Assembly: GCA_012103315.1 (NCBI GenBank)
Contig: WLWZ01000015.1
Coordinates: forward strand, 1 to 64,000
DNA from: Alphaproteobacteria bacterium
Lineage (GTDB): Bacteria > Pseudomonadota > Alphaproteobacteria > MPNO01 > UBA2964
Length of the DNA: 64,000 nucleotides
Direction of reading: 5' to 3'
Notes under the pieces: generated by a model
Database searches by the model: none
What the model was told of the DNA's origin: nothing
What the model saw: the letters and a program-made list of their open reading frames with translations, nothing else
Part shown: positions 1 to 64,000 of the stretch, piece after piece
Position numbering within the stretch: the first letter of the stretch is position 1
Layout: each line of letters begins with the position of its first letter
Made by a program: the position numbers and the translations under genes

Positions 1-2
1 CT

Positions 3-1205
3 GACATCCGTATGGCAGAAAAGGATGGCTTAGAACTGATGGCGGGTGCACTTGAGATTGATCCTGACTTACCGATTATCCTGATTACCGGTCATGGCGA
101 TGTTCCCATGGCAGTCAATGCGATGCGTGATGGCGCCTATGACTTTATTGAAAAGCCGTTTGCCTCTGAAGTGCTTGTGGATGCTGTCCGTCGAGGGCTT
201 GATAAGAGAAAATTAGTACTCGAAAACCGGCATCTGCGAGAAGCGCTGACGAAGGGGACACGACTTGAGAACAGGCTCGTTGGTCAGTCTTTAGGCGCCA
301 TAAAACTGCGTGAAAAGATTACACAGTTTGCGGCCGTCGACGCCGATGTATTGGTGACCGGTGAAACCGGCACTGGCAAAGAGCAAGTTGCCCAGGCGCT
401 GCATGAGTTAAGTCCACGCGCTGAACAACGTTTTGTACCAGTCAATTGTGGAGCGCTGCCGGAAACCATAATCGAAAGTGAGTTGTTTGGGCACGAGAAG
501 GGTGCGTTTACGGGCGCGGATCGAACACGGATAGGTAAGTTTGAATATGCGGACGGTGGCACAATTTTTCTCGATGAAATTGAAAGCATGCCGTTGGATT
601 TGCAGGTGCGCTTGCTTCGGGTTTTAGAGGAACGCAAGATCGTGCACCTCGGGTCGAATATAGAAATCCCTTTTAACGTTCGGGTTATCGCATCAAGCAA
701 GGGAGACCTTCGGGATGCGGTGAGTGCCGGTGATTTTCGCGACGACCTGTATTACCGCCTTAATGTTTTGACAGTGTCTATACCGCCTCTTCGGAACCAC
801 CTTGATGATATTCCTTTGTTGGTTACGCATTTTATAAATCAGGAAGGCGTCCAGTTTGACCGGGCTATCGCCGATATCCCTTTGCCAGAAATGAAGCCTC
901 TTATGTCTCATGATTGGCCGGGAAATGTAAGAGAACTCCGCAATTGCGTCCGACGTTATGTTCTTGGCCAAGCGATTGAACTTGGCGGCGCCGAGAGTGG
1001 CGAAGAAACAGCGGAGATGAGTGGTCAGCCGCTTACTACCCAACTGGCAGCGTTTGAGAAAAAGATTTTGCAGGAAACCTTGCAAAAACACGGTGGTCGA
1101 TTGAAATCGACTTATGAGGAACTCGGCGTGTCACGAAAAACTCTTTACGACAAGCTCAAGAAATACCGGCTTGGAAATCCCGACGACGAAAATGAAGGGG
1201 ATTAA
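3..1205 (+). CDS. sigma-54-dependent response regulator, DctD/NtrC type (5' end cut by window edge)
   Basis: Transcription activator of the enhancer-binding family: a phosphorylated receiver domain controls an AAA+ ATPase that opens sigma-54 promoter complexes. The frame runs off the left edge. The first visible codons read DIRM, so the first Asp is probably the phosphoacceptor, and the conserved receiver Lys is in FIEKPF. Counting from the Met at 12, Walker A (GETGTGK) is near 117-123, the sigma-54 contact loop GAFTGA is intact at 164-169, and Walker B (TIFLDE) is near 184-189. A Fis-type helix-turn-helix (GVSRKTLYDKLKKY) closes the protein. The C4-dicarboxylate-type TRAP operon with a sigma-54 promoter starts 900 bases downstream and is the likely target. 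A partner sensor kinase would lie left of the window. Confidence 0.93.
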   Translation, partial: DIRMAEKDGLELMAGALEIDPDLPIILITGHGDVPMAVNAMRDGAYDFIEKPFASEVLVDAVRRGLDKRKLVLENRHLREALTKGTRLENRLVGQSLGAIKLREKITQFAAVDADVLVTGETGTGKEQVAQALHELSPRAEQRFVPVNCGALPETIIESELFGHEKGAFTGADRTRIGKFEYADGGTIFLDEIESMPLDLQVRLLRVLEERKIVHLGSNIEIPFNVRVIASSKGDLRDAVSAGDFRDDLYYRLNVLTVSIPPLRNHLDDIPLLVTHFINQEGVQFDRAIADIPLPEMKPLMSHDWPGNVRELRNCVRRYVLGQAIELGGAESGEETAEMSGQPLTTQLAAFEKKILQETLQKHGGRLKSTYEELGVSRKTLYDKLKKYRLGNPDDENEGD

Positions 1206-1217
1206 CGTCCTTTTCCG

Positions 1218-1814
1218 TTAGCGTAGCTCATGGGGGATCAATGTAGGCCCGTCATTGAGCTTCACCTCGCCTGTCTCCTGGTTGTAGGTTCTTTGCTTGA
1301 ACGTTCCAGCTTTCTGCGCCCGGACGATAAATGCCATACTGTTTTCGGGACCACCATGTTCCTGATGAATGTTTCCCGGTGGCACTGAATCGACATCGCC
1401 AGGTCCGATATTGTGACGGCCCACCTGTTTGAGCTTTGCTGGTCCGATATCTCTGGGCGCGTCATCTGATCGTTCATATCTGTACATGGTTTCGTGACCT
1501 TCGATGAGTCCATAGAGAGTCCATACATCGCCATGGTCATGAACGCTGGTGACGGAATTCGCTTTGCGCACTGTGGCGTTAAAAACAAAGCCATAATCCG
1601 GGTCTTCATAAAACAGCAGATTCTTTACCTTTGGAGCGCCCTCAACCGTCAGCGGCCAGGTTTTGGAGCTTTCTTTTAAATCAGGGTCTGTCAGCAATGG
1701 CCCCATGGCGTCCTTGATCTTTGACCAGAGAATGTCTGGATCGAGGTCCTGTGCGTATAACGCCCGAATTTCATCGACGAAACGACGTGCGGCTGGGAGT
1801 TGTGGCTTTTCCAT
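1218..1814 (-). CDS. cupin-fold protein, possible metal-dependent dioxygenase
   Basis: A 198-residue soluble protein with a single cupin barrel. Motif 1 is visible as VHDHGDVWTLYG followed by a Glu (IEGHE); this His-x-His...Glu arrangement usually binds iron or another metal. Motif 2 is around GDVDSVPPGNIHQEHGG, which supplies a further His. The layout recalls thiol (cysteine) dioxygenase-like cupins, but I cannot name the substrate. The ATG at 1814 is preceded by a strong AAGGAGG ribosome site. It converges on the sigma-54 regulator with 12 bases between the ends and diverges from the TRAP operon, so it may share that regulatory region. Confidence 0.75.
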   Translation of the reverse strand: MEKPQLPAARRFVDEIRALYAQDLDPDILWSKIKDAMGPLLTDPDLKESSKTWPLTVEGAPKVKNLLFYEDPDYGFVFNATVRKANSVTSVHDHGDVWTLYGLIEGHETMYRYERSDDAPRDIGPAKLKQVGRHNIGPGDVDSVPPGNIHQEHGGPENSMAFIVRAQKAGTFKQRTYNQETGEVKLNDGPTLIPHELR

Positions 1815-1892
1815 AGCGAGACCTCCTTATGGCCGGAAGTATTGTGTCATTTCTCTTGATCTCTCGCCAACTGCCAATTGACTGGCATTGGG

Positions 1893-1920
1893 TCGATTGC
1901 CTTACATGAGCCGCAATCGA
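1893..1920. promoter_or_regulatory. inverted repeat upstream of the TRAP operon, candidate activator site
   Basis: TCGATTGC and GCAATCGA form a perfect 8-base inverted repeat with a 12-base spacer. It ends about 110 bases before the -24 element of the sigma-54 promoter at 2029. That is a typical distance for the upstream activating sequence of a DctD/NtrC-type regulator. Binding by the adjacent regulator is inferred from position only. Confidence 0.4.
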
Positions 1921-1931
1921 TGAGTGGGACT

Positions 1932-1948
1932 CTACACATTCAGTGTAG
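1932..1948. promoter_or_regulatory. second inverted repeat upstream of the TRAP operon
   Basis: CTACAC and GTGTAG form a perfect 6-base inverted repeat with a 5-base spacer, about 80 bases before the sigma-54 promoter. It could be a second activator site, or an operator for the divergent cupin gene. No known consensus is claimed. The rest of the 305-base gap 1815-2119 holds only these two repeats and the sigma-54 promoter. Confidence 0.3.
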
Positions 1949-2028
1949 CCTTTTACAAATTTGAACCGATATGGACATTTAACTCATTGAAAACACGCCA
2001 AATTATATTTGTGACCTTGGAGCTATGT

Positions 2029-2045
2029 TTGGCACGATTGTTGCA
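2029..2045 (+). promoter_or_regulatory. sigma-54 (-24/-12) promoter of the DctPQM operon
   Basis: TTGGCACGATTGTTGCA matches the sigma-54 consensus YTGGCACGRNNNTTGCW at every defined position. The GG at 2031-2032 and the GC at 2043-2044 are separated by the required ten bases. Transcription would start near 2056, leaving about 64 bases of leader before dctP. A sigma-54 activator is encoded at the left edge, which fits. Confidence 0.88.
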
Positions 2046-2119
2046 TTGCGAGAGCGCCACCACACAATAGGCCGGATAGCGGCTGACATCGGACAATTCA
2101 ACAATAGGAAGGTTGATCA

Positions 2120-3124
2120 ATGAAAAAGATTATTTTGGGAGCAGCGGCATTAGCAGTCGCAACGAGTTTTTCGACAATCGCGATGGCAAAATGTGATCCA
2201 GGCGAAATCGTCATCAAGTTCAGTCATGTGACCAACACGGATAAGCATCCAAAAGGGATCGCTGCCACGTTGCTCGAGAAACGTATCAATAGTGAGATGC
2301 AGGGTAAGGCCTGTATGAAGGTTTATCCAAACTCAAGCCTATATAATGACAATAAGGTCCTTGAGGCCCTGTTGCAGGGTGATGTTCAACTAGCGGCACC
2401 GTCATTGTCCAAGTTTGAAAAATTTACCAAGAAATTCCGGATTTTTGATCTGCCCTTCATGTTCCAGGACATTAATGCAGTTGATCGTTTCCAGAACTCC
2501 AAGGCTGGTCAAACCCTCAAGAATTCTATGACACGCCGTGGTCTTAAAGGGTTGGAGTTTTGGCACAATGGTATGAAGCAGCTGTCGGCCAGCAAACCAC
2601 TTATCAAACCATCTGATGCCTCGGGCCTTAAATTCCGCGTTCAGCCTTCTGATGTTTTGGTCGCTCAGTTTAAAGCACTTGGCTCAAACCCACAGAAGAT
2701 GGCGTTTAAGGAAGTTTATGGTGCTTTGCAGACCAAGGTCGTTGATGGTCAGGAAAACACCTGGTCGAACATTTACGGCAAGAAGTTCTTTGAAGTTCAG
2801 GACGGTGTGACCGAAACAAATCACGGCATCATTGATTATCTGGTCGTGACGTCTACGGATTGGCTTAAGGGTTTGCCAAAAGGTGTTCGTAATCAATTCA
2901 CAACGATCCTTAAAGAAGTCACCGAGCTTCGGAACAAGGAAGCTTACAGCGTAAACCAGGCGAACAAGAAAAAGATCCTCGCTGCTGGTGGTAAGGTCCG
3001 GACTTTGTCCGCGGCACAACGTGCTGCTTGGGTAAAAGCTCTTCGCCCCGTTTGGAGTAAGTTTGAGGGCGACGTTGGCGCAGATATGATTAATGCTGCT
3101 CAAAAATCGAATGCAGGAAGTTAA
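2120..3124 (+). CDS. dctP: TRAP transporter substrate-binding protein, DctP family
   Basis: Periplasmic solute receptor of a tripartite ATP-independent periplasmic transporter. A signal peptide (MKKIILG... to AMA, about 23 residues) precedes a 334-residue DctP-fold protein. The family signature region around residues 165-200 (GLKFRVQPSD, then NPQKMAFKEVYGALQTKVVDGQENTWSN in short pieces) carries the conserved Arg used to hold an organic acid carboxylate and the VDGQEN turn. It is followed by the small and large membrane subunits. Sigma-54 control and family suggest a C4-dicarboxylate or similar organic acid, but the exact ligand cannot be read from sequence. The start has an AGGAAGG ribosome site. 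Confidence 0.93.
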   Translation: MKKIILGAAALAVATSFSTIAMAKCDPGEIVIKFSHVTNTDKHPKGIAATLLEKRINSEMQGKACMKVYPNSSLYNDNKVLEALLQGDVQLAAPSLSKFEKFTKKFRIFDLPFMFQDINAVDRFQNSKAGQTLKNSMTRRGLKGLEFWHNGMKQLSASKPLIKPSDASGLKFRVQPSDVLVAQFKALGSNPQKMAFKEVYGALQTKVVDGQENTWSNIYGKKFFEVQDGVTETNHGIIDYLVVTSTDWLKGLPKGVRNQFTTILKEVTELRNKEAYSVNQANKKKILAAGGKVRTLSAAQRAAWVKALRPVWSKFEGDVGADMINAAQKSNAGS

Positions 3125-3155
3125 GCCGACTCTGTAGTTATAAGTCGTTTACGGG

Positions 3156-3184
3156 AATGCGGTCGGCCTTGGTCGGCCGCATTT
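3156..3184 (+). terminator. intercistronic hairpin between TRAP receptor and membrane subunit genes
   Basis: AATGCGG (3156-3162) pairs with CCGCATT (3177-3183), with a GC-rich loop that can fold further, followed by a short T-run. It lies in the 111-base gap between dctP and dctQ. It probably acts as a partial terminator or 3' end stabiliser, giving more receptor than permease. The T-tract is short, so full termination is unlikely. Confidence 0.45.
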
Positions 3185-3235
3185 TCCTAATAATAAGGCC
3201 GCAAAAGCGGCTAATATGGGGCAGGAAGGTTTCGA

Positions 3236-3871
3236 ATGACGGAAAAGACGTCGACTAATTCTGGGTGCGGTGATCAACTCGAAGAAACCCTGATCGCCGT
3301 ATTTCTAGGGTTGATGACCCTTATTACCTTTGCCAATGTCATTGCCCGATACGTCTTTAATGACAATATTCTTTGGGCCCTTGAGGCGACAGTATTTCTA
3401 TTCGCCTGGATGGTGTTGATCGGGGCGAGTTATGGCGTCAAGAAATCTCTGCATCTTGGTGTTGATATTGTTATCGCGAAGATGTCACCGGCTGGCAGAC
3501 GAATTATGGGGTTGTGTGCAGCTGCCGCTTGCCTTGTCTTTGCGCTGCTCCTGCTAAAAGGAGGCTGGGATTACTGGTATCCGTTTGCAACCAAACGAGC
3601 ATTCCTCGAAACCAACGACATTCCGATGCCCGAATTTTTGCAGTTCATCGCAACCTGGATGAATGAGGGCGAAAAATACGAGAAAATTCCACGATTTATT
3701 CCATACGCAGTCTTACCGATAGCGATGTCTCTATTTACCTGGCGCATTTGTCAGGCGACCTGCCGCATTTGGCACGGGAAGCAAGAGATGCTTATCGCGT
3801 CGCATGAGGCAGAAGAACTTCTGCAGGAAGTGGAAGCAAGTCACGCCGACAATTCGAAGCAGGGAGGCTGA
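3236..3871 (+). CDS. dctQ: TRAP transporter small membrane subunit, DctQ family
   Basis: The small integral-membrane subunit of the TRAP permease. The 211 residues contain about four hydrophobic segments (near 18-40, 55-72, 85-110 and 155-175). The DctQ pattern of a conserved aromatic/charged stretch after the first helix (NVIARYVFNDNILWALE) is visible. The loop before the last helix is longer than in many relatives and carries IPMPEFLQF. The gene ends 3 bases before dctM and belongs to the same sigma-54 operon. The C-terminal tail is acidic and cytoplasmic in character. Confidence 0.88.
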   Translation: MTEKTSTNSGCGDQLEETLIAVFLGLMTLITFANVIARYVFNDNILWALEATVFLFAWMVLIGASYGVKKSLHLGVDIVIAKMSPAGRRIMGLCAAAACLVFALLLLKGGWDYWYPFATKRAFLETNDIPMPEFLQFIATWMNEGEKYEKIPRFIPYAVLPIAMSLFTWRICQATCRIWHGKQEMLIASHEAEELLQEVEASHADNSKQGG

Positions 3872-3874
3872 CAA

Positions 3875-5239
3875 ATGGAAGTCGCCATTCTGTTTGGATT
3901 AGTGATCGGCTTGATGGCGATCGGTGTACCGGTCGCGGTCTCACTAGGTCTGTCGAGCGTTCTGTTCTTGATGATGTTCTCAGACGGATCCTTGGCCTCT
4001 ATCGCGCAGACGCTGTTTTCCGCGTTTGATGGACACTACACGTTACTGGCCATTCCATTCTTCATCTTGGCCGCGACCTTTATGTCTACCGGCGGAGTCG
4101 CCCGACGGATTATCAGATTTGCCATAGCCCTTGTCGGTCATATGCCGGGCGGGTTGGCCATTGCTTCGGTTGTCGCCTGTATGATGTTTGCTGCGTTGTC
4201 GGGCTCTTCACCGGCAACTGTCGTAGCAATCGGTTCTATCGTCATCGCCGGTATGCGTGAGGTTGGATACTCGAGAGAGTTTGCCGCGGGGGTCATCTGC
4301 AATGCCGGAACATTGGGCATTCTCATTCCTCCATCGATTGTCATGGTCGTCTATGCTGCGGCGACCGATGTCTCCGTAGGTCGTATGTTCCTGGCCGGTA
4401 TTATCCCAGGGATGATCGCAGGCTTGATGTTAATTATGGGCATCTACGTAACAGCCCGTGTCCGTGGTCTTCCCTCGCAACCCTGGGCGGGTTGGGGAGA
4501 ATTATGGACATCGTCGCGGGATGCTCTGTGGGGTTTATTGCTGATCTTTATTATTTTAGGGGGCATATATGGCGGTGTCTTTACACCGACGGAAGCCGCT
4601 GCGGTTGCTGCGATTTATGCTTTCTTGATTGCTAACTTTGTCTATTGCGATATGGGTCCTTTTGTTACCGCCGGCAAAGGCGGGCTGGCAATTGTGACCC
4701 GTTCCCTGTCTGCGCTATGGCACCCTGATACAAAGAAAACGCTGTTTGAGGCCGGTAAGTTGACCATCATGCTGATGTTCATCATTGCGAACGCCTTGAT
4801 CCTTAAACATGTGTTGACCGAAGAACGTATCCCTCAGGCTATCGCTGAGACCATGCTCGCTGCCGGGTTTGGGCCAATTATGTTCTTGATCGTCGTTAAC
4901 GTGATGCTGCTGGTCGGCGGACAGTTTATGGAGCCGTCGGGATTATTGATTATCGTAGCCCCGCTGGTTTTTCCGATAGCGATAAAGCTTGGAATCGATC
5001 CCATCCATCTCGGTATTATCATGGTGGTGAATATGGAGATCGGTATGATCACGCCGCCTGTTGGATTAAACCTCTTCGTTACCGCAGGTGTTGCGCAGAT
5101 GTCGGTGCTCGGCGTGGTTAAAGCTGCGCTCCCATGGGTTGGCATAATGTTTGTCTTCTTGATTTTGGTAACTTACGTTCCTTGGATATCGACGGTGTTA
5201 CCGACCGCCCTCATGGGGCCTGAAATTATTACAAAATAA
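3875..5239 (+). CDS. dctM: TRAP transporter large permease subunit, DctM family
   Basis: The 454-residue transport subunit, which moves the solute with sodium. It is strongly hydrophobic, with about a dozen membrane segments and the repeated DctM features: PFFILAA near residue 60, ATVVAIGSI and GTLGILIPPSI in the first half, and the mirrored EIGMITPPVGLNLFV near the C-terminus. These are elevator-type half-repeats. The length is slightly above the family norm of about 425. It follows dctQ by 3 bases and is the last gene of the operon. Confidence 0.93.
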   Translation: MEVAILFGLVIGLMAIGVPVAVSLGLSSVLFLMMFSDGSLASIAQTLFSAFDGHYTLLAIPFFILAATFMSTGGVARRIIRFAIALVGHMPGGLAIASVVACMMFAALSGSSPATVVAIGSIVIAGMREVGYSREFAAGVICNAGTLGILIPPSIVMVVYAAATDVSVGRMFLAGIIPGMIAGLMLIMGIYVTARVRGLPSQPWAGWGELWTSSRDALWGLLLIFIILGGIYGGVFTPTEAAAVAAIYAFLIANFVYCDMGPFVTAGKGGLAIVTRSLSALWHPDTKKTLFEAGKLTIMLMFIIANALILKHVLTEERIPQAIAETMLAAGFGPIMFLIVVNVMLLVGGQFMEPSGLLIIVAPLVFPIAIKLGIDPIHLGIIMVVNMEIGMITPPVGLNLFVTAGVAQMSVLGVVKAALPWVGIMFVFLILVTYVPWISTVLPTALMGPEIITK

Positions 5240-5270
5240 TTTGTTGGCGGCGCCTGTCTGCCACCACTAT

Positions 5271-5310
5271 GTTTACTGTCGAGCGTGTTTTGCGCGTTAA
5301 GACAGTAAAC
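5271..5310. promoter_or_regulatory. 10-base inverted repeat between dctM and the IalB-family gene
   Basis: GTTTACTGTC and GACAGTAAAC form a perfect 10-base inverted repeat with a 20-base spacer that itself has short GCG/CGC complementarity. It lies just before the ribosome site of the next gene. No T-run follows, so an operator or a structured leader is as likely as a terminator for the TRAP operon. Confidence 0.4.
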
Positions 5311-5326
5311 TGATAACGGGGTTAAT

Positions 5327-5890
5327 ATGCGGTTCATTCAGTTTCGGGCGATAGCCGCCCTGATAGCGATTTCTTTTACCTTGCCGTTCTTGCTGCCAGA
5401 AGCTTTGGCGCAACGCGTTCCTGCCAAGCCTGCAGCAGAAACAGCTGACAAGCAGTCACCTAGGGTTGGGCAACGTATCGGGGATTGGACGTTTCAGTGT
5501 CAGGCGTTGACCGCGAGTGATACGCGCTGCGTGATTTTTCAACAGCTCATTAATCAGAAAACGCGTCGTCCGGTATTAAGAGCAACGTTGGCGGCTCTGG
5601 GTGAGAAAAAGAATCTTGGACTGGTTGTCCTTGCTCCTCTCGGGATTTTCTTGGCTTCAGGTATCGCCGGCAAGGTGGATGACGGCAAGCAATTCAAATT
5701 TATTATGCAGCGGTGCACTCAGCAAGGGTGCCAGGGTGCACTTCAGGTCTCCGACAGTCTGAAAGCGAATCTTAAGAAGGGCAAACGCCTGATTGTGGCT
5801 TTCAAGCCAACAGCCACAGGCAAGCCTGTCCAGCTCGCTGTGTCCCTAAAAGGCGTCGCCGCAGGCCTCAAGGCTCTGAAAATAAAGTAG
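5327..5890 (+). CDS. invasion-associated locus B (IalB) family secreted protein
   Basis: A 187-residue exported protein with an N-terminal signal peptide ending near ALA-QR (about residue 28). The mature part opens with the family-typical GDWTFQCQ and continues with a CVIFQQL segment and two later cysteines (RCTQQGCQGAL). These four cysteines probably form disulfides. The fold is that of the IalB family, which is common in free-living alphaproteobacteria; despite the name its function outside Bartonella is not established. It stands alone between two intergenic gaps. Confidence 0.85.
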   Translation: MRFIQFRAIAALIAISFTLPFLLPEALAQRVPAKPAAETADKQSPRVGQRIGDWTFQCQALTASDTRCVIFQQLINQKTRRPVLRATLAALGEKKNLGLVVLAPLGIFLASGIAGKVDDGKQFKFIMQRCTQQGCQGALQVSDSLKANLKKGKRLIVAFKPTATGKPVQLAVSLKGVAAGLKALKIK

Positions 5891-6015
5891 ACATTATGCA
5901 ACACCGGTTGCTGTGGATAACCCCACTCGATCAATAATTTCTTTACGATAAAATTTCACCAGAAATTTAGAGCTCCGAGGCACCATATCCCACAACACAA
6001 TCGCTGGAGTGGGTC

Positions 6016-6498
6016 ATGAAATTGCTAACGGCATCGGTAGCGCTATTTAGCTTTATAGCATTTACACCGGTCGGTGCTATTGCCGCCGAAGAAACAGAAG
6101 AACAGATCAAGGCAAGAAAGAAGGCGGAAGAACAAGCCAATCGAGTGCATCAGCTCTCGGTTTTTAGTTACGTAAATCCGGTGCGGGGGCGCGTACATGG
6201 CCGTCGCTATCCGGTGCTCATCACTCTAAATGTAAAGGGCACTGAGGCATTAAGCCGGTTTTGTCTGCAAAAACCAGTGATCGGTGAAGCAGTCTTAAAA
6301 GTTTTTGGTTGGGGGCCATCTCCCGATTTGAGGGATAAAAAGGTTTTGGCACGCCAAAAGAAATCCCTCCACGATGCCTTTGACGATGTTTTTCCGACAA
6401 AGACTCTTAAGACAGTATCTTTAAAAATGGGCCGGTCGGCATCCGAATTTGGCAAACAACTTCAGAGTACTAAGGAAGCCTGTAGCATCGGCAATTAG
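6016..6498 (+). CDS. secreted protein of unknown function
   Basis: I do not recognise this 160-residue protein. A clear signal peptide (residues 1-23, ending AIAA) is followed by a charged Glu/Lys-rich segment (EETEEQIKARKKAEEQ) that could form a short helix. A domain with two or three beta-like stretches (RYPVLITLNVKG) and a basic middle follows. Only two cysteines remain in the mature part (RFCLQKP and EACSIGN), which could pair. The start is supported by a GGAG ribosome site. It ends 6 bases before the convergent aldehyde dehydrogenase gene. Confidence 0.65.
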   Translation: MKLLTASVALFSFIAFTPVGAIAAEETEEQIKARKKAEEQANRVHQLSVFSYVNPVRGRVHGRRYPVLITLNVKGTEALSRFCLQKPVIGEAVLKVFGWGPSPDLRDKKVLARQKKSLHDAFDDVFPTKTLKTVSLKMGRSASEFGKQLQSTKEACSIGN

Positions 6499-6504
6499 GG
6501 TCGT

Positions 6505-7881
6505 CTAAAGCCTAATCACAGCCATCTTGTCCTGAGTCATGTCGTGCATCGTATGTCCGATCCCGCCAGTGCCATAACCTGATTGGCGGCGGCCTGCGAA
6601 CGGCATCCAATCGACCCTAAAGGCAGTGTGATCATTGATCATGACGGCGGTAGCATCTAAAGATCGTATGAGTTTTGTCGCGATATCCAGCCGTTGGGTG
6701 AAGCCAGCGGCTTGGAAAGCAAACGGCAGTGAATTTGCACGGTTGATAGCCTCATCCAATGAATCGTATCCATAGACAGCGACAACGGGGCCAAAAATCT
6801 CGGCTGTGGAAAGTCGAGCGTTTTTATCTGGATTTAGGACGACTGTGGGTGCATAGGCCGTTTCGCCAATTGTTTTGCCACCGCACAGAATTTTGCCACC
6901 ACCGTCTTTTGTCTCATCAACCCATCCTGCGACACGTTTAACTTCGCCAGGACGGATCAGCGGCCCCACATCTGTTTGCTCTTCAATGGCATTTCCGACT
7001 GTTAGGGCGCCAGCTTGCTCGGACAATAGGGTCGCGATCTTCTCTGCCATTGCTGTTGGTGCGAATATTCTTTGCACGGAAACACAGACCTGTCCGGCAT
7101 GATAGAATCCACCTTTAGCCAGAAGCGGGATCATGGAATCTAGGTCAGCGGTTTCGTCAATAATAACCGGTGCAGCGCCACCGTGTTCGAGGGCCGCTCT
7201 GGTCCCTGGGGCAAGTTTGGAGCGGAGCATCCAACCAACTCGGGCAGACCCGATAAAGCTAAAGAATGCAACGCGGGGATCTGTAACCAACTTTTCTGCT
7301 GTCGGAATGTCGCAGGGAAAATATTGGCACCATTCAGTCGGCAGTCCTGCTTCATACAGAATGTTAACGAAACTTTGTGCGGATAAAGGTGTGTCGTCCG
7401 CTGGCTTAATGATCACGGGACATCCAACGGCGACCGCTGGTGCAACCTGATGAACAATCAGATTAAGGGGATGATTGAAGGCGGAGACAGCAACGACAGG
7501 CCCGATGGGTTCTTTGCTTGTGAAGGCCATCCGACCCGCACCAGCTGCCGTTAAGTCCATAGGTATTTCGCTACCGGTGAGATGGCTCAGCTCTTTGCCA
7601 GCGAGCTCAACACCGTCAATGGCGCGATCAACTTCGATCCGTGCATCAATGAGCGGTTTGCCACCCTCATTGGCTATCTGGAAGGAGAGCTCTTCAAAGC
7701 GGTCGCGCATGATTGTGGCGGCTTTGTGGAGCACATCAATACGTTGATGGGCGGGAAGCCAGCTATTCCGGTCGCGATGGAGTCTGTCGGCCGTATCAAG
7801 CCACTTGTCGGCATCATTCCATGTGCCTAGCGACACTTCACCGATGGCCTCAAGGGAAAACGGATTGCAAACGGTCAGCAT
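6505..7881 (-). CDS. aldehyde dehydrogenase family protein
   Basis: NAD(P)-dependent oxidation of an aldehyde to a carboxylate. All catalytic landmarks are present in the 458 residues: Asn136 in SAFNHPLN, Lys159 in IIKPAD, the cofactor turn FIGSARVG at 209-216, general base Glu232 in LEHGGAAP, and nucleophile Cys266 in GQVCVSVQR. EHGGAAP replaces the usual ELGGK-P motif, as in lactaldehyde/glyceraldehyde-phosphate-type dehydrogenases that act on acidic or phosphorylated aldehydes. It is slightly short for the family. It lies downstream of two UbiD-like genes on the same strand and may oxidise a product of that pathway. Confidence 0.9.
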   Translation of the reverse strand: MLTVCNPFSLEAIGEVSLGTWNDADKWLDTADRLHRDRNSWLPAHQRIDVLHKAATIMRDRFEELSFQIANEGGKPLIDARIEVDRAIDGVELAGKELSHLTGSEIPMDLTAAGAGRMAFTSKEPIGPVVAVSAFNHPLNLIVHQVAPAVAVGCPVIIKPADDTPLSAQSFVNILYEAGLPTEWCQYFPCDIPTAEKLVTDPRVAFFSFIGSARVGWMLRSKLAPGTRAALEHGGAAPVIIDETADLDSMIPLLAKGGFYHAGQVCVSVQRIFAPTAMAEKIATLLSEQAGALTVGNAIEEQTDVGPLIRPGEVKRVAGWVDETKDGGGKILCGGKTIGETAYAPTVVLNPDKNARLSTAEIFGPVVAVYGYDSLDEAINRANSLPFAFQAAGFTQRLDIATKLIRSLDATAVMINDHTAFRVDWMPFAGRRQSGYGTGGIGHTMHDMTQDKMAVIRL

Positions 7882-7960
7882 GGTATATTCCTTGGCTTTC
7901 GCACGCTATTGCGCGCTCGTTGCCTCAGAATATGGGGTCGAAATCTGAATTAAAGATAAC

Positions 7961-7982
7961 TTTTCCGCGAGATCGCGAAAAA
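7961..7982. terminator. A/T-flanked hairpin between UbiD-like gene and aldehyde dehydrogenase gene
   Basis: TTTTCCGCGA, a GA loop and TCGCGAAAAA form a near-perfect hairpin (one mismatch) just past the UbiD-like stop on the minus strand. It is U/A-flanked on both sides like a weak bidirectional terminator. The remaining gap up to 7881 shows nothing else clear. Confidence 0.35.
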
Positions 7983-7985
7983 ACT

Positions 7986-9539
7986 TTAATCCTCGAAACC
8001 GTATTCTTTCCAACGCGCATTGACCTTATCCATGTCTTCCTTATGCGGAATGACCATGGCGGGATAGCGCTCACCGTTATATTGCTCTTCAGGTTCGAAA
8101 TCGAGATTGACCGTCGCATCGATCAACACGCGGCACCACTTACCAGTGCCATACAGCATTGGATCACGATCTTTCAGGCGCGTAGAGGGATCGAGTAAGG
8201 AACCCCAGGAGCCTGGGAAGAAGACAATGTCATCTTCGGCGGCATTGACGCGATAGGCAAAGGCCCAGTCAACGGCCGCGTAATCATGGATGTCGATATC
8301 CTGATCAACTACCCAGATATGCTTGTAGCGCAGATGCGATGCATTTGAGCCCCAGATGGCGGCAGCGGCCTGTTTCGCCTGACCGCGATAGGTCTGGTTG
8401 AGCTGAATAAACAGTGTTGTACCGTTATTGGCAGGTGCACAATGGACGTCGGTAACACCAGGAACACCAGCACGTTCCAAAACATTCCACGCTACGCCAG
8501 CACGCTGAACTGAACTCATGATGCTGTTCTCATTCAGCATCGACGGTAATGTCCCTTCGAGCGTACCGCGGAAAATTGGCTGATCGCGATGGGTAATCGC
8601 AGTTACCTTGGTAACATGCTTCGGTCCCTGATCACCGCCAAAATAACCGGTATATTCGCCAAATGGGCCTTCCATTTCAAAAGTTGCGGGGTCGGGATCG
8701 ATAAACCCTTCAACCACCAGCTCGGCACTTGCTGGGACCATGATATCACTGGTCTCGCATTTAACGAGTTCGACAGGTTTGCCCCGGATGGCGCCCATCA
8801 CGTCATATTCCGAAACACCGGTCGGCACAGGAGCAGATGCGCAATAGGGCATACAGGGTTCCCAGCCATAAACATGGGCGACTGGCATCTTCATGCCGCG
8901 ATCAGCCCATTTCTGGAAATGAACACCCCAGTTCTGGGCACGCCACAACAAGACCGGCAGAGTATCTTTCTGGCCGAGCATACCGCGATAGATACCGAGG
9001 TTATGAACGCCGGTATCCGGGTCCATGGTGATCGTGGCCTGGAACGTATTGATATAGCGGCCACCATCTTCGCGGTGCCATTTAGGAATTGGAAAATCGT
9101 AGAGATTGATGTCGTCACCAGTGACGATGTTCTCTTTGACAGGTCCCCCCTCCACTTCGACAGGGGCTACCCGTTGGCCGAGATAATACCGCGTCGCCTG
9201 TACCATGTCGGTGACCGACGCATCCTTGGGCAAGCCCAACGTCATTGCGATCCGCGAGAAGTTGGACATCCCGCCAGTAAAGAGCTGGCTGCAGCGCGCA
9301 TCATCGTCGTTATAGCCGCCGATGTTCTTGAATAGTAGGGCAGGGCCCTCGCCGGTGCCAAAAGCCTTGCGGGCGACGGTGCCGAGTTCGCAATCCCAGT
9401 CGACTTCAGCTTCAATTTCCTGCAACTCGCCTTCAGCGCGTAATGCGGCGATCCATTCGCGAAGGTCGCCATAGGCATTAGGTTGGAGTCTGTTTGAAAC
9501 ACCACCAAAGGCATCAATGTCGTTATCTGATCCGGCCAT
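7986..9539 (-). CDS. UbiD family decarboxylase, paralogue 1
   Basis: A prenylated-FMN-dependent (de)carboxylase of the UbiD superfamily, acting on an aromatic or alpha,beta-unsaturated acid. The 517 residues contain the cofactor-binding stretch HNLGIYRG at about 179-186 and the catalytic acid motif EMEGPFGEYTGY at 288-299, where the Glu residues and the earlier Arg form the E-R-E triad. The late segment with KHIWVVDQDIDIHDY supplies family-typical acidic residues. The next gene on the same strand (9623) is a paralogue with the same length and layout, so the pair arose by tandem duplication. No ubiX-type prenyltransferase is in the window. The substrate is unknown. Confidence 0.88.
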   Translation of the reverse strand: MAGSDNDIDAFGGVSNRLQPNAYGDLREWIAALRAEGELQEIEAEVDWDCELGTVARKAFGTGEGPALLFKNIGGYNDDDARCSQLFTGGMSNFSRIAMTLGLPKDASVTDMVQATRYYLGQRVAPVEVEGGPVKENIVTGDDINLYDFPIPKWHREDGGRYINTFQATITMDPDTGVHNLGIYRGMLGQKDTLPVLLWRAQNWGVHFQKWADRGMKMPVAHVYGWEPCMPYCASAPVPTGVSEYDVMGAIRGKPVELVKCETSDIMVPASAELVVEGFIDPDPATFEMEGPFGEYTGYFGGDQGPKHVTKVTAITHRDQPIFRGTLEGTLPSMLNENSIMSSVQRAGVAWNVLERAGVPGVTDVHCAPANNGTTLFIQLNQTYRGQAKQAAAAIWGSNASHLRYKHIWVVDQDIDIHDYAAVDWAFAYRVNAAEDDIVFFPGSWGSLLDPSTRLKDRDPMLYGTGKWCRVLIDATVNLDFEPEEQYNGERYPAMVIPHKEDMDKVNARWKEYGFED

Positions 9540-9622
9540 AATCCTGTTCTTTCACTTTCCATACGCTACCGTATGGTTTCGTCATAATTGGCGCTCTGGT
9601 CGTCGTCAAGAGTATCTCTAAC

Positions 9623-11173
9623 TCAGATCGGCTTTAGAGGTTCGCCCCATTTGTCCATGCCAAGTTGGGCCCAGCGATCACGGATAGGACCGGCATCGGC
9701 TTCGTCGGGGTGAATCGTTGGCGGATATCGTCGGCCATCCTCACCGGGTTCGTAATCCAGATTGATCGTGCAATCGAACAAGACCCGATGCCATTTGCCA
9801 GTACCAAATAGATGGACGTTTGAATCTCTTGCTCTAACGCTCGGGTCAAGACCGGCGCCCCAGTTCTCCGGGTAAACAACAAGATCGCCTTCTCCGGCGT
9901 TAAACCGCCAGGCCAGCGCCCAGTCGATGGCGTCGTAATCATGGACATCAATATCAGCATCGACCACCGTTACATGTTTGTAGCGCACATGCGATGCCGA
10001 GTTGCCCCACAGAGCGGCAGCGACCTGCTTGGCTTGGCCACGATAGGTCTGGTTGATCGATACCACGGTATTCACGCAAGCCTGAATAGGCATGCCGAAG
10101 ACATCTTGGACGCCCGGGACACCTGCCGATTCCAGAGCGTTCCAGGCGGTTGCTGAACGCTGGATTGAACTCATGATTGGGTTCTCGCCATAGCTGCCCG
10201 GAACCGCGCCTTCGACACAGCCACGGAAAATAGGCTTATCGCGATGTGTAATGCAGGTGACTTGCGCGACATGTTTCGGTGAACGATCTGGCGCGTAATA
10301 GCCAGTGAACTCTGCGTACGGGCCTTCAGGCTCGAAAGTCGATGGGTCTGTCGAGATCCACCCTTCGATGACCATTTCGGCGTCGGCTGGAACCTGTAGC
10401 GGGACAGTTTCGCAATCGACCAGATCGACGGGTTTACCGCGAATTGATCCCATAATGTCATATTCGGAGATTGAACGTGGAATGGGCGCACCACCGGTGA
10501 AACCCATTGAGGGTTCCCAGCCGATGACAAAAGCAACCGGCATCTTGTCGCCGCGTTCCATATGCTTGGCGTAATGCGTTCCCCAACCCTGGGCCCGCCA
10601 CAGCAGAACACCAAGACGGTCTTTATCGAGGACCATGCCGCGATAGATGCCAATATTATGGACATCTGTGTCTGGGTCTTTGGTGACACAGCCTGCATAA
10701 GTCAGCGCATAGCGTCCGCCATCGCCGCGATTCCATTTCGGTACCGGAAATTTCAGCAGGTCGATATCGTCGCCTTTAAGGATGTTCTCTTTTACAGCAC
10801 CCGTTTTGACGGTGTTGGGGGCAACTTGATTGTTAAAGATCGTCCGACAAACCTGAACCAGCTCTCTCACAGGCGTGTCACGCGGCATGCCAAACATCAT
10901 GGCGAGACGCGAATAGCTGCCTTGGCCACCCGTAAAGACTTGCGAGGAGACGGCATCGGGACCGTTATAATCTTTGATGTTGTTAAACAGGAAGGCTGGG
11001 CCGTGACCGGTTCCCTGTCCCATGCGGATAATGTTGCCAAGCTCAACATCCCAGTCTACTTCAGCATCGATTTCGGCGAGTTCACCTTCCTTACGCAGGG
11101 CATCTATCCATCCGCGGAGATCGCCAAAGGCGACAGGATTGCGTTCTACGCTGGGTTCCGCTTGCTCAGTCAT
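9623..11173 (-). CDS. UbiD family decarboxylase, paralogue 2
   Basis: Tandem paralogue of the gene at 7986, transcribed first. The chosen ATG at 11173 (MTEQAEP) follows a GAGAGAAC ribosome site and gives 516 residues, matching its neighbour; the open frame continues further upstream but without family likeness. It keeps the cofactor stretch HNIGIYRG and the catalytic motif PEGPYAEFTGYY. The two proteins could act on different substrates or form a hetero-oligomer. The 83-base gap between them shows no obvious terminator, so they are probably one operon, perhaps with the aldehyde dehydrogenase. Confidence 0.88.
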   Translation of the reverse strand: MTEQAEPSVERNPVAFGDLRGWIDALRKEGELAEIDAEVDWDVELGNIIRMGQGTGHGPAFLFNNIKDYNGPDAVSSQVFTGGQGSYSRLAMMFGMPRDTPVRELVQVCRTIFNNQVAPNTVKTGAVKENILKGDDIDLLKFPVPKWNRGDGGRYALTYAGCVTKDPDTDVHNIGIYRGMVLDKDRLGVLLWRAQGWGTHYAKHMERGDKMPVAFVIGWEPSMGFTGGAPIPRSISEYDIMGSIRGKPVDLVDCETVPLQVPADAEMVIEGWISTDPSTFEPEGPYAEFTGYYAPDRSPKHVAQVTCITHRDKPIFRGCVEGAVPGSYGENPIMSSIQRSATAWNALESAGVPGVQDVFGMPIQACVNTVVSINQTYRGQAKQVAAALWGNSASHVRYKHVTVVDADIDVHDYDAIDWALAWRFNAGEGDLVVYPENWGAGLDPSVRARDSNVHLFGTGKWHRVLFDCTINLDYEPGEDGRRYPPTIHPDEADAGPIRDRWAQLGMDKWGEPLKPI

Positions 11174-11236
11174 TATCCGTTCTCTCGTTCGTTGCTTGAT
11201 TGTCAGTAAATTAGAGGGGCGGATACTGATAGAACA

Positions 11237-11259
11237 TCGGCTGCGTAACGTCCAGCCGA
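11237..11259. promoter_or_regulatory. inverted repeat in the divergent UbiD / dioxygenase intergenic region
   Basis: TCGGCTG and CAGCCGA form a perfect 7-base inverted repeat with a 9-base spacer, midway between two divergently transcribed genes (starts at 11173 and 11335). This is a natural place for an operator controlling both directions. I could not assign -35/-10 boxes confidently in either direction. Confidence 0.4.
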
Positions 11260-11334
11260 GCATTCTTGAAGAATCTTTGTCGACCGGTTAGCGTATGGAT
11301 ATTAAATTTAAAATATTTTTCGGAGCTTATAAGG

Positions 11335-12159
11335 ATGCCTAAACACCTCACGCAGGATCAGGTCGACAGCTACAACAATGATGGCTTTGTCGGACCGGTT
11401 GATCTGCTCTCGACCGAAGAGGCAGCTCAGCTGCGCGCCAAGGTCGAAGAAGTTGAAGCAGAAATGGGGACGCAGATTCAGCAGCGCTGCAAGATCAAGG
11501 CTCACCTGCCTTTTACATTTTTGTGCGACGTGATTTCTCATCCGAAACTATTGGATGCGGTCGAAGATATTATTGGACCGGACATTTTATGTTGGGGCTC
11601 AAGCTTTTTTCAGAAAGAAGCGCATGACCCCGGTTTTGTGTCGTGGCATCAGGACTCAACCTATTACGGGCTGGAGCCACCGGATACTCTGACGGCCTGG
11701 CTAGCAATTTCCGACAGTAATTTGGAAAGTGGCTGTATGGATTTCATACCCGGCACGCATAATCAGGGTATTTACAATCACGAAGAATTTAAAGCGGACG
11801 ACAATTTGTTGTCGCGTGGTCAGACTATTGTTGGTGTCGATGAGTCCAAATCGCAATCGATGATATTGAAGGCCGGACAGTTTTCTTTCCATAAAGAGGA
11901 TTGTGTTCACGGGTCGGCCCCCAACAAATCTGATGACCGCCGTATTGGATTGTCTATCCATTATGTGCCGCCTTCAATTAAGGAGACTGGGTTTCCCGGC
12001 GCCTCAGCAATGGTGTTGCGCGGCAAGGACACGGAAGGCCATTGGGCAACCGATATGACCCCTAAGAAAGATTGGGATCCGGAATGTCTGGCTGAACTTG
12101 ATCGGGTGGCGACGATGTATAATTCACAGGCCCCAGGAGAACGCGAGCCCGTGGCCTAA
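11335..12159 (+). CDS. phytanoyl-CoA dioxygenase (PhyH) family oxygenase
   Basis: Fe(II)/2-oxoglutarate-dependent hydroxylase. From the ATG at 11335 (CGGAG ribosome site ten bases upstream; upstream in-frame Met positions lack one) the protein has 274 residues. The iron ligands are His105 and Asp107 in SWHQDST and His192 in CVHGSAP. Arg203 in DDRRIG would bind the 2-oxoglutarate carboxylate, and the conserved IPGTH turn is at 138-142. Members hydroxylate fatty acyl chains, betaines or small secondary metabolites; the substrate here is unknown. It is followed after 5 bases by an alpha/beta hydrolase, so the two are co-translated. Confidence 0.88.
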   Translation: MPKHLTQDQVDSYNNDGFVGPVDLLSTEEAAQLRAKVEEVEAEMGTQIQQRCKIKAHLPFTFLCDVISHPKLLDAVEDIIGPDILCWGSSFFQKEAHDPGFVSWHQDSTYYGLEPPDTLTAWLAISDSNLESGCMDFIPGTHNQGIYNHEEFKADDNLLSRGQTIVGVDESKSQSMILKAGQFSFHKEDCVHGSAPNKSDDRRIGLSIHYVPPSIKETGFPGASAMVLRGKDTEGHWATDMTPKKDWDPECLAELDRVATMYNSQAPGEREPVA

Positions 12160-12164
12160 TCGTC

Positions 12165-12974
12165 GTGCCATTTCTGGCACTTCAAACGACGCAGATCGAT
12201 GGTCAAACCCTTGCTTGGCGTGAAGCTGGCGAGGGCGATGTCCTCGTTTTGCTGCATGGTATTGGCGGCAGCTCTGAGAGTTGGGAAGATCAACTTAACC
12301 AATTGAGTAAGCGTTACAGGGTCATTGCCTGGGATATGCCGGGCTATGGTGGATCGGATGGTTTCGATATTGCGGCGCCGACTGTTGATGACTATGTCGA
12401 TAAGTTGACCGCTCTACTCGATCGCCTCGAGATCAACAATATCCACATTCTAGGGCAATCAATTGCAGCACTCGTTGCGGCGCGTTTTTGCACACGGAAT
12501 CCCGAAAGGGTCATCAGTTATATTTTTGCCCATGGTTTAACCGGACTCGGCGGCCTCGATGAAGACGCCAGAGAGACAGCTAAACGCGGCCGACTAGAAG
12601 TTTTTGAGGCCTTGGGCCCCCAGATATTTGCCCGAGAAAAAGGGCCGGCGATCATGAGTCCTAGCGTATCTGATGAGGCTCGGGAAAAGGCTGTTGGCAT
12701 TATGGCGAAGATCAACCCAGCCGGGTTTCGTCAAGCAGTAGAGATGCTTAGCACAGCGGATTTGTTTGAAGATACCGGTTCAATACAGGCTCCAGCCCTT
12801 GTGCTATGCGGTGCAGATGACCCGATCGCGCCCGAAACTGTATGCCGGTCTGTAGAAGCCGCTATGCCAAACGCACAATTTCGCCTTATTTCTGCGGTAG
12901 GTCATTATTCGGCATCAGAAAACCCGCACTTGTTTAATGAGACAATTTCGGGTTTTCTGAGCGGTATTGCCTGA
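12165..12974 (+). CDS. alpha/beta hydrolase
   Basis: A 269-residue single-domain hydrolase starting at GTG. The oxyanion motif HGIGGSSESW is at 31-40, followed by the DMPGYGGSD loop. The nucleophile elbow reads GQSIA with Ser99, so the last Gly of the usual GxSxG is Ala, a tolerated variant. The acid is in CGADDPIAPE (about residue 225) and the catalytic His in VGHYS (about 248). Esters, C-C bonds of ring-cleavage products or lactones are all possible substrates. Five bases separate it from the upstream dioxygenase gene, suggesting a two-gene operon with a shared pathway role. Confidence 0.88.
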   Translation: MPFLALQTTQIDGQTLAWREAGEGDVLVLLHGIGGSSESWEDQLNQLSKRYRVIAWDMPGYGGSDGFDIAAPTVDDYVDKLTALLDRLEINNIHILGQSIAALVAARFCTRNPERVISYIFAHGLTGLGGLDEDARETAKRGRLEVFEALGPQIFAREKGPAIMSPSVSDEAREKAVGIMAKINPAGFRQAVEMLSTADLFEDTGSIQAPALVLCGADDPIAPETVCRSVEAAMPNAQFRLISAVGHYSASENPHLFNETISGFLSGIA

Positions 12975-12996
12975 TATCGTTTGTGTCATGTTTTGT

Positions 12997-13024
12997 TTGA
13001 CGCAGTGCCACAGGCGTGTAGATT
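12997..13024 (+). promoter_or_regulatory. candidate sigma-70 promoter of the TAXI receptor gene
   Basis: TTGACG (12997-13002) and TAGATT (13019-13024) are separated by 16 bases. A hairpin (CCTCAT / ATGAGG, 13028-13044) follows in the short leader and could mark an operator or a leader structure. A GGGAGAGAG ribosome site precedes the ATG at 13071. Confidence 0.45.
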
Positions 13025-13070
13025 CCGCCTCATTGCGGATGAGGACAATTAATTTAATAGGGAGAGAGTT

Positions 13071-14033
13071 ATGAAGTTTGTATCTTTAACACTCGCAACT
13101 GCTGCCGCGGTCGGAATGGCCGCTTCGGCATCTGCGCAGACCTTCGGTATCGGTTCGACGAAAGCCGGTGCCGTGTCGCAAATTACGGCGACGATTTCAA
13201 AAGCTGTTTCTGAGCACGCCAAGGGCGTTCAGATGCGGAAACAGACCATGGGCGGTACGCAGCAATACATCCCGGTTGTAAATGCTGGTGAGCTTGGCTT
13301 CGGCATTTCAAACATTTCACAGTATCACATGGCCAAACAGGGCATCATGCTGTCGAAAGGCAAGAAGCATAAGAACCTGCGTCTTGTAACAACAATGATG
13401 AAATTCACCGTGAGCCCGGTTGTGCCGTTGAGTTCTGGCATTTCCAAAACGTCGCAGCTGAAAGGCTTGCGGACACCGACAGGTTTCAAAGGCGCGCCTT
13501 TGTTCGTCAATATTTTTGGCGGTTCCTTGGCAACAGCTAACCTGACTTACAAAGACATCAAATCGGTTCCGATGGTTGGTCTCGTCCAGCATTGGCGCGC
13601 TTTCATGGCTGGCAAGATTGATTGGGCCATTGCAGCGGCCGGTTCAAGTTTCGTGAAACAGATGAATGCTAAAATTAAAGGTGGCATTCGTCATATTTCA
13701 TTCCCGAAGGGCGAAGCAACTCTGAAGCGTATGCAGAAATGGTTCCCGCGGTCTGAATGGGGTGTTGTACAGCCTGGTAAAGGTTTGACTGGCGTTATCG
13801 AGCCGACCAACTTTGTCAGCTACGACTTCCTGCTCTGGACCCATAAGGGCCTGTCTAACGACGTCGCTTATAAGGTTGCCAAGGTCATGCATAAGCAGGC
13901 CAAGCAGCTTAAAGAAGGTGGCCCGTTGTGGCGCTCTTACCGTGATAACAAGCGTATGGCCAAGGATCAGGGCTATGCTTACCATCCCGGTGCTGTGAAG
14001 TATTACAAGGAAGCTGGTCTTTGGTCTCGCTAA
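13071..14033 (+). CDS. TRAP transporter solute receptor, TAXI family
   Basis: Periplasmic receptor of the TAXI class of TRAP transporters. A signal peptide of about 22 residues (ending ASA-Q) is followed by the TAXI opening FGIGSTKAGAVSQITATIS, where a Ser/Thr-rich loop contacts the ligand, and by GGTQQYIPVVNAGELGFG. The total of 320 residues is normal. The fused permease follows after 130 bases that contain a strong terminator-like hairpin. TAXI systems commonly import dicarboxylates or glutamate-like acids, but this ligand is unassigned. Its position beside decarboxylase and oxygenase genes suggests it feeds that pathway. Confidence 0.92.
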   Translation: MKFVSLTLATAAAVGMAASASAQTFGIGSTKAGAVSQITATISKAVSEHAKGVQMRKQTMGGTQQYIPVVNAGELGFGISNISQYHMAKQGIMLSKGKKHKNLRLVTTMMKFTVSPVVPLSSGISKTSQLKGLRTPTGFKGAPLFVNIFGGSLATANLTYKDIKSVPMVGLVQHWRAFMAGKIDWAIAAAGSSFVKQMNAKIKGGIRHISFPKGEATLKRMQKWFPRSEWGVVQPGKGLTGVIEPTNFVSYDFLLWTHKGLSNDVAYKVAKVMHKQAKQLKEGGPLWRSYRDNKRMAKDQGYAYHPGAVKYYKEAGLWSR

Positions 14034-14067
14034 GAGATTAGGAACATTTCCTAAATATTTAAAAATT

Positions 14068-14104
14068 CGCCCGCGTCCAAGATTTGGATGCGGGCGTTTT
14101 TTTT
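14068..14104 (+). terminator. strong hairpin with T-run between TAXI receptor and permease genes
   Basis: A 13-base-pair stem (CGCCCGCGTCCAA / TTGGATGCGGGCG, one G-U pair) with a 3-base loop is followed by eight T. This is a textbook Rho-independent terminator, yet it lies inside an evident two-gene transport unit. Partial read-through would give an excess of receptor over permease. Confidence 0.9.
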
Positions 14105-14163
14105 GCTAAAACGTCTCGATATAATTTTAAAATAACCATAAGTCCTTCAGCGGAGGTTTCGCC

Positions 14164-16149
14164 GTGGCCGATACGCCAACGACAGCAAATGCACCAGAGA
14201 ATGAAAAGGGTGCAGCCCTTCTAACCCAATGGAACGAAAGTGTCGGGGTCAATAAACTTTGCCTTGGACTCGGTGCCCTTATTACGCTCATCGCGCTAAG
14301 CTGGGCAATTGAGTTGCCTCTCAAGATGGGGATCGAATGGCTTGACGAACAGGCGATGGTCGCTTGTTTTGGTTTGATGCTGGCGATCGTCTTTATCCGT
14401 TTTCCAGCGAGTGGCGGCAAAGAACGGCTCTCAATACCCTGGTATGACGTCCTTTTAGCGGCGCTGGGATTAGGCGCGTGTTCCTATCTGCTGTGGGTGT
14501 TTGGCGAAATCGAATTAAATCCGTTTGCCATGCGGCCAACGATGTTTTGGATCAGTCTCATAATTTTGCCGATGACGGTCGAGGCATTGCGCCGCACCGC
14601 CGGTATGAGCCTGACAATCGTTTTCTCGGTCTTCCTGGTTTATGCCTATCTGGGTCATGTTCTGCCGGAGCACGGTTTTCTGTTCCAGGCACCACACAGG
14701 CTGACCGCGGAACTGGGTACAAACAATGCATCTCTACTCGGTCTACCTCTGAAAATTATCGTGCTGACTGTTGTTCTGTTTATCTGGATGGGTCAGCTAT
14801 TACTCCATACTGGGGCCTCTGAATGGTTCACAGATCTGGCTGCAGCCATGATGGGCCGGTCCCGTGGTGGTTCTGCAAAGATTGCAGTTGTTGCTTCTGG
14901 TTTCTTTGGCTCCATTTCGGGTTCCGCCGTTGCTAACGTGGCCTCCACCGGGGTGATTACCATCCCGTTGATGCAACAGGCTGGGTATGATCGAAAGACA
15001 TCTGGTGCCATTGAGGCTGTTGCCTCAACCGGTGGCCAGATTATGCCACCGATCATGGGGGCAGCTGCCTTCTTGATGGCTGAGATTCTCGAGCTGGAAT
15101 ATACCGAAATTATTCTGGCCGCCTTGATTCCGGCTGCATTGTATTATCTGGCCGTCTTCGTCCAGGTGGATCTGGAAGCCGCGAAGAACAAGATTGCACC
15201 GCTTCCAAAAGATCGCATACCGTTGATTGGTAGGGTTATGAAGGAGGGTTGGTTCTTCTTACTGCCTTACGTCATCCTTGTTTACACGCTGTTTTCTCTA
15301 AACTTGCCACCACAAGAATCTGCCTTCTGGGCTGCGATTTCGGTTGCCGTGGTCAGTATTGTCTTCGGCTATAAAGGCAAACGGATTAGCCCGACGCAAT
15401 TGTGGGATTCTGTGGCAGCGAGTGGTCGGTCCTCAGCTGATATTATTGCCATTGGCGCCATGGCCGGTATCATTATTTCTATTCTGGACCGGACAGGTCT
15501 TGGTCAGTCTTTGACATTGCTGCTCGCTGCCGTCGGTGAAGACAGCTTGTTCCTGTTGCTGATCCTGACAGCGATTGTTTCCATCCTGCTCGGGATGGGG
15601 ATGCCAACGTCGGCAATCTATTTACTGCTGGCGACGATGATCGCACCCTCACTGATTAAGCTCGGTATTCATCCGATTTCCGCCCACATGTTTGTGCTGT
15701 ATTTCGGCTTGATGTCGATGATTACCCCGCCCGTGGCGATAGCCGCCTTTGCGGCGGCGAACTTGTCGGGGGCAAAACCGATGGAGACGGGGGCGACAGC
15801 GGTACGACTTGGTTGGATTGCCTATGTTGTACCGTTTATTTTCGTTCTATCGCCTTCCTTACTTTGGCAAGGGGCGCCGATAGATATATTCACCGGCGCC
15901 GTCACGGCCTTTATAGGGGTGTGGTTTGGTTCCTGCGGCCTGATTGGCTATATGTTTGGACCGCAGAGCACCTTGGGCAGAGTGTTACTGTTCGTAGCGG
16001 GTATCTTGCTCCTGCTGCCAGCAGATGCGATTGCAAATGGTCTGCTGATTAACGGTGTCGGTTTAGCGATTGGTGTCATCTGGTCTACGAAAGATTATCT
16101 CGCTAACCCCAAGGATAAGTCTGCAGCTGAATCTGGCGCAGCCGAGTAA
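14164..16149 (+). CDS. TRAP transporter fused permease (DctQM type)
   Basis: A 661-residue membrane protein in which the small and large TRAP subunits are fused, the usual partner of TAXI receptors. The N-terminal third holds about four hydrophobic segments. The DctM-like part begins near residue 200 and shows GSISGSAVANVASTG (about 255), GGQIMPPIMGAAAF (about 290), then the second half-repeat with LGMGMPTSAIYLL (about 480) and MSMITPPVAIAAFAAA (about 520). A hydrophobic C-terminal extension of about four segments is typical of the subfamily. The start is GTG with GGAGG upstream. Confidence 0.92.
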   Translation: MADTPTTANAPENEKGAALLTQWNESVGVNKLCLGLGALITLIALSWAIELPLKMGIEWLDEQAMVACFGLMLAIVFIRFPASGGKERLSIPWYDVLLAALGLGACSYLLWVFGEIELNPFAMRPTMFWISLIILPMTVEALRRTAGMSLTIVFSVFLVYAYLGHVLPEHGFLFQAPHRLTAELGTNNASLLGLPLKIIVLTVVLFIWMGQLLLHTGASEWFTDLAAAMMGRSRGGSAKIAVVASGFFGSISGSAVANVASTGVITIPLMQQAGYDRKTSGAIEAVASTGGQIMPPIMGAAAFLMAEILELEYTEIILAALIPAALYYLAVFVQVDLEAAKNKIAPLPKDRIPLIGRVMKEGWFFLLPYVILVYTLFSLNLPPQESAFWAAISVAVVSIVFGYKGKRISPTQLWDSVAASGRSSADIIAIGAMAGIIISILDRTGLGQSLTLLLAAVGEDSLFLLLILTAIVSILLGMGMPTSAIYLLLATMIAPSLIKLGIHPISAHMFVLYFGLMSMITPPVAIAAFAAANLSGAKPMETGATAVRLGWIAYVVPFIFVLSPSLLWQGAPIDIFTGAVTAFIGVWFGSCGLIGYMFGPQSTLGRVLLFVAGILLLLPADAIANGLLINGVGLAIGVIWSTKDYLANPKDKSAAESGAAE

Positions 16150-16159
16150 AAGTTCAGGT

Positions 16160-16189
16160 AGGGAGCGGCTAAATAACGGGTCGCTCCTT
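16160..16189. terminator. hairpin at the convergent end of TRAP permease and thioesterase genes
   Basis: GGAGCG (16162-16167) pairs with CGCTCC (16182-16187), extended by a G-U and an A-T pair and followed by TTT. It overlaps the last codons of the convergent thioesterase gene and could stop transcription from the permease side. Confidence 0.45.
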
Positions 16190-16618
16190 TACCAGGCTTT
16201 TGCCCTTGTCGAAGATGGCGTCCGGCCACGGCGTAGACTTCCGCGCAACGGTGTCTAGTGAAACACAAACCTGATCGTTGATCGCGCAAATCTCGTCAGT
16301 GCTGGAATCGATCATTACGCCCCAGACATGCAGGCTCTTGGGGGTGAAATTTATAAAGCATGTCCGGATCTGAATAAGGTCACCCGGCATGATCTCGCGT
16401 TTATATTCAAAATTTTCCGTCACTGCCGCCATGCCGCGATCATTCTCTCGCATATAGCCTGGCGTTATATCTGCCGTCGTGAAGGTGAAATAGGCCGCTT
16501 CGTTAAAAGCGCGGCTGTAATAACGCACATTGGCGTGGCCCATATGATCAGTTTCCATCGGGTAAAACATACCCTGATAGGCGATGTTAAAATCTTTAAA
16601 GCGTTCTAGCGGTGACAT
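16169..16618 (-). CDS. acyl-CoA thioesterase-like hotdog-fold protein
   Basis: A protein of about 149 residues with the 4-hydroxybenzoyl-CoA thioesterase type of hotdog domain. The segment YPMETDHMGHANVRYYSRAF in short form shows the D-x-M-G-H-x-N pattern where Asp is catalytic. The following helix and the TENFEYKREIMPGD strand are also characteristic. It would hydrolyse a CoA thioester, perhaps a product of the neighbouring catabolic genes. An in-frame GTG at 16630 is an alternative start; neither has a strong ribosome site, so the N-terminus is uncertain by four residues. Confidence 0.78.
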   Translation of the reverse strand: MSPLERFKDFNIAYQGMFYPMETDHMGHANVRYYSRAFNEAAYFTFTTADITPGYMRENDRGMAAVTENFEYKREIMPGDLIQIRTCFINFTPKSLHVWGVMIDSSTDEICAINDQVCVSLDTVARKSTPWPDAIFDKGKSLVKERPVI

Positions 16619-16764
16619 CGTTTGCGGCACTTAGGTTGTGTTGAAATCGCCGCGACTATAGCCGGGGTAAGGAGCCTGTCAATTGTGGTGCCGTTGAAGA
16701 CTGTCGTGAGACGGCCTAATCTGCGGGATAGACTATAGTTTGTGCATTTGGAGAGGTTTGTACA

Positions 16765-17718
16765 GTGATCAAGCAACTCGGCGTATCAGCCGCGACACCA
16801 TGCTCTCATCCAGTGATGCGGAAGATTATTTCTGATGCTTATCCCGATGCCCGTCTGGTAGATGACGAACGCATTACCGATGAAGACCGATTGATTGAGT
16901 ATTTGAGCGGTTGCGATGCGGCCATCGTCGGATTCGAGCCGTTGACGGATCGCGTTCTGAACGCTTTGCCGGAGCTTAAAATTGTCGCCAAGTTCGGCGC
17001 TGGCTGCGAAACCATCGATTTTGATGCGCTGAAAGCCCACGGTATTCGCTTTGGGTATACTTTCGGTGTAAACAAATTGTCGGTCGCGGAGCTGACGTTG
17101 AGCTTCATGATCAACGCTTTGCGCTGGATTACACCGCTGAACCAGTCGATGCGTAGCGGAGAACGTCCGCGTTATCGCAATGGTGAGCTCTTAACCGGGC
17201 GCACAGTGGGTATCCACGGCTGCGGCAATATCGGCAAGGAGGTTGTGCGCCTGCTAAAGCCGTTTAACTGTGAAGTTCTCTCCTGCGATCTAAAAGATTG
17301 GCCTGAATTCTATGCCGAACATGGCGTAACGGCGGTATCGTTTGATGAATTGCTGGAAAGATCACAAGTTCTCACCTTGCATTTGCCGAAGACTCAATCG
17401 ACCCGCGGACTGTATAGCCGGGAGGTTTTGGAACGGATGCGTCCCGAAGCTGTTCTCATCAATACCTGCCGTGGTGAGATCGTCGACGAAGACGCCTTGG
17501 CGGATCGTCTTGAGGGCGAGTCCTTACGCGCCGCGTGTTTCGATGTGTTTGCTGTCGAGCCTGCCGAAAATGATCGGCTACTCAACCTGCCAAACTTCCT
17601 CGCCACGCCGCATATCGGTGCCAGCACGGAAGAAACCCGTGTCGCGATGGCAGAAGCGGCGCTTCGCGGTCTCGTTGAAAACGAGTTGGTGGAGCCAGAG
17701 AAGTATTACGACAACTAA
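16765..17718 (+). CDS. D-isomer-specific 2-hydroxyacid dehydrogenase
   Basis: NAD(P)-dependent reduction or oxidation of a 2-oxo/2-hydroxy acid. The 317 residues include the nucleotide-binding motif GIHGCGNIGKEV (about 149-160), the substrate Arg in NTCRGEIVDE (about 235) with the following catalytic Glu region, and the catalytic His in TPHIGAST (about 285). It resembles phosphoglycerate/hydroxypyruvate-type dehydrogenases without the C-terminal regulatory domain. The start is GTG with a GGAGAGG site. Its stop codon overlaps by two bases with the restored stop of the convergent short-chain dehydrogenase. Confidence 0.9.
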   Translation: MIKQLGVSAATPCSHPVMRKIISDAYPDARLVDDERITDEDRLIEYLSGCDAAIVGFEPLTDRVLNALPELKIVAKFGAGCETIDFDALKAHGIRFGYTFGVNKLSVAELTLSFMINALRWITPLNQSMRSGERPRYRNGELLTGRTVGIHGCGNIGKEVVRLLKPFNCEVLSCDLKDWPEFYAEHGVTAVSFDELLERSQVLTLHLPKTQSTRGLYSREVLERMRPEAVLINTCRGEIVDEDALADRLEGESLRAACFDVFAVEPAENDRLLNLPNFLATPHIGASTEETRVAMAEAALRGLVENELVEPEKYYDN

Positions 17719-18502
17719 ACGACAGGAGAGCGCCCACCGTCGACATTAATCGCGGTGCCCGTGATATAGCCGCCAGCCTCAGATGCTAGGAACAGGGCAG
17801 TGCTTGCAAACTCGTCCGTTTCTCCAATACGGCCCAACGGGATTTGTCGTGCGTCGACCATATCCTGCAGAAAGTCGTCATTTCCTGATTAGGCTGTTTT
17901 TCAGCATAGAGCCGTTCCCACTGGCCGGATTTGATAAATCCAACCAGCAGGGCGTTGACGAGGACATTATCCGGTGCTCCGGTATTGGCGAGCACCTTGG
18001 TGAGCGACAGCCCTGCCGCCCGGGCGACCGCTGTAGGGGCGCCGTTCGCACCCGGTGCCTTCGAGCCAATATTCAATACGTTGATGATACGCCCCCATTT
18101 ACGGGATTGCATGGCAGGGAGGGCGAGACGACACAAACGAACAGCGGCAAACAGCTTGAGTTCAAAATCGTCGTGCCATTCTTGATCGGTGATTTTTAGA
18201 AACGGCCCAGCTTTGGACGTTCCGGCGTTGTTCACCAGTACATCTATCTTTCCCAAGGCGTCCTCTGCCGCTGCAAATGCTTCATTAGTAGCATCCGCAT
18301 TAAGTAGGTCGCAGGATATTGCTTCGACTTTGCCAGACCCGATAGACTCAATTTCGGCTGCCGCTGCATCTAGCGCCTCCTGCCGCCGGGCGAGAATCGC
18401 AACATCGGCGCCAGCCTCGGCGAACTTAAGGGCCATGCCCTTACCGAGCCCTTCGCTGCCGCCAGTGATTAGAGCAGACCGTCCGTCCAATCGAATTTCC
18501 AT
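17715..18502 (-). pseudogene. short-chain dehydrogenase/reductase, frameshifted by one base
   Basis: The intact first frame (18502 down to about 17879) encodes a Rossmann-fold SDR with ITGGSEGLGKG (residues 12-22), NNAG (91-94) and LVNALLVGFIKSG. At codon 208 (ATG, 17879-17881) the frame leaves the family pattern. Reading one base back gives DDFLQDMVDARQ, GRIGETDEFAS, ALFLASEAGGYITG and NVDGGRSP, the standard SDR tail, ending at TAG 17715-17717 for a 262-residue protein. One G in ATGGAC appears lost. The usual YxxxK active site is replaced by PTAVARAAG, as in some SDR subgroups. It overlaps the purD stop by one base. Assembly error or genuine mutation cannot be distinguished here. Confidence 0.82.
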
Positions 18503-19803
18503 TAATTTTCTTCCCGAAACGATTTTGCTTCCCGTTCTACCGCGCGCCAGCCAATATCACGGCGGCAGAAACCACCTGGCCAGTCGATAGTATCAACCGC
18601 TTTATAAGCGCTGGCCTGTGCTTCGGCGACGGTGTCGCCGAGCGCCGTAACTGCGATGACCCTGCCACCCGTCGCACAGACCTCGTTGTTTTCGTTAAAC
18701 GCCGTACCGGCATGGAAAATCGTGATGTCACGGTCTTCGCTGGCCTTGTCGAGCCCTTTGATAACGCTGCCTTTGTCATAGGCCCCGGGGTAGCCATTGG
18801 CCGCCATTACGACGGTGAGCGCTGTCTCGTCGTACCAGCGCAAATCGAAATCCTTGAGTACACCATCGGCTGAGGCGATAAGCGCCGGGAGTAAATCTGA
18901 CATCAGGCGCATCATCAGAACCTGGCATTCCGGGTCACCAAACCGGACATTATATTCGAGCAATTTGGGTTGTCTGTCTTCGATCATCAGTCCGGCATAG
19001 AGTACACCTTTATAGGGTTTGCCCTCAGCCTTCATCCCCGCCATCGTTGGCTCGATGATGGTTTCCATAATGGTCTCGACCATGGCTTCGGTGACGATTG
19101 GGGCGGGGGAATACGCTCCCATGCCGCCCGTGTTGGGACCAGTATCACCATCGCCGACGCGTTTGTGGTCTTGTGCAGAGGCAAGCGGCAGGGCCGTCTC
19201 GCCATCACACAGCACAAAGAAGCTGGCTTCCTCTCCACCTAGAAACTCTTCGATGACGACTTCAGCGCCCGCATCGCCAAACGCGCCGCCCTCGAGCATA
19301 TCGTTGACCGCGGCATTTGCCTGTTCGATGGTCTCGGCAATGATCACGCCCTTGCCCGCGGCGAGACCGTCGGCTTTCACGACGATTGGTGCGCCTTGTT
19401 CGGCAATAAAAGCTTTGGCCGCCGCAATGTCGCTAAACCGACCGTAGGCTGCGGTTGGGATGTCGTGCCGGGCGCAGAAATCCTTCATGAAACCTTTAGA
19501 GCCTTCCATCACTGCCGCAGCAGCGCTCGGCCCAAAGGATTTAATGCCGATATCCAGTAGCTTATCGGCAAGACCGGCGACAAGCGGGGCTTCGGGACCA
19601 ATCACCACAAACTCAATTCCGTTGTCCTGAACGAATCGGATAATCCCATCGATGTTGTCAGCGGCAATATCAATGCATTCGGCATCTTGCGCGATTCCGG
19701 CATTACCCGGGGCGCAGCACAGTCTGGTAACCAGCGGAGAGCCTGCTATCGCCCAGCACAACGCATGTTCGCGGCCACCACCGCCTACCACCAAGACCTT
19801 CAC
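18502..19803 (-). CDS. purD: phosphoribosylamine-glycine ligase
   Basis: The GAR synthetase step of purine biosynthesis: ATP plus glycine plus phosphoribosylamine to GAR. The 433 residues have the PurD opening [15 protein letters not shown], the ATP-grasp phosphate loop region [13 protein letters not shown] (about 143-155), the [12 protein letters not shown] segment and the metal-binding GDPECQ near 295. The length is normal. The start is GTG with a GGGAGATAGG site. Divergent from xseA by 83 bases; its stop overlaps the start of the downstream short-chain dehydrogenase (TAATG). Confidence 0.96.
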
Positions 19804-19886
19804 TGCCTATCTCCCTTTGTACATTTCATTGAGCGCTTCACGCCGCTGGTATGGCCCTTCTCGTTTAGCATAGAATGTGAGTCGCC

Positions 19887-21458
19887 ATGACTGACAACAA
19901 CTCACTTTTTGATTCTGATGCTCCCTCGGCTACAGGGCTGGAGCACAATATCAATGAATTCTCGGTCGGTGAGATATCTGGTGCCGTTAAACGGACGTTG
20001 GAAGGCGCATTTGGCCGCGTTCGGGTGCGGGGCGAGATCTCGCGTCCCAACTATCATGGATCGGGCCATCTTTACTTCACGCTAAAAGACGAAGATGCCG
20101 CGATGGATGGTGTCTGCTGGCGCGGGGCTGTGGGCAAGCTGGGTATCACCCTTGAAGAAGGGATGGAGGTCATCTGCACCGGACGGATTTCGTCATATCC
20201 CCGCAGCTCCAAATACCAAATTGTTGTCGAAGCTGTTGAGCTTGCGGGTGAAGGCGCGCTTTTGAAGTTGCTGGAAGACCGTCGCAAGAAACTAACGGCT
20301 GAAGGCCTGTTTGATCCTGACCGAAAACAAGACCTTCCATTTTTACCGGAAATTATTGGTGTTATCACTTCACCGACAGGTGCGGTAATTCGCGATATCC
20401 TACATCGCCTGTCAGACCGGTTTCCCCGCCATGTTCTGCTATGGCCAGTGATTGTTCAGGGTGATGGTGCGGCAGAGCAGGTCGCTGACGCTATAACTGG
20501 TTTTAATGGTTGTGAGCCGGAGGGCGTCGTGCCCCGGCCAGATTTGCTAATCGTGGCGCGAGGTGGCGGGAGTCTTGAAGACCTGTGGGCTTTTAACGAA
20601 GTAGTTGTCGTCCGGGCGGCGGCAGAAAGTGACATACCGCTTATCTCCGCAGTTGGTCATGAAACCGATACGACGCTAATCGATTTTGCATCTGATGTCC
20701 GAGCACCGACACCGACGGCAGCAGCAGAAATGGCGGTTCCGGTACGCGCAGATTTGGAAGCCCAACTACTCGACAGCCAGCGGCGGTTAGTCGCTGGGCT
20801 CGAACGTTGCTGGGAAGATCAAAGGTTGCAGCTAGAGGGGTTGGCAAGGGGCTTGCCCCAACCTGATCATTTGCTTGAAGAGGCGGCTCAACGCCTCGAT
20901 AGCGAAACAGACAGACTTAAATTGTCGATTGCCAATCGGTTGGAACAGCACCAGGAACGTGTTGCAGGGGTTGGTGCACGGTTGCGACATCCGCGGGAGG
21001 TTATGACGGCAGCGGGCGAAAGACTGTCGCAAACAACCGAACGATTTGATTTGGCTATAATGTCGAATTTGCAAAACAGCGAAACGAGATTTGCAGGGCT
21101 GGAAGCATCAGATCGATTACCCAATGCAATGACACGAATATTTAAATCGGGCCAGGACAGACTGGCAGGACAGGGTCAGCTGTTGGAGAGTCTTTCCTAT
21201 AAAGGCGTTCTCGAGCGTGGTTTCGCCTTGGTGAGGGATGATGACGGCAGGCCCGTGATGCAAGCGGCTGATGGTGTTCCAGGTGGTGCGATAGAAATTG
21301 AGTTCGCTGATGGGTCGCGTGGTGCGATTTTTGATGACGGTGACCCTAGTAAGCAGAAGTCCGCGAAAGCGCCTGTCAAAGCTAAGAAGACCCCTGCTAA
21401 GAAAGCGGCCCAAAGGAAATCTAGCTCACCGGATGATAGTCAGGGATCGCTCCTGTGA
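19887..21458 (+). CDS. xseA: exodeoxyribonuclease VII large subunit
   Basis: Large subunit of the single-strand-specific exonuclease VII, which trims DNA to oligonucleotides. The N-terminal OB domain (NEFSVGEISGAVKRTLEG, then VRVRGEISRPNYHGSGHLYFTLKD in pieces) is followed by the catalytic core with VITSPTGAVIRDI, ARGGGSLEDLW and AVGHETDTTL, all strongly conserved. A long Gln/Leu/Arg-rich coiled coil spans about 290-420. The Lys/Ala-rich C-terminal tail (KAPVKAKKTPAKKAA) is unusual for the family and could aid nucleic acid binding. The 523-residue length is otherwise typical. It overlaps the next gene by four bases. Confidence 0.95.
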   Translation: MTDNNSLFDSDAPSATGLEHNINEFSVGEISGAVKRTLEGAFGRVRVRGEISRPNYHGSGHLYFTLKDEDAAMDGVCWRGAVGKLGITLEEGMEVICTGRISSYPRSSKYQIVVEAVELAGEGALLKLLEDRRKKLTAEGLFDPDRKQDLPFLPEIIGVITSPTGAVIRDILHRLSDRFPRHVLLWPVIVQGDGAAEQVADAITGFNGCEPEGVVPRPDLLIVARGGGSLEDLWAFNEVVVVRAAAESDIPLISAVGHETDTTLIDFASDVRAPTPTAAAEMAVPVRADLEAQLLDSQRRLVAGLERCWEDQRLQLEGLARGLPQPDHLLEEAAQRLDSETDRLKLSIANRLEQHQERVAGVGARLRHPREVMTAAGERLSQTTERFDLAIMSNLQNSETRFAGLEASDRLPNAMTRIFKSGQDRLAGQGQLLESLSYKGVLERGFALVRDDDGRPVMQAADGVPGGAIEIEFADGSRGAIFDDGDPSKQKSAKAPVKAKKTPAKKAAQRKSSSPDDSQGSLL

Positions 21459-22279
21459 TTCGGGTGGTTTTTCTTGCATTAGCCTTGCTTGTTGGCGGAC
21501 AGACGGCGGCGCTGGAGTTAAAAGGACCCTTTACCCAAGGCGCGTTGATTACGGGAACAACAGTACCTGGTAGTTCGGTAACCCTAGACGGCGTTCCAAT
21601 TCTGGCACTGCCAAATGGCAGTTTTGTTTTCGGATTGTCGCGTAACGCCGACTCGAAAGCGCTGGTTACGGTGCGGCACAAGGATGGACGAATTGAACAA
21701 AAAAGGCTGAAAGTTCGGAAAAGGAATTACCGAATTCAGCGCATAGATGGTTTGCCCAAGCGCAAGGTCACGCCAAAAACGCGAGATTACAAACGCATTG
21801 CGCGGGAGCGAAAGCTGCTCAATGACGCGCGACAGCGGATGACGAAGATTGCGGATTTTCAGAAGGGCTTCATGTGGCCTGCACATGGCCGTATTTCCGG
21901 GGTTTATGGTAGCCAGCGCATTCTTAACGGCAAGCCGCGTGCCCCACACCTCGGTGTTGATGTTGCAGCGCCGACCGGGAGCCCGGTTGTTGCCGCCTCT
22001 GATGGGGTTGTTTCACTGACTCACGAAGCCATGTTCTTTACCGGCAAGACGATCCAGATCGATCATGGCATTGGTGTTGGCACGATCTATATCCATCTTA
22101 GCGAGGTGCTTGTGAAGAAGGGTCAGCGCGTGCGCAAAGGTCAGCTCATCGGACGTATAGGTAAAACAGGACGTGCAACGGGACCGCATCTGCATTGGGG
22201 ATTAACCTGGAAGAATATGCGTCTAGATCCGGCTCTGCTGGTTGGGCCTATGCCTGATGCCTTAAAGAAGCAGCGCTAG
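21455..22279 (+). CDS. M23 family metallopeptidase (LytM-type murein endopeptidase), exported
   Basis: A secreted peptidoglycan endopeptidase of 274 residues. A signal peptide (about 18 residues) is followed by a short beta-rich region (GTTVPGSSVTLDGVPI), a basic linker and the M23 domain from about residue 140. Zinc ligands are His and Asp in HLGVDVAAP and the second His of HLHWGL, with the conserved TGRATGPHLH surrounding. All expected ligands are present, so it should be active rather than a regulator. The GTG start overlaps the xseA stop (GTGA), implying translational coupling. Confidence 0.92.
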   Translation: MIRVVFLALALLVGGQTAALELKGPFTQGALITGTTVPGSSVTLDGVPILALPNGSFVFGLSRNADSKALVTVRHKDGRIEQKRLKVRKRNYRIQRIDGLPKRKVTPKTRDYKRIARERKLLNDARQRMTKIADFQKGFMWPAHGRISGVYGSQRILNGKPRAPHLGVDVAAPTGSPVVAASDGVVSLTHEAMFFTGKTIQIDHGIGVGTIYIHLSEVLVKKGQRVRKGQLIGRIGKTGRATGPHLHWGLTWKNMRLDPALLVGPMPDALKKQR

Positions 22280-22280
22280 A

Positions 22281-23168
22281 CTAGTCTTCTGGCCACCGCC
22301 GGTGCAGCCAGCAAAGCCACTGGCCGGGCCTGTCAGTGATCCATTCTTCATAACGTTTGTTCACTGAGCGCATCATGGTCGGCACATCGTTCTCCGCTGG
22401 TCGCTCTAGGTGGGGGTAGATGTTCAGCTGGAAATTGCAACCATCAAGCCGTTCCATACAGACCGGGATGACGGGGCAGTCATAGCGCAATGCGAGTTCG
22501 GCGATCGCCGGAGCTGTCATGGCATCGCGACCGAACAGTTCTACCGGAATCCCGTCGTTCATTTTCTGATCGACCAGAAATCCGAGTTTGCGTTTCTTCC
22601 TGATCGCCATGACGGCGCTACGGGCGCCTTTGGGGCCTTTCGGAATAAGATCCTCATCTTCGAGTTTTCGGATATTCCGCAGCATCGCGTCAACAAAGTG
22701 ATTGTTGGCTGCCCGGTATACCTGAACGAGGGGAAACCCAACCTGTCGCGCTGTGAGACCAAAAAGCTCCCAATTGGCAAAATGACCAGAGAAAAAAATA
22801 CAGGGGATCCCGTCTTCGCGAATGTCAGAAATATATTCTTCGCCAACAATTGTTACCCGGTGGTCAACAATCTTTCCCATATGCGGCAGCTCAGCGAGGA
22901 CCCGTCCGAGATTATCCCACATATCGCGGGTTATGGTCCGTATCTTGCCATCGCTGTAATCGGGGAACGCCCGTTTTAAACTGGCGGTCGCCCGTTTCTG
23001 ATATCCCAGTCGAGGTCCAAGCGTGCGCCCAATCCAAGCACCAACCGCTGATGCGGTATCCATTGGCAGGAGCGAGAAAAAACCGTAAACCACCGCCACT
23101 CCCAGAGCCTCCAGAGGATAGCCTACGGCCCGATAAAACCGCCTCTGAGCAGGACTTCGCTTAGCCAT
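22281..23168 (-). CDS. lpxL: lipid A biosynthesis acyltransferase, LpxL/HtrB type
   Basis: Inner-membrane transferase adding a secondary acyl chain to Kdo2-lipid IVA. From the ATG at 23168 (AAAAGG ten bases upstream, overlapping the lpxK stop by 8 bases) it has 295 residues. It has an N-terminal membrane anchor (GVAVVYGFFSLLPM), the catalytic HxxxxE motif as HFANWE near 125-130, FLVDQKMNDGIPVELFG, and an Arg-rich end (WLCWLHRRW). It is last in a compact lipid A gene run. Whether it is functionally LpxL or LpxM cannot be told from sequence alone. Confidence 0.88.
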   Translation of the reverse strand: MAKRSPAQRRFYRAVGYPLEALGVAVVYGFFSLLPMDTASAVGAWIGRTLGPRLGYQKRATASLKRAFPDYSDGKIRTITRDMWDNLGRVLAELPHMGKIVDHRVTIVGEEYISDIREDGIPCIFFSGHFANWELFGLTARQVGFPLVQVYRAANNHFVDAMLRNIRKLEDEDLIPKGPKGARSAVMAIRKKRKLGFLVDQKMNDGIPVELFGRDAMTAPAIAELALRYDCPVIPVCMERLDGCNFQLNIYPHLERPAENDVPTMMRSVNKRYEEWITDRPGQWLCWLHRRWPED

Positions 23169-24135
23169 TGACGAGTACCTTTTCGAGAAGACGCTCGTGG
23201 GCATTCGCTTCTTCCCATTCCAAGGAAATGTGGACTGATTTAATCAGAGCGTGGGCTTCTTCTGGTAGACGCACGTAGTCTTTCTCCGTTGTAACCGGGA
23301 TCGCGCCAAGCTGTGAGGCATGGTCACATATCTTGATAACCTCCTCGGCGTCAAATTTGTGGTGATCGGGAAAGTTTCGCGATCCGACAATATCGCAATT
23401 CATTTCTTGGAGAGTCGCGTAGAATTTTGATGGCCGCGCAATGCCTGCAAAAGCAAAAACCTTTTTATCGGTAAGGTCTGGGTCGGGGATAGCGACGATC
23501 CGCGCTCGAAAAACTGGGCAGGCATCACCAATCGTTTTCGCAATGTCGTAGATGTCTTCTCCGATGATGACTGCCGCGTCGCTTCGAGCAAGACCAGAGG
23601 TAACTGTTTCGCGTAACGGGCCAGCGGGAATGACACGACCATTGCCAAATCCGTACCCGCCATCGATTGCTAAGATTGAAAAGGATTTTGCCAAGGTGGG
23701 GTTCTGGAACCCATCATCCATTATGATGAGGTTGGCACCGTTTTCTATGGCTTGCTTTGCTCCGGCGACGCGATCACGCGAGATCCATGTTGGTGCCGCT
23801 TCCGCCAGCAATAGCGGCTCGTCACCAACGTCGCTCGCATCGTGAATTTTAGGGTCGACGAGAATCGGTCCTGATAGGGAACTGCCGTATCCGCGACTGA
23901 GAAGATGCGGATTTTGTCTATTTGCAAGTAGTGCGCGGGCGAGGTCGATGGCCAACGGTGTTTTTCCTGCACCACCCGCAGTGAGGTTGCCAATGCAGAC
24001 TATGGGAATAGAAGCCGCCCAGGGTTTTCCCGTTGTCAGGTCTCGTAAGGCGGTCCCCGAACGCCATAGCAGTGATAGCGGAGATAAAATTCTGCCCGTT
24101 TTGCTGGGCACATGCCAAAATTCAGGCGCCCGCAT
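23161..24135 (-). CDS. lpxK: tetraacyldisaccharide 4'-kinase
   Basis: Phosphorylates the 4' position of the lipid A disaccharide. The ATG at 24135 (MRAPEFWH) matches how LpxK proteins begin and overlaps the waaA stop by 14 bases; the longer frame upstream lacks family likeness. It has an N-terminal hydrophobic anchor, Walker A GNLTAGGAGKTPLA (about 42-55), SRGYG, the DEPLLLA segment and MDDGFQNP (about 140) with conserved acidic residues. About 324 residues, normal for the family. Confidence 0.94.
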   Translation of the reverse strand: MRAPEFWHVPSKTGRILSPLSLLWRSGTALRDLTTGKPWAASIPIVCIGNLTAGGAGKTPLAIDLARALLANRQNPHLLSRGYGSSLSGPILVDPKIHDASDVGDEPLLLAEAAPTWISRDRVAGAKQAIENGANLIIMDDGFQNPTLAKSFSILAIDGGYGFGNGRVIPAGPLRETVTSGLARSDAAVIIGEDIYDIAKTIGDACPVFRARIVAIPDPDLTDKKVFAFAGIARPSKFYATLQEMNCDIVGSRNFPDHHKFDAEEVIKICDHASQLGAIPVTTEKDYVRLPEEAHALIKSVHISLEWEEANAHERLLEKVLVNG

Positions 24136-25435
24136 TTTGCTTTGCCTTGGGCCGCGAGGACGCCGGTGTCGCAAGCGCTATTAAGTAAGGCCCTAACTGC
24201 GCCAACACGGCGTCGAGAATTCCAGTTTTGGCCTCTGCAATATTGTGAGCTGCAGCGATTTGATCTGTTCTGCTGGTATCATCCGAAAGCAAACTCAACA
24301 CAGCATCTGCGAGTTCCGTTTCGCTTTGGATAACAGTCGATCCCCCTGCAGCTGAAAATTCAGACGTAATTGCTGCAAAATTAGTCATAGAGGGACCGTG
24401 AATAATGGCGCATTCCAACTTGGCGGCTTCCAGCATGTTCTGCCCGCCATGTGGAACCAATGTGCCACCGATAAAGGCGATAGGAGCCAGCCGATAAAAC
24501 AAACCAAGCTCGCCCACCGTGTCTGCGATGTAAATTTCTGTTTCGGGCAGTAGCGAAGCACTTTCAGACCTTCTCGCGACAGTAAGCCCTTGGTTTGCAA
24601 GGCTCCCTGCTATTTCCGGACCTCGTGCTGGGTGTCTTGGAATAATGATCGTTAGCAGGTCAGGATGATTGTCAGCCACGATGCGGTGGGCAGCGGCGAC
24701 CGCTTCTTCTTCTCCTTCATGGGTGCTGGCCGCGATCCAGACTGGCCGCGTGCTGATTTCATTCCAAAGCGCCGAAAGGGCCTTGTCATCGACTGGTAGC
24801 GGGTCGGCCGCAAACTTTAGATTTCCTGGCGTGTGGACGTTCTTGGCACCGAGTGCCGCAAGCTTCTCCGCATCCTGCGTGCTCTGCGCGAGACACAGGG
24901 AAAAACAGCTCAACAAGTGCGCGATGGTTCGCGGTACACGTTGCCAGCCGCGAAACGAGTCCGGAGATACACGAGCATTAATCAGTATCAGTGGAATCTG
25001 ACGCGCCTTTATGGCGGTTAATAGATTTGGCCAAAATTCGGACTCAACCCAAAGAGCGATATCGGGTTTCCAGTGGTCAAGAAATTGTTGAATCCAAACC
25101 GGCTGATCAACGGGGATGAATTGATGAATGACTTGCGTAGGCAGTCTTTCTGCCATAATCGCCGCCGATGTTACCGTTCCGGTGGTAACCAAAACCGCGT
25201 GGCTTGGGTAGTCGCGATCAAGTCGATTGATCAGCGATAGAATTGAGATTGCTTCGCCAACGCTCGCTGCATGAAGCCATATGACAGCACCCGCCGGCCG
25301 TTTTTTGCTGGGACGGCCAAACCGTTCGCCAAAGCGGTTGGGGTCTTCTTTGCCTCGCTGTATTCGCCGTTCGAGAAAACGCCGGAGGATAGGGGCTGCC
25401 GCATATGAAAGGCCACGATAAACAGACAAAATCAT
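24122..25435 (-). CDS. waaA: 3-deoxy-D-manno-octulosonic acid (Kdo) transferase
   Basis: Membrane-associated glycosyltransferase that adds Kdo to lipid IVA. The 437 residues include the N-terminal domain with IWLHAASVGEAIS and VTTGTVTSA. The VESEFWPNLL segment is characteristic of WaaA, as are INARVSPDSF and the C-terminal nucleotide-sugar half with AASTHEGEE, IIPRHP, and GGTLVPHGGQNMLEAA. It overlaps the upstream DUF374 gene by four bases and lpxK downstream, forming one operon with msbA. Confidence 0.94.
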   Translation of the reverse strand: MILSVYRGLSYAAAPILRRFLERRIQRGKEDPNRFGERFGRPSKKRPAGAVIWLHAASVGEAISILSLINRLDRDYPSHAVLVTTGTVTSAAIMAERLPTQVIHQFIPVDQPVWIQQFLDHWKPDIALWVESEFWPNLLTAIKARQIPLILINARVSPDSFRGWQRVPRTIAHLLSCFSLCLAQSTQDAEKLAALGAKNVHTPGNLKFAADPLPVDDKALSALWNEISTRPVWIAASTHEGEEEAVAAAHRIVADNHPDLLTIIIPRHPARGPEIAGSLANQGLTVARRSESASLLPETEIYIADTVGELGLFYRLAPIAFIGGTLVPHGGQNMLEAAKLECAIIHGPSMTNFAAITSEFSAAGGSTVIQSETELADAVLSLLSDDTSRTDQIAAAHNIAEAKTGILDAVLAQLGPYLIALATPASSRPKAKQNAGA

Positions 25436-26148
25436 GATGGCGACTCTGCTGCTTTTGGAGCGGGCTCAATAACGATCAGTCCTAACTCGGTGTCCAGGTC
25501 GCGCGTGATTTGGTTTAGTTCATCTTCCAGCGCTACGGTGACACGAGCGACTTCCTGGTCATCAGCGTCAGTGGCAATTTCGATGGGATTGCCCCATTTC
25601 ATGATTCCCCGGCAAAAAGGCAAGGGAATTAGAAATCGGTCCCAGCTCGAGAGTATTTTGCTGCCCTTCGCCGCGTAGGTCAGCGGCAATATCGGGACGC
25701 CGGCATGGCGCGCCGCAAATACCACGCCTTCGGCTGCGTGCATCCTGGGTCCGCGTGGGCCATCAGGTGTGACGCCGACATGTTCGCCCGATCGGAGGGA
25801 TCTCAACATTGAACGCACGGCACTAACGCCGCCACGAGAGGATGAGCCGCCGATGGAGTCAAATCCAAGAACTTTGATCGTCCGCGCGATTAATTCCCCA
25901 TCCGGGTGGTGCGAAATAACCATCTTGAATGGTGGGGCGTAGGGCCAAGCTAACGACATCATCAAAAGTCGTCCGTGCCAAAACGCTACGAGAAATGGTT
26001 TGTTCTCGTCGATCAGCTTCTGCGGAATTTCAGTTCCTTCAAAACGCCACCGTCCAGTAACTTTGATCAAACGAATGTAATTGGCGGCTAACCAGCACGC
26101 CGCAGCGCGTGGGCCGGGTCGCCGCATCATATTTTTGAATGCCGCCAT
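25432..26148 (-). CDS. DUF374-type lysophospholipid acyltransferase-like protein
   Basis: A 238-residue membrane-associated protein of the DUF374 group of the LPLAT acyltransferase superfamily. Landmarks are LVAFWHGRLLMM (about 52-63), SHHPDGELIAR, GGSSSRGGVSAVRSM, and GVTPDGPRGPRM (about 130-141), which bears the acyl-acceptor loop. This group is regularly found among lipid A and LPS genes of alphaproteobacteria and may place an additional acyl chain or act in lipid turnover; its precise role is unsettled. The start is 3 bases after msbA. Confidence 0.82.
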   Translation of the reverse strand: MAAFKNMMRRPGPRAAACWLAANYIRLIKVTGRWRFEGTEIPQKLIDENKPFLVAFWHGRLLMMSLAWPYAPPFKMVISHHPDGELIARTIKVLGFDSIGGSSSRGGVSAVRSMLRSLRSGEHVGVTPDGPRGPRMHAAEGVVFAARHAGVPILPLTYAAKGSKILSSWDRFLIPLPFCRGIMKWGNPIEIATDADDQEVARVTVALEDELNQITRDLDTELGLIVIEPAPKAAESPS

Positions 26149-26151
26149 TGC

Positions 26152-27966
26152 TTAGGCAGTGACCTCTGCCGGTTTGACCCCTTCGGCCTGTTCGGCAAAC
26201 TGGACAGCATAGAGGCGGGCATAGGCGCCGTCTTTCGCGAGAAGCTCGGCGTGGGTTCCTTGTTCTACGATCTGCCCGTTATCCATCACATAAATATTGT
26301 CGGCTGCCATAACTGTTGAAAGCCGGTGTGCGATCACAATCGTGGTACGTCCCTCTGTTAGGGTCTCCAATGCAGATTGGACCTGGCGTTCGGTTTCGGT
26401 GTCTAGGGCAGATGTCGCTTCATCGAGAAGCAGAATAGGGGCGTTCTTCAGCATCGCACGTGCGATGGCGATACGCTGGCGCTGTCCACCGGACAGTTTT
26501 AACCCGCGCCCACCGACATGGGTTTCATAGCCAGATGTAAGGCCGCTGATAAATTCATGAGCTTCTGCTGCGGTCGCGGCAGCGATGATCTCGTCATCCG
26601 AGGCGTCCAGCTTGCCGTAGGCGATATTGCTGCGGACCGTGTCGTCAAACAGGGTGATGTCTTGTGACACCAAAGCAATATTGGCGCGGAGCGAAGCAAC
26701 GGTGACGTCGCGTAAATTTTTGCCATCGATTAGGACCTGACCGTCGTCGCTGTCATAGAAGCGCGGGATAAGGTTTAAGACGGTTGATTTGCCAGCTCCA
26801 GAGGGTCCGACCAGCGCGACGGTGCTACCGGCAGGAATATCCAGATTGATACCTGAGAGCGCTGCGCGATTTTTCTCATAGCCGAACCGCACATTTTCAA
26901 ACTTAACGTCTCCTCTTGCAGCTTCGAGCTGTTTAGCGTCCGGCTTGTCCTGGATCGTTGGGGCGGCATCAATCAAGGTGAAGATACGCTGCGCAGCTGC
27001 GAGCCCTTCTTGAAGATTTGCATTGAGGTTGGCGAGATTCTTCATTGCTGGGTAGGCCATTAACAGAGCGGAGATAAAGGAAGCAAAGGTGCCTGGCGTA
27101 GTGGCGCCGGCAACGACCTGGCTGCCGCCATAGAAAATGATAACCGCGATCGCTACGCCCCCGAGCGACTCCATGATTGGGTGAGTTGCAGAGCGGACGC
27201 GAGCTGCTTTCTGAACCAGTTGGAAAATTGTTTCAATGATGCGCCCCGCCCGGTCAATTTCATATTTTTCCATGCCATAGGCACGCACATGGCGGGCACC
27301 GCGGAAGGTTTCATCCAGGATCGTGGTCAGTTCGCCCATCTGGACCTGGGTGTTGTCTGACACCTTACGCATTCGCTGGCCGATCCTGACGATGGGATAG
27401 ACAGCGGTTGGAAAAACCACGAAGGCAATGAGGGCCAGCGCCCAGTCATGATAGAACAGCAATGCCACCAAAAAGATCAGGGTTAGGGTATCTTTCGCGA
27501 TCCCCACGAGGACATTTGAAACCGCTGCGCGCAGCATATTGGCGTCATTGTTAAACCGCGAGATCAGCTTGCCGGTGGCGGTTTTTTGGAAGTAGGCGAT
27601 GTCTGCCCACATAAGGTGTGAAAACATCCCGTTCTGAATGGTCGCGACGATCTTTTGGCCGATATAGCTCATCAGCACAGCCTGCCCGTAAGTCGCGGCG
27701 CCCTTGATGACGGCGATAAATAATATCGCTATCGGGATGATCAGCAGCATCTTCTCATCTTTGAGGATAAACACGTCATCGAAGACGGGTTTCATCAGAT
27801 ACGCGTTCGCTGCCGTCGTCCCCGCGACAACAGCCATACACAAGACAGCAAGACTCAATCGGCCGCGGTGGGGGCGCACATATTCTCGCACGAGCCGAGA
27901 GACGAGTGATTGTGTGGTGGCTGGATTATGTTGTGTTGCCACGATCTGGGTGTCTGGACTGTTCAT
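26152..27966 (-). CDS. msbA: lipid A export ABC transporter, ATP-binding/permease protein MsbA
   Basis: A half-transporter that flips lipid A across the inner membrane. It has an N-terminal six-helix membrane domain and a C-terminal ATPase: Walker A GPSGAGKST, Q-loop LVSQDITLFDD, signature LSGGQRQRIAIARAML, Walker B ILLLDEAT and the switch His in IAHRLST. The chosen ATG (27966, MNSPDTQ) gives 604 residues; in-frame starts upstream to 28017 are possible. It is the first gene of the lipid A/LPS run. Related lipid exporters are a lesser alternative, but the neighbours favour MsbA. Confidence 0.9.
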   Translation of the reverse strand: MNSPDTQIVATQHNPATTQSLVSRLVREYVRPHRGRLSLAVLCMAVVAGTTAANAYLMKPVFDDVFILKDEKMLLIIPIAILFIAVIKGAATYGQAVLMSYIGQKIVATIQNGMFSHLMWADIAYFQKTATGKLISRFNNDANMLRAAVSNVLVGIAKDTLTLIFLVALLFYHDWALALIAFVVFPTAVYPIVRIGQRMRKVSDNTQVQMGELTTILDETFRGARHVRAYGMEKYEIDRAGRIIETIFQLVQKAARVRSATHPIMESLGGVAIAVIIFYGGSQVVAGATTPGTFASFISALLMAYPAMKNLANLNANLQEGLAAAQRIFTLIDAAPTIQDKPDAKQLEAARGDVKFENVRFGYEKNRAALSGINLDIPAGSTVALVGPSGAGKSTVLNLIPRFYDSDDGQVLIDGKNLRDVTVASLRANIALVSQDITLFDDTVRSNIAYGKLDASDDEIIAAATAAEAHEFISGLTSGYETHVGGRGLKLSGGQRQRIAIARAMLKNAPILLLDEATSALDTETERQVQSALETLTEGRTTIVIAHRLSTVMAADNIYVMDNGQIVEQGTHAELLAKDGAYARLYAVQFAEQAEGVKPAEVTA

Positions 27967-28061
27967 GCGCTCGCAATTTAGGCGCGGAATCATAGCATGT
28001 GCCCTGAATCCCGCCAATTAAATGCGTGCAAAGCCTATTGAGCTATGCCCGCCATCAATAA

Positions 28062-29405
28062 TTAGAGACCGGCAACCGTCATCCCGTCGATCCTGACAGT
28101 TGGTGCGTCGGTACCATATCGGAACTCGAGATCATTTGCCGGGGTTAATCCGGCGAACATCTCCTTGAGGTTGCCGGCTATCGTCATCTCACTGACTGGA
28201 TAAGTAATTTCGCCGTTTTCGATCCAAAACCCGCTGGCGCCTCGGCTGTAATCACCCGTTACACCGTTGACGCCCATGCCAATCAGTTCGTTGACCAGAA
28301 AGCCTTCCTTGATGTCTGAGATGAGGTCTGCAACTGACAGTTCACCGGCTTCCAAATACACATTGGTTGAGGATGGGCTCGGCGGGCCGCCAGTGCCGCG
28401 GGCGGCGTTGCCGGTCGTCGGTAGGCCAAGCTGTCTTGAGGAGGCTAGGTCGAGAAGCCAGGTTGTCAGCTTGCCATTCTCAATGATTTTCTTGCGCAAT
28501 GTCGCAATTCCTTCACCGTCGAAGGGTTTGGAGCTCAGACCACGCCGACGATGCGGGTCGTCATGTATGGTGATGTTATCGCTGAAGATCTGTTCACCCA
28601 TCATTTCCTTTAGGAAAGAGGTGCCGCGTGCGATCCCGGCTCCATTGATGGCGCCTGTTAGATGACGCAGGAGGCTCGATGATGCGCGCCAGTCATAAAC
28701 AACAGGCACTTGCGACGTCTTTTTCTTCTGGGGATTGATGCGGGCGACCGCACGTTCGCCAGCGCTCCTTCCGACTTCAGTGGGGGATTTCAGATCTTCG
28801 GCATAGACAGCCGTTGTAAAATCGTAATCACGCTCCATCGTGGTGCCTTCACCGGCGATGACGGATGCTGAAAAGCTGTGGCTGGTGACAGCGTAGTCTT
28901 GTGCGAAACCATTTGTCGCTGCGAGCGCGATGCGCGCTCTGCTATATCCCGCTTCTGCGCCTTCGGAGTTGGTGACGCCTTTGACGGCACGGGCAGCATC
29001 TTCTGCCTCAGTCGCCATATCAATGAGGCTCTGGGTCTCTGGTTCGACGGGGTCATAGCTATCCATCTCGGCAATGGTTGTCGCGATCTGGTCTGGATCG
29101 GCGATGCCACACCAGGGATCTTCGGGGGCGACCTTGGCCATGGCAACCGCACGTTCAGCCATTTCCCGCAACGCGCCGTCCGAATGGTCGGTCGAGGAAA
29201 CAATGGCCTGTTGTTTGCCAATAAATACCCGCAGGCCCATATCAGCAGATTCTGCGCGTTCCAGTTTTTCAGGCGCCCCAAGCCGTTGAGCCACTTCAAT
29301 CGAGGTGGCATCAAACACGACGGCATCGGCGCTCTCAGCACCCTCTTTTTGGGCCATTTCCAGCAATCTCGACAGGAGGTCGAGCTGGTTTACCTGTTCA
29401 GTCAT
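28062..29405 (-). CDS. pmbA: metalloprotease-related protein PmbA (TldE)
   Basis: Partner of TldD in a heteromeric protease that trims modified peptides and antitoxins. The 447-residue protein has the U62 family domains with [37 protein letters not shown], and the C-terminal [19 protein letters not shown] signature. As expected for PmbA it lacks the HExxxH zinc motif, which is present in the TldD at 42431. The ATG at 29405 overlaps the ubiD stop by 8 bases and has AAAGGA upstream. The two subunits are encoded 13 kb apart. Confidence 0.93.
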
Positions 29406-30897
29406 CAGAATTCCTTTTCCAGGTCGGGTCACCGGAACCAGGCAGGCCATAGTCCTGCCAGTCGCGGGTTACTTTGTTGATTATATCTTCGCTCATGCGA
29501 ATCTTGCGGGCCCAGGGGCGCTTTGTTTCAGGCGGCAGCTTTGCTGTGGCATCAATTCCAACTTTTGAGCCCAGCCCTGACTCGGGTGATGCAAAGTCGA
29601 GATAATCAATTGGCGTATTTTCCACGAAGGTGCAGTCGCGCGCAGGGTCAACATTGGTTGATATCGCCCAGATTACATCTTTCCAGTTCCGTGCATCTAT
29701 ATCGTCATCCACGACGATTACGAACTTTGTATACATAAATTGGCGAAGATATGACCAGACGCCCATCATGACGCGCTTGGCATGGCCAGGATAACCCTTG
29801 CGAATTGAGAAGACGGCGACCCTGTAGGAGCACGCTTCCGGTGGCAACCAGAAGTCGCTGACCTCGGGAAATTGCTGGGTTAGTAAGGGAACAAAAACGT
29901 CATTGAGCGCCTCGCCGAGAACGGATGGCTCGTCTGGAGGACGACCGGTAAAGGTCGATAGATAGATTGGATCACGCCGCATGGTAATGGCAGTGACGGT
30001 GAAAACTGGAAAGTCCTCAACAGCGTTATAATAACCGGTGTGATCGCCGTAAGGGCCCTCGCCTTCATAGAGGGTTCGCGACACATGTCCTTCGAGCACG
30101 ATCTCCGCATTGGCAGGAACTTTCAGCGGCACCGTTTTGCAGTCGACAAGCTCAACTTTTTTGTCCCGTAAAAGACCAGCGAATTGATATTCCGAGACGG
30201 ACTCTGGCACTGGCGCGACGGCGGCGATTACCGTTGCCGGATCAGCGCCTATCACCACGGCTGCAGGAATAGAATCGCCGTTCGCCGTGGCATGCGCTTG
30301 CGCGCCGCCACGATGTTTTAGCCAGCGCATCAGCGTCGTATTGCGCCCGGTGACCTGCATCCGATAGATGCCGAGATTGGTGCCGGCAGGACCATCAGTA
30401 ACGACCAGGGGCCAGGTAATCAGAGGGGCCGGTTCATCCGGCCAGCAGCTTTGGATCGGCAGCTGAGAGAGGTCAATGTCGTCGCCGGTTAGGACAACTT
30501 CCTGACAAGGTGCATTAGATACCGTCTTGGGTTTCATCGCGAAAACGGATTTCACCATCGGCAGCATTTGCAATGCTTCACGCCAGCCTCCCGGTGGTTC
30601 CGGCTGGCGAAGGAAAGCGAGTTGTTCGCCAAATTTGCGAAGCTCTTCAGGTTTACGGGCCATGCCCGCGGCAACACGGTCCACGGTGCCAAACAAATTG
30701 ACCAGCACCGGTATATCGCTGGGTGTGCCATCGGCACGCAGCGGATTTTCAAATAGCACGGCGGGGCCACCCTCAGCGAGAAGGCGGGTTTGGATTTCCG
30801 TCATTTCGAGCGCCGTCGAGACCGGCTTGGTGACACGGCTTAACTGTCCGTCTCGTTCGAGCTGTTCGATAAAATCGCGCAGGCTAGCAAATGCCAT
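29398..30897 (-). CDS. ubiD: UbiD family decarboxylase, ubiquinone type
   Basis: Decarboxylates 3-octaprenyl-4-hydroxybenzoate in ubiquinone synthesis using prenylated FMN. The start at 30897 (MAFASLRDF) matches UbiD N-termini and gives 499 residues; the frame upstream to 31359 is not coding. Cofactor residues lie in [13 protein letters not shown], and the catalytic motif is [14 protein letters not shown], with Asp at the third acidic position as in the biosynthetic enzymes. This separates it from the two catabolic-type paralogues at 8-11 kb (GEY / AEF). ubiA lies 5 kb away. Confidence 0.92.
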
Positions 30898-31052
30898 CGT
30901 TTTTCCACTCTCGTAACCCGAAAAACATACGGGCGCGCAACTGTTTAGCACGTTGTTGGGGGGATTTGGCAAACCCATTGCTGTTATACGCCAGAGAATT
31001 GCCAACGGATCAAACCTGTCGTAGAGGATGTACAACAAATTGGAGGTTGGTT

Positions 31053-31763
31053 TTGACCGATCCGGTAGTGCATGCCAAGGCATACCCCTTTCCAGCGCCT
31101 GACCATTCTTATGTGTTTGAGGCCGGTCAATGGTCAGCGTTGGACAGTGACGATTTTGACGTTGGAGGGCGGACGCCGGTCTTGGCGGCAGGCTCCAATC
31201 AGTCTCCGGAGCAGCTCGCTCGGAAATACGCAGACCTACCAGAGATCGGCCCGATTCCCGTAATACGAGGGCGTCTGAATGATTTTGATGTGGTCTATGC
31301 GGCGCATCTGGCAGGGTATGGCTCGATGCCGGCCACTTTCCAGAATTCACCCGGGACAACGGTTTCAGTATTTGTCGCCTGGTTTACGGCGACGCAGCTT
31401 GACCGCATGCATGCGACAGAAGGCAATTACAGCTATGATCGTTTGACGGATGTTTGGTTAGAGACTGATCATGGACAAGCCCCGCAAGAGGTCTTTGCCT
31501 ATACCGCAAAAGTCGGTTGCTACAATCACAACGGTAGCTGTTTAAGCTTGGCCGAAATTTCGGCGACAAACCGAAAGTTTGCGTCTGCAACCCAAAGTGA
31601 GGCACAGGAATTTTTACGGGATCGACTGGCGGTAGGAACTGACCTGGATCAATTTGTCTCTGACCACATCGCCGATAATGTCGTACGGGTGGGACGGGTT
31701 GCCGCTATGCGCGCCGACGCGATTGAGATCGGATATCCGCGCGAATCTTTGCTGTCGCTTTAA
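31053..31763 (+). CDS. uncharacterised protein, possibly gamma-glutamylcyclotransferase-like
   Basis: A 236-residue protein I cannot place with certainty. The TTG at 31053 is the likely start because GGAGG sits six bases upstream; no in-frame ATG gives a sensible start. Residues [16 protein letters not shown] resemble the YGSN phosphate-type loop of gamma-glutamylcyclotransferase folds. The later [32 protein letters not shown] also follow that fold's order (strand, V-x-V, then EG), but the match is loose. No signal peptide or membrane segment. It converges on the acyl-CoA synthetase gene, sharing a TTAA that supplies both stop codons. Confidence 0.7.
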
Positions 31764-33124
31764 ATTTTCACGAGTGCTTTTAACGCATCGCCACAGGATT
31801 CTGGTGCGGCGTAGGTAGGGACACCGGCGCTGTTGAGGCGGTGCAGGATCGCGGGTGCATCTGGGCTGCAATAAACGATCAATGGCTTTGATGTGTTTTT
31901 TACGGCTTTGATAACCGGGTCAGCAACAAGCTCCGGTCGTCCGACGCCAGATGACCCAACGATGGGAATGACGACGTCATATTCTTTCGCGTCGAGTAGG
32001 GCGGAGATCGATCCACCAACAATCTCTGGGGTTAATCCGGCGAGTGTTAGATCGATGGGATTGCGGTCGGCGGTAAATCCGACATGGCTAAATAATGACG
32101 CTAGCTGGGCGGCGGTTTTTCGGCTTGGCGCTGGTGTGGTGAAACCCACCAACCCACATTGATCGGCAACGAGCCCGCCTGCGCCGCCGGTCGAGGTAAG
32201 AATTCCGACCCGTCGCCCTCTGGGCTTCTTGCCCATGCTGAGCGCCATAGCGATATCAAGTAGATCATCGAAGCGATCCGCCCGAATGACCCCGGATTTT
32301 GCAAACAACCCATCATAGAGCCGATCATCCCCGGCCATGGCCCCGGTATGGGACGCAGAGGCTAGGGCTCCAGCTTCAGATCGTCCGACCTTGTATACGA
32401 CCAGTTGTTTCCCCGTGCGTTTTGCTATTGTGGCCAGTTTGCTGAAGCGTTTTGTGTCTCGAAGCCCTTCGAGATAGAGGGTGATGACAGAGGTATTTTT
32501 TTCCCCAATCATCCATTCCAGGATGTCGCAAACCTCAAGATCACCTTCGTTACCGGTTGCGGCGAGGTGGGAAAGGCCGATGCCTTTGGCGGCGGCACGC
32601 GATAGGAGCGAACCAAGAATGCCACCAGATTGTGAGATGACGCCAATCTTGCCGGCGGTGAGGTGTTCTGTGTCGAGGGCACCGGATGCTGACAAGGTGG
32701 TCCGATCCTGTAAATTTAAAAGCCCAATCGTGTTGGGGCCGAGGATGCGCATTGAACCCGCTGCTTCAGAAAGAGCAGCCTGACGTTGGATTCCCGCGGG
32801 CCCGGTCTCGCCATAGCCGCCCGCCAGTACTATCGCTGCCTTGGTGCCGAGGGCTGATAATTTTCTGGTGGCGTCTTCGGTATGCGTTGGTCCCAATAAA
32901 ATCATCGCGACATCGGGGACGCCGGGAAGGTCGTCGATGCTCGCGAAACACGGCACACCATCAATGTCCGCTGCTCGCGGATTGACCGGCCAGATATCGC
33001 CTGAAAAACCGTGCTTGCGCAGAAATTGTAGCGGCCGCCCAGCCGTCTTTGCCGGATCGGCGGACGCGCCAATGATGGCAATCGATTTAGGTCTGAACAG
33101 ATTTTCGATAGGGGAAGTCGCCAC
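31760..33124 (-). CDS. acyl-CoA synthetase (NDP-forming), alpha-type subunit
   Basis: A 454-residue protein with the alpha-subunit layout of ADP-forming acetyl/acyl-CoA synthetases. It has a CoA-binding Rossmann domain (SIAIIGASADPAKTAGRPL), a ligase domain (GILGPNTIGLLN, GVISQSGGILGS) and the phosphohistidine in ASHTGAMAGDD (about 262-272). A second ligase-like domain follows with GILTSTGGAGGLVADQ. The ATP-grasp beta part is missing from this polypeptide and from the window, so it either pairs with a distant subunit or acts as a protein acylation/CoA-handling factor. Encoded 2 bases after an enoyl-CoA hydratase. Confidence 0.85.
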   Translation of the reverse strand: MATSPIENLFRPKSIAIIGASADPAKTAGRPLQFLRKHGFSGDIWPVNPRAADIDGVPCFASIDDLPGVPDVAMILLGPTHTEDATRKLSALGTKAAIVLAGGYGETGPAGIQRQAALSEAAGSMRILGPNTIGLLNLQDRTTLSASGALDTEHLTAGKIGVISQSGGILGSLLSRAAAKGIGLSHLAATGNEGDLEVCDILEWMIGEKNTSVITLYLEGLRDTKRFSKLATIAKRTGKQLVVYKVGRSEAGALASASHTGAMAGDDRLYDGLFAKSGVIRADRFDDLLDIAMALSMGKKPRGRRVGILTSTGGAGGLVADQCGLVGFTTPAPSRKTAAQLASLFSHVGFTADRNPIDLTLAGLTPEIVGGSISALLDAKEYDVVIPIVGSSGVGRPELVADPVIKAVKNTSKPLIVYCSPDAPAILHRLNSAGVPTYAAPESCGDALKALVKI

Positions 33125-33126
33125 GA

Positions 33127-33921
33127 TTATTTTTTTGATTTATCGAGGAAGGCGGTTACGGCGTTGCGATGCTCATCAGTCGTGTAGCAAATTGCCTGCG
33201 CCTGACAGCCCAGCGCAAACACCTCTTCGATCGATAATTCCAAACTTTGATCCATAATCGATTTGGCGAGAGCCAGTGAATTTGGCGAGCCGGCTGTCAT
33301 CCGCTCGGCGGTTGCGATAGCTTCATCGAGAAGCGACTCCGCGCTAGTGACACCCTCGATCATCCCGAGGCTCAATGCTTCTTCGGCGGGGACTCTGCGG
33401 CCCGAAAATATAAGTTCTTTGGCGCGTGCCAGGCCGACGCGTCGCGGCAGAAAATACATGCCACCGCCGTCGGGAATCAAACCGCGCAAGAGATAGCTCA
33501 TGGTGAACATTGCTTTGTCGGAGGCAATAACAAAATCGCAACATAAAGCGAGATCGGCGCCGAGCCCTGCGGCGGCCCCATTGACGGCAGCGATGGTTGG
33601 CTTAGCCAAACCGTGCAGCATGGTCACGGCATGATGGGTACGGCGTTGTCGTTTCCAGCCATTCATCGCGACGGTACCGATCGGCGCTTCGAGCCGTTCA
33701 CGCATGGCAGCAATATCGCCGCCGGCACAAAATGCTTTGCCGTTGCCGGTGAGAACAATGGCGCGCACAGTTTCTTCCTGACTCGCCCAATCAACCGCGG
33801 CCATCAGGTCTATTCGCATAGCATCATCGATAGCGTTGAGTTTGTCAGGGCGGTTCAGGGTGATGATCGCGACGGCGTCTTTCTCGGTAATCGCGATGCG
33901 CTCGGAAGTTGGCTTGTCCAT
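33127..33921 (-). CDS. enoyl-CoA hydratase/isomerase family protein
   Basis: A crotonase-fold enzyme of about 264 residues acting on a CoA thioester. The oxyanion-hole segments are visible: ALTGNGKAFCAGGDI-like VLTGNGKAFCAGG (about 60-72) and AAVNGAAAGLGADLALCCD (about 108-126). At the usual first catalytic Glu position the sequence is AAGLGAD, so strict hydratase chemistry is uncertain. ATG at 33921 is preferred over an in-frame TTG at 33933. It is co-transcribed with the downstream acyl-CoA synthetase, implying a shared acyl-CoA pathway. Confidence 0.85.
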   Translation of the reverse strand: MDKPTSERIAITEKDAVAIITLNRPDKLNAIDDAMRIDLMAAVDWASQEETVRAIVLTGNGKAFCAGGDIAAMRERLEAPIGTVAMNGWKRQRRTHHAVTMLHGLAKPTIAAVNGAAAGLGADLALCCDFVIASDKAMFTMSYLLRGLIPDGGGMYFLPRRVGLARAKELIFSGRRVPAEEALSLGMIEGVTSAESLLDEAIATAERMTAGSPNSLALAKSIMDQSLELSIEEVFALGCQAQAICYTTDEHRNAVTAFLDKSKK

Positions 33922-34005
33922 TCTCTTGTCCAATCAGTGGCGTGTTGCAGACTGTTTAGCACGAAATACCGACATTGCTATTCCGAGATGATCTGAACGC
34001 GTTGA

Positions 34006-34034
34006 TTGACATAAGGCTTAGGGTTGTTTGTCAT
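34006..34034 (+). promoter_or_regulatory. candidate sigma-70 promoter of the selenoprotein gene
   Basis: TTGACA (34006-34011), a perfect -35 box, and TGTCAT (34029-34034, four of six matches) are 17 bases apart. This would start transcription near 34041, just ahead of the ribosome site at 34059-34063. Confidence 0.5.
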
Positions 34035-34068
34035 TCACCTACACGAGAATGGAGGAATGGAGGAATGG

Positions 34069-35172
34069 ATGACGATTGTTTCTTATGAAGATGCGCCCGT
34101 GCCAATCCGTTTGGATTTGCTTGAGGCGCATCAGCGCGCCTGGCAACGCCTCGCCTCGCCAGGCACTTGGCTAACCGGTGCAACACGGGTCGCGATAGCC
34201 CAGGAAGTGCGGAACGCAAAACAATGTAGTTTGTGCGTTGAGCGTAAAGCCGCGCTTATGCCTTACAACGTAACAGGGACCCATGACACGGTTTCAGATT
34301 TGCCAGAAGCACAAGTCGAATTGATCCATCGGTTGGCAACGGACTCGGCACGGCTAAGACGGAATTGGGCCCGCGAACTAATTGAGAGTGGGTTGAGTGA
34401 AGAGGAGTACGTCGAAACCGTTGGTGTCGCCTGCACGACCATTTCCCTGGATACGTTCGCCTATGCAGTAGGAATGCCGTCCCGCGAAATTCCGATGCCG
34501 GTCGATGGTGATCCCAAGAAAGTACGTCCCACCGAAGCGAAACAGGGAGATGCCTGGGTGCCGTGGATTGCGCCGGACGACGCCAGCGACGGGGATCGCG
34601 AGACCTTTGGGCCGGGTGTATCGAATATTCGCAGGGCCTTAAGTCTCGTCCCTGCTGAAGCCCATGGATTTTTTGATCTGGTTTCGAACCAATATCTGTC
34701 CGCGGAACAGATGAAAGATTTTGCGACAAAGTTCCGAGCGATTACCCGGGCGCAAATCGAACTGATCGCGGGTCGAATATCGGCCATCAATCAGTGCGCC
34801 TATTGAACCACCAGCCATACGGCACTGCTCCGTGCGAGCAGCGAACAGACTGGTGACGAGATCGATTTAAGCAGCGTAATGGGTGAAGCAGAGGGCGATG
34901 GCGGCGTGCCAAACGGTGCTATGTTGGTCAATTTTGCTGAAGCAATTGCTGGTGATGATGCCCAACGTTTACAAGACGCTCGCAATGAGGTGACGGCGAC
35001 GCTGGGTGCTGACGGATTGGTCGACGCTTGTGGTATCGCGGCAACGTTCAATGCGATTGACCGAATTGCGGATTCAATTGGTATTCCGATTGACGACGTT
35101 CGGCTTGAGCCGACGGCCGAATTCCGGCGTGAGCTCGGTATTGATGCGTTTCCGTCGCGGCTTGAAAGCTAG
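34069..35172 (+). CDS. AhpD-like alkylhydroperoxidase-related selenoprotein (in-frame TGA read as selenocysteine)
   Basis: The frame runs from ATG 34069 (GGAGG five bases upstream) to TAG 35170-35172, with one TGA at 34804-34806. Read through, it gives 367 residues. The N-terminal half carries a CxxC at Cys53/Cys56 (KQCSLCVERKAAL) and resembles the carboxymuconolactone decarboxylase/AhpD fold. The second half reads ELIAGRISAINQCAY, then TGA, then TTSHTALLRAS. In AhpD proteins this site is CxxC followed by SH, so residue 246 should be the second redox Cys: a CxxU site with Cys243. The remainder (VDACGIAATFNAIDRIAD) is standard AhpD C-terminus, so the gene is not broken. The likely role is thiol-dependent peroxide reduction. 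sel genes are not in the window. Confidence 0.87.
34809..34855 (+). promoter_or_regulatory. bacterial SECIS-like stem-loop directly after the in-frame TGA
   Basis: An upper stem CTGCTC (34825-34830) / GAGCAG (34836-34841) closes a 5-base loop CGTGC with G at position two. An outer stem CACCAG (34809-34814) / CTGGTG (34850-34855) encloses it. The loop starts 24 bases after the TGA, inside the range described for bacterial SECIS elements bound by SelB. Both stems are perfect although the region must also encode protein. Confidence 0.78.
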
Positions 35173-36119
35173 CTCAGAGTTGTGATCTGGGCGGCGAGAA
35201 TACCGCCGAGAAACAGCCAGGAGAACAGCCGGTTCGATCTGAACTTGGCGAGGCAGTCTTTTGGATCGTTGATATCCACATCCCAGACTTGCCAGATCAG
35301 TTGCGTGCTGCCGAGCCCAAGTCCTACGAAATATGGCCAGGTGAAGTTGCCCTTGAGACCTGCATAGGCGAACAGGGCAGTGGCGATGATATAGAACGCA
35401 TAAAGCCAGGGTTTGCTACCCAGACCCAATCGTCGTGCCGTTGATTTGACCCCCGCTTGAGGGTCGTCCTGGCGGTCCTGATGCGCGTAGATCGTGTCGT
35501 AACCGAGTGTCCAAAAGATGCCGCCGGTATAGAGAATAATCGCTGGCGCCGCGAGGTCGCCCCGAACCGCCGCCCAGCCAAGCAATGCTCCCCAGTTGAA
35601 TGTTAGTCCGAGAAAGAACTGTGGCCAGAAAGTCACGCGTTTCATCAAAGGGTAGGTGAACACCAGAACCAAGGAAGCGACACCGACCGCAATAGCATAG
35701 GCCTTAAGCGTGATCAGAATGCAGAACCCGATTGCCAGTAATTTGACGAGAAAACCGATAGCCTGTTTGACGGTTACCTGACCGCTGGGCAAAGGGCGGT
35801 TTTTTGTCCGGGCAACCTGGGCATCGAAGTCATGATCAACAATGTCGTTATAGGTACAGCCCGCACCGCGCATGACTAAGGCGCCAATTCCAAAGGCGGC
35901 AAAAAGATAAAATACGTCTAGTGTGGTTTGCCAATTAGGCCACGCCATGGCGATTGACCACCAACATGGAAACAGTAAGAGCCATGTGCCAATGGGTCGG
36001 TCGAAGCGGGCGAGTCGTATGTAGGGGTGCGACGCGCGTGGCATCAATCGGTCAACCCAGCTATTAACGGGAATGTCGCTCGCTGTGGTGTCAATTTCAT
36101 TTCGGGCTTGCTCTGCCAT
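35169..36119 (-). CDS. ubiA: 4-hydroxybenzoate polyprenyltransferase
   Basis: Integral-membrane prenyltransferase attaching the polyprenyl chain to 4-hydroxybenzoate in ubiquinone synthesis. It has the two Asp-rich magnesium-diphosphate motifs: NDIVDHDFD near residue 92 followed by RTKNRPLPSG, and YDTIYAHQDRQDD near 205. Eight or nine hydrophobic helices are evident. The ATG at 36119 (MAEQARNE) is preferred to a TTG twelve codons upstream; it gives 316 residues. Its TAG shares the palindrome CTAG with the convergent selenoprotein stop. Confidence 0.94.
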   Translation of the reverse strand: MAEQARNEIDTTASDIPVNSWVDRLMPRASHPYIRLARFDRPIGTWLLLFPCWWSIAMAWPNWQTTLDVFYLFAAFGIGALVMRGAGCTYNDIVDHDFDAQVARTKNRPLPSGQVTVKQAIGFLVKLLAIGFCILITLKAYAIAVGVASLVLVFTYPLMKRVTFWPQFFLGLTFNWGALLGWAAVRGDLAAPAIILYTGGIFWTLGYDTIYAHQDRQDDPQAGVKSTARRLGLGSKPWLYAFYIIATALFAYAGLKGNFTWPYFVGLGLGSTQLIWQVWDVDINDPKDCLAKFRSNRLFSWLFLGGILAAQITTLS

Positions 36120-36205
36120 ACCGTAAGCTCTAACGCTGTTATGAAATTGTCTCAAGCATTTGGGCGATTTCTATAGATTCCGTCATTATAGATTTTCTGA
36201 TTGAT

Positions 36206-36949
36206 ATGCGTGTAACCCGGCTTTTTGTCGATCATTCGTTCTCTTCCGAACAATCGGTCCCTTTATCGGAGGCTCAGGCCCATTATTTGATGAACGTCCT
36301 GAGAATGGGTCTGGGTGATCCCGTTCAATTGTTCAACGGACGGGATGGTGAATGGCGTGGGTTAATTGATAAGATCACCCGTCGCCGTTGCTCGATTACC
36401 CTCGAGAAACAAGTTTCTGATCAAAGGACTGAGCCTGATCTGTGGTTGATCTTTGCGCCGATCAAACGCGCCCGGATAGATTTTGTCGCGACCAAAGCAA
36501 CAGAACTTGGCGTGTCTGCGCTTATCCCAGTTTTTACAGAGTTTACGGATGTCTCCCGGGTGAATACACAACGCCTTCAGTCCAATGCAATGGAAGCTGC
36601 GGAACAGTGTGGCCGCCTGTCGGTACCGGAAGTCGATGAGCCGGTAAATCTCTCGGAAGTTATGAAAGATTGGCCTGAAGATCGGCTGCTACTCTATTGT
36701 GATGAAACTGGTGGTGGAATATCCATCAATGAATATTTAGCTGGTCAAAAGGCTACGGGCCGAACTGAGCCAATGGCAATTCTGATAGGACCTGAAGGTG
36801 GTTTTTCACGATCTGAGCTTGACCTCCTGAAAGAAAAAACCAACTTTACGGCAATTGACTTGGGACCGCGTATATTGCGGGCCGATACGGCGGCAGTTGC
36901 GGCACTTTCATGCTGGCAATCAGTGTTGGGCGATTGGGCCAGTGAGTGA
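36206..36949 (+). CDS. rsmE: 16S rRNA (uracil1498-N3)-methyltransferase
   Basis: A SPOUT-class methyltransferase that modifies U1498 of 16S rRNA with S-adenosylmethionine. The 247 residues hold an N-terminal PUA-like domain (HYLMNVLRMGLGDPVQLFNG) and the knotted C-terminal domain with ATELGVSALIPVFTEF, the cofactor loop LIGPEGGFSRSELD (about 193-206) and LGPRILRADTA (about 221-231). Divergent from ubiA and 27 bases upstream of gshA, possibly the same transcript. Confidence 0.95.
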   Translation: MRVTRLFVDHSFSSEQSVPLSEAQAHYLMNVLRMGLGDPVQLFNGRDGEWRGLIDKITRRRCSITLEKQVSDQRTEPDLWLIFAPIKRARIDFVATKATELGVSALIPVFTEFTDVSRVNTQRLQSNAMEAAEQCGRLSVPEVDEPVNLSEVMKDWPEDRLLLYCDETGGGISINEYLAGQKATGRTEPMAILIGPEGGFSRSELDLLKEKTNFTAIDLGPRILRADTAAVAALSCWQSVLGDWASE

Positions 36950-36976
36950 GCGTAGAGCGGTTGAGTAGGAATTAGC

Positions 36977-38344
36977 ATGGCAGCACCACCCGCATCTCCG
37001 GGGACCCCGATCTCCAGTAAGAGTGAACTCATCGAGTATCTTGAGGCAGGGAACAAACCGGCTTCGGAATGGCGTATCGGCACTGAACATGAAAAGTTTG
37101 TGTTTCAGAACAATACGTTTCTCCCCGCGCCATATGAAGGCGATTGGGGCATCCGTGCCTTACTTGAAGGGCTACAGCGCTTTGGCTGGGAGCCAGTGAT
37201 GGAGAACGGAAATCCTATTGCGCTTACGCACGCAAATGGTTGTTCGATAACGCTTGAACCTGGCGGGCAGGTCGAACTGGCAGGGGCGCCGCTCGAGAGT
37301 ATTCACCAAACTTGTAATGAAGTTCATTCACATCTCAATCATGTAAAAGAGGTTGCGGAGGAACTTAATATTGGCCTGATCGGCGTTGGCTTTAATCCGA
37401 AGTGGAAACGCGACGATATCCCGTGGATGCCGAAGGGCCGCTACCAAATTATGCGTGACTATATGCCAAAGGTCGGCTCTCTCGGCCTCGACATGATGGT
37501 TCGGACGTCGACTGTGCAGGTTAATTTGGATTTCCAATCCGAAGCCGACATGGTCAAGAAGTTCCGGGTGTCTTTGGCACTCCAACCAATCGCAACGGCG
37601 TTGTTTGCAGACTCTCCGTTTTTGGAAGGCAAGCCAAGCGGCTATCTGTCGTATCGTAGTCATATCTGGGAAGACACTGACCCGGACCGTTGTGGAATTT
37701 TGCCGTTCGTTTTCGAAGACGGTATGGGTTTCGAACGCTATGTGGACTATATGCTCGATGTCCCGATGTATTTCGTCTATCGCGATGGCACGTATCTTGA
37801 TGCGTCAGGTCAATCGTTCAGGGACTTCCTGAAGGGAGATTTGCCAGCATTGCCCGGAGAAAAGCCAACGTCGGGAGATTGGGGAGACCATCTGACGACG
37901 GTATTCCCAGAAGTGCGGCTTAAAAAGTTTATTGAAATGCGCGGCGCGGATGGTGGCCCATGGCGTCGGTTATGTGCATTGCCGGCGCTTTGGACTGGGC
38001 TTCTTTATGATCAAACCTCGCTCGATGCGGCCTGGGACCTCGTCAAAGACTGGACCCCAGAGGAGCATCAATATCTGCGGATTGAAGTCCCTAAACAGGC
38101 TTTGAAAACGCCGTTTCGAAATAAAGCTATTCAGGATGTTGCTCGCGAAACACTCGAGATTGCCAGTGCAGGCTTACGGCGCCGGAATCGCCTCGATGCG
38201 GTTGGGACAGATGAGACTGGTTTCCTTGGGACACTCTATGAAATCGTCGATAGTGGGCGAACGGCTGCCGAGGAAAAGCTTGAGAAATTCCACGGGGTCT
38301 GGGATGGTAATGTTGACCCCATTTTTGATGAGTACGCCTACTAG
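36977..38344 (+). CDS. gshA: glutamate-cysteine ligase
   Basis: First step of glutathione synthesis: ATP-dependent gamma-linkage of glutamate to cysteine. The 455-residue protein is of the proteobacterial/plant-type GCS2 class, with RIGTEHEKFVF (about 34-44), LEPGGQVELAGAPL (about 93-106), MVRTSTVQVNLDFQ and FIEMRGADGGPW (about 315-326). All metal- and substrate-binding stretches appear intact. The glutathione supply is relevant to the neighbouring thiol-redox selenoprotein and the peroxiredoxin, though that link is inference. Confidence 0.94.
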   Translation: MAAPPASPGTPISSKSELIEYLEAGNKPASEWRIGTEHEKFVFQNNTFLPAPYEGDWGIRALLEGLQRFGWEPVMENGNPIALTHANGCSITLEPGGQVELAGAPLESIHQTCNEVHSHLNHVKEVAEELNIGLIGVGFNPKWKRDDIPWMPKGRYQIMRDYMPKVGSLGLDMMVRTSTVQVNLDFQSEADMVKKFRVSLALQPIATALFADSPFLEGKPSGYLSYRSHIWEDTDPDRCGILPFVFEDGMGFERYVDYMLDVPMYFVYRDGTYLDASGQSFRDFLKGDLPALPGEKPTSGDWGDHLTTVFPEVRLKKFIEMRGADGGPWRRLCALPALWTGLLYDQTSLDAAWDLVKDWTPEEHQYLRIEVPKQALKTPFRNKAIQDVARETLEIASAGLRRRNRLDAVGTDETGFLGTLYEIVDSGRTAAEEKLEKFHGVWDGNVDPIFDEYAY

Positions 38345-38354
38345 GGTAAGCGGT

Positions 38355-38858
38355 ATGAACAAACTTAGGACATCAATATTAAGTCTGTTGATTGCTGCCG
38401 GGCTAGTTGGTTCCGGTGGGATTACACAGGTGTATGGCCAACAGTTAGTACGGCCTTGGGAACGTGATCTCCAAAGACTTTACAATCAGGATAGAAAAGT
38501 CCTTCAGCCGAGACTTCCCAATCCAGCGCAAGATGCATTGCGAAAATTGCGCCGGGACCCATTAGCTAAACTTGGTCTGCCAGCAAATCAGGCACCTCTT
38601 CCACAAAATTCGCCAGAGACAATTGAGCCAACTTTTTCGCCTAACACCGCTGGGTATGACCGTGATGGGGATGGCGGGGTGACCCGGGAAGAGTATTTCT
38701 CAAGTCAAAGGCGGAGTTACGGAGCTGGAGTGGGTTCGTCGAGTCGACGGCAACGTGCTTTAAGCCGGTTGGATTCGCAATTCCGAGCGGCAGATATTGA
38801 TCGTGATGGCAAAGTCACCGCGCAGGAGCTGAATTCTCTCCCGGGCGCAAGGTTTTAA
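38355..38858 (+). CDS. secreted EF-hand calcium-binding protein
   Basis: A 167-residue exported protein that starts 10 bases after gshA. A signal peptide (about 28 residues, ending VYG) is followed by a basic proline-rich region and two EF-hand loops: DRDGDGGVTREE and DIDRDGKVTAQE. Both keep Asp at positions 1, 3 and 5 and Glu at 12, so calcium binding is likely. The hands are about 50 residues apart. The longer open frame upstream overlaps gshA in another frame and is not coding. Function beyond calcium binding is unknown. Confidence 0.8.
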   Translation: MNKLRTSILSLLIAAGLVGSGGITQVYGQQLVRPWERDLQRLYNQDRKVLQPRLPNPAQDALRKLRRDPLAKLGLPANQAPLPQNSPETIEPTFSPNTAGYDRDGDGGVTREEYFSSQRRSYGAGVGSSSRRQRALSRLDSQFRAADIDRDGKVTAQELNSLPGARF

Positions 38859-38880
38859 TTCTTCCAGCGTTGAGCGAGCG

Positions 38881-39099
38881 CTACATCTCTGGCGGCAAAT
38901 CCTCTTCGAGGATCGACATCATCAAGGAATAGGATACTTCGCCTTCATCCTCGTCACGATGCAGGACGCCAATAAATTCTGGCCCCACGCGGACTTCTAC
39001 GGGTTGGCCGGGCTTCTCCGGCATATCAATTTCAATCCCGTTATTTCCGAATGTTTTGCGGAGATAGGATTGAACTCGGGCAACCTCACTTCGGGTCAT
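38881..39099 (-). CDS. DUF3126 family small protein
   Basis: A 72-residue acidic cytoplasmic protein conserved across alphaproteobacteria and of unknown function. The family pattern is clear: VQSYLRKTFGNNGIEID, then VEVRVGPEFIGVLHRDEDEGEVSY, then SILEEDLPP at the C-terminus. The predicted fold is a helix followed by a small beta sheet. It stands alone, convergent with the EF-hand gene; the weak intergenic regions on both sides hold no other gene. Confidence 0.85.
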   Translation of the reverse strand: MTRSEVARVQSYLRKTFGNNGIEIDMPEKPGQPVEVRVGPEFIGVLHRDEDEGEVSYSLMMSILEEDLPPEM

Positions 39100-39208
39100 C
39101 TGTCGTCTCCCCGGACTTTAAATTCTAAATTAAAATAAATTCACAATCGTCATAATGGGCAATCATGGCGCAAAGCGACCTTATGATCTAGGGCGACTTA
39201 CGCCTGGG

Positions 39209-40570
39209 CTAATCTTCATCACGCAATATTGCATGGATGAGCCAGTGAGCGATTGCGACGAGGTCGTAATCGCGGCGATAAAAACCGATAAGCTGAATAC
39301 CGAGAGGCATTCCCTCTTGAACCAGGAGAGGCGCGTTGAGTGCTGGGACCCCGAGCTGTGACGAATGTTCACCGTACACGGCGTTCCCAACAGGCATGCC
39401 TTCCGGGGCAGGACCGGTAGCGTTCAACGTGATTAACGCATCATATTTTCTTGATAACGCTTCGTGCCGAACCTTGGCTTCCGCGCTCCAGATCAAGGTT
39501 TCCTCATATTGTTCTGGCGTAATATCAGCGGAGGAAAGAGCTCGATTGAGAACCCGTTCACCAAGCTTTTCTGGGTTGCGATCAGCATACATCATCAGTG
39601 GCCAGCGTCCTTCATAGGCCAGCGTGACCTCCATGATCTCACGCAGTTTGATTAAATCCTGCTCATAGGCTTCAAGCTCAGGATCATCCTGACGTCCGAC
39701 GACTTCGACGCCGCGGCCGTCAAGCTTGCGGGTCATGTTGTCGAAAATTGCACGAGTTTCTTCCGGTGTTTCCAGCCAGCCCGCACTTTCGGTTCGGGCC
39801 ACACGAGCCGGTTTTCTGGCTTTTGGCAAAATCGCTTCGCCTTTAAGGCTGGGGTGACCGGCATCGCCGCCAGCATTTCTGGAGAGCCAATAGCCGCTTA
39901 TCCAGGCATCGGCTAAGGAGCCTGCGAGAATGCCGAGATGTCCAACGCTGGGGGGTGAGGGGAAGCCGCCCCGAGTATTGATGGCACCATGTGATGGTTT
40001 TAACGCCCAAGCACCACAATAGCAGGCAGGCCGTAGCACCGAACCCCGGACTTGCGTTCCGGTTGCAGCGGGAACCATGGCGGCACCGACCGCGGCGCCC
40101 GAGCCGCTCGATGAGCCACCCGGTGTTCGATTGGTGTCCCAAGGGTTGCGAGTAGGGCCGGGATCTCCAAAAGCAAATTCGGTCGTGACGGTCTTGCCGA
40201 CGACAACTGCACCACCATGGCGCAAAAAATATACCGATGCAGCGTCCCAGCCTGTTTCATATCCCTCGAAGAGCGGACTGCCGAGTTGCATCGGCATATC
40301 TTCGGTTTCGAATACGTCTTTAATCGCAATTGGCATGCCATCGAGCGGTGACAAGGGGTTGCCGTGGCGATAACGCTCTGTTGCTTCGTCCGCGGCTTGG
40401 CGCGCACGGTCGATTGTCATCGTGACGAAGGCTTTGACGTCGGGCTCACGAGCGTTAATGGTTTCCAGGCAACGCTCAAGATACGCCCGCGGCGTATCAG
40501 TACCATCCAGGAAAGCAGGTAGTTTGTCGTGAAAGGTCAGTAATTGTGTTGTGGACGGGTCATAGATCAT
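39209..40570 (-). CDS. amidase signature family protein
   Basis: A hydrolase of amides with the Ser-cisSer-Lys triad: Lys in PIAIKDVF (about 86), cis-Ser in the glycine-serine stretch GGSSSGSGAAVGA (about 150-162), and nucleophile Ser in TGTQVRGSVLRPA (about 176). The nucleophile region normally reads GTDTGGS; QVRGS is a divergent form and may alter substrate range. About 453 residues from the ATG at 40570, which has GGGGG upstream; an ATG at 40585 is an alternative. It does not look like GatA because no gatB or gatC is near. Confidence 0.87.
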   Translation of the reverse strand: MIYDPSTTQLLTFHDKLPAFLDGTDTPRAYLERCLETINAREPDVKAFVTMTIDRARQAADEATERYRHGNPLSPLDGMPIAIKDVFETEDMPMQLGSPLFEGYETGWDAASVYFLRHGGAVVVGKTVTTEFAFGDPGPTRNPWDTNRTPGGSSSGSGAAVGAAMVPAATGTQVRGSVLRPACYCGAWALKPSHGAINTRGGFPSPPSVGHLGILAGSLADAWISGYWLSRNAGGDAGHPSLKGEAILPKARKPARVARTESAGWLETPEETRAIFDNMTRKLDGRGVEVVGRQDDPELEAYEQDLIKLREIMEVTLAYEGRWPLMMYADRNPEKLGERVLNRALSSADITPEQYEETLIWSAEAKVRHEALSRKYDALITLNATGPAPEGMPVGNAVYGEHSSQLGVPALNAPLLVQEGMPLGIQLIGFYRRDYDLVAIAHWLIHAILRDED

Positions 40571-40599
40571 AAATTTTGCCCCCATTCGTATTTAACGGC

Positions 40600-40791
40600 T
40601 CAACCATCAGTTGACTTCATTTTTGTGAGTTGCAATTTATCATTTTGATCAATGAAATCATAATTTTATCACGTCGTCTAAAATTTATCATAACTCGCAA
40701 TTAACTATACTTCACAAATGTAATAGATACGTGATAAGGCATAAAAACGTGGGGAATTCTCACATTGGGTTGGCGTCGGTAATTTTATAAA
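40600..40791. promoter_or_regulatory. AT-rich intergenic region with repeated TTATCA words and inverted repeats
   Basis: The gap between the amidase and the hybrid kinase genes is much more AT-rich than its surroundings. TTATCACGT (40666-40674) and ACGTGATAA (40729-40737) are perfect inverses, and two more TTTATCAT words lie at 40636 and 40684. These could be operator sites for either divergent gene. No clear -35/-10 pair was found. Confidence 0.4.
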
Positions 40792-42413
40792 ATGGGTTTA
40801 GTTCATTCGCGTACCTTTCTTCGGGAGCGCCAGGAAATTGTTGACCGGCTAGCTAAATGGCAGGAGCTGGTCAATCTCGTTGCTAAGATATTTGGCGGCT
40901 CTGCCTCGTTGGTATGTCAAATAACGGAAACGGGTATTCGACCCGTTGTCTCCAGTGATCAAGAAAGCAATCCGTTTCCAATTGGGGCGACCTTTCCGAT
41001 TGAGGCGCACACTTTTTGCAAAGAAGTGATCACCAAACAGGAACCGCTTTACGTACCAAACGCGGCCGAAGATCCCTATTGGAAAGCAAGCCCGGTATGG
41101 ACCGAGCACGGTTTCCGTTCTTATTACGGTGTTCCCCTTTATTGGCCTGATGGCCAGGCTTTTGGCACCATCTGTATCATGGACCAGGTGTCGACAGAGT
41201 ATGAGGAACCATTCATCCATTGGCTCACCTGTTTTCGTGATTTGGTTGAAGCAGATCTCATTTCTGCGGCGCAATATTTGAATAAGTCAGAATTTCTCGC
41301 TGGTGTTAGTCATGAGTTGAGAACACCCATGAACGGCATTATTGGGATGGCTGATTCATTACTGGGTTCTACATTATCTACTGATCAGAAACTTGAAGTC
41401 GAAACCATCCGGGATTGTGCGGAAACCCTTGTGTCATTGCTCAATGATATTCTCGATATTTCCAAAATTGAGGCCGGTCACCTGGAGATCGATATTCAAA
41501 ATTTTAATCTTCGAGAAATGATGGCGCATGCCGAGCGCCTTTGGCGCACGAGATCTGATGCAAAAGGTTTGGCGCTTACGGTCGACGTAGCGCGTGATGT
41601 ATCGGAAATCTTTGATGGTGACGAAAATCGGATTAAACAGGTTTTGTTCAACCTGTTGTCCAACGCCATAAAATATACGGACGCCGGCACTGTGGCGGTC
41701 ACTGTCAGGTCAAAAGGGCAAAAAAAGGGATCTGAAAGAATTCGGTTTGAGGTCCAAGACACCGGTGACGGAATCGATTTCGAAACGCAGCAGCATTTGT
41801 TCCAACGCTTTATACAGCCGAGCCCGTCGATTGGTCAGGCCGACGGTGGGGCCGGACTGGGCATCGCCATTAGCCGAAACCTGGTTGAAATGATGGGTGG
41901 CAAGATGGGCGTCGACAGCGAACCCGGAATTGGCTCGACCTTCTATTTCGAATTGCCGTTGGGGATGCCTCAATCGACCGCGGAAATTTCAAAGGGGTCT
42001 GATAATATTGAAACGTTTGCGGCGACCTCTAACGTTTCGGTGCTGGTTGTTGAGGACAACCGCGTTAACCAGCGAGTGCTGGAGGCTTATCTAGCGCCGT
42101 TTGAATTCGCGATTTGTGTCGCTGAAAATGGTGCTGAGGCTGTTGAGGCTGCGCGTGAAGGACCGTTCGACGCGATTTTTATGGACATCCAGATGCCGGT
42201 CATGGATGGCATTGAAGCAACGCGCAAAATTCGGGAGCTAGGCGGCTGGCGGACAACAGTGCCAATCATCGCCGTTACGGCGAATGCGATGGCAGGTGAT
42301 CGCGAACGTTACTGGAGGCTGGCATGGATGATTACGTCCCCAAGCCTGTAGATAAACAAACACTCTTTCAGCTTCTCAAAAAATATAATCTATCTGTTGG
42401 AAAAGCGGATTAA
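40792..42413 (+). CDS. hybrid sensor histidine kinase with GAF and receiver domains (one-base frameshift near 42312)
   Basis: A cytoplasmic hybrid kinase without membrane helices. A GAF-type sensor domain spans about residues 20-160, followed by the H-box SHELRTPMNG with phospho-His174. The ATPase has N-box NLLSNAIKYT, G1 DTGDGID and G2 GGAGLGIA. The receiver domain has VLVVEDNRVNQ, phosphoacceptor Asp465 in FMDIQMPVMDG and TANAM. After Tyr507 (42310-42312) the frame turns into WRLAWM and stops at 42351. Reading the C twice gives LEAGMDDYVPKPV, with the conserved receiver Lys, and ends at TAA 42411-42413 (540 residues). One C of a CC pair seems missing. Partner and signal are unknown. Confidence 0.88.
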
Positions 42414-42430
42414 GGCTCCTGTTGCCAAGA

Positions 42431-43864
42431 TTATGCTGCTGTTCCGCCCACAGTAAGGTTGTCTAATAACATAGTTGGTTGGCCAACGCCGACGGGAACG
42501 CCCTGGCCATCCTTGCCACAGGTGCCGACCCCTGGATCGAGCTTCATGTCGTTGCCAATCATTTTAACATGCGTCAGAGCGTCCGGTCCGTTGCCAATCA
42601 GCGTAGCCCCTTTGACAGGCGCACCTATTTTACCGTTTTCGATAAGATAAGCTTCTGAGGCAGTAAAGACGAACTTGCCGGAGGTGATGTCTACCTGGCC
42701 GCCACCGAAGTTAACGGCATAGAGACCGTTTTGTACGGAACTCAGGATTTCCTCCGGCGAATGGTTGCCTTCCGTCATGTAAGTATTGGTCATGCGGGGC
42801 ATCGGCGCGTGAGCAAAACTCTCGCGGCGACCATTCCCTGTCGGCGTCATACCCATAAGACGTGCATTTTGTCGATCCTGCATATAGCCCACCAGAATGC
42901 CGTCTTCGATAAGGACCGTTCTTGATGTCGGTGTCCCTTCATCGTCAATTGAAAGTGAGCCGCGTCGGTCAGCTATCGTGCCATCATCGACGACAGTGAC
43001 ACCTTCAGAGGCAACGCGTTCACCCATCAAGCCAGAAAATGCCGATGTTTTCTTGCGGTTGAAATCGCCTTCAAGCCCATGTCCGATGGCTTCGTGCAGC
43101 AGAATACCTGGCCACCCGGGGCCCAGGACAACTTGCATTTCACCAGCCGGAGTGTCGACGGAGTCGAGATTGATCAACGCCTGACGTAAGGCCTCATCGA
43201 CCTGAGCTCGCCATTGATCTGGTTCGATATAGGCGGCGTAGCCAGTCCGACCACCAGTTCCGTGACTGCCGGTCTCCATGCGATCACCATCAGCGGCGAC
43301 GACAGATACGTTTACCCGAACGAGGGGCCGAATATCGGCGACCCGCTCGCCACCTGCTCGGAGGATTTGAACCGCCTGCCATTCCCCTGAAATAGAAGCC
43401 GATACCTGGGCAACTCGTGGATCTTTAGCCCTGGCATAGGCGTCGATTTCAGCCAACAGTGATACTTTGTCTTCAAAACTGACTTCGCCGAGAGGGTTGG
43501 TGTCTGTATACAGAGAAAGGTTTGTTCCCTGGGGGGGCTCCGCAGCCGAGCCATTATGCCCGGCATGAACAGCAGTAACAGTTTCGGCGGCCCTCTTAAT
43601 GGCGGCTTCGGATAGTTCAGACGCGTGGGAATACCCGACCGCCTCGTCAGCGATCGCTCTTAAGCCAAACCCTTGCGCGGTGTCGAAGGAGGCGCTGCGC
43701 AAGCGGCCATCATCAAAGGACAGGCTTTCGGATTGCCGATATTCAAGAAACAGCTCGCCATCGTCGGCTCTTTCTAGGGCGCCGTCGACGATGCCATTGA
43801 TTCGATCACGATCCATTCCGGCTTTCTCGAAGAAGAGTTGGTCGGTCTTCGCTAAATCAGTCAC
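42431..43864 (-). CDS. tldD: metalloprotease TldD
   Basis: Catalytic subunit of the TldD/PmbA protease. The zinc motif HExxxH is present as LLHEAIGHGLEGDF (about 257-270), with the family segments DDGTIADRRGSLSIDDEGTP and GVGTCGKDGQGVPVGVGQPT near the C-terminus. Its 477 residues are normal. The start is GTG. The partner pmbA is at 28062 on the same strand. It ends 17 bases after the restored stop of the convergent hybrid kinase. Confidence 0.94.
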   Translation of the reverse strand: MTDLAKTDQLFFEKAGMDRDRINGIVDGALERADDGELFLEYRQSESLSFDDGRLRSASFDTAQGFGLRAIADEAVGYSHASELSEAAIKRAAETVTAVHAGHNGSAAEPPQGTNLSLYTDTNPLGEVSFEDKVSLLAEIDAYARAKDPRVAQVSASISGEWQAVQILRAGGERVADIRPLVRVNVSVVAADGDRMETGSHGTGGRTGYAAYIEPDQWRAQVDEALRQALINLDSVDTPAGEMQVVLGPGWPGILLHEAIGHGLEGDFNRKKTSAFSGLMGERVASEGVTVVDDGTIADRRGSLSIDDEGTPTSRTVLIEDGILVGYMQDRQNARLMGMTPTGNGRRESFAHAPMPRMTNTYMTEGNHSPEEILSSVQNGLYAVNFGGGQVDITSGKFVFTASEAYLIENGKIGAPVKGATLIGNGPDALTHVKMIGNDMKLDPGVGTCGKDGQGVPVGVGQPTMLLDNLTVGGTAA

Positions 43865-43919
43865 TCCAAGGTCCTTTCGAGAGAAAAATTGGTCAAAAAA
43901 ACAGCGTTTTATGGCGAAA

Positions 43920-43934
43920 ACCCCAATCTGGGGT
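43920..43934. repeat. short perfect hairpin between tldD and coxB
   Basis: ACCCCA, ATC and TGGGGT form a 6-base-pair hairpin in the 325-base gap 43865-44189. It has no T-run and is AT-flanked. It may be an operator or leader structure; function unknown. Confidence 0.3.
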
Positions 43935-44008
43935 CAATTAGCCGAATTTGCCATCAAATTGTTAACGGCCTGTTTACCATATCGTCCACACTCTGTCTGG
44001 ACGCAGTT

Positions 44009-44023
44009 GCGACATAGGGTCGC
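44009..44023. promoter_or_regulatory. inverted repeat upstream of the cox operon, candidate regulator site
   Basis: GCGAC and GTCGC are inverted with a 5-base spacer, about 170 bases before coxB. The GCGNC...GNCGC layout recalls sites attributed to RegA/PrrA-type redox response regulators that control oxidases in alphaproteobacteria; that comparison is from memory and not verified. The rest of this gap shows no gene. Confidence 0.3.
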
Positions 44024-44189
44024 GTCGGCGGCTTACGCTATCAGCGGCCCCGATGCTTGGGGTAATATAGTTAAAGATTCTACCGGCGTTAATCCCGGTA
44101 AATCGTAGTTGCCATTGTGGCAGCAGAGTTCTCCAGGCGGGTTCGTCCGGTGGATTGTTGTTGTTCAGGCCAAAGAACGGAAGAGAGCG

Positions 44190-45068
44190 ATGCGGTTTTA
44201 CAAAATTCTTTCGGCGATTTCATCGATAGGGGCGGGTCTGTTTTGCGGACTTTTTGCGACAAACGCATTTGCGTCATTCGCAGAGCCTTGGCAAACAGGC
44301 TTTCAGACAGCCGTTACGACCGTGATGGAAGACATAACCGAGTTTCATAATCTGCTATTAGTGATCATCACGATCATCACGATATTTGTGCTGGTTTTGT
44401 TGCTCTATACGATGTGGAAATTTAGCGCCAAGCGAAATCCGGTGCCTTCGAAGACAACCCATCACGCGATGCTGGAAATGGTCTGGACGATTGTGCCGGT
44501 TATCATTTTAGTTGTGATCGCAGTACCGTCTTTCAAGCTGCTTTATAAAGCGGATGTTGTGCCTAAGGCAGACCTGACTGTCAAAGCGATAGGTAATCAG
44601 TGGTATTGGCAGTACGAATATCCCGATCATGGTAATTTCGGATTTGCTTCCAACATGATTCCGGATAACGAACTCGCGAAATTTGGCAAAGACAATAATA
44701 TCAAGAACCCAAAGCGCCTTCTTGAAACCGATACTGAAGTCGTTGTTCCCGTAAACACGACGGTACGAGTACAAGTGACGGCAAATGACGTGCTCCATGC
44801 ATGGGCGATACCGGCGTTTGGTGTCAAAATTGATGCTGTTCCGGGACGATTGAACCAGACCTGGTTTAACGCAACGAAGGAGGGCACGTATTACGGACAG
44901 TGTTCCGAACTTTGCGGTGTGAATCACGGCTTTATGCCCATCAAGGTCAAGGTTGTTTCGAAAGCAGCCTTTGACGCTTGGGTAACGAAGCAGCGTAAAG
45001 AAGCTGGTCTTGCCCCATTGAAATCAGAGCGACGCGATGTCGCTAAACTTAATAACTCGGCTCGTTGA
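44190..45068 (+). CDS. coxB: cytochrome c oxidase subunit II
   Basis: The CuA-bearing subunit that takes electrons from cytochrome c. The ATG at 44190 has GGAAGAGAG upstream and gives 292 residues with a signal peptide ending about ANAFA. Two membrane helices follow (LLVIITIITIFVLVLLL and IVPVIILVVIAVPSFKLL). The periplasmic cupredoxin domain has the aromatic patch NQWYWQYEYP and the CuA ligands in DVLHAWAIP and GQCSELCGVNHGFM. All copper ligands are intact. First gene of the aa3 oxidase operon. Confidence 0.96.
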   Translation: MRFYKILSAISSIGAGLFCGLFATNAFASFAEPWQTGFQTAVTTVMEDITEFHNLLLVIITIITIFVLVLLLYTMWKFSAKRNPVPSKTTHHAMLEMVWTIVPVIILVVIAVPSFKLLYKADVVPKADLTVKAIGNQWYWQYEYPDHGNFGFASNMIPDNELAKFGKDNNIKNPKRLLETDTEVVVPVNTTVRVQVTANDVLHAWAIPAFGVKIDAVPGRLNQTWFNATKEGTYYGQCSELCGVNHGFMPIKVKVVSKAAFDAWVTKQRKEAGLAPLKSERRDVAKLNNSAR

Positions 45069-45084
45069 GCAAGAAGGCAGGTAG

Positions 45085-46698
<1,614 letters not shown>

Positions 46699-46734
46699 TC
46701 GGTATTCGATAAGGGTAAGGGGAAAGATATTTCG

Positions 46735-47649
46735 GTGACGGAAAAGTCAGGCAACATGACAATGACGGCAGCGGTGCCGGCGGGCGGAGACGTCGCCGAT
46801 TACATCGCGCTGCTTAAACCACGTGTCATGTCGTTAGTTGTCTTTACCGCTTTTGCCGGCCTCTATCTGGCCCCTGGCTCGATCCATCCGGTGATTGCCG
46901 CGGTGGCGGTCCTTTGTATCGCAGTGGGTGCGGGCGCCTCGGGCGCCATTAACATGTGGTACGACCGAGACATCGACGCGATCATGGAAAGAACTGCAGA
47001 GCGACCCGTCCCCACCGGCCGGATTGAACCCGGGGCGGCGCTTGCTTTTGGTGTGGCGCTGTCTGTCTGGTCGGTCATGGTGATGGGTATTGCGGTCAAT
47101 TGGGCAGCGGCGGCCATTTTAGCCTTTACCATCGCCTTTTATGTCTTCATCTACACGATGTGGCTAAAACGCCGGACGCCTCAAAACATTGTTATTGGCG
47201 GTGCAGCTGGCGCCTTCCCGCCGATGGTCGGTTGGGCGGCAGTGACTGGCGATATTTCGTTAAACTCTATTGTCTTGTTTGCGATCATCTTTATGTGGAC
47301 GCCGCCGCATTTTTGGGCCCTCGCACTATATCGCCGGGGCGACTACGAAAAAGCTGGTGTGCCGATGCTGCCAGTTGTCGCCGGTGAACGCGAAACCAAG
47401 CGGCAAATTGTTTTATATTCGGTGCTACTGGCGCCGCTCGGAATGGCACCGACATTTATTGGTATGTCGAGTTGGTTCTATGGCGGTTTTGCCGGTGCAC
47501 TTGGTCTGATCTTTGTCGGGCTTTCAGTTGCAATTTACCGTGAATCAGGTGATCGCTATGCGCGCCGTACCTTTGCCTATTCAATCCTGTATCTGTTTTT
47601 GCTATTCGCCGTACTCATAGCTGACAAGGCCTTGGGGTTGGCTGGCTGA
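46735..47649 (+). CDS. ctaB: protoheme IX farnesyltransferase (heme O synthase)
   Basis: A UbiA-superfamily membrane prenyltransferase that converts heme B to heme O, the precursor of heme A for this oxidase. The 304 residues include the first Asp-rich motif [15 protein letters not shown] with RPVPTGRI and the conserved [27 protein letters not shown] region in short form. The start is GTG (46735), with ATG alternatives shortly downstream. It is placed between coxA and the assembly genes, as in many alphaproteobacteria. Confidence 0.95.
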
Positions 47650-47652
47650 CCG

Positions 47653-47790
47653 ATGGATATGACCATGGATAACTCTGAAGAACAGCGCGCCAAGCAAAAA
47701 CGCCGTAACCGGGCTTTGCTCATCGTTTTGATTGGGATGTTCGGGTTGTTTTATTTGATCACACTTGCTCGTATGGGATTCTTTGAATGA
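47653..47790 (+). CDS. 45-residue membrane protein of the cox operon (CoxF-like)
   Basis: A small frame from ATG 47653 to TGA 47788-47790. The N-terminal half is hydrophilic and basic (NSEEQRAKQKRRNR), and a single membrane helix follows (ALLIVLIGMFGLFYLITLA) with an inside-positive orientation. It starts 3 bases after ctaB and overlaps ctaG by four bases (ATGA). Position and layout match the small CoxF-type proteins found between ctaB and ctaG in alphaproteobacterial oxidase operons. The role is probably oxidase assembly, not established. Confidence 0.82.
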   Translation: MDMTMDNSEEQRAKQKRRNRALLIVLIGMFGLFYLITLARMGFFE

Positions 47791-48392
47791 CCCGTCATGG
47801 CAAAACAGTCACAGTCTTTGGCGTGCTGTGTATCCTGGCAGGTATGACAACACTGACGGCCTATGCGGTGCCGCTCTATGAGTTGTTCTGCAAAGTAACG
47901 GGCTATGGCGGTACAACACAGATCGCAGCAGGCCCTGCGAAATCTGTTCTTGATCGTAAGATTACTGTTCGGTTTAACGCTGATACAAATTCTGAACTTC
48001 CCTGGAAGTTTGAGGCAGTTCAGAACGCAGTCTCGGTAAAGGTCGGGGAACCTGTCCTGGCGTTTTATGAAGCTAAGTCGCTGGCGAGTTACGACGTTAC
48101 GGGCACAGCGACCTTTAATGTCGTTCCCAATAAGGCGGGAAAATATTTTAATAAAGTTGATTGCTTCTGCTTTACGGAACAAACGCTAAAAGCAGGCGCA
48201 CGCGTTGATTTGCCGGTTCAATTTCATATCGATCCAGCAATTGCGGAAGACCGGGGGCTTGATGATGTTGAAACCATCACCCTGTCATACACGTTTTTTA
48301 AATCGGTAGAGAGTAAGGATAAGACATCTAAACGATCTGCCTGGACCACGAAGACATCGCAGTCCGGTTCGCCGGGAAAAGCGGTGAATTAA
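47787..48392 (+). CDS. ctaG: cytochrome c oxidase assembly protein CtaG (Cox11)
   Basis: A membrane-anchored copper chaperone that delivers CuB to subunit I. The 201-residue protein has one N-terminal helix (about 10-30), then VPLYELFCKVTGYGGTTQ, where the Cys and the following loop are conserved. The periplasmic beta domain carries the copper-binding pair as DCFCFTEQTL. Ribosomal coupling with the preceding small gene is implied by the ATGA overlap. The C-terminal Lys/Ser-rich tail is nonconserved. Confidence 0.95.
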   Translation: MTRHGKTVTVFGVLCILAGMTTLTAYAVPLYELFCKVTGYGGTTQIAAGPAKSVLDRKITVRFNADTNSELPWKFEAVQNAVSVKVGEPVLAFYEAKSLASYDVTGTATFNVVPNKAGKYFNKVDCFCFTEQTLKAGARVDLPVQFHIDPAIAEDRGLDDVETITLSYTFFKSVESKDKTSKRSAWTTKTSQSGSPGKAVN

Positions 48393-48424
48393 TTGAGCTC
48401 TAACTAACCACGGGAAGTACGAAA

Positions 48425-49288
48425 ATGGTTGCACCCGCTGACAGCACTGCCGACGCACACGGCGCAGAACATAAACATCCTTGGCACTTGGTAGATCCGA
48501 GTCCGTGGCCAGTCGTAGGCGCCCTCAGTGCCGGCATATTAGCGGTAGGAACCGTTATGTATATGCACGGTGGTGGATCATGGATGCTTGCGCTTGGTTT
48601 CCTGGGCGTCGCTGTGACCATGTTCTTCTGGTTCCGGGATGTTGCCATGGAAGCGACCTTTCAGGGCCATCACTCAATACCGGTTCAGATCGGCATGCGG
48701 TATGGCATGGCGCTGTTCATCGCTTCCGAGGTCATGTTCTTTGTCGCCTGGTTTTGGGCCTTCTTTAACGCGAGCCTATTTCCTCCAGAATCAATCAAGG
48801 GCATGTGGCCGCCGCCGGGAATCATTCCATTTGATCCCTGGAGCCTCCCATTCCTCAATACGCTTATCCTGTTGACCTCAGGTGTGACGTTAACCTGGGC
48901 CCATCATGCGTTGCTCGAAGGCAACAAAGACCATGTTTTACAGGGTCTTGGGTTGACCATTTTCCTTGGCCTCGTCTTCTCGGGTGTGCAGGGATACGAA
49001 TATGCCCATGCTGCCTTTGCCTTTGCTTTTGAAGAAGGCGCTGCTGGCAAGGGCGGGATTTATCCGACCGTGTTTTATATGGCGACCGGATTCCATGGTT
49101 TCCATGTGATCGTCGGAACGACGTTCCTGATTGTCTGTTTCTATCGAGCCTATAAGGATCATTTTAAAACGGATCATCATTTCGGGTTTGAAGCGGCAGC
49201 CTGGTATTGGCATTTTGTTGATGTCGTTTGGCTATTTCTGTTCATCTGCATCTATTGGTGGGGAGCAGGCAACGCCGTCACGCACTAA
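48425..49288 (+). CDS. coxC: cytochrome c oxidase subunit III
   Basis: Third core subunit of the aa3 oxidase, which stabilises subunit I and supports proton uptake. The 287 residues have seven predicted membrane helices, beginning with HPWHLVDPSPWPV, and conserved segments FFVAWFWAFFNASLFP, TWAHHALLEGN, GFHGFHVIVGTTFL, and the closing AAAWYWHFVDVVWLFLF. A Rho-independent terminator follows at 49320, marking the end of this transcription unit. Confidence 0.96.
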   Translation: MVAPADSTADAHGAEHKHPWHLVDPSPWPVVGALSAGILAVGTVMYMHGGGSWMLALGFLGVAVTMFFWFRDVAMEATFQGHHSIPVQIGMRYGMALFIASEVMFFVAWFWAFFNASLFPPESIKGMWPPPGIIPFDPWSLPFLNTLILLTSGVTLTWAHHALLEGNKDHVLQGLGLTIFLGLVFSGVQGYEYAHAAFAFAFEEGAAGKGGIYPTVFYMATGFHGFHVIVGTTFLIVCFYRAYKDHFKTDHHFGFEAAAWYWHFVDVVWLFLFICIYWWGAGNAVTH

Positions 49289-49319
49289 TAGGCTAGGCAA
49301 TAGCCGTCCTAACAATACA

Positions 49320-49354
49320 CACGCCGCGGCATCCCACCGCGGCGTGATTTTTTT
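49320..49354 (+). terminator. Rho-independent terminator after coxC
   Basis: CACGCCGCGG (49320-49329) pairs perfectly with CCGCGGCGTG (49337-49346) around a 7-base loop, followed by A and seven T. It separates the cox operon from the DUF983-SURF1 genes, although read-through may still link them. Confidence 0.93.
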
Positions 49355-49371
49355 CGGGAAAGGATTGTTTG

Positions 49372-49743
49372 ATGCCGGACCCTGTATCTTATCCGAGAGT
49401 GCCGCCGGGTCAGGCGGGAAGACGCTGCAGGTGCCCTCGCTGTGGCAAAGGGAGCTTGTATGATGGTCTTCTAACTGTCGCCAAGAAATGCACGGTCTGT
49501 GATCTTGATCTTTCTCCACATGATACTGGCGATGGAGCCTCGGTTTTTGTGATTTTCCTGCTCGGCGGCCTCGTGGTCCCGATGGCCTTAAAATTTGAAG
49601 CGGTTTTTGAACCGCCAATATGGGCGCATCTTGTTTTGTGGCCGCCAGTGATTATCGCTCTGGCTATTGCGTTTTTACGTCCAGTAAAGGCAACATTGAT
49701 TGCCTATCATTTTAAAAACTTGCGCCATAAATATGATGAATGA
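49372..49743 (+). CDS. DUF983 family protein
   Basis: A 123-residue membrane protein with an N-terminal zinc-ribbon-like set of cysteines (RCRCPRCGKG, then CTVCDLDLS) and two hydrophobic helices (SVFVIFLLGGLVVPMAL and LVLWPPVIIALAIAFL). DUF983 genes frequently adjoin cytochrome oxidase genes and SURF1, as here, which suggests a part in oxidase maturation, but no activity is proven. The ATG at 49372 is used. It overlaps the SURF1 gene by 11 bases. Confidence 0.87.
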   Translation: MPDPVSYPRVPPGQAGRRCRCPRCGKGSLYDGLLTVAKKCTVCDLDLSPHDTGDGASVFVIFLLGGLVVPMALKFEAVFEPPIWAHLVLWPPVIIALAIAFLRPVKATLIAYHFKNLRHKYDE

Positions 49744-50455
49744 CGCTGAAACTCAGCCAGCCAGCAAACGAACCGGTAAGGGTCTAGCGGTAATTGCAGT
49801 TGGCACTTTTTGCATTCTCGTTGGGTTGGGAACCTGGCAGCTCCAACGTTTGACCTGGAAAGAAGGAATTATCGCCGAGCGGCAGGCGAAATTGGCACTG
49901 GCGCCCTTGCAGATATCCAAACTGCTCAGCGCCAAGCCAGAGGCATTCCGGCGTGTTGTTGTGTCGGGTCGCTTTCTCCACGACAAAGAAATCTTTGTTG
50001 GCCCGCGTTCCTTTCGGGGGCGTCCTGGTTGGCAGGTCGTGACGCCCTTGGAGCATGCCTCGGGCGAAATTGTTTTGATCGACCGCGGTTGGATTCCGGA
50101 GGCCCGGAAGATTGCGACCAAAAGAAATGCAGCGCAGAAACGAGAGGTTGTATCGATTGTCGGAACGGCGGGTTGGCCGCGCAAACTTAATTATTTCGAA
50201 CACGCAAATGATCCGCAAAAGAACCAGTGGTTTCGGGTATCCCCGACAGCAATGGCAGAGAAGTTGAACCTGAAGCATGTTTCCAGCTATTGGGTGGTTG
50301 CTGATGCATCCTCTAATCCGGGTGGATTTCCAATTGGCGGTGGTGGGATCAGAATGCCGACCAATAATCATATGCAATATGTTGTGACTTGGTATGGCAT
50401 GGCGCTTGGCCTGCTGGTTTTGTCGTTAGTCTATTGGCGGCAGGGACGCCGCTAG
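49733..50455 (+). CDS. SURF1 family cytochrome oxidase assembly protein
   Basis: Assembly factor thought to handle heme A insertion into subunit I. About 240 residues with the family layout: an N-terminal helix ending GLGTWQLQRLTWKEG (the GxWQ signature), a periplasmic domain with RVVVSGRFLHDKE and VGPRSFRGRPGWQVVTPLE, and a C-terminal helix after NNHMQYVVTWYGMALGL. Start is ATG 49733 or the adjacent ATG 49736. It overlaps the DUF983 end and the DMT transporter start. Confidence 0.93.
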   Translation: MMNDAETQPASKRTGKGLAVIAVGTFCILVGLGTWQLQRLTWKEGIIAERQAKLALAPLQISKLLSAKPEAFRRVVVSGRFLHDKEIFVGPRSFRGRPGWQVVTPLEHASGEIVLIDRGWIPEARKIATKRNAAQKREVVSIVGTAGWPRKLNYFEHANDPQKNQWFRVSPTAMAEKLNLKHVSSYWVVADASSNPGGFPIGGGGIRMPTNNHMQYVVTWYGMALGLLVLSLVYWRQGRR

Positions 50456-51369
50456 TGCTGGGCGCTGCCTTCTGGACGCAGTCGGCTGTTCGAGGGGCAC
50501 TATGGATGTGCGCGGCTTCCGTAATGATTGGTCTATCCGCCGTTTGCATCCGGGAGCTATCCGGCACCTATAACACGTTCCAACTAGTGTTCTTTCGCAG
50601 TGCTGTAGGCTTGCTGCTGTTAGTCCCGTGGATGTTTCGCACGGCAAGGCAGGGCGTTCTCTCGACACAACGCCTGCCGCTATATCTGGTGAGAACATCG
50701 CTGAGCTATACTGGTATGGTGTGCGTGTTCTATGGGTTGGCGAAGATGCCGATCGGTGAGGTTTACGCACTTTTATTTTTAGTGCCGATCATCACCATCG
50801 TAATGGCGGTACTTCTGCTAAAGGAGAAGGCCGGCACCGAGGCGTGGATTGCCTGTGGCGTCGCTTTCATCGGTGCGCTGGTTATTCTCCGGCCTGGCAT
50901 CATCGCGCTAACTTTGGCAGCGGCCGCAGTGCTCGTGACTGCCGTGGCCTATTCTGCCGTCAATATTTGTATCAAGTCCCTGTCAAAGACTGATACGCCA
51001 GCCCAAATAACATTCTATGGCCAGCTGCTGGCCTTACCGCTGGCGCTAGGCCCAGCAGTTTATGTCTGGGTAACGCCTGCTTGGAGTGATCTTCCGTTGA
51101 TCTTTGCTCTCGGGACACTGCAGCTGGTGGCGGGGCTATGTCACGCTTATTCGGTCCGCGCTGCCGATGCACGTGTGGTTCAGCCGTTTAACTTTGTACG
51201 GCTTCCCGCGAGTGTGCTCTTCGCTTTCATTCTGTTTGCCGAATTGCCGTCACCCTGGACATGGCTCGGCGCCGCGATGATTTTTGCCAGCTCGTATTAC
51301 GTACTCTACCGCGAGGCTGCGAATAAAGAGGCGTCTAACGACGCAAAAGGAACTCCCGGCCAAGCTTAA
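50455..51369 (+). CDS. DMT family transporter (EamA domains)
   Basis: A 304-residue integral-membrane protein with ten predicted helices arranged as two EamA repeats (about 15-145 and 160-290). Family features are FRSAVGLLLLVPW, the end-of-repeat GEVYALLFLVPIITIVMAVLLLKEK in pieces, and YSVRAADARVVQPFNFVRLP in the second half. The GTG at 50455 shares a base with the SURF1 stop and is the likely start. Substrate unknown; DMT exporters move amino acids, nucleobases or other metabolites. Its 3' end overlaps the convergent nicotinate phosphoribosyltransferase by 35 bases. Confidence 0.87.
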   Translation: MLGAAFWTQSAVRGALWMCAASVMIGLSAVCIRELSGTYNTFQLVFFRSAVGLLLLVPWMFRTARQGVLSTQRLPLYLVRTSLSYTGMVCVFYGLAKMPIGEVYALLFLVPIITIVMAVLLLKEKAGTEAWIACGVAFIGALVILRPGIIALTLAAAAVLVTAVAYSAVNICIKSLSKTDTPAQITFYGQLLALPLALGPAVYVWVTPAWSDLPLIFALGTLQLVAGLCHAYSVRAADARVVQPFNFVRLPASVLFAFILFAELPSPWTWLGAAMIFASSYYVLYREAANKEASNDAKGTPGQA

Positions 51370-52516
51370 CCCGTGAGGTTCCGTCATACTCGATAATGTC
51401 GGCGGTGGCGTAGGTCTCACTCCAGGTAGTTGGCAGGTAGCTACCCGTACCGATGACATCGACGGGCGCTTGCGCTTCCGCAAACAAATGACATTTGGCA
51501 GGACCAAACCCGCTGGAGGCAACAATCTTTGCCTTCTCAAAACCTTCGCTATCAAGGATTTCACGCATTCGCCATATCGCTGCGGCTGATACACCAGCGC
51601 CGACGAGATAGGCGAGCTGAGCTTCCGAGCGATATCCGCGAACGACTTCTGGCACATGGCGTTCGAGCACCGCATAGGAGGCAGCGGGATCGAGCCCCTC
51701 GATATAGCGGCTTCCTGGGGTGTCGAGCCGGAAGGACATTTGTCCTTGCTCGACGAGCTCGGGAAATTTCTGACAAACGGCGAGGGTGTCAGTGACTTCC
51801 TGGCCAAAATAATCGACTAGCACTGTCATTGGCATATCAGGGAAGGCTTCGCGGAACATTTCTGCTGCCCGCAAGGTACTGCCGGCATACCCGATAAAGG
51901 CATGCGGCATCGTGCCTTTACCGACTTCCTCGTCAAAATAATGCGCCGTTGCGTCAGTTGCATTGCCAATGAAGCCAGTCGCGCCAACTTTTTTGCGGGC
52001 TTTGGCGGAGCCGACTGAGGCAGCATAGGCCATCATTTCTGCCATACTGGTGCCAGCGCAATGGCGGGCGTCCATCGCCATGAAGGCGACCTTCGGTAGG
52101 TCTGAACACATCGAATAGGCGTTATAAGCTGCGACGCAGGCGGGGCCGAGCTTCTGCAATAGTAAGGTTTCGAGATCGACGAGCTGTGAGAAGGATCCTG
52201 TGACATAAGCAATTGGTTCGCCGGCGCCGACCCATTTACCCTCTTTATATTTCAGATCAATCTCAAATGTGGTGCCGCGCTCGGTGGCAACAGCCTGAAG
52301 CCAGTCGAGGGCCAGTCGCGGGGCCGAAACAACAGGACGACGCATGAACAAGGCATAAGTAACCTGGGCATCACCGAACTTGGCGACGGCTTGTTTGGTT
52401 CTGGAAAAGTACTTATCGGTCCAGCCATCAATTTCCGACTGTCCAGTCGGCCAGCTGGCCTCGCCAATTTCTTTTGGCGTGGTCGGTTTTCCCTTTGGGC
52501 TTACAGTGGCGGCCAT
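51335..52516 (-). CDS. nicotinate phosphoribosyltransferase family protein
   Basis: Type II phosphoribosyltransferase of the NAD salvage route: nicotinate plus PRPP to nicotinate mononucleotide. The 393 residues show the PncB-type opening with TDKYFSRTKQAV, FMRRPVV, EIDLKYKEGKWVGAGEPI, then MDARHCAGTSMAEMMAY and VLVDYFGQEVT. The C-terminal SGFGPAKCHLF and IGTGSYLP surround the phosphate site. It could alternatively act on nicotinamide or another base, but the family assignment is firm. It overlaps a convergent transporter gene by 35 bases, which is unusual in this compact genome. Confidence 0.88.
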   Translation of the reverse strand: MAATVSPKGKPTTPKEIGEASWPTGQSEIDGWTDKYFSRTKQAVAKFGDAQVTYALFMRRPVVSAPRLALDWLQAVATERGTTFEIDLKYKEGKWVGAGEPIAYVTGSFSQLVDLETLLLQKLGPACVAAYNAYSMCSDLPKVAFMAMDARHCAGTSMAEMMAYAASVGSAKARKKVGATGFIGNATDATAHYFDEEVGKGTMPHAFIGYAGSTLRAAEMFREAFPDMPMTVLVDYFGQEVTDTLAVCQKFPELVEQGQMSFRLDTPGSRYIEGLDPAASYAVLERHVPEVVRGYRSEAQLAYLVGAGVSAAAIWRMREILDSEGFEKAKIVASSGFGPAKCHLFAEAQAPVDVIGTGSYLPTTWSETYATADIIEYDGTSRVKLGREFLLRR

Positions 52517-52644
52517 GATAATGCTCGTGCGCGCTTGGCAAGTAATCTAGTGTATTCAAACACATAATACCCCCGATGCGGTAGTGTCATTGTGCAGGGG
52601 GCTGTGCAATGACATGTTTACCGAACAGCCATGAAGAAGGTCGA

Positions 52645-54132
52645 ATGAACCCCTATACAGAGCTTGAAACCCAGTTTCGGCGTATTGGTGCGCTGGAAGA
52701 AGCTGAAGGCATCCTTCATTGGGATATGTCTGTGATCATGCCGAAAGGCGGTGCTGAATCGCGCGCTGAACAATTGGCTGCGATGAAACTCACAATTCAC
52801 GGATTGCTGACCGATTCTGAGCTTGCGACGCTGCTGGATGCTGCCGAAGAAACGCCACCGATTGGCTCCTGGCAAGCAGCAAATTTGCGGGAAATGCGGC
52901 GTCGTTGGCGTCATGCCAATGCCGTTGATGGGAACTTGGTAGAGGCGCTCAGCAAAGCATCGAGCCGATGCGAAATGATCTGGCGGGAGGCTCGACCGAA
53001 AAATGACTTTCCGGCGGTTTCGGAGTCGCTCTCCGAAGTGCTGGGTCTTGTGCGACAGAAAGCGCAAACCAAGGCATCTGTTCTTGGTGTGACGCCCTAT
53101 GAGGCTTTGCTCGATCAGTTTGAACCTGAAACCCGGATCGCTGACATAGATCATCTATTTGATGATCTCGCGACTTTTTTGCCTGACTTTCTGGATAATG
53201 CGCTCGCACGTCAGACGGCGGCTGGAGAGCCAGTCATCCCGGAAGGGCCATTTGATCTTGAGGCCCAGCGGACGCTTGCCGGAAAGCTGATGGAACATGT
53301 TGGCTTCGATTTCGATCACGGCCGACTCGATATTAGCCTTCACCCTTTTTGTGGTGGTGTCCCTGATGACGTCCGAATTACCACACGCTATGAGGAAGAC
53401 GATTTTGCTCAGAGCCTGATGGGTGTTTTGCACGAAACCGGGCATGCAATGTACGAACGCGGTTTGCCAACTGATTGGCGGTTGCAACCCGTTGGGCAAG
53501 CGCGGGGCATGGCGCTGCATGAAAGTCAGTCGCTGCTCGTCGAGATGCAGGTATGTCGGGGGATTGAGTTTCTAACGTTTGCAGCACCGGTCATGCAGGC
53601 GGCGTTCGATGGCGAAGGCACTGCATGGGACCCTGCGAACATGCAGAGATTGCAGGCGCGGGTTGAACGTGGCTTTATTCGGGTCGATGCCGATGAGGTT
53701 ACTTACCCAGCGCACGTGATTTTGCGCTATCGGCTTGAGCGGGCTTTGATAGCCGGCGATATGGAAATTGCTGATCTTCCTACCGCCTGGAATGACGGCA
53801 TGGAGGAACTGCTTGGCATTGTGCCAGAGAGTGATCGGGTGGGGTGTTTACAGGATATCCATTGGTTCGATGGCGCGTTTGGCTATTTCCCGACCTATAC
53901 GATGGGGGCGCTTGCCGCCGCGCAAATATTTCAGGCAGCCTGTGTGGCCGATAGCGCGATTAAGCCGGGCATAGCAAAAGGCGATTTTGTGCCGCTTATG
54001 ACTTGGTTACGGGCCAATATTCATGGGAAAGGCTCATCTGGCACGACTGATGAAATCCTAACGGAGGCTACTGGGGCGCCACTTGGGACTGAAGCGTTTA
54101 AAAGCCACCTCAATGCCCGATATCTCGATTAA
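52645..54132 (+). CDS. carboxypeptidase Taq (M32) family metallopeptidase
   Basis: A zinc carboxypeptidase of about 495 residues. The HExxH motif is HETGHAMYERGL (about 263-274), with a third ligand Glu in HESQSLLVEMQ (about 292-302). Other M32 blocks are HWDMSVIMPKGG at the N-terminus, HPFCGGVPDDVRITTRY and FGYFPTYTMGALAAAQIF near the C-terminus. The ATG at 52645 with GAAGAAGG upstream is preferred to the earlier in-frame start. Cytoplasmic, removing C-terminal residues broadly except those beside proline. Confidence 0.94.
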   Translation: MNPYTELETQFRRIGALEEAEGILHWDMSVIMPKGGAESRAEQLAAMKLTIHGLLTDSELATLLDAAEETPPIGSWQAANLREMRRRWRHANAVDGNLVEALSKASSRCEMIWREARPKNDFPAVSESLSEVLGLVRQKAQTKASVLGVTPYEALLDQFEPETRIADIDHLFDDLATFLPDFLDNALARQTAAGEPVIPEGPFDLEAQRTLAGKLMEHVGFDFDHGRLDISLHPFCGGVPDDVRITTRYEEDDFAQSLMGVLHETGHAMYERGLPTDWRLQPVGQARGMALHESQSLLVEMQVCRGIEFLTFAAPVMQAAFDGEGTAWDPANMQRLQARVERGFIRVDADEVTYPAHVILRYRLERALIAGDMEIADLPTAWNDGMEELLGIVPESDRVGCLQDIHWFDGAFGYFPTYTMGALAAAQIFQAACVADSAIKPGIAKGDFVPLMTWLRANIHGKGSSGTTDEILTEATGAPLGTEAFKSHLNARYLD

Positions 54133-54243
54133 TCTCGATGGTAAAATGCACACTCACGATGTATTGCCCCGTTGGGGCTTCGCCGATAGTCTGTGCCGCC
54201 CTCAAAACCCAGAACAGGCAGGGATAGGGTTAAGGAGAATAGA

Positions 54244-55638
54244 TTGCGTTACGTGAGCACAAGGGGCACCGCACCGGTCCTCGAATTTGAAGATGCTGTC
54301 CTTGCGGGGCTCGCTCGCGACGGTGGTCTTTATGTGCCTGAGGAATGGCCACAATTTTCGGCTGATCAGCTGCGCGCTCTGAGCGGCCTGAGTTATGCCG
54401 ATATCGCTTTCCAAATCATGCAGCCCTTTGTCGATAGTGCTATCGATGACGCGGCTCTGAAATCTATCTGTGACGATTCCTATGGCAGCTTTAGCCATGA
54501 GGCGGTCGCCCCGTTGCAGCAGCTCGACGATAATCTGTTTTTGCTTGAGCTGTTTCATGGCCCGACGTTGGCGTTTAAGGATTTTGCGCTACAGGTCTTA
54601 GGCCGTTTGTTCGACCATATTCTAGCCAAACGTGATGAGCGTATAACGATTGTTGGGGCGACGTCGGGTGATACCGGCTCGGCGGCGATCGAAGCCTGTC
54701 GCGGTCGGGACGCTATCGAAATTTTTATTCTGCACCCTAAAGGGCGCGTCTCAGATATTCAGCGTTGTCAGATGACGACGGTGACAGAAGCGAATGTTCA
54801 CAACATCGCCATCGACGGCACGTTCGATGATTGCCAGGACCTCGTCAAAGCAATGTTCAATGATGAGGACTTTCGGTCGCAACAAAACCTCTCGGCAGTG
54901 AACTCCATCAACTGGGCCCGGATTATGGCGCAGGTGGTTTATTACGTGTCATCCGCCTTGAGCCTTGGCGCGCCAGACCGGTCTGTCGCCTATGCTGTTC
55001 CAACCGGAAACTTCGGCGATATTTTTGCGGGTTATGTAGCGTTAAAAATTGGTTTGCCTATTGAGCGTTTGATCATCGGGACAAACACCAACGATATTCT
55101 GGCGCGCTTTATGGAAACCGGGGAAATGGATGCTCGGGATGTCGTACCGACCTTGAGCCCGGCAATGGATATCCAGGTATCGAGCAATTTTGAACGGCTG
55201 CTGTTTGATCTTTATGGTCGGGACGGTCGGGTGATTAGTCAGGCGATGACGGCGTTCCGCGAAAGCGGCACCATGACAGCGCCGACCGAGGTTCTGGATC
55301 AAGCGCGCGCTTTATTTGCGGCAGCGAGGCTGAATGATGACGGCATTAAGCGACAGATTGCTGCCACGTATGAAGAAAGCGGTGTCATTGTTGATCCTCA
55401 TACCGCGACTGGTTTACACGCGGCAACTGCCTGTGCACCCGATCTCTCTGTCCCGGTAGTAGCGCTATCGACCGCACATCCGGCCAAATTCCCGGATGCC
55501 GTTGAAGCGGCTATTGGTGTACGACCTTCCTTACCTCCGAGCTTGGCCGATCTCCTCGGGCGCCCTGAAAGGTTGGATACGTTGCCCAATGACCTTGCAG
55601 CAGTGCAGAATTTTGTTCGCGAGCGAGCGACTAATTAA
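54244..55638 (+). CDS. thrC: threonine synthase
   Basis: A PLP enzyme converting O-phosphohomoserine to threonine. The TTG at 54244 is chosen because AAGGAG lies six bases upstream and translation from it gives the usual RYVSTRG N-terminus; it yields 464 residues. The PLP Lys112 is in LAFKDFALQ, and ATSGDTGSAA, NSINWARIMAQ and AVPTGNFGDIFAG are all conserved. Its stop overlaps the next start by one base (TAATG). thrB is also in the window (62374). Confidence 0.95.
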   Translation: MRYVSTRGTAPVLEFEDAVLAGLARDGGLYVPEEWPQFSADQLRALSGLSYADIAFQIMQPFVDSAIDDAALKSICDDSYGSFSHEAVAPLQQLDDNLFLLELFHGPTLAFKDFALQVLGRLFDHILAKRDERITIVGATSGDTGSAAIEACRGRDAIEIFILHPKGRVSDIQRCQMTTVTEANVHNIAIDGTFDDCQDLVKAMFNDEDFRSQQNLSAVNSINWARIMAQVVYYVSSALSLGAPDRSVAYAVPTGNFGDIFAGYVALKIGLPIERLIIGTNTNDILARFMETGEMDARDVVPTLSPAMDIQVSSNFERLLFDLYGRDGRVISQAMTAFRESGTMTAPTEVLDQARALFAAARLNDDGIKRQIAATYEESGVIVDPHTATGLHAATACAPDLSVPVVALSTAHPAKFPDAVEAAIGVRPSLPPSLADLLGRPERLDTLPNDLAAVQNFVRERATN

Positions 55639-56900
55639 TGACCGTTGAAATAACCAAGCTAGCCAATGGTTTGACGGTCGTCACTGATCGGTTGGATACA
55701 GTAGAAACAGTTTCGTTGGGTGTCTGGGTTCAGGCCGGGGCACGCTTTGAGACCGCTGCCAATAATGGCGTCTCGCATTTGCTTGAACATATGGCCTTTA
55801 AAGGGACAGCACGTCGTTCGGCGCGTGATATCGCGGAAGAAATTGAAGCGGTTGGGGGACATCTCAACGCCTTTACATCCCGCGAAATTACAGCGTTTCA
55901 TGCGACGACCCTGAAAGACAATGTCGATGTCGCCATCGATATTATTGGTGATATTTTACAGAACTCAGTCTTTGATCAGCAAGAGCTCGAGCGTGAGCGT
56001 GCCGTTGTGTTACAGGAAATCGGTCAGGCTTTTGATACGCCCGATGATGTAGTGTTTGATCATTTCCAAAGCACCGCCTTTCCGGATCAGCCGCTTGGGC
56101 GCCCGGTCCTCGGCCCGCCAGAGATTGTCTCAAGCATGACCCGCGATACGTTGATGGGATATATGGGCACGCATTATACGCCGCCACGCATGATTTTCGC
56201 GGCCGCCGGTAAGCTTGATCATGATGCGATTGTTGCGATGGTCGAGGGCCAATTCGCTGGAATTGATGCAGGGGATGTCGAGCAACCCGCTGCGGCGCTG
56301 TATCAAGGTGGTGATCGACGCGAGACAAGAGATCTGGAACAGGTGCATTTCGTACTTGGCTTTGAATCCGCTGGATTTCACGATCCCGACTACTATGCCA
56401 TTGCGGTTGCTGCCTCGACCCTCGGTGGTGGTATGTCATCGCGGCTATTTCAGGAAATTCGTGAGAAGCGCGGCCTGGTTTATTCGATCTATGGGTTTAA
56501 TTCGGCCTATTCCGATGGTGGCCTGTTTGGCATTTATGCTGGGACCGGCGAGGACGGGCTGGCGGAACTGGTTCCGGTTCTCTGCAATGAGTTGATCAAA
56601 TCAACTTCTTCTATTGAAGAAAAAGAGTTGGGCCGCGCCCGCGCGCAAATGCGGACGGGTATCGTAATGTCCCTAGAAAGCACCGCGGCCCGCGCAGAAC
56701 AGATAGCGCGTCAGATCGCTGTCTTTGGTCGCGTTATGCCAATTGAAGAGTTGATCGAGAAGGTCGAGGCGCTCAGCTGTGCAGACATCGAGCGGGCTAT
56801 CAGCCGCTTGCTTTCGAGTAAACCCACGGTGGCGGCTATTGGTCCGGTCAGTCAGTTGCCGAGCTACGATGATATAGCAGGCCAGCTCAAAGCAGCCTGA
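55638..56900 (+). CDS. M16 family processing peptidase
   Basis: A 420-residue zinc peptidase closely resembling the beta subunit of the mitochondrial processing peptidase. The inverted zinc motif HxxEH is SHLLEHMAFKGT with His46, Glu49 and His50; the distal Glu is in ELERERAVVLQEI (about 115-127). The second half has the noncatalytic M16 domain with FGSSRLFQEIREKRGLVYSIYGF-like MSSRLFQEIREKRGLVY. The thrC-M16 order is typical of alphaproteobacteria. Probably cytoplasmic; no signal peptide is seen. Confidence 0.94.
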   Translation: MTVEITKLANGLTVVTDRLDTVETVSLGVWVQAGARFETAANNGVSHLLEHMAFKGTARRSARDIAEEIEAVGGHLNAFTSREITAFHATTLKDNVDVAIDIIGDILQNSVFDQQELERERAVVLQEIGQAFDTPDDVVFDHFQSTAFPDQPLGRPVLGPPEIVSSMTRDTLMGYMGTHYTPPRMIFAAAGKLDHDAIVAMVEGQFAGIDAGDVEQPAAALYQGGDRRETRDLEQVHFVLGFESAGFHDPDYYAIAVAASTLGGGMSSRLFQEIREKRGLVYSIYGFNSAYSDGGLFGIYAGTGEDGLAELVPVLCNELIKSTSSIEEKELGRARAQMRTGIVMSLESTAARAEQIARQIAVFGRVMPIEELIEKVEALSCADIERAISRLLSSKPTVAAIGPVSQLPSYDDIAGQLKAA

Positions 56901-56909
56901 GGCAGATAA

Positions 56910-57494
56910 CTATGCGTGGCCGGCATCGCCTGACAGCATATTGAAATCAATGCCGATTTTGCCCATCGCCTTTTCCCACTTCGTATCGGGGTCGATACCG
57001 AACACCAGATCATTATCGGCAGGGACGCTGAGCCAACCATTGGCCTGAATTTCCTGATCCAATTGTCCGGGAGCCCATCCGGCATAACCCAAAGCGAGAA
57101 TGCTCTTATTTGGTCCGTCGCCATCAGCGATGGATTTTAGAATATCGACGGTAGCCGTCAGAGCGACGCTGTCGTCTATTACCAGTGTCGCATCTTGCTG
57201 GTAATCGGCTGAGTGCAGAACGAAGCCACGGCCGGTTTCAACGGGACCACCAAAATGAACGCGTATTTCTGTATTCTCTGCACCGGAATCGATATTCAAT
57301 TGATCTAGCAATTCCGGGAAGCTGACGCTTTCAACGATCTTGTTGATGACCAAACCCATAGCGCCATCAGATGTATGGGCGCAAACATAGACGACAGAGC
57401 GCGTAAACCGGTCATCTCGCATCCGCGGCATTGCGATAAGCAGGTTGCCGGTCAAGTAGGATGCATTGTCTTCGTCTTCTGGTGTGTCAGTCAT
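56910..57494 (-). CDS. YqgE/AlgH family protein
   Basis: A 194-residue soluble protein of the UPF0301 (YqgE/AlgH) family, whose role is not settled. Characteristic segments are [36 protein letters not shown], the [17 protein letters not shown] block and [16 protein letters not shown]. The ATG at 57494 (MTDTPED) is used: it gives the usual family length, while an upstream Met would add a nonconserved hydrophobic stretch. It ends 10 bases before the convergent M16 gene. Confidence 0.92.
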
Positions 57495-57637
57495 GTCAAT
57501 TCCAAATAGGTACTGCAGTCTAACGAGAATCGTCAGAACACGCACTTTTTACCGATAAGTTACGCGCTCATGCCTATATAATACCCTAACAGTCGATTAC
57601 TAACGAAAAAGCTTTGGCAATTTTAAGGCAGATATCT

Positions 57638-59776
57638 GTGTTGCGCGGTTTAATCGGTATTATTTCTGTTGTTTGGGGCGTTTTAGCCGCATCGGGCGCG
57701 GTTTTTGCGGCAACGGGGCCCTGGTGGTCTACCGATCATGGCGCTGTCCGACTGATCGCGGAAAGCAATGCCGTGGGGTCGGCCGCAAAGATACGTCTCG
57801 GTCTTCATTTTAAGATGAAGCCTGGTTGGAAAATTTACTGGCGATCACCCGGTGACGCTGGCTTTCCGCCACGGCCTAACTGGAATGGCTCGAAAAATCT
57901 CGCGGACATAAAAATTGATTGGCCGACACCGATACGCTTTAGCGTGACGGGGTTGGAAACCATTGGCTACAAAAAGGAAGTGGTTCTGCCGCTGACCGTG
58001 CAGCCTGTTGAGGCTGGTAAGCCGCTGACCGTTAAAGCAACGGTTCCGTACCTCACCTGTGAAGAAATCTGTGTGCCTTATGAAGCCAAGCTATCCTTGG
58101 CTTTGCCTGCTGGACCGGCAAGTTCCTCATCGGAAGGTTATCTGATTAACAAGTTCGTTGCATTGGTACCCAAGAAGGTCACTGGCGCTAATGATAGAAT
58201 CAGCTCGGTGTCGGTCATCGGACCATCGGGCACCCAAACGTTGCAGGTTGCTGCCGCTATTTCGGGAACGCCTGATCTCCTTATTGAAGGTCCACGGGGC
58301 TTTCGATTTAGTAAGGCAAAAATCATAACGCAGGATGAAACAGGCAAAACCGTATTTGCATCCCTTGTTTCGTCCCCCATTAAATCGGTTAAGGCGGGAA
58401 AGCCGCTAGACCTTGCCGGAAAAGATATTGTTTTAACACTTCTCGGAGATGCCAAGGGCGCCATTGAGCTCAAGACAAAACCGTTGGCACGTGTTGTTGT
58501 TCAGACGCCTCCACCGGTATCCTTTAGCACGTTCTTGAGCATTCTCGCCTTGGCGGTGATTGGCGGGCTGATCCTCAATTTGATGCCCTGTGTGTTGCCG
58601 GTCTTGTCCTTGAAAATGCTGTCGGTGATTGGTCATGGTGGCGAAGAGCCCCGCGTCGTCCGTAAAGGCTTTCTAGCGTCTGCAGCAGGTATCCTTGTTT
58701 CGTTCCTGGTTTTGGGGTCAACGGCAGTCATTCTTAAAGCTGCCGGGCAGGCGACAGGCTGGGGCATTCAATTTCAACAACCGGTCTTTCTCACCGCGAT
58801 GGCAGTGGTCGTAGCGCTGTTTGCCGCCAATCTCTGGGGCATGTTTGAAATACGTCTACCGTCTTTTCTGTCGGACCGCGCAGCGACCGTCGGTCAGGGG
58901 CAAACAGGGCAGGGACAAGGGATGGCCGGGCATTTTGCGACCGGTGCGTTTGCGGCCCTACTGGCGACACCATGCTCCGCACCTTTTCTGGGGACAGCCG
59001 TTGGGTTTGCCTTGGCGCGGGGTGCATTTGAAATCTACGCGATCTTTACCGCACTCGGGCTTGGTCTGGCGTTGCCCTACCTCCTTGTTGCGGCCTTTCC
59101 CGCACTCGCTAACAGGTTTCCCAAGCCGGGAAACTGGATGATTACCCTGCGCAAAATCTTAGCCTTTGCTTTGGCAGCGACGGCGGTCTGGTTGCTCACT
59201 GTTCTTGATACGCAGATCGGACGACCAGCGGCCTTTGCGACCGCCGGATTGCTTATCGTCATGGTCGCCGTGATTGCCCTTCATCACCGCTCTTCGGAAC
59301 AGCGCCGCAAACTCGTTATGTCAGGCGCGGTCATTGTCGGGCTGTTGGCCATATTGGTACCGCCACAGCTCGGGCAGGTAAGCGCGAAGTCTGGTGCTGT
59401 ATCGGCGACCCATTGGCAAAAGTTCGACCCCAGTGCAATTTCCCGGCATATCGCTGCCGGTAAGACGGTCTTTGTCGATGTCACAGCTGATTGGTGTGTG
59501 ACCTGCAAGGTCAATAAGGCTTTGGTCCTTGATACAAAGGCCATCAGCGAACGCCTTAAGGACAAGAATATCGTCGCAATGCGAGCGGATTGGACGCGCC
59601 CGGACCCCGTCATTACAGCCTTCCTGCAAAGATTTATGCGTTACGGTATTCCGTTCAACGTGGTCTTTGGCCCACAGGCACCGCAAGGAATAGTGCTTCC
59701 CGAGTTACTTCGCAGAGAGACTGTAATTTCTGCACTTGTTGCTGCCCAGACCAAGCGTGCCCTGGCGGTAAAATAG
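57638..59776 (+). CDS. DsbD/ScsB-type thiol:disulfide interchange protein
   Basis: A membrane reductase that carries electrons from cytoplasmic thioredoxin to periplasmic proteins. A signal peptide ending VFA precedes an N-terminal domain with a Cys pair (TCEEICVPYEAKL). Then come about eight membrane helices with the two intramembrane Cys in NLMPCVLPVLSLK and ATPCSAPFLGT, and a C-terminal thioredoxin domain with DWCVTCKVNK. All three redox pairs are present. The ScsB-like N-terminus differs from classic DsbD. The start is uncertain: GTG 57638 follows AAGG, TTG 57614 is also open. About 712 residues. Confidence 0.9.
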   Translation: MLRGLIGIISVVWGVLAASGAVFAATGPWWSTDHGAVRLIAESNAVGSAAKIRLGLHFKMKPGWKIYWRSPGDAGFPPRPNWNGSKNLADIKIDWPTPIRFSVTGLETIGYKKEVVLPLTVQPVEAGKPLTVKATVPYLTCEEICVPYEAKLSLALPAGPASSSSEGYLINKFVALVPKKVTGANDRISSVSVIGPSGTQTLQVAAAISGTPDLLIEGPRGFRFSKAKIITQDETGKTVFASLVSSPIKSVKAGKPLDLAGKDIVLTLLGDAKGAIELKTKPLARVVVQTPPPVSFSTFLSILALAVIGGLILNLMPCVLPVLSLKMLSVIGHGGEEPRVVRKGFLASAAGILVSFLVLGSTAVILKAAGQATGWGIQFQQPVFLTAMAVVVALFAANLWGMFEIRLPSFLSDRAATVGQGQTGQGQGMAGHFATGAFAALLATPCSAPFLGTAVGFALARGAFEIYAIFTALGLGLALPYLLVAAFPALANRFPKPGNWMITLRKILAFALAATAVWLLTVLDTQIGRPAAFATAGLLIVMVAVIALHHRSSEQRRKLVMSGAVIVGLLAILVPPQLGQVSAKSGAVSATHWQKFDPSAISRHIAAGKTVFVDVTADWCVTCKVNKALVLDTKAISERLKDKNIVAMRADWTRPDPVITAFLQRFMRYGIPFNVVFGPQAPQGIVLPELLRRETVISALVAAQTKRALAVK

Positions 59777-59904
59777 GCCACGCTTTTCGATCTCCCGACG
59801 GGGTGACATTCGTTCCGTCATACCCTATCTATCAGTCACGAAACTAAAGCATTGGTCCGAATATTGGACCTACTAACCAACACATCTTTCAAAGGAGATC
59901 TGCA

Positions 59905-60384
59905 ATGGCAGTGCAAGAAGGCGACAAGGTTCCGGCAGCAACATTTAAAGTAATGGGTGCCGATGGCCCCGCCGATATGACGAGCGAAGAGCTTTTTGCT
60001 GGTAAGACGGTAGCACTGTTTTCTGTCCCCGGCGCTTTTACGCCAACCTGTTCCGCTAAACATCTTCCTGGCTTCGTTGAAAAAGCCGGTGATCTAAAAG
60101 CCAAGGGCGTTGACGCCATCGCCTGTACGGCAGCCAATGACGTCTTTGTCATGGATGCCTGGGGCAAGGATCAGCACGTGGGCGATATTGCCATGTTGGC
60201 TGATGGCAGTGCAGATTTTGCCAAAGCACTTGGCCTTGAGCTCGATCTCATGGGTCGTGGCATGGGCATGCGGGGCCAACGCTATTCGATGATCGTCAAA
60301 GATGGCGTGATCGAAAAGCTCAACGTTGAAGAAGGCGGTGCCTTTGAGGTTTCCAGCGCTGAACATATGCTTGGACAGCTCTAG
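59905..60384 (+). CDS. peroxiredoxin (Prx5 type)
   Basis: A 159-residue thiol peroxidase of the AhpC/TSA-Prx5 group that reduces hydrogen and alkyl peroxides. The peroxidatic Cys49 is in PGAFTPTCSAKHLPGF, and a second Cys74 is in AIACTAANDVFVM, where hybrid Prx5 enzymes have theirs. The conserved RGMGMRGQRYSMIV segment follows. AAGGAG precedes the ATG. A GGTCC/GGACC inverted repeat lies at 59854-59870 in the leader, possibly regulatory. A terminator follows at 60411. It is downstream of the DsbD-like gene, giving a local redox cluster. Confidence 0.95.
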   Translation: MAVQEGDKVPAATFKVMGADGPADMTSEELFAGKTVALFSVPGAFTPTCSAKHLPGFVEKAGDLKAKGVDAIACTAANDVFVMDAWGKDQHVGDIAMLADGSADFAKALGLELDLMGRGMGMRGQRYSMIVKDGVIEKLNVEEGGAFEVSSAEHMLGQL

Positions 60385-60410
60385 GGCTTTTCGACATATT
60401 TATGTGTCTG

Positions 60411-60446
60411 CGGCGGCATCCATTGAGGGTGCCGCCGTTTTTCTTT
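60411..60446 (+). terminator. Rho-independent terminator after the peroxiredoxin gene
   Basis: CGGCGGCATCC (60411-60421) pairs with GGGTGCCGCCG (60427-60437), one G-U pair, around a 5-base loop, followed by five T, C and three T. It separates the peroxiredoxin gene from the oxidoreductase gene. Confidence 0.92.
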
Positions 60447-60463
60447 CAAGGGGAGAAGGCAAC

Positions 60464-61402
60464 ATGCGTGCAATCGGAATAATGGAATTTGGTGGGCCTG
60501 AAGCACTCGAGCAGGTCGAGGTGCCTGAAGTGCATGCCGGGCCGGGTGAAGTACGTATTAGCATTCAGGCTGCAACGGTTAATCCAACTGATGTTATGAC
60601 CAGGAATGGGTCGCGCGCTGAACAGTTGAAAGTTGATCCGGCGCCGTATGTCCCCGGCATGGATATCGCTGGGGTTGTCGATGAGGTGGGAGACGGTGTG
60701 GATAGTCGTGTGAAGGTTGGTGATGCGGTTATGGCGATGGTCGTAACCAAGGCCAGCCATTGCGGATACCGCGAACAAATCGTACTCAACGCGCAATCCG
60801 TCGTTTCTGCACCAGCAGGTGCAAGCCATGTCGAAGCCGCAACCTTGCCGATGAACGGTCTGACAGCGAGGCGTTCACTGGATCTCCTTGCTTTGTCACC
60901 CGGTCAGACACTTGCCGTTACGGGGGCTGCCGGTGCGTATGGTGGCTATGTCATCCAACAAGCCAAAGTAGATGGCTTAACCGTTATTGCCGATGCCTCG
61001 GAGGCTGATGGAGCGCTTATCAAATCATTTGGCGCCGACATTGTGGTGCGTCGCGGTGATGATGTAGCTGCCCGTATTCGTGAGCATTTTCCGGATGGCG
61101 TCGATGGTCTGGCAGATGGTGCTGTCATGAAAGAGCTTGCCATACCAGCGGTTCGTGACGGTGGGTCTTTTACGTCGGTCCGTGGATATGAAGGCGATGG
61201 GCAACGAGGAATTAACTTCACCAAGACGTTCGTCCGCGAGTATGACGGAAAAACCGAAAAATTGGACATGTTGCGGCAGTTGGTGGAGGACGGTGCGATA
61301 ACCCTGCGGGTTGCCGATACCTTTACGCCCGAACAAGCACCAGACGCTCACCGGCGCCTGGAGGCAGGCGGCACACGTGGTCGTTTGGTGATCGAATTCT
61401 GA
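60464..61402 (+). CDS. zinc-independent alcohol dehydrogenase / quinone oxidoreductase family protein
   Basis: A 312-residue medium-chain dehydrogenase of the NADPH:quinone reductase group. The GroES-like N-terminal part contains [11 protein letters not shown] and [16 protein letters not shown], and the Rossmann motif is [17 protein letters not shown] (about 150). The AAGAYG turn replaces the usual AxxGxxG slightly. No structural zinc cysteines are present, which supports a quinone or enal reductase rather than a zinc alcohol dehydrogenase. The ATG at 60464 has a GGGGAGAAGG site; the upstream open frame overlaps the peroxiredoxin gene and is not coding. Confidence 0.87.
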
Positions 61403-61408
61403 TAGAGT

Positions 61409-61897
61409 TTAGATCCAGCGACGGACTTTTGCGCAGTAATCCCGATAGCTGTCGCTAAATTTTCCTTCGAGATAGCGTTCTTCCCGGGCGATAACGCCGT
61501 AATGCATGACAATCAGGCAGGGGATGAGACAACCCAGCGTCGCCATCTTGCCATAGGCAATTACAATGCCCGCATAGAGTAAGGTTGCAGCGAGATACAT
61601 AGGGTTTCGCGAGAATCTGTACGGGCCGTCTGTGACGATCGTTGTTGCGGGTTTTCGAACATCGACATGGGTCTTTTGCCTGATAAACCGTGTAACCGCC
61701 CAGCAAACGATTAGAAAGCCGGTTGCGGCGAGTACCCAGCCCGCCGGGTGCGAAAATCCTTGAAATCCAATTGAGTGGCTGAGGGCGCGATCAGTGATTA
61801 TGCCGATGACAAAGAAAGTCAGATAGATCACTGGCGGGAATGTCAGGACATCGGGCGAGTCGAACGCATCGGTTGGGTCGGTTGGTTTATCGCTCAT
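61409..61897 (-). CDS. isoprenylcysteine carboxyl methyltransferase-like membrane protein
   Basis: A 162-residue protein with about four hydrophobic segments and the PEMT/ICMT membrane methyltransferase signature: [23 protein letters not shown] (in parts) near 90-112, and [23 protein letters not shown] at the C-terminus, with the paired Glu and Arg for S-adenosylmethionine. The acceptor in bacteria is usually unknown, perhaps a lipid or an isoprenoid. It overlaps rnhA by four bases (ATGA) and ends 6 bases from the convergent oxidoreductase. Confidence 0.88.
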
Positions 61898-62370
61898 GCG
61901 CTGTTCTGCACTTCGCTGACGCCGCGCCGAGCTAATTCATCGGCGCGTTCGTTTTCCGGGTGACCAGCATGACCCTTCACCCAGCGCCAGTCGACATCGT
62001 GTTTCGCGACGGCTTCATCAAGCTCTTGCCATAAATCAACATTCTTAACCGGCTTCTTGGCTGCTGTTTTCCAGTTGCGGGCTTTCCAATTAGTAATCCA
62101 GCTTGTAATGCCGTCTTTTACATAGGTGCTATCGGTATAAAGGACCGCACTGACCGGACGCTTTAGGCTTTCAAGTGCTTTGATTGCTGCGGTGAGTTCC
62201 ATGCGGTTGTTGGTTGTGTCGGGTTCACCGCCCCAAATTTCCCGTTCTTCTCCGCGCCATCGCAGGATAGCACCCCAGCCACCCGGGCCCGGATTTCCAC
62301 TGCAGGCACCATCGGTAAAGATTTCGACTGACCCGGGTTGCTGATCGTCTGTTGCGGTGTCATCTGCCAT
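61894..62370 (-). CDS. rnhA: ribonuclease HI
   Basis: Degrades RNA in RNA-DNA hybrids. The 158-residue protein has the catalytic acids: Asp20 in [19 protein letters not shown], Glu in [10 protein letters not shown], Asp in LYTDSTYV, and the last Asp in the [12 protein letters not shown] segment. The extra N-terminal acidic residues (about 14) are nonconserved. It is translated 3 bases after thrB and coupled to the membrane methyltransferase gene. Confidence 0.96.
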
Positions 62371-62373
62371 CGT

Positions 62374-63342
62374 CTACCCGGTCCCCAGCCCATAGGCACC
62401 TGGACTGCCTGCCTTTTGATGAAACTCAAGCTTCTTGAGGTATTCCAGCGGGTCCTTGGGCTGCACAAAGGCACCTTCGGGATGATTGAGTAAATCATAG
62501 AGACGGGTGAGCAAGAACCGTAAGGCGCCGCCCCGAGCTAATAGCGGCAGAGCGTTTATTTCTGCCGGTTCGAGGGGCCGAACAGCTGTATATCCCTCAA
62601 TGAGATTCCGCGCTTTAGTAACATTAAAGCTGCCATCATCTTCGAAACACCAAGCATTGAGACAAATCGCAATTTCATAGGCAAACGAGCCGTTACAGGC
62701 GAAGTAGAAATCGATAACGCCGCTCAAATCGTTATGGTGAAAAAACACGTTATCTGGAAACAGGTCAGCGTGAATAATCCCAGAAGGGAGGTTATTCGGC
62801 CAATTGGCTTCCAAATATGTCAGCTCGGATTCAATTTTAGAGGAAAGCCCTATCTGAATTTCGTCGGCGCGCACTTTTGTTTGGGAAAACAGCTCTTGCC
62901 AAGCAATTCGGTCCATTCCGTTTTTACGTGTGAGATTAAACCCATCAGCTGCCAAATGCATTTTGGCGGCAGCACCACCAACGCCTCGGCAATGTTCAGG
63001 CTCTACCCGTTTTGGCCAAAGGCCTGATAGAAAGCTGATGAGCGCTGCGGGTTTGCCACACAAATCTCGTAATGCCTCACCATCGTGACCATGGATCGGT
63101 GTTGGACAGGGGAAATTTTGGGCGGCGAGGTGGTCCATCAGACCGAGAAAGAACGGCAAATCTTCTGGCTGCACACGTTTTTCGTAAAGCGTCAGAATGA
63201 AATTACCACGGTCCGTTTGAAGCAAGTAGTTGGAGTTCTCCACACCCTCTGCAATCCCTTTGCAGGATTGAACCTCACCAATGTCATACTCCGCAACGAA
63301 GACTTCTAGTTCATCGTCAGACACTTCGGTATAGACGGCCAT
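62374..63342 (-). CDS. thrB: homoserine kinase (aminoglycoside phosphotransferase fold)
   Basis: Phosphorylates homoserine, giving the substrate of ThrC at 54244. This is the type II enzyme (322 residues) common in alphaproteobacteria, not the GHMP type. It has SCKGIAEGVENSNYLLQT and FILTLYEKR for ATP binding, and the catalytic GIIHADLFPDNVFFHHN block (about 188-204) with GVIDFYFAC. It lies between ispH and rnhA, an order conserved in the class. Confidence 0.95.
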   Translation of the reverse strand: MAVYTEVSDDELEVFVAEYDIGEVQSCKGIAEGVENSNYLLQTDRGNFILTLYEKRVQPEDLPFFLGLMDHLAAQNFPCPTPIHGHDGEALRDLCGKPAALISFLSGLWPKRVEPEHCRGVGGAAAKMHLAADGFNLTRKNGMDRIAWQELFSQTKVRADEIQIGLSSKIESELTYLEANWPNNLPSGIIHADLFPDNVFFHHNDLSGVIDFYFACNGSFAYEIAICLNAWCFEDDGSFNVTKARNLIEGYTAVRPLEPAEINALPLLARGGALRFLLTRLYDLLNHPEGAFVQPKDPLEYLKKLEFHQKAGSPGAYGLGTG

Positions 63343-63397
63343 AGGTTTGCGACCGTCTTATTGCAAGAATAGTGGGGCGGGAAACGCGATCATTTTA

Positions 63398-64000
63398 CTA
63401 AGCTGACAATGCGCGCGGCAGACTAAAATGGACATCTTCGGTGGTAACGTTGATTTCCTTTAGCTCTACGTCGAAGTTATCTTTCAGTGTCGAGATCAGC
63501 TCTTGTACTAAAAGCTCCGGCGCTGAAGCTCCTGCCGTAACGCCGACGGTATCAACACCGTCGAGCCATGCAATGTCGAGCTCGCTGGCGCGTTCAATCA
63601 GGATCGATTTTGGACACCCTGCAGCCCTCGCTACTTCCGCCAGGCGGTTGGAATTCGATGAGTTGGGCGCACCCAAAACAACGAATGCATCACAATTGGG
63701 GGTTAGAGCTTTAACCGCCGCCTGCCGATTTGTGGTCGCGTAACAAATGTCTTCCTTACGAGGGGATTCGATATCAGGGAAACGTTTTTCCAGAGCAGCA
63801 ATGATATCGGCTGTATCGTCCACGGAGAGTGTTGTCTGAGTGACGAATGACAGATTGTTTGGATTCGGGACCTCTACCGTTTCAGCCTGTTCAACATTTT
63901 CGACCAAAAGAATTTGGCCTTCTGGCAACTGGCCGAGTGTGCCGATGACTTCTGGATGGCCAGCATGTCCGATTAGAATAACGGTCCGACCTTCCCCGCG
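63398..64000 (-). CDS. ispH: 4-hydroxy-3-methylbut-2-enyl diphosphate reductase (5' end cut by window edge)
   Basis: The last enzyme of the MEP isoprenoid pathway, a 4Fe-4S protein producing isopentenyl and dimethylallyl diphosphate. The visible 200 codons are the C-terminal two thirds; the frame continues beyond 64000. Motifs are IGHAGHPEVIGTLGQ, TQTTLSVDDT, the cluster Cys in DICYATTNRQ, the substrate loop NSSNSNRL and VTAGASAPE. The first two cluster cysteines lie outside the window. The TTG at 63928 that opens a shorter frame is internal, not a start. Confidence 0.96.
   Translation of the reverse strand, partial: RGEGRTVILIGHAGHPEVIGTLGQLPEGQILLVENVEQAETVEVPNPNNLSFVTQTTLSVDDTADIIAALEKRFPDIESPRKEDICYATTNRQAAVKALTPNCDAFVVLGAPNSSNSNRLAEVARAAGCPKSILIERASELDIAWLDGVDTVGVTAGASAPELLVQELISTLKDNFDVELKEINVTTEDVHFSLPRALSA

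Follow-up and report, generated by a model that had tools for sequence, protein, structure and literature searches.

The closest described relatives of the gene analyzed here were first reported in 2005, from four sequences, as "hypothetical protein 1", for which the same survey gave the numbers of Cys homologues as 7 and 5 (PMC1088965). A 2026 review table lists this CxxU protein of the Sargasso Sea as the NCBIfam family NF041238 (PMC13188914), an alkylhydroperoxidase-related (seleno)protein (AhpD_rel_CFYUT). No biochemical study of NF041238 proteins was found in the literature searched. Bacterial fused-dimer AhpD-like proteins and their likeness to sestrins have also been described, for YciW and the Corynebacterium alkyl hydroperoxidase, which possess two AhpD-like domains per chain, with the active site located C-terminally in some; unlike for NF041238, selenocysteine is not mentioned for these proteins in the accessible text of that source (PMC11429811). 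In sestrins, the catalytic Cys resides in the N-terminal domain and the motif has been lost from the C-terminal domain (PMC4674687), which, according to the accessible text of PMC11429811, has an electronegative DDYDY hinge instead of an active site.

The present gene lies in a 64,000-nucleotide window (contig WLWZ01000015.1, positions 1 to 64,000) of the genome of a marine alphaproteobacterium. Its frame, 34069-35172, contains one internal stop, a TGA at codon 246, as seen by direct sequence (Table 1). Read through this UGA, the product comprises 367 residues with the site NQCAY-U-TTSHTALLR, in which Cys243 and Sec246 form a CxxU motif. Taken on its sequence and its relatives, this is very probably a functional NF041238 selenoprotein gene in which UGA is read as Sec.

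Table 1. Features of the selenoprotein locus, in window coordinates.
Feature	Position	Strand	Details
Likely ribosome-binding site, GGAGG	34059..34063	+	5 nt before ATG 34069; direct sequence
AhpD-related selenoprotein gene, 367 aa, UGA as probable Sec	34069..35172	+	NF041238 481 bits, residues 13-362; UGA 61/61
N-terminal AhpD-fold domain (model), residues 13-150, CxxC Cys53/Cys56	34105..34518	+	model pLDDT 95.4; structure and profile matches
C-terminal AhpD/CMD domain (model), ~residues 185-350, Glu231/Cys243/Tyr245/Sec246/His250	34621..35118	+	PF02627; 6k40 Z 13.5
Predicted Sec-UGA codon, residue 246	34804..34806	+	sequence; UGA conserved in relatives
SECIS-region lower stem, CACCAG 34809-34814 / CUGGUG 34850-34855	34809..34855	+	predicted fold -17.9 kcal/mol, z -2.1
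bSECIS hairpin CUGCUC-CGUGC-GAGCAG	34825..34841	+	6-bp stem; loop of 5 nt with G as its second letter

Family membership and gene context

The read-through product matches NF041238 with a score of 481.4 bits, where 175 is the cut-off, over residues 13-362 of the protein and positions 1-356 of the 357 in the model. This equivalog is matched by 33/33 aligned family members, all of which also match the Pfam CMD domain (PF02627). In the present protein, the CMD match covers residues 223-266 and runs across the TGA, with 32.8 bits over a cut-off of 23; the score against TIGR01926 is 48.8, below the cut-off of 81.8. By these profiles, the protein is a well-supported member of a named and catalogued selenoprotein family. 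It shares with NF041238 and hypothetical protein 1 the same length, domain order and CxxU site, and apart from CAYUT in place of the CFYUT of the family name, no further difference was found. An earlier note, made from the DNA letters, had implied that the two-domain CxxU form was new; given the NF041238 model and its listing as hypothetical protein 1 in the review table (PMC13188914), this kind of protein was already known and the novelty was overstated. What that note had read from the frame itself holds, namely the single TGA at 34804-34806, confirmed by direct sequence, and the AhpD/CMD pattern on both sides of it, which the Pfam match spans.

The genome carries a second NF041238 gene, L092 (C18:180760-181824), also with an in-frame TGA, and in the class sample a single genome can have as many as four Sec paralogues. 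In the family tree, the included copies from one genome mostly fall into separate clades. At L064:4001-6189 and L086, the selenoprotein gene is present as a tandem duplicate with UGA in both copies. In a phylum-wide sample of 398 genomes, the family was found only in the window's own genome; moreover, no relative of the protein was detected in plasmid records (tblastn, E up to 1e-20) or in viral contigs scanned with the family alignment.

The neighbouring genes encode an enoyl-CoA hydratase, a CoA ligase-like protein, UbiA, an RNA methyltransferase and a glutamate-cysteine ligase, and the gene order is syntenic in close relatives. As both flanking genes are on the opposite strand, the selenoprotein gene stands alone; a functional hint from the neighbourhood was considered and set aside for this reason. 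Among the neighbouring genes, no known AhpC or reductase gene was recognised. A separate ORF at 38136-38858 (240 aa), with an EF-hand match, shares ~200 bases, in another frame, with the terminal part of the glutamate-cysteine ligase gene, and its real start probably lies further downstream.

Domain architecture and active site

Profile comparison revealed that the two halves of the protein are homologous (E 2e-5), with Cys53/Cys56 aligned with Cys243/Sec246. The structure was modelled with Cys substituted for Sec, and the whole-protein and N-terminal-domain models both reached a pLDDT of 95. Searched alone, the N-terminal domain retrieved AhpD structures in all of the top 13 entries, with Z scores of 8.6-3.9, ahead of the first unrelated row at 3.0; for the C-terminal domain, the best single-domain structure is 6k40, with a Z score of 13.5. 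In these models, both halves are AhpD folds. The C-terminal half resembles the TIGR01926 peroxidase-related enzymes (6k40, 3c1l, 2prr) in fold, in relay residues and in the position of the CxxC/CxxU motif; however, those enzymes are single-domain proteins with Cys, whereas the present protein is a two-domain form with Sec. The N-terminal CxxC pointed out in the earlier note is present as Cys53/Cys56. At least 90% of the aligned members have this pair, and it is nearly universal outside clade L086-L088, where a 7-residue alignment gap removes the N-terminal CxxC.

Comparison of the motif with that of YP_296737.1, whose relay consists of Glu74, Cys86, Tyr88, Cys89 and His93 (PMC4674687), showed that the surroundings of Sec246 have the same spacing as those of Cys89, with Glu231 at -15, Cys243 at -3, Tyr245 at -1 and His250 at +4. 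Glu231, Cys243, Sec and His250 are invariant in the family alignment, and Tyr245 is nearly so. The N-terminal counterparts are Val41, Cys53, Leu55, Cys56 and Lys60, which lack the Glu and His of the relay; as judged from the alignment, the full Glu/Cys/Tyr/Sec/His relay is found only in the C-terminal half.

In AhpD, the second Cys is the attacking residue. Since the N-terminal half lacks the relay though its Cys pair is conserved, we infer that Sec246 is the attacking and Cys243 the resolving residue, and that the N-terminal pair is auxiliary or structural. In the proposed mechanism, Sec246 would most likely act as the nucleophile towards a hydroperoxide (probably alkyl) or an oxidised peroxiredoxin, being activated by the Glu231/Tyr245/His250 relay, and Cys243 would resolve it by forming a selenenyl-sulfide. 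As for the N-terminal CxxC, it may hand on reducing equivalents or may be structural. Peroxidase-type chemistry is the rather probable activity of the predicted enzyme. A genuine selenoprotein with another function, such as a thiol-disulfide/selenol oxidoreductase, a dehalogenase-like enzyme or a redox sensor, is a possibility that we entertain tentatively: the debrominase Bmp8, matched with a Z score of 12.2, is also an AhpD-fold protein, and sestrins have regulatory roles (PMC4674687 and the accessible text of PMC11429811), but every residue of the alkylhydroperoxidase relay is present here with the correct spacing.

Structural comparison of the whole model gave human Sestrin2 as the best match, with a Z score of 17.0 and 3.4 Å over 235 residues at 12% identity, and both proteins have two AhpD-fold domains per chain. 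Compared to sestrin, the arrangement is reversed, in that the C-terminal domain here keeps the CxxU active site. No sestrin was matched by sequence, either in Pfam or in the PDB profile search, and the likeness is therefore one of fold, in a class of helical folds that score high easily. It is unlikely, if conceivable, that NF041238 represents a Sec-dependent bacterial analogue of sestrin, that is, a pseudo-dimer of fused AhpD domains, one of them a Sec peroxidase and the other, with a CxxC and no proton relay, a reductase or sensor module. Were this so, the protein would couple peroxide removal to redox signalling or to an internal electron relay.

Probable reading of the UGA codon as selenocysteine

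The published rules for a bSECIS element call for a loop of 3-9 nt, a stem of 4-16 bp, a G as first or second loop nucleotide, a distance of 16-37 nt from the UGA and an MFE of at most -7.5. The hairpin at 34825-34841 agrees with these rules, being placed 24 nt downstream of the UGA with an energy of -7.5 kcal/mol, exactly on the limit. In a single gene, such a hairpin is weak evidence, because about 3.7% of the TGA triplets in the window pass the same rules and 4.9% of synonymous recodings of 34069-35172 retain the 6-bp stem. Across the family, the energy cut is passed by only 26/56 members when a strict hairpin is used; the mean stem length is 5.4 bp, whereas synonymous recodings give 1.1, with 2.0 as the highest value among 1000. 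The codons of stem and loop are near-fixed, with CTC in 55/55, CGT in 53/55 and GCG in 43/43, whereas their usage in the family is 27%, 14% and 41%, respectively. Pairing and codons kept far beyond coding needs make the family-wide case for a SECIS element a strong one at the level of aligned sequences. In members L046 and L081, the stem is maintained with different letters and different residues, and the paralogue L092 has the variant CAGGCUC-CGUGC-GAGUCUG; in the divergent clade L086-L088, the UGA is kept and the hairpin is weaker or different. A genome scan for the hairpin core returned the present gene, its paralogue on C18 and four more sites with one mismatch.

The genome encodes the complete Sec machinery, with selC, selB and selA contiguous at C22:37779-41221 and selD on C21; selC scored 67.6 bits, and tRNA-Sec(tca) was confirmed by ARAGORN. 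All four genes that the earlier note proposed to look for are thus present, including selB and tRNA-Sec, whose absence it would have taken as counter-evidence and which adjoin selA. Among 385 genomes of the class, selA occurs in 27/27 of those with the selenoprotein gene versus 29/358 of those without it (Fisher p = 3e-26); the genomes are mutually related, so this value overstates their independence, but there is still no exception. On contig 21 of the same genome, a 755-residue frame (L026:262-2529) combines an FAD/NADH dehydrogenase-like N-terminal part with a C-terminal selD part carrying CGGC, which agrees with the Ndh-SelD fusion known from marine bacteria (PMC2398784). With this machinery, the hairpin would direct SelB and tRNA-Sec to decode the UGA at 34804-34806 as selenocysteine, resulting in a 367-residue protein of two fused AhpD-fold domains.

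The UGA is found at the homologous codon in 61/61 gene copies with a readable site, which represent 56 distinct proteins of 32-100% identity, and exactly one TGA is present in 48/48 class-wide matches. One copy without TGA, L049, was left out, as its match ends just before the site, near a contig end. Such conservation in the compared sequences is far beyond chance and, together with the machinery and the SECIS element, supports the CxxU centre of Cys243 and Sec246 proposed in the earlier note. No full-length Cys form was found among the relatives in the sampled Alphaproteobacteria, in which only Sec was seen. Distant single-domain peroxidase-related proteins from the same genome and its relatives carry NxCxYCxxxH, with a Cys aligned with Sec246. 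The claim that the family has Cys at this site therefore stands for the distant single-domain proteins and fails for the full-length relatives in the class; homologues with neither Cys nor Sec, which would have spoken against the site, were not seen, the UGA being present throughout the relatives and Cys in the distant homologues.

Downstream of the UGA, dN/dS is 0.07-0.10 in three orthologue comparisons, which argues that this part is selected as protein, in frame. Upstream, dN/dS is 0.08 in the sole comparison with an estimable dS; synonymous sites are saturated in the other two, where third-position changes predominate. By these codon comparisons, both halves are under purifying selection.

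Three other readings of the TGA were weighed. As UGA is normally a stop and an ATG is available at 34879, the locus might be split into a 245-residue protein ending at the UGA and a separate protein beginning at that ATG; however, the stretch between them (UTTSHTALLRASSEQ...) is conserved as protein with invariant T247 and H250, domain and fold cross the UGA, and the ATG lies in mid-domain with no ribosome site in the sequence shown, which makes two genes very improbable, as the earlier note had argued. The 25-contig assembly is a draft and TGA is one base from TGC or TGT, but a pseudogene, or an ordinary Cys codon misread in sequencing, is in practice refuted by a TGA common to 56 distinct proteins from many genomes and single in every class-wide match, by purifying selection after the UGA and by the conserved SECIS element. 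A frame left open under a changed code is by itself no evidence of Sec, but decoding of the UGA as Trp or another standard residue, by code change or readthrough, has a negligible probability in view of the TGA that ends 12/47 long ORFs in the window, the complete Sec machinery, the co-occurrence with selA and the Cys aligned in distant homologues.

Read as a selenoprotein gene, the locus adds one more confirmed member to a catalogued selenoprotein family, whose two-domain architecture connects NF041238 with the fused-dimer AhpD proteins for which kinship with sestrins has been discussed. In the sampled Alphaproteobacteria, the family appears to be Sec-only although Cys versions of the fold are common, a contrast that suits it well to the question of what Sec offers and Cys does not.
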